A DNA stretch of 11,790 nucleotides from an uncultured Actinomycetes bacterium. Its GTDB lineage: Bacteria; Actinomycetota; Thermoleophilia; Solirubrobacterales; Solirubrobacteraceae. How positions within the stretch are numbered: position 1 is the stretch's first letter; each line of letters starts with the position of its first letter. The stretch spans positions 1-11,790 of the forward strand of contig CALAQT010000187.1 in the NCBI GenBank assembly GCA_937888775.1, written 5' to 3'. This document shows, piece after piece, positions 1 through 11,790 of the stretch. The translations under genes were made by a program, and so were the position numbers. Below the pieces are notes generated by a model. The model saw only the letters and a program-made list of their open reading frames with translations. It was not told the DNA's origin and did not search any database.

Positions 1-1130
1 GCGAGGACGTAGCCGATGTTGCTCATGTAGAGGATCGCCAGGTTGCTGGAGATGAACAGCACGAGCAGCACGTTGACGAATAGGTCCACGGTCATCGCCG
101 GCCCGGGTACGTGCCAGCGGTTGAGCTTGCCGAGCTGCTTGATCGTCAGGCCGGCCTTGGAGATCCCGTACAGCGCCCGGCTGCCGTCGGCGGTCGAGGA
201 TGCCATCGACAGGATCAGGCTGGCGATCAGGCAGATCAGGAAGAAGGTCCCCAGCGTATGTCCGGCGATCGTCTGGAACGCCGTGGAGTAGAACTGGCCC
301 TCCTGCGTCGCGGTCGGCGGGACGCCGCTCACCCCGCCCAGGCCGAGCGGCAGCAGCGCGAACACGCCGACCACGAATATGGCCGAGCTGCGCAGCGCGA
401 TGTGCGTGTCGCGCTCGGTCTTGTACTCGGGGGCAAAGGTGGCGCACACCTCGGCTGTCCACGAGGACCAGCCCAGGATGAACAGGTAGACGAACGCCAG
501 CTTCGTCCCACCCCACGGGCCGGTGAAGGTGGCGTGGACGCGGCTCGAGTGCCAGTCGCCGGTCAGGTACGGCACCACGATGAAGACGATCAGGGCGAGG
601 GTCAGCAGCCCGGCGGTGATGTACGTGAGCCCCTTCATCGGGCGGATGCCGAAGATGTTGAACGCCCACACGGCGATGATCACGCCGATCGCGATGAAGT
701 GGGCCAGCCCCAGGTGCACGACACCGTCGTACACCGTCCAGGTCGAGTTCGGAAACCAGCGCGCCACGACGAGGTCGCCGATGATCTTGCCAAAGATCGC
801 GAGCACCACCGACCAGCCGATCCAGTAGCCGAAGGTGGCGATCGGACCGACGAACGTCGTGTATTTGCGCCAGGCCTCGTGGGCGTAGAGCGAGATGCCG
901 CCTGACTGGTTGGGGAACATCATCGCCGGCTCGACGTAGATCCAGGTCAGCACCATCCCGATCACCGCGGAGATTCCCCACAGGATCACCGACCCGAGAA
1001 CCCCGAAGATGCCCAGCGTGAAGCCCAGAGACCCGAACAGGAAGCCCGGGTTGCACATCGCGATCGTGAACCCGTCCCACCATCGCAACGATTTGATCAG
1101 GTGGCGTTCCTCGACGACTGCTTCGGCCAT
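1..1130 (-). CDS. APC-family amino acid/amine permease (C-terminus cut by window edge)
   Basis: A polytopic inner-membrane transporter of the amino acid-polyamine-organocation superfamily; 376 codons are visible and the end lies beyond the left edge. By eye there are about ten hydrophobic segments (near residues 20-44, 46-70, 96-122, 137-160, 166-188, 210-230, 248-266, 290-310, 346-362 and 364 onward). APC-like features are the broken first helix (NPGFLFGSLGF, 27-37), the SGGISLYAHEAW stretch (76-87) at the second/third helix, and SSTADGSRALYGISK (311-325), which resembles the conserved helix-8 loop. The ATG at 1130 follows a good ribosome binding site (GGAGGGG, 1137-1143). The substrate cannot be read from sequence. 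The shared operator with the operon 2 promoter suggests an amino acid, methylated glycine or quaternary amine. It is divergent from a broken stress-protein gene and has its own strong promoter. Family assignment is firm; specificity is inference. Confidence 0.88.
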   Translation of the reverse strand, partial: MAEAVVEERHLIKSLRWWDGFTIAMCNPGFLFGSLGFTLGIFGVLGSVILWGISAVIGMVLTWIYVEPAMMFPNQSGGISLYAHEAWRKYTTFVGPIATFGYWIGWSVVLAIFGKIIGDLVVARWFPNSTWTVYDGVVHLGLAHFIAIGVIIAVWAFNIFGIRPMKGLTYITAGLLTLALIVFIVVPYLTGDWHSSRVHATFTGPWGGTKLAFVYLFILGWSSWTAEVCATFAPEYKTERDTHIALRSSAIFVVGVFALLPLGLGGVSGVPPTATQEGQFYSTAFQTIAGHTLGTFFLICLIASLILSMASSTADGSRALYGISKAGLTIKQLGKLNRWHVPGPAMTVDLFVNVLLVLFISSNLAILYMSNIGYVL

Positions 1131-1136
1131 TCTGGA

Positions 1137-1143
1137 CCCCTCC
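1137..1143 (-). promoter_or_regulatory. Ribosome binding site of the APC permease
   Basis: On the minus strand GGAGGGG lies six bases before the ATG at 1130, which supports that start codon. Confidence 0.75.
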
Positions 1144-1182
1144 AGGTGAGTGACTCGACGCTGGCTTGCCGCTGGTGCGGGT

Positions 1183-1211
1183 TATATACCAGTTTGTACA
1201 AAGTGGGTCAA
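1183..1211 (-). promoter_or_regulatory. Promoter of the APC permease, TTGACC-N17-TATATA
   Basis: Reading the minus strand, TTGACC (1211-1206) is followed after exactly 17 bases by TATATA (1188-1183). This is a near-consensus sigma-70 type promoter, strikingly AT-rich for this genome. The transcript would start near 1176 and carry a leader of about 45 bases. The -35 element and spacer are covered by the first copy of the TGYACAAA...TCAAA motif (1195-1212), so a protein bound there would block polymerase. Promoter geometry is seen directly; activity is inferred. Confidence 0.7.
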
Positions 1212-1212
1212 A
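1193..1212 (+). promoter_or_regulatory. Operator candidate, copy 1 of TGYACAAA-N3-G-N-TCAAA
   Basis: Plus-strand TTTGTACAAA (1193-1202) is a perfect 10-bp palindrome and is followed by GTGGGTCAAA. The 18-bp core at 1195-1212 recurs at 1221-1238 and at 6347-6364. It overlaps the -35 region and spacer of the permease promoter, so repression is the simplest reading. Palindromes of the TTGTACAA kind occur as GntR-type and other helix-turn-helix operators, but the regulator cannot be named. Confidence 0.6.
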
Positions 1213-1218
1213 TGGCCG

Positions 1219-1238
1219 TCTGTACAAAATTGCTCAAA
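1219..1238 (+). promoter_or_regulatory. Operator candidate, copy 2 of TGYACAAA-N3-G-N-TCAAA
   Basis: A direct repeat of copy 1, offset by 26 bases and matching at 16 of 20 positions (TCTGTACAAA then ATTGCTCAAA). It lies just upstream of the permease -35 box, in the gap between the permease and the divergent stress-protein remnant. Two copies spaced by roughly two and a half helical turns would suit cooperative binding, which is inference. Confidence 0.55.
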
Positions 1239-1264
1239 GTCCGCGGCGTAAGATTGTTGCCGCG

Positions 1265-1749
1265 ATGCCGCAGCTCGTCGATCGGGGCGGCCATGAGACA
1301 GTCAAGACCGCTGCCGGGCGTTCGCGGGCGTTGCCGGTGCTGCTCGCGACTCTGTCGGTGCGCGTGGACCCCAGCGCCGAGGCAATGGCGATCGACAGCG
1401 CGCTGGAGGCGGGGGTAAGGCTGATCGTGGCCAACATGCTCCTGCTGCCGCCGTACCCGCTGACCGTCATGCTCTCGCCGGCATACGCAACGCTGCCGCA
1501 CGAGGAGGACCTTGACGCCGTCCGGGAAACCGCAGCACGGGCGGCGGCCCGGGGATCCCGACCGAGCTGCTGCGGATCTTGAGTCGTAGACCTGTGATGG
1601 CGCTGCTGGAGCTGGCGGCCGAGCGCGAGGCGGGTCTACTCGTATTCGGCCCCGACCTATCGCTGACCCCGCGACGCCGCTTCCGGGCCGCAGCGCGGAG
1701 GGTCCGGCGCGAGGCCGACTGTCTGGTGTGGGTCGCGCCGGACGGCTGA
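1265..1749 (+). pseudogene. Universal stress protein (UspA-like), frameshifted
   Basis: The first frame runs from ATG 1265 and gives the beginning of a Usp fold: a first strand ALPVLLATLSVRVD, a helix with AEAMAIDSALEAG, then the second strand RLIVANMLLLPPYP, and later HEEDLDAVRETAARAAARG. That frame hits TGA at 1580-1582. A second frame picks up smoothly at 1555 with IPTELLRILSRRPVMALLEL, then AGLLVFGPDLSLTPRRRF and RRVRREADCLVWVAPDG, the usual Usp C-terminal strand/helix pattern, ending at TGA 1747-1749. Restoring one base in the G run 1551-1554 (CGG GGG ATC) joins the halves into a protein of about 160 residues, normal for the family. The cause is a real single-base deletion or a homopolymer sequencing error. 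No good ribosome binding site is seen before 1265. It converges with the flavin reductase. Confidence 0.7.
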
Positions 1750-1753
1750 GTGT

Positions 1754-1797
1754 GGAACTCGCAAGCGAGTTCCATTGGGAGAATCGAAGATTCTCCC
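1754..1797. terminator. Tandem hairpins, probable bidirectional terminator
   Basis: Two perfect stem-loops stand side by side between convergent genes. The first has arms GGAACTCGC (1754-1762) and GCGAGTTCC (1765-1773) with a two-base gap. The second has arms GGGAGAATC (1777-1785) and GATTCTCCC (1789-1797) with a three-base loop, followed on the plus strand by GGGTTTT (1798-1804). Their place, five bases after the stress-protein stop and nineteen bases before the flavin reductase stop at 1816, suggests termination in both directions. The pair could also be a copy of a dispersed genomic repeat. Confidence 0.65.
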
Positions 1798-1815
1798 GGG
1801 TTTTGCGCTGAGCCC

Positions 1816-2499
1816 TCAGGCCTGCTGGGCGCGGTCTGAGACCTCGCGCAGCGTTCCGAACCGGCCGCGGTAGAACAGCAGCGGCTCGCCATCGCGATGG
1901 CTGAGGTGCTCCACCTCGCCGATCCAAAGCACGTGGTCGCCGGCGCTGTGCACGTCGACCACCCGGCAGCCGACGTGGGCGAGCGCGCCGTCGAGCAGCG
2001 GCAGGTCCTTGTGCCAGGCGAACTCGGGATCGACGGGCGAGACCCGCTGGCCCGCGAAGTGGGCGGCGAAGTGCTCCTGGTCTGAGGCCAGGACGCTGAC
2101 CCCGTAGCGCCCGGTACGGGGAAGCATCTCGCTCATCCGGCAGCGGCCAAGCGACACAAGCACCAGCGGCGGGCGCAGCGAAACCGATAGGAACGCGTTC
2201 GCGGTCATGCCGTGGATCGTGTCCCGGTGGGTGGTGGTCACGACCGTCACGCCGGTGGCGAAGCGACCCATCACCTGGCGCAGCTCACGCGCGGCGGCTT
2301 CCACCGCGGCGGCCCTCGGCGTCAGCTTGGCGACGCCGATGGGGGGCTCGATCGCCGTCCGCGCGGGCGTCGGCGGCGCGGCGCGACGGCTTCCCGGACT
2401 CGAGATCGGTCGCGGCGGCGGCATCAATCCGGTGCTAACCGTCGGTGACGCCACCTTCGCCACCCTCGTCAGCCGCGCGATACCCTCGCGTTCAGCCAA
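1816..2499 (-). CDS. HpaC-like NAD(P)H:flavin oxidoreductase (two-component monooxygenase reductase)
   Basis: A flavin reductase-like domain of the HpaC/DIM6-NTAB family occupies residues ~72-222. Recognisable stretches are LRQVMGRFATGVTVVTT (73-89), the flavin-binding GMTANAFLSVSLRPPLVLVSL (97-117), HVGCRVVDVHSAGDHVLWIG (175-194) and the C-terminal PLLFYRGRFGTL. Such proteins reduce free FMN or FAD with NAD(P)H and hand it to an oxygenase partner. Here the likely partner is the acyl-CoA-dehydrogenase-fold protein at the head of the same operon. The T-protein stop lies 23 bases upstream. The first ~65 residues are Pro/Ala/Arg-rich with no family match. The TTG at 2499 has GGAG six bases upstream. 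GTG at 2304 (preceded by GAGGG) would give a 162-residue protein of ordinary length. The domain call is firm; the start is uncertain. Confidence 0.85.
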   Translation of the reverse strand: MAEREGIARLTRVAKVASPTVSTGLMPPPRPISSPGSRRAAPPTPARTAIEPPIGVAKLTPRAAAVEAAARELRQVMGRFATGVTVVTTTHRDTIHGMTANAFLSVSLRPPLVLVSLGRCRMSEMLPRTGRYGVSVLASDQEHFAAHFAGQRVSPVDPEFAWHKDLPLLDGALAHVGCRVVDVHSAGDHVLWIGEVEHLSHRDGEPLLFYRGRFGTLREVSDRAQQA

Positions 2500-2522
2500 G
2501 CCGCGCTCCGAAAAGGCCCCTG

Positions 2523-4832
2523 TCAGGACCGCGGGCGCTTCTTCTCAGGGTCATAGAACGGGAATCGTACGACGCGCGCCGGGATCCGCTTCTGCAGACC
2601 GTCGAGCTTGCCGACCTCTACCTCGGTGGCGATCTCGGCATACTGCACGTTGCACCGGCACAGTGCGATCGAGCGCTTCAGGATCGGGCTCCGGGTGCCG
2701 CTGGTCACGACCCCCACCCGGCGTCGGCCCACGTACACCTCGTCGCCGTGGCCGCTGGCCTCGTTGCCTTCCAGCTCCAACCCCACCAGCCGGCGCTGTG
2801 GGTGCGCCTTGCGCTCCACCAGCGCTTCGCGGCCGACGAAGTCCTCGTCGCCGAGTGCCACGGCAAAGCCGATCCCCGCCTCGAACGGATCCACCAGGTC
2901 ATCGAACTCGTAACCGGCGAAGATCAGCCCCGACTCGATTCTCAGCATGTCGAGCGCCTCGAGCCCCAACGGCTTTAGGCCGCGGGGGGCGCCGGCCTTC
3001 CAGACAGCGTCCCAGACGGCCTCTCCATCTGATGGATGACACCAGATCTCATAGCCCAGCTCGCCGGTGTAGCCGGTTCGCGAGACGATGATCGGAACGC
3101 CGTCGTGGGCGCCGATCCGGCCGACGAGGAAGCGAAACCACTTCAGCTCCGGCAGGCTCGGCTGGGTGGGCGGGGTCCAGACGAACTCGGCCAGCGCTGC
3201 GCGGCTCTCAGGGCCCTGGACGGCGAGGTTGTGCAACTGGTCGGTGGACGGCTTGATCCAGACTCGCAGCCCCTCCCGGTCGGCGACCTCGCGCAACCAG
3301 ATTCCGTCGTACTCGTCGCCGCCGACGAAGCGGAAGTTGTCCTGGCCAAGGCGGAAGACGGTCGCATCGTCGATCATGCCGCCGGTCTCATTGCACAGCG
3401 CCGTGTAGATGACCTGTCCGACCGAGAGCTTGCGGATGTCCCGGGTGACGGTGTGCTGCATCAGGGTCTCGGCGTCGGGGCCGAGCACCTCCCACTTGCG
3501 CAACGGGGACAGGTCCATGACCGCCAGGCGCTCACGGCACGCCCAGTATTCGGCGATTGCGCCCTCGTTGTTGAAGCAGTGTGGCAGCCAGTAGCCGCGG
3601 TACTCGACGAAGCTCTTGGTCAGCTCCGCGGTTCGGGCGTGAAAGGCGCTTTCGCCCGTCAGCACCGGCTCGGCGTCGGCAGTCACGCGACGCGCGATGG
3701 CCATGGAGAAACGATTCTCCGGCGAGTAGACGCGGACATGGATATCCGTCACCTCCCAGGCGTTTGAAGGGTCGATGTCGTCCGGACAGGCCGATGACGC
3801 GCACACCAGGTCGCTCATCGCGCGCAGCATCACGTAGTCGCCGGGCCGCGACCACGGCTCATCGGAGACCAGCTGATGGCTCGAGTCAAACTGGGTGTTG
3901 TAGAAGAAGTTCAGCGCCTCCCAGCCCTTGCGGGGAGCGATCTCGAACGGCTGCAGGGCGCGGTTGAAGTTGTCGGTGCAGTTGATGTGGCCGGGGTAGC
4001 CGAGGTCCTCGTAGTATTTGGCCTGGCAAGCCAGCGCGAAGGTGTCGTGGCGCCCGACCGTGTCGCGCACGACCTCGACCAGCGGCATGAAGTCGAGGTC
4101 GTAGAACTTTCCCTGCAATCCCGGTGTCGGGTAGGCGTTGCCCATCAGCGTCCGCGTCACGGTCGCGTCGAGACCTCGCTCGGTGCCAGCCTCCAGCTTG
4201 GCGCGATCAAAGGCCAGGAAGTCCGAGCACTGCTTGCCCTTGACGTCGATGATCTGGATGAACTCGCCGGCGCGAACCTCGTAGCTCAGCGCCGAGGCGG
4301 GATCGATCCGAAAGTCCAGGCGTGGCGCGGCCAGCGGCGGTGGGAGCTCGAGCTCCCCGGGTGGGCGCGGGCTCGCCCGGCGGACCTCGACCAGCAGCTC
4401 GCTCGCGGGCACGTCGCCGTCGATCAGCCGTCCGCCCGGCGCCGCCACGGCTAGGGCCGTCTCGCCCTGGGCCACCACGGACACCTCGCTGCCGGGGTCA
4501 GAGGTCGGTCCGAACAACCGCGCGCAGCGAGCCTCCTGCGGATCGAGGCCACGGGCGACCAGCGCGCCGGCGAACAGTTTCGCGCCGCCGCTCGCCAGCC
4601 CGCGCAGGACCGTCGCGTCCGCGTCTTGCACCAGCCCGAGCGGAGCGCCGAGCACAGTCACCTCGGCGATCTGGCCGCCATGGCGGTCGACGATCCGTAC
4701 CTGATCGTCCCCCCGGAGCACGATCATCGTCGCCCCGCCCGGCCGCACGGGGTAGGTCTCGAGCGCCGGATCGCGGGGCAGCAGCCCGGCCACCAGCCGG
4801 GGCGACGCGGCCGGGTGGGTCACCGTGGCCAT
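2523..4832 (-). CDS. DUF1989 - aminomethyltransferase (GcvT) fusion protein
   Basis: A 769-residue cytoplasmic fusion. Residues ~28-150 resemble the start of a DUF1989 domain but lack the metal-site motifs. Residues ~183-370 are a full DUF1989: VRAGEFIQIIDVKGKQCSDF, then DTVGRHDTFALAC, YPGHINCTDNF (279-289), RPGDYVMLRAMSDLV and SSACPDDIDPSN. Residues ~395-765 are a GcvT-type tetrahydrofolate-binding domain with C-terminal barrel: NETGGMIDDATVFRL (481-495, the GGxxDD aspartates), SRTGYTGELGYEI (584-596) and LRIESGLIF (630-638). DUF1989 proteins include the carboxyguanidine deiminase subunits CgdA/CgdB; GcvT-like domains move one-carbon units from amino-methyl groups to THF. A C-N cleaving or demethylating role on a methylated glycine is inferred. 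The ATG at 4832 is 13 bases after the flavoprotein stop and has only a weak ribosome binding site. Domain calls are firm; substrate is unknown. Confidence 0.85.
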   Translation of the reverse strand: MATVTHPAASPRLVAGLLPRDPALETYPVRPGGATMIVLRGDDQVRIVDRHGGQIAEVTVLGAPLGLVQDADATVLRGLASGGAKLFAGALVARGLDPQEARCARLFGPTSDPGSEVSVVAQGETALAVAAPGGRLIDGDVPASELLVEVRRASPRPPGELELPPPLAAPRLDFRIDPASALSYEVRAGEFIQIIDVKGKQCSDFLAFDRAKLEAGTERGLDATVTRTLMGNAYPTPGLQGKFYDLDFMPLVEVVRDTVGRHDTFALACQAKYYEDLGYPGHINCTDNFNRALQPFEIAPRKGWEALNFFYNTQFDSSHQLVSDEPWSRPGDYVMLRAMSDLVCASSACPDDIDPSNAWEVTDIHVRVYSPENRFSMAIARRVTADAEPVLTGESAFHARTAELTKSFVEYRGYWLPHCFNNEGAIAEYWACRERLAVMDLSPLRKWEVLGPDAETLMQHTVTRDIRKLSVGQVIYTALCNETGGMIDDATVFRLGQDNFRFVGGDEYDGIWLREVADREGLRVWIKPSTDQLHNLAVQGPESRAALAEFVWTPPTQPSLPELKWFRFLVGRIGAHDGVPIIVSRTGYTGELGYEIWCHPSDGEAVWDAVWKAGAPRGLKPLGLEALDMLRIESGLIFAGYEFDDLVDPFEAGIGFAVALGDEDFVGREALVERKAHPQRRLVGLELEGNEASGHGDEVYVGRRRVGVVTSGTRSPILKRSIALCRCNVQYAEIATEVEVGKLDGLQKRIPARVVRFPFYDPEKKRPRS

Positions 4833-4845
4833 CGGTCCGCGCCGG

Positions 4846-6240
4846 CTAGGCCGAGGCCGGGGCGGACGCCTTCTCCACCTCGGCGAGCAGCTGCTCGGCG
4901 AGGCGGCGCTTACCGTCGGCGTCGAGCTTCTTGATCTCGTTCTCCACCGCGCGACGATTGTAGGTCTGGTTCCAGTAGTCGAGGCTGTCGAAGCCGAGCA
5001 GCACTGCCTTGCCGACGAACTGGCGCAGCACCTCGTTGGTGGGGCCCATCACCCAGCCGGCCTTGGCGTCGCGCAGGTAGCGCTCAAGCTCCATGTCGCG
5101 CTTGTAGCCGGTGCCGCCGCACGCGTGGAGCATCTTGTCGACCACGTGAGCGGTGTTCTTGGCCGCGACGAACTTGACCTGCCACGCCCAGTGTAGGAAG
5201 TTGGCCCGGGCGAACTCGCCCGGGGGCATCCGGCGGGTGTTGTGATCGGTGGCGGTGTCCATCGCCTGTGCGACCGAGAAGACGAACAGCCGCGCGGCGT
5301 TGGTGTCCATGACCGCTTCACCCACATAGTCCTGGATCGTCGGGTAGTCGGCCACGCGCAGGCCCACGTCAACATGGCGCTTGCGCGTTGTCTGGCGTTT
5401 GCCGATGTCGATCGCGCCCATCGCGATCCCGTTCCAGACCGACGAGGAGCCGATCAAGAACCACGGGTCGACCGACTCGTCGTTGGACGCGGCGCCGTCG
5501 CCCTCGGGCCCGACGATCTGCTCGCCGGGGATCTCGACGTTGTCGACCTCGATCGGGCCGGACTGGTTGCCGCGCAGACCCAGCGCGTCCCACGAGGACG
5601 GCTGGGACTTGACGTCCTCACCGTCGATCACGAACACCGACAGGTCGTCATAGCCGGTGAAGTCAGGGCTGGTGGTCTGCACGACGTAGAAGTCGGCGAA
5701 CCCACCCGACGTCGTCCACGAAGCCTTCTTGCGCACCTTGTAGCCGCCGTTGGAGCGCTCGGCACCGGAGGAGATCGGATACCAGAAGTGTGAGCCGGTC
5801 TCGGGATCCGAGTAGGACAGGGTGCCGATCTTGCCGCTGTTGAGCGGCCTGATGTACTTCTCGATCAGCTCGTCGGTGGGGCGCAGCATGATCGTGTTGA
5901 CGGCGCCGATGTGCATCACGTAGCACATCGCCGTCGAGGCACATCCGTAGCGGGCGATCGTCTCGCACGTCATCGCAAAGGCGACGTGGTCCTCGCCGAG
6001 GCCGCCGTATTCGGTCGGGACGGTCAGCGCCAGGAAGCCATGCTCGCCGAGCAGTTCCAGGTTGCGCCGCGGATAATCCAGGTTGTCGTCGGAGACCTTT
6101 GCGTTAGCGCGCATCTCCTTCTCGCACAGCTCGATCAGCAGGTCGCGCAGCTCGCGCTGGCGGTCGGTCAGTACCCATTCGGGGTCCCACTCGTAGCCCA
6201 GCCCCCAGAAGGCCTCTCCACCCCATGTCTTCTCGGACAT
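4846..6240 (-). CDS. Acyl-CoA-dehydrogenase-fold flavoprotein, possibly an oxygenase component
   Basis: A 464-residue protein with the complete ACAD layout: N-terminal helical domain (~24-130), central beta domain (~138-245; SYSDPETGSHFW, GYKVRKKASWTTSGGFADFYVV, LGLRGNQSGPIEVDNVEIPG) and C-terminal helices (~255-410; HACGGTGYKRDMELERYLRDA, GPTNEVLRQFVG). In medium-chain-type dehydrogenases the catalytic Glu lies two residues before the Thr of this last motif; here that place is Gly399. The isovaleryl-type position, in helix SSVWNGIAMG, also lacks Glu by eye. ACAD-fold proteins without the base include flavin monooxygenases (HpaB, DszC, HsaA types), and this operon carries a flavin reductase. 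I therefore favour an oxygenase or oxidase over a true acyl-CoA dehydrogenase, as inference. Two ATGs are adjacent (6243, 6240); GGAGG at 6250-6246 is five bases from the second, so 6240 is chosen. Confidence 0.8.
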   Translation of the reverse strand: MSEKTWGGEAFWGLGYEWDPEWVLTDRQRELRDLLIELCEKEMRANAKVSDDNLDYPRRNLELLGEHGFLALTVPTEYGGLGEDHVAFAMTCETIARYGCASTAMCYVMHIGAVNTIMLRPTDELIEKYIRPLNSGKIGTLSYSDPETGSHFWYPISSGAERSNGGYKVRKKASWTTSGGFADFYVVQTTSPDFTGYDDLSVFVIDGEDVKSQPSSWDALGLRGNQSGPIEVDNVEIPGEQIVGPEGDGAASNDESVDPWFLIGSSSVWNGIAMGAIDIGKRQTTRKRHVDVGLRVADYPTIQDYVGEAVMDTNAARLFVFSVAQAMDTATDHNTRRMPPGEFARANFLHWAWQVKFVAAKNTAHVVDKMLHACGGTGYKRDMELERYLRDAKAGWVMGPTNEVLRQFVGKAVLLGFDSLDYWNQTYNRRAVENEIKKLDADGKRRLAEQLLAEVEKASAPASA

Positions 6241-6245
6241 CATCT

Positions 6246-6250
6246 CCTCC
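6246..6250 (-). promoter_or_regulatory. Ribosome binding site deciding the flavoprotein start
   Basis: Minus-strand GGAGG lies only two bases from ATG 6243 but five bases from ATG 6240, so the second ATG is the better start. Confidence 0.6.
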
Positions 6251-6346
6251 CGGTTTGTCGCTTGGCGAGCGACCTGGAAATGAGTCAGCAGGCCGCCGGA
6301 CTACCGTCACTCATCGCGCAGCAACGGCCCGAGCCAGGACGCGCGC

Positions 6347-6364
6347 TGCACAAATATGTTCAAA
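6347..6364 (+). promoter_or_regulatory. Operator candidate, copy 3 of TGYACAAA-N3-G-N-TCAAA
   Basis: TGCACAAA-TAT-G-T-TCAAA matches the two copies at the permease promoter in the same orientation relative to the downstream minus-strand gene. It lies 4 bases downstream of the presumed -10 box, over the predicted transcription start, a classic repressor position. AT-rich flanks (AAATATGTTCAAATACATTT) form an imperfect palindrome. It suggests co-regulation of operon 2 and the permease. Confidence 0.6.
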
Positions 6365-6368
6365 TACA

Positions 6369-6397
6369 TTTCTATCGGAGTAAATCGCTTCTGTCTA
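6369..6397 (-). promoter_or_regulatory. Promoter of operon 2, TAGACA-N17-TAGAAA
   Basis: On the minus strand TAGACA (6397-6392, 5 of 6 to TTGACA) precedes TAGAAA (6374-6369, 4 of 6 to TATAAT) by exactly 17 bases. The predicted start near 6362 leaves a leader of about 120 bases before ATG 6240. This is the only promoter-like AT-rich patch in the gap. Confidence 0.55.
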
Positions 6398-6542
6398 GGT
6401 CATGCGCGGTGGGAAATTGGCCGCTGATAGGCGTCGAGGCGGCACGAGTTCGGCGACTACGGCGGGGTGGGTGTCCGGCGGCCGCTCGTCCGCGTGGCGG
6501 TCAATCACCGGCCCTTTCCGGCGCCGGCTCGGAATCACTTAT

Positions 6543-8048
6543 CTAGATCACGCGCACGCGTCCACCGTCGATCGCGGCGCCGGCGGCCGCGGGCCGCGCC
6601 AGGCCGCTCTGGGCGTCGGCGATCAGCCCCAGCGTGACGAGCACGCCAGCGCCGGCGGGTGCCGCGCGAGCGGCCTTGGTGTCGACGTGCAGCAGCATGT
6701 GCTCGCCGGTGGCCAGCAGCTCGCCGTCGTCTGAGCGCCGAAGCTCGTGAAACAGGTGCAGCCGCTTCTCGTCGTGGCCGAGCAGCTGCGTCGTGACGTG
6801 GATCGACTGGCCGGCCGAGGCCTGGCCGAGGTGGCGCAGGTGGGTCTCGACGGTGAAGTAGGAGTGCCCGCCCGCCAGGTAGGCGCCATCGATCCCGATC
6901 CGCCGCAGGAACGCGTCAGTGGCGTCGGCCAGCACGTGCAGGTAGCGGCTCTCGGTCAGGTGACCGTTGTAGTCGATCCACTCAGGCGCCACGATCGCCT
7001 CGTGCAGGCGCAGGGGCTCGCCGGTCGGCAACCGATCGTCGCCGGCGTTGGCCGCCGCGTCGATCAGTCCATGCTCCACGCGGGCGATGACCTCGCCGGC
7101 GCCGAAGCCCTGGCCCTTGAGTCCCTGCAGTACCGCGACCAGACAGTCATCCCGGATCAGCTCCAGCTCCTCGATCGAGCGACCCGCGGCCTGGGCGTCG
7201 GACTGCCCCACGAGCTTGTCGAGCAGTGGCTGATCGAGCTCGGGGACGTCGGTGAGCTTGGTCCAGGGCAGCTTCAGCGTGGGACCGAACTGGGCAATGA
7301 AGTGACGCATGCCCGCCTCGCCGCCGGCTAGGCGGTAGGTGAGGAAGGTTCCCATCGCCGACCAGCGCAGCCCGGGTCCGTAGCGGATCGCGTCATCGAC
7401 CTCCTCGACAGTGGCGACATCGTCGGCGACAAGCCACAGCGCTTCACGCCACAGCGCCTCCAGCAGCCGGTCAGACAGAAAGCCGTCGATCTCCCGCCGC
7501 ACGATCAGCGGCTGCATCCCGACGGCGCGATAGATCGCGGCGGCCCGCGCCACCGTCTCAGGCGGGGTCCGTTCGCCGCCGCACACCTCGACCAGGGGCA
7601 GCAGGTAGACGGGATTGAACGGGTGCCCCACGACCAGCCGCTCTGGTCCATCCATCTCGGCGCACAGCCGGGAGGGCAGCAGCCCCGAGGTGGACGAGGC
7701 GAAGATCACATCCCCGGGCGCCGCCGCGCCCGCCTCGGCCAGCAGCGCCCGCTTGAGCCCCTCACGCTCGGGCGCGCTCTCCTGGACGAGCGTCGCCCCG
7801 GCGACCGCCTCGGCCACGCTGTCGACGCAGGTGAGCGTCCCTTCGGCCGGCAGCGGCGCCAACGTCAGTCTGCGCCACGCCCGCCGCGCCCGCTCCAGCA
7901 CTGCCAGCACGCTACGCTGTGCGTCCGGTTCGGGGTCAAACAGACGAACATCGATGCCGTTGAGCAGCATCCGCGCGGCCCAGCCGCCGCCGATCACGCC
8001 GGCGCCGAGCAGCGCCACAGCCTCGGGCTTGGGCTCGATCTCAGCCAC
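6543..8048 (-). CDS. cdhAB: L-carnitine 3-dehydrogenase fused to betainyl-CoA thioesterase
   Basis: A 501-residue bifunctional enzyme. Residues ~10-190 are the NAD-binding domain of the 3-hydroxyacyl-CoA dehydrogenase family: LLGAGVIGGGWAARMLLNG (13-31), acidic residue after the second strand (FDPE), SSTSGLLPS (118-126) and GHPFNPVYLLPLVEV (141-155, containing the family catalytic His). Residues ~190-330 are the helical C-terminal domain (DGFLSDRLLEALWREAL). Residues ~345-465 are a hot-dog thioesterase: EWIDYNGHLTESRYL (356-370), GHSYFTVETHLRHLG, DEKRLHLFHELRR, ATGEHMLLHVDT. This pairing is the known carnitine route: CdhA oxidises L-carnitine to 3-dehydrocarnitine and CdhB hydrolyses betainyl-CoA to glycine betaine. 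The middle step is the neighbouring CdhC. The GTG start overlaps the cdhC stop by eight bases. The last ~35 residues are Ala/Gly-rich and probably unstructured. Substrate assignment is strong from context plus family signatures. Confidence 0.9.
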   Translation of the reverse strand: MAEIEPKPEAVALLGAGVIGGGWAARMLLNGIDVRLFDPEPDAQRSVLAVLERARRAWRRLTLAPLPAEGTLTCVDSVAEAVAGATLVQESAPEREGLKRALLAEAGAAAPGDVIFASSTSGLLPSRLCAEMDGPERLVVGHPFNPVYLLPLVEVCGGERTPPETVARAAAIYRAVGMQPLIVRREIDGFLSDRLLEALWREALWLVADDVATVEEVDDAIRYGPGLRWSAMGTFLTYRLAGGEAGMRHFIAQFGPTLKLPWTKLTDVPELDQPLLDKLVGQSDAQAAGRSIEELELIRDDCLVAVLQGLKGQGFGAGEVIARVEHGLIDAAANAGDDRLPTGEPLRLHEAIVAPEWIDYNGHLTESRYLHVLADATDAFLRRIGIDGAYLAGGHSYFTVETHLRHLGQASAGQSIHVTTQLLGHDEKRLHLFHELRRSDDGELLATGEHMLLHVDTKAARAAPAGAGVLVTLGLIADAQSGLARPAAAGAAIDGGRVRVI

Positions 8049-8937
8049 GACGGGGCAGGCCGAGCCGGTCCCGCACCTCGTCGACCCCGATCACGCGTAC
8101 GTTCATCGCGGTCAGGATCGTCGTGGCGCGTGTCACCAGCGCACCATTGGTCGCCAGCTCGCCACGGCTCGCGTACAGGCTGTCCTCCAGCCCGACGCGC
8201 ACGTTGCCACCGGCCAGCACCGCCATCGCGACATAGGGGAGCTGCATGCGCCCGATCGAGAACGCCGAGAACACGCAACCGGCCGGCAGCTGTGAGACCA
8301 GCGCCAGCAGCGTGGACGGGTCATCCGGCGCTCCGTAGCGGATCCCCATGCACAGCTGGATCAGCGCCGGCTCGTCGATCAGGCCCTCGTCGATCAGGTC
8401 CTTGACCATCACCAGTTGGCCGGTGTCGAACACCTCCAGCTCGGGCCGCACACCCAGCGCGCGGATCTGCTTGGCCATCGCACGCAGCATGTCCGGCGTG
8501 TTGGCCATCACGTAGTCGCCTCCGGCGGCGAAGTTCATCGTCCCGCAGTCGAGCGTGCAGATTTCCGGTGCCAGTTGCGCGACGTGCGTCAGGCGCTCGG
8601 TGGCGCCGACCATGTCGGTCTCGGCCGCATCGAGTGGCAGGGGCGCCTCGGGGCCGCCCAGCACGATGTCACCGCCCATGCCGGCGGTCAGGTTGATGAT
8701 CACGTCGATGTCGGCGGCGCGGATCAGCTCCACGACGCGGCGATACAGCGACACGTCGCGCGATCCGTGGCCGGTGGCCGGATCACGTACGTGCAGGTGG
8801 ACCACAGCCGCGCCGGCACGCGCCGCCTCGATCGCCGATTCAGCGATCTGCACGGGGGTGACGGGCACGTGTGGGCTGCGCCGGGTCGTGTCGCCGGCGC
8901 CCGTTACGGCGCAGGTGATGAACACCTCGCTGTTCAC
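8041..8937 (-). CDS. cdhC: 3-dehydrocarnitine cleavage enzyme (BKACE/DUF849 family)
   Basis: A 298-residue TIM-barrel beta-keto acid cleavage enzyme. Visible motifs: ITCAVTGAGDT (7-17), VVHLHVRDPATG (45-56) with the zinc-binding His47 and His49, NLTAGMGGD (82-90), EICTLDCGTMNF (125-136), GVRPELEVFDTGQL (162-175), and GGNVRVGLEDSLY (243-255), whose Glu251 probably completes the metal site. The enzyme condenses 3-dehydrocarnitine with acetyl-CoA to give betainyl-CoA and acetoacetate. The CTLDCGTMNF and ELATNGALV stretches fit the carnitine subgroup, and the neighbour is the dehydrogenase/thioesterase. GTG 8937 overlaps the ATPase TGA in a GTGA junction and has GAGGGGG ten bases upstream. The same frame stays open for 90 codons further upstream, but that Arg-rich stretch is the ATPase gene read out of frame. 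Confidence is high for family, good for substrate. Confidence 0.9.
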   Translation of the reverse strand: MNSEVFITCAVTGAGDTTRRSPHVPVTPVQIAESAIEAARAGAAVVHLHVRDPATGHGSRDVSLYRRVVELIRAADIDVIINLTAGMGGDIVLGGPEAPLPLDAAETDMVGATERLTHVAQLAPEICTLDCGTMNFAAGGDYVMANTPDMLRAMAKQIRALGVRPELEVFDTGQLVMVKDLIDEGLIDEPALIQLCMGIRYGAPDDPSTLLALVSQLPAGCVFSAFSIGRMQLPYVAMAVLAGGNVRVGLEDSLYASRGELATNGALVTRATTILTAMNVRVIGVDEVRDRLGLPRRG

Positions 8938-10745
8938 CGTGACAGCGCCCCCTCGAGCGTCGGCGTGTTGGCCAGCAGCTGCCTGGTGTACTCCGCACCG
9001 GGGGAGGCGAACACCTGCTCGACGGGACCCGACTCTACGATCCGGCCCTCGGTCATCACGATCACGCGGTCGGCGATCGTACGGATCAGGGCGAGGTTGT
9101 GGGTGATGAACAGCATGCTCAACCCGGTCTCGATCCGCAGCTGTCGCAGCAAGTCGACGATCGCGGCCTGCACCGAGACATCGAGCGCCGAGGTGACCTC
9201 GTCGCACACCAGCAGGGAGGGCTCGGCGGCGAGCGCGCGGGCGATCGCGACGCGCTGGCGCTCACCGCCGGAGAGCTGATCGGGATAGCGGTTGGCCGCC
9301 TCGGAGGACAGCGACACCCGCTCTAGGCACTCGCTCACCCGTCGGGCCGTTTCGCGCTTGGCGCCGGGAAAGAACAGCTGCAGCTGGCGAGCGATCGTCT
9401 GGCCGACCGTGCGTCTGGGGTTCAGGGAGGCATATGGGTTTTGAAACACGTACTGGATCTGCTTGCGGGCGTGTGCGCTTCGCCGCCGCGCGCTCTCCGG
9501 CAGTCGACTGGCGTTGAGCAGGATCTCGCCGGCGTAATCGCTGTGCAGACCAGCCACGCACCGGGCCAGGGTTGTCTTGCCGCTGCCCGACTCGCCCACC
9601 AGCGCCACGCACTCGTTGCGCTGGACGGAGAAGTCGATCTCGAACAGCGTGTGATGCGAGCCGTAGCTGGCGTCCAGGTGCTCAACTGAGATCACCGTTT
9701 CGCCGGGCTGCATGTGCGCGGATCCCTGGCCCGTCATCCGGACCTCGGACGGGGACTCCCCGGCGCGATAGCAGTGCACGAGATGTCCGGCGTCGAACTT
9801 CGATGCCAGCGGGTAGGACACGTGGCAGTTGTCGATGGCCAGGTCACAGCGCGGCGCAAAGAAACAACCGGTCGGACGGTTGCCGGGCAGCGGCGCCCGA
9901 CCCGGGATCCCGACCACGGCGCGCTTGCCAGCCAGATCGGGCACGGCCCGCAGCAGCTGGCGCGTGTAGGGATGACGCGGGTTGGCGAAGATCGTGTCGC
10001 GAGGGCCGCGCTCGACGATTCGCCCGGCGTACATGACGGCGACGTGGTCGGCCAGTTCGGCGACGACGGCCAGGTCATGGCTGACGTACAGGGCGGCGAC
10101 CTGATGGCTGCGGCAGAGATCGCGCACGGTTTCCAGCACGCGCGCCTGGGTGGTGACATCCAGGCCGGTGGTCGGCTCGTCGCAGACGATCACGCGCGGT
10201 CGGCAGGCGAAGGCCATGGCGATTGCGACGCGCTGCTGCTGACCGCCGGAGAGCTGGTGCGGATAGCGACGCAGGAACTGGTCGTCGCAGGGCAGCGCGA
10301 CCTCTTCAAGGCCCTCACGGATGCGCGCTCGCCGCTGTTCGTCAGACCGGTCGGCGGCGAGCTCCTCCAGTGTCTCCAGCAGCTGGCGTTCGATCCGCAG
10401 CGCCGGGTTCAGCGCGGTGGCGGGGTCCTGGGGAATGTAGGAGACGACGCCGCCGCGCAGCCGGCGTAGCTCCTCCTTGGGAAGGCCAGACAGCTCCCGG
10501 CCGTCGATCACGACCTCGCCGCCGGACATGCGTCCGCCGGGCCGGCAGTAGCCCATCAGCGCCATCCCGACCGTGGTCTTGCCCGAACCCGATTCGCCGA
10601 CCAATCCCAGCACCTCGCCGGCGCGCACCTGGAGCGTGACCTCGTCCACGACGTCGTTGTGGTTGGCGACCAGCTCGATCCGTAGATCGCTCACCTTGAC
10701 GACGCTGCCCGAGTCGCTGGGGGAGGGTAGGGCGGAAACGCTCAC
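8934..10745 (-). CDS. Fused dipeptide/oligopeptide-type ABC transporter ATPase (DppD-DppF type)
   Basis: A 603-residue protein with two nucleotide-binding domains. Domain 1 (~16-330): Walker A GESGSGKTT (50-58), signature LSGGQQQRVAIA (165-176), Walker B VIVCDEPTTGLD (185-196), switch His in SHDLAVV. It carries the oligopeptide-transporter C-terminal extension RAPLPGNRPTGCFFAPRC (283-300) with Cys 294, 300, 307 and 325, the spacing seen in DppD/OppD proteins that can hold an iron-sulfur cluster. Domain 2 (~350-600): Walker A GESGSGKTT (384-392), LSGGERQRVAIA (491-502), LLVCDEVTSALD (511-522), THNLALI. Both ATP sites look intact. Such ATPases normally sit after a binding protein and two permeases; none is present. 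GTG 10745 follows an in-frame TGA (10751-10749) and has no recognisable ribosome binding site. The only other nearby start, GTG at 10694, is no better. The downstream cdhC starts inside its stop codon. Confidence 0.92.
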   Translation of the reverse strand: MSVSALPSPSDSGSVVKVSDLRIELVANHNDVVDEVTLQVRAGEVLGLVGESGSGKTTVGMALMGYCRPGGRMSGGEVVIDGRELSGLPKEELRRLRGGVVSYIPQDPATALNPALRIERQLLETLEELAADRSDEQRRARIREGLEEVALPCDDQFLRRYPHQLSGGQQQRVAIAMAFACRPRVIVCDEPTTGLDVTTQARVLETVRDLCRSHQVAALYVSHDLAVVAELADHVAVMYAGRIVERGPRDTIFANPRHPYTRQLLRAVPDLAGKRAVVGIPGRAPLPGNRPTGCFFAPRCDLAIDNCHVSYPLASKFDAGHLVHCYRAGESPSEVRMTGQGSAHMQPGETVISVEHLDASYGSHHTLFEIDFSVQRNECVALVGESGSGKTTLARCVAGLHSDYAGEILLNASRLPESARRRSAHARKQIQYVFQNPYASLNPRRTVGQTIARQLQLFFPGAKRETARRVSECLERVSLSSEAANRYPDQLSGGERQRVAIARALAAEPSLLVCDEVTSALDVSVQAAIVDLLRQLRIETGLSMLFITHNLALIRTIADRVIVMTEGRIVESGPVEQVFASPGAEYTRQLLANTPTLEGALSR

Positions 10746-10923
10746 CGTTCAGTCCGGTGGTGGCAGGGCTGGAGCTTGAGCTGGCGCTGCTGCTGGCACC
10801 GCCGCCACAAGCGGCCAGCAGACCGCTCGTGCTCAGCATCATCCCGCCCGCCATCGCCCCCCGTAGAGCCTGGCGTCGCGTGATCGAATGATCAGGCCGC
10901 TGTCGCTGCACTCGCTCAGTCAC
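10746..10923 (-). pseudogene. Solute-binding lipoprotein remnant (signal peptide and linker only)
   Basis: From GTG 10923 the frame encodes a Tat-type lipoprotein signal peptide: TRRQALRGAM with the twin arginines at 16-17, a hydrophobic stretch GGMMLSTSGLLAAC and a lipobox cysteine at residue 39, then GGGASSSASSSSSPATTG, the Ser-rich linker typical of actinobacterial peptide-type binding proteins. After ~residue 58 the reading frame becomes Arg-rich and overlaps the ATPase gene out of frame as far as 10342, so the binding domain (normally ~500 residues) is absent. GAGGGGA (10931-10937) is seven bases upstream, and the start overlaps the regulator's stop codon (GTGA), so the beginning of the gene is well formed. 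A deletion from here to the ATPase start, or a collapsed assembly, is the simplest explanation. Confidence 0.75.
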
Positions 10924-11669
10924 CCGTCGCTCCCCTCGTAGTTGCCGTTGGTTCTGACCAGCCTGTGTGCGTTCGCGAAACCCCCGTCCGAGCGCGTCGC
11001 CTCCTCCAAGATCAGCCTCACCGACAGCACCAGGTGCTCGCGCGCCACCTCGGCGGCGTTGGGGTCGCGCGATTGCAGCGCGCTCACCAGCCGCTGATGG
11101 TCGGCGGCGTAGTCGGTCCCCGAGTACACCGGATGCCAGTTGAGCAGCATCTGCGTCTCGGCCGCGAGCGGCTCGTAGGCGCGGCTGAGGCGCGAGCTGC
11201 CGGCCAGGGCGACCATCTCGCGGTGAAAGTCGAGATCGGCGGCGATCAGCTCCGCCGATGGCGGAGCGGGCACGCCATCTGGCGCTGCGGCCCGGCGGAT
11301 GCGCAGCTGGATGGCCATCAGTGCTGACAGATCGAGGTCGCCGTCACGCTGCAGGGCGTGCTCGACGGCGGCCACCTCGATCGCCTGGCGGGCCAGGTAG
11401 ACGTCGATCACATCCTCGGTCGAGATCGGGCGCACGTGCGCTCCGCGATTGATCTCAGAGACGACCAGTCCCTCCTGGACGAGCTGACGCAGCGCCTCGC
11501 GGATCGCGCTGCGCCCGGTGCCGAAGGTCTGCGCCAGCGCCGCCTCAGGGAGTTGCTCGCAGGGCTTGATTCGCCCCGAGAGGATCGCCTCACGGATCTG
11601 GTGGAGCACCTGATCGGTGGTCGATCGACGTTGGACGGTCCCCAAACCCCAAGCGGCAGAAATAGACAA
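10920..11669 (-). CDS. GntR-family (FadR/FCD subfamily) transcriptional regulator
   Basis: About 249 residues from the chosen start. The N-terminal winged helix (~residues 17-85) reads TDQVLHQIREAILSGRIKP, LPEAALAQTFGTGRSAIREA and LRQLVQEGLVVSEINRGAHV, the normal GntR pattern. The C-terminal all-helical FCD domain (~90-230) has the ligand/metal-site pattern: DLDFHREMV (Asp and His), ADHQRLVSAL and REHLVLSV. The frame remains open to TTG 11714, but that codon is the -35 box of the promoter. TTG 11669 has TAAGGAGG (11673-11680) three bases upstream and is the better start. It heads the carnitine operon and overlaps the binding-protein remnant by GTGA. It probably represses its own operon in response to carnitine, a breakdown product or the lost transporter's substrate; the ligand is inference. 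Confidence 0.88.
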   Translation of the reverse strand: MSISAAWGLGTVQRRSTTDQVLHQIREAILSGRIKPCEQLPEAALAQTFGTGRSAIREALRQLVQEGLVVSEINRGAHVRPISTEDVIDVYLARQAIEVAAVEHALQRDGDLDLSALMAIQLRIRRAAAPDGVPAPPSAELIAADLDFHREMVALAGSSRLSRAYEPLAAETQMLLNWHPVYSGTDYAADHQRLVSALQSRDPNAAEVAREHLVLSVRLILEEATRSDGGFANAHRLVRTNGNYEGSDG

Positions 11670-11672
11670 TGT

Positions 11673-11680
11673 CCTCCTTA
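11673..11680 (-). promoter_or_regulatory. Ribosome binding site deciding the GntR start
   Basis: Minus-strand TAAGGAGG sits three bases before TTG 11669. The predicted transcript would begin about here, so the leader is very short and the TTG at 11714 cannot be translated from this promoter. Confidence 0.6.
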
Positions 11681-11682
11681 TC

Positions 11683-11723
11683 GACAACCTACTGCCGGTT
11701 GTGGAACCTGTCAATAGGTTGTC
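11683..11723. promoter_or_regulatory. Inverted-repeat operator around the gntR promoter
   Basis: GACAACCTA (11683-11691) and TAGGTTGTC (11715-11723) form a perfect 9-bp inverted repeat flanking the promoter. Inside it a further GGTTGT (11697-11702) pairs with ACAACC (11684-11689) across seven bases. Several AACC/GGTT half-sites across the -10 and -35 boxes point to autoregulation by the GntR protein. The motif differs from the TGYACAAA motif found at the other two promoters. Confidence 0.6.
11686..11714 (-). promoter_or_regulatory. Promoter of the gntR/carnitine operon, TTGACA-N17-TAGGTT
   Basis: A perfect -35 TTGACA (11714-11709) is followed after 17 bases by TAGGTT (11691-11686), which keeps the T-A....T frame of an actinobacterial -10 box. 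The predicted start lies near 11680, just before the ribosome binding site. Confidence 0.7.
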
Positions 11724-11726
11724 TAG

Positions 11727-11790
11727 GCGCGCTCGCCCGGGCCGGTGGTACGCGCCGCCCGGCCCGGCTCTTACGCGCGCTCGCCCGGGC
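11727..11790. repeat. 16-bp GC-rich direct repeat at the right edge
   Basis: GCGCGCTCGCCCGGGC occurs at 11727-11742 and again, ending at the last base, at 11775-11790, with more GCCCGG-type pieces between. It lies upstream of the gntR promoter and its continuation beyond the window is unseen. It could belong to a repeat array or to the end region of the next gene. Confidence 0.4.

Follow-up and report, generated by a model that had tools for sequence, protein, structure and literature searches.

An acyl-CoA dehydrogenase-fold flavoprotein encoded beside trimethylamine N-oxide demethylase as a candidate two-component trimethylamine monooxygenase

The window analyzed in this study is a stretch of 11,790 nucleotides from an uncultured Actinomycetes bacterium. 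According to the reading of its open reading frames (ORFs), it contains five genes of interest, all located on the minus strand and each forming a long intact ORF: a CdhC-type beta-keto acid cleavage enzyme (BKACE; 8041-8937; PF05853, 317 bits), which reached no cut-off in the NCBIfam scan; a CdhA-CdhB fusion of carnitine 3-dehydrogenase and thioesterase (6543-8048; NF005716, 682.6 bits, cut-off 592); a flavoprotein of 465 amino acids with Pfam domains of the acyl-CoA dehydrogenase (ACAD) fold (4846-6243); a DUF1989-GcvT fusion of 769 amino acids (2523-4832); and a flavin reductase of the StyB/HpaC type (1816-2499; PF01613, 141 bits, residues 77-217). This is the gene set as the earlier note had described it. 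The last three genes are tightly packed with gaps of 13 and 23 bp, and a stretch of 299 bp (6244-6542, minus strand) lies between the carnitine genes and this row. The ACAD start codon (ATG at 6243) is preceded by the ribosome-site-like stretch GGGAGGAG, and a scan of 6200-6600 gave no promoter-like or terminator-like match. The start codon of the flavin reductase is unsure, being a TTG 70 residues ahead of the domain. At the window edge lies a truncated gene for an APC-family permease (3-1130, minus strand; PF13520), a possible amine importer distant to the TMAO permease family, which was its best match (NF053774, 139 bits for the partial protein against a cut-off of 690).

The DUF1989-GcvT fusion matched the TMAO demethylase family over its full length (NF053776, residues 21-768, 1157 bits against a cut-off of 1100) and scored 898 bits against the solved Tdm chain 9q59/9q5l. 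The metal ligands named in Methylocella silvestris Tdm are D198, C263, H276, C279, C343, and D346, and the substrate of that enzyme is an N-oxide (PMC12560246). All six ligands are present in the window protein with the right spacing (QCSDF, ALAC, GHINC, ACPDD), according to a visual count along the window sequence in an alignment, the M. silvestris sequence lying outside the alignment and its numbering being taken from the cited work. Judged by its sequence, the fusion is the named enzyme TMAO demethylase (Tdm), which the earlier note had missed. It shares the domain order, the named zinc and iron ligands, and the passing of the curated cut-off with M. silvestris Tdm, but is partnered by the ACAD-fold protein instead of Tmm.

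For the ACAD-fold protein, a fold search ranked acyl-CoA dehydrogenases first, and Foldseek and VIA-align did not separate dehydrogenase from oxygenase. At the YEGT position the ACAD catalytic Glu is replaced by Gly400, which is invariant in 33 aligned sequences, while the isovaleryl-type position is occupied by W, F, N, Y, or I and never by Glu in the aligned relatives. With Glu at neither of these two positions, which we take to be those of the catalytic residue, the protein lacks the base of an acyl-CoA dehydrogenase. F153-W154-Y155 and W397 are likewise invariant. The protein also gave no match to the Tmm family NF058570 at E 0.001. Group D flavoprotein monooxygenases such as HpaB, HsaA, DszC, DnmZ, and isobutylamine N-hydroxylase combine the ACAD fold with a flavin reductase on its own polypeptide, and both features are found in the module, with the reductase gene (PF01613) 23 bp after tdm. 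Passages of PMC6165268 describe N-hydroxylation among this group. The window protein differs from these enzymes by scores below every NCBIfam cut-off (HsaA 61.9 of 450, DszC 51.9 of 850) and by its proposed substrate, a tertiary alkylamine. Two of the three outgroup ACADs inspected (L049, 33% identity; L052, 35%) have FMN reductases and flavin-dependent monooxygenases in their neighbourhood, and the third (L050, 30%) has no flavin enzyme among its two neighbours. A plasmid search with the ACAD protein gave matches below 60% identity in 1543 records; the best one, the only one inspected, adjoins sulfone monooxygenase genes. An ACAD-reductase fusion as evidence was discarded, as a scan of eight over-long homologues gave no domain beyond that of ACAD.

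The neighbourhood of ACAD in relatives was analyzed at loci that were often short: 40 had at least 300 bp after ACAD, 25 had at least 8 kb downstream, and 20 had at least 7 kb on both sides. Counts based on 49 loci omit the outgroup loci L049 and L050, and two genomes yielded two loci each (L019/L047 and L046/L051). In 37 of the 40 loci offering these 300 bp, tdm is the gene that immediately follows ACAD, so that the arrangement is not a matter of chance, and this linkage was found in three phyla. Tdm does not adjoin ACAD at L040, L044, and L045; the genome of L044 (G037) carries a second ACAD beside its Tdm, and ACAD without any Tdm found occurs in G034 (L040), G038 (L045), and G244. The ACAD genes of G592 and G244 have one TAG each inside the match and may be broken or misread. 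Of the 25 loci that extend 8 kb or more downstream, 21 encode a flavin reductase, which is often on the opposite strand, and an APC gene occurs in 20/49 loci. Around ACAD in the alphaproteobacterial loci L086-L089, tblastn found no flavin reductase, and there was none among the 10 neighbouring ORFs. The titles of L038 and L039 name Bifidobacterium breve, which appears to be an error, as the ACAD and Mgs proteins of both loci fall among those of Solirubrobacterales. The fold and sequence matches, which put acyl-CoA dehydrogenases first, would fit an ordinary acyl-CoA dehydrogenase neighbouring tdm by chance; the exchange of Glu for Gly in all 33 aligned relatives, the residues at the isovaleryl-type position, and the linkage to tdm across three phyla make this extremely unlikely.

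Methylamine genes (GMAS/Mgs) were found in 21/49 ACAD loci. At L002, whose ACAD is 91% identical to that of the window, MgsC, MgsB, MgsA, and GMAS follow beyond the permease; L008 and L010 have the order GMAS-MgsA-MgsB-MgsC-ACAD-TDM, and L090 has GMAS-MgsA-MgsB-MgsC-TDM-TMM. The GMAS match of L040 is weak (30% identity). DmmABC lies directly upstream of ACAD in three loci (L031, L033, L041), in two of which (L031, L033) the order is DmmA-DmmB-DmmC(HODM)-ACAD-TDM-flavin reductase. For genome-wide searches of Tmm, Tdm, DmmA, CdhAB, and MgsC, the genomes of 40 of the 51 loci were used. An MgsC relative with at least 75% identity is present in 32/40 of these ACAD genomes compared to 10/386 Actinomycetota, and 9 of these 10 genomes carry ACAD or Tmm. 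In the Actinomycetota sample, the MgsC matches do not include G029, G013, and G020, which are three of its 10 ACAD genomes.

In 396 Actinomycetota genomes, scored by the best four candidates per genome for ACAD and Tmm or the best two for Tdm, Tdm was found in 11 (9 over cut-off), ACAD in 10, and both in 9 (Fisher p 9e-16). Tmm occurred only in the two Tdm genomes without ACAD, and ACAD and Tmm together in none. Among 190 Alphaproteobacteria, 15 have Tdm; the ACAD search covered these 15 and gave ACAD in 4, Tmm in 7, both in 0, and neither in 4. Pooling the 26 Tdm genomes resulted in 13 with ACAD, 9 with Tmm, 0 with both, and 4 with neither (p 5e-4, kinship not corrected). Tmm over cut-off was found in 0/46 ACAD genomes (40 + 3 + 3), including the one-contig chromosome of Svornostia abyssi, although most are MAGs of unknown completeness, in which Tmm absence is weaker evidence. 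An FMO-like match of some kind is present in 29/40 ACAD genomes, the best with 92 bits against a cut-off of 675. These data also bear on a role of ACAD after Tdm, in oxidation of dimethylamine to methylamine: DmmA was not found in 36/40 ACAD genomes, leaving these with no known dimethylamine enzyme. We consider this role quite improbable, because ACAD is exclusive with Tmm and not with Dmm, DmmA being present in 4/40 ACAD genomes, because DmmABC itself lies directly upstream of ACAD in the three loci named above, and because SAR11 without Dmm still has Tmm and Tdm according to passages of PMC5520151.

CdhABC form the route from carnitine to glycine betaine, and the earlier note had proposed that the row demethylates carnitine-derived glycine betaine, dimethylglycine, or sarcosine by flavin-dependent chemistry outside GbcAB, DgcAB, and Sox. 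None of the latter was named among the eight window proteins scanned, in line with their reported absence from the window, and SoxA likeness is limited to the GcvT part of the fusion (159.6 of 1164 bits). A betaine-type substrate would fit the CdhC-CdhAB genes directly upstream in the window and the GcvT domains that occur in dimethylglycine oxidases too. However, Cdh matches were found in 0/49 ACAD loci (20 with at least 7 kb on both sides), and CdhAB over cut-off in 8/40 ACAD genomes was always on a different contig from ACAD. A plasmid of Novosphingobium capsulatum carries the CdhC-CdhAB pair too, with 72.6% DNA identity, as do 4/4 fetched CdhAB loci of ACAD genomes. The carnitine contig of G040 (L085) stops 120 bp past CdhAB, and L084 has a weak ACAD-fold match (20.6%) after CdhAB. 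The carnitine genes, though adjacent in the window, are a neighbouring unit 299 bp off and outside the module. As the trio lies mostly away from carnitine genes and beside methylamine genes, and as Tdm is over its cut-off, ACAD and TMA monooxygenase are mutually exclusive in the genomes sampled, and betaine is a quaternary amine that cannot be N-oxidised, the betaine substrate is rejected as very probably wrong, and demethylation of any of the three compounds is very unlikely. The substrate is probably trimethylamine (TMA). What stands of the earlier proposal is a flavin-dependent step outside the known enzymes, coupled to a GcvT-domain demethylase.

A tree of Tdm was calculated from 46 chosen loci, with single best tblastn pieces as rows, some of them partial (L033, L041, L092); the careful tree omits the long rows L041 and L092, which had joined as long branches in a quick tree. 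On the Tdm tree the ACAD label requires 4 changes, and a single ACAD-linked clade was rejected (p-AU 0.0002) in a test made once the quick tree was known. The actinobacterial Tdm of L090 (G304), whose partner is Tmm, is nested within Tdm proteins that have ACAD as partner, with a support of 98/91 with L032. The tree thus requires repeated partner switches, and displacement of the FMO-type Tmm by the ACAD protein more than once, as a non-orthologous replacement, would be the best reading of these sequences. The nesting also argues against N-oxidation of another tertiary amine, e.g. dimethylglycine or a dimethylamino compound, by the ACAD-reductase pair with a Tdm clade tuned to the product. The window Tdm is just 56% identical to Sinorhizobium Tdm, as such tuning would allow, but one Tdm type serves both partners and GMAS and Mgs genes act on methylamine, so that another amine is unlikely.

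We therefore favour TMA oxidation, and consider it likely that the ACAD-fold protein is the oxygenase component of a two-component, reduced-flavin TMA N-monooxygenase feeding TMAO to Tdm. The flavin reductase, as the putative partner, would use NAD(P)H to form FMNH2 or FADH2; the ACAD-fold protein would bind the reduced flavin and, with O2, form a C4a-hydroperoxyflavin that oxidises the TMA nitrogen to TMAO. Tdm would then convert TMAO to dimethylamine and formaldehyde, and its GcvT domain may help to transfer the formaldehyde to tetrahydrofolate. In genomes with Dmm, this enzyme would turn dimethylamine into methylamine, a step otherwise left to a different enzyme, and methylamine would enter the N-methylglutamate (NMG) pathway (GMAS, MgsABC).

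Tmm is a single-component enzyme of the FMO type (NF058570). The proposed reaction, the site near tdm, and like neighbourhoods (L090, L091, L053, L054) agree with Tmm, whereas no sequence relation was seen and the window encodes two proteins, one of the ACAD fold and the other a flavin reductase. The methylated-amine clusters of Ruegeria and Methylocella contain tmm, tdm, dmmDABC, gmaS, and mgsABC according to passages of PMC5520151. They are alike in the downstream steps, and in relatives ACAD-tdm is accompanied by Dmm or NMG genes, but the ACAD relatives have ACAD in place of tmm, which was not found, and Dmm was mostly not found. Literature searches listed no report of such an ACAD-fold TMA-oxidising enzyme.

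TMA is a common smelly nitrogen compound, and the gene set looks like an overlooked route for its oxidation. On balance, we think it fairly likely that the ACAD proteins form an unrecognised family of reduced-flavin TMA N-oxygenases in Actinomycetota, Alphaproteobacteria, and at least one Armatimonadota MAG, which was swapped with Tmm several times beside tdm and hides many TMA oxidisers from tmm surveys. The tmm gene serves as a count marker for aerobic TMA oxidisers, and passages of PMC13390433 cite an estimate that puts the share of surface-ocean bacterial species with tmm at 20%. With ACAD in 13/26 Tdm genomes and Tmm in 9/26, surveys based on tmm would overlook many bacteria of soil, groundwater, and freshwater. 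If true, one reaction would be carried out by two unrelated flavoenzyme folds exchanging beside the same partner gene, and a substrate would be suggested for proteins which databases call just acyl-CoA dehydrogenase.

The five genes named in the earlier note are all present on the minus strand of the window: a BKACE protein (CdhC type), a CdhA-CdhB fusion, the ACAD-fold flavoprotein (4846..6243; ACAD), a DUF1989-GcvT fusion (2523..4832) and a flavin reductase. Gaps of 13 and 23 bp separate the last three genes, and 299 bp lie between the carnitine pair and this row. For Tdm of Methylocella silvestris, PMC12560246 lists six residues of the metal sites, and all of them occur in the DUF1989-GcvT fusion at the right spacing, as counted on the alignment. 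The fusion matches the solved Tdm chain 9q59/9q5l with 898 bits and is trimethylamine N-oxide (TMAO) demethylase by NCBIfam (1157 bits, cut-off 1100). Betaine cannot form an N-oxide. Given the identity of the fusion as Tdm, the substrate should therefore be an N-oxide, which is not obtainable from betaine. Elsewhere on the same strand (10745-10923), an ORF that opens at 10923 with the start of a lipoprotein-type signal peptide passes directly into an ABC ATPase gene at 10745, where the remainder of the binding protein and the permeases are absent, and therefore a deletion or assembly collapse is indicated.

The ACAD protein, the proposed oxygenase component of a two-component trimethylamine (TMA) N-monooxygenase, has an acyl-CoA dehydrogenase-type fold with the catalytic base absent. 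Gly400, invariant in 33 sequences, stands in place of the YEGT Glu, and W, F, N, Y or I occupies the isovaleryl-type site; the catalytic base of acyl-CoA dehydrogenases lies at one or other of these positions. Two of three outside relatives lie near an FMN reductase, L052 (35%) together with sfnG and ssuD and L049 (33%) together with a luciferase-like monooxygenase; the third, L050 (30%), has neither type of enzyme among two neighbors. ACAD-fold oxygenases with separate flavin reductases, N-hydroxylation included, form group D (PMC6165268). No ACAD-type TMA monooxygenase was described in the literature searched at title and abstract level, with thin coverage of subscription papers and preprints.

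One scan of genome contigs for ACAD gave 51 loci; without the distant L049 and L050, 49 loci from 47 genomes were counted. tdm lies directly downstream in 37 of 40 loci with at least 300 bp after ACAD (exceptions L040, L044, L045). Among the 25 loci that extend 8 kb downstream, 21 have a flavin reductase, often on the opposite strand; none was found in the other four (L028, L040, L041, L044), nor around alphaproteobacterial ACAD (L086-L089). The reductase at L014:12784-13749 carries a C-terminal cyclic-nucleotide-binding domain, and many other ACAD loci contain a reductase that matches it more closely than it does the reductase of the window. GMAS or Mgs genes of the N-methylglutamate pathway were detected in 21/49 loci (10/20 with 7 kb on both sides), an APC permease in 20/49, DmmABC in 3/49 and the FMO-type TMA monooxygenase Tmm in 0/49. 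In L002 (ACAD 91% identical), ACAD, tdm, flavin reductase and APC are followed on the other strand by MgsC, MgsB, MgsA and GMAS, and L031 and L033 show the order DmmA-DmmB-DmmC-ACAD-TDM-flavin reductase, DmmC of L033 being a haem-dependent oxidative N-demethylase (Pfam). Fifteen loci hold, close to the permease or ACAD, a conserved protein of ~161 aa (L038:9395-9880) that matches no Pfam family at E 1e-8.

ACAD and Tmm were mutually exclusive in the genomes sampled, most of which are MAGs of unknown completeness; the P values of this analysis take no account of kinship. Identical searches for ACAD, Tdm and Tmm covered 396 Actinomycetota genomes each, with scoring limited to the best candidates in each genome. 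ACAD was found in 10 genomes (E 1e-100), Tdm in 11 (E 1e-110; 9 over cut-off) and Tmm in 2. The 11 Tdm genomes comprise nine with ACAD and two with Tmm, none having both. ACAD without a detected Tdm occurs in G244, yet MgsC is on the same contig and a GMAS match beside ACAD, which itself holds one TAG. Of 190 Alphaproteobacteria, 15 have Tdm: seven with Tmm, four with ACAD (58-63% identity; the G592 copy with one TAG; tdm within ~4 kb in 4/4), none with both. In the remaining four (G451, G477, G602, G506; loci L092-L095), neither ACAD nor intact Tmm was found, G506 having only a broken Tmm piece; these perhaps use imported TMAO or a third oxygenase. Tmm over cut-off was absent from all 46 ACAD genomes searched, including that of Svornostia abyssi, whose chromosome is a single contig (CP088295.1), and weak FMO-like matches (best 92 bits) occurred in 29 of 40 scanned.

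On a Tdm tree of 45 rows, the ACAD label needs four changes, at least three forced by well-supported branches, and a single ACAD-linked clade is rejected (p-AU 0.0002). The actinobacterial, Tmm-linked L090 is sister to ACAD-linked L032 (support 98/91), and ACAD-linked L087 to two Tmm-linked rows (97/96). That Tdm of one and the same kind neighbors either oxygenase is our strongest argument that both Tmm and the putative oxygenase ACAD make TMAO.

The methylamine pathway steps considered follow PMC5520151 and PMC13390433. An MgsC relative (at least 75% identity) is present in 32/40 ACAD genomes. At E 1e-190, by contrast, an MgsC relative was found in 10 of 386 Actinomycetota, namely seven ACAD genomes, two Tmm genomes and one with neither (G352); the sampled ACAD genomes G029, G013 and G020 are outside these ten. 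Fourteen of the 49 ACAD loci (L008, L009, L011, L012, L015, L018, L021, L025, L028, L029, L034, L038, L039, L046) and 0/3 of those with DmmABC carry the gene of a PhyH-type (iron/2-oxoglutarate) dioxygenase, a candidate for an alternative enzyme of dimethylamine demethylation. An FAD-dependent oxidoreductase (DAO, ~438 aa) is found repeatedly in the vicinity of ACAD-tdm or Tmm-tdm (L011, L012, L016, L018, L034, L059, L065 and others) and is a candidate N-methylglutamate or dimethylamine oxidizing enzyme. The Svornostia abyssi module is flanked by serine-cycle-like genes, an HpcH/HpaI lyase and an ATP-grasp plus CoA-binding ligase pair (L033:954-2141, 17064-19597), hinting at methylotrophy.

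The link of the ACAD-tdm-reductase trio to betaine and carnitine proposed in the earlier note was not borne out, Cdh genes being found in 0/49 ACAD loci. CdhAB scored over cut-off in 8/40 ACAD genomes, always on a contig other than that of ACAD, and CdhC adjoins CdhAB in 4/4 loci inspected among these eight. Some members of the group thus have the capacities for both carnitine and ACAD-tdm, and the proximity of the carnitine genes to the ACAD-tdm row in the window seems to be a local arrangement.
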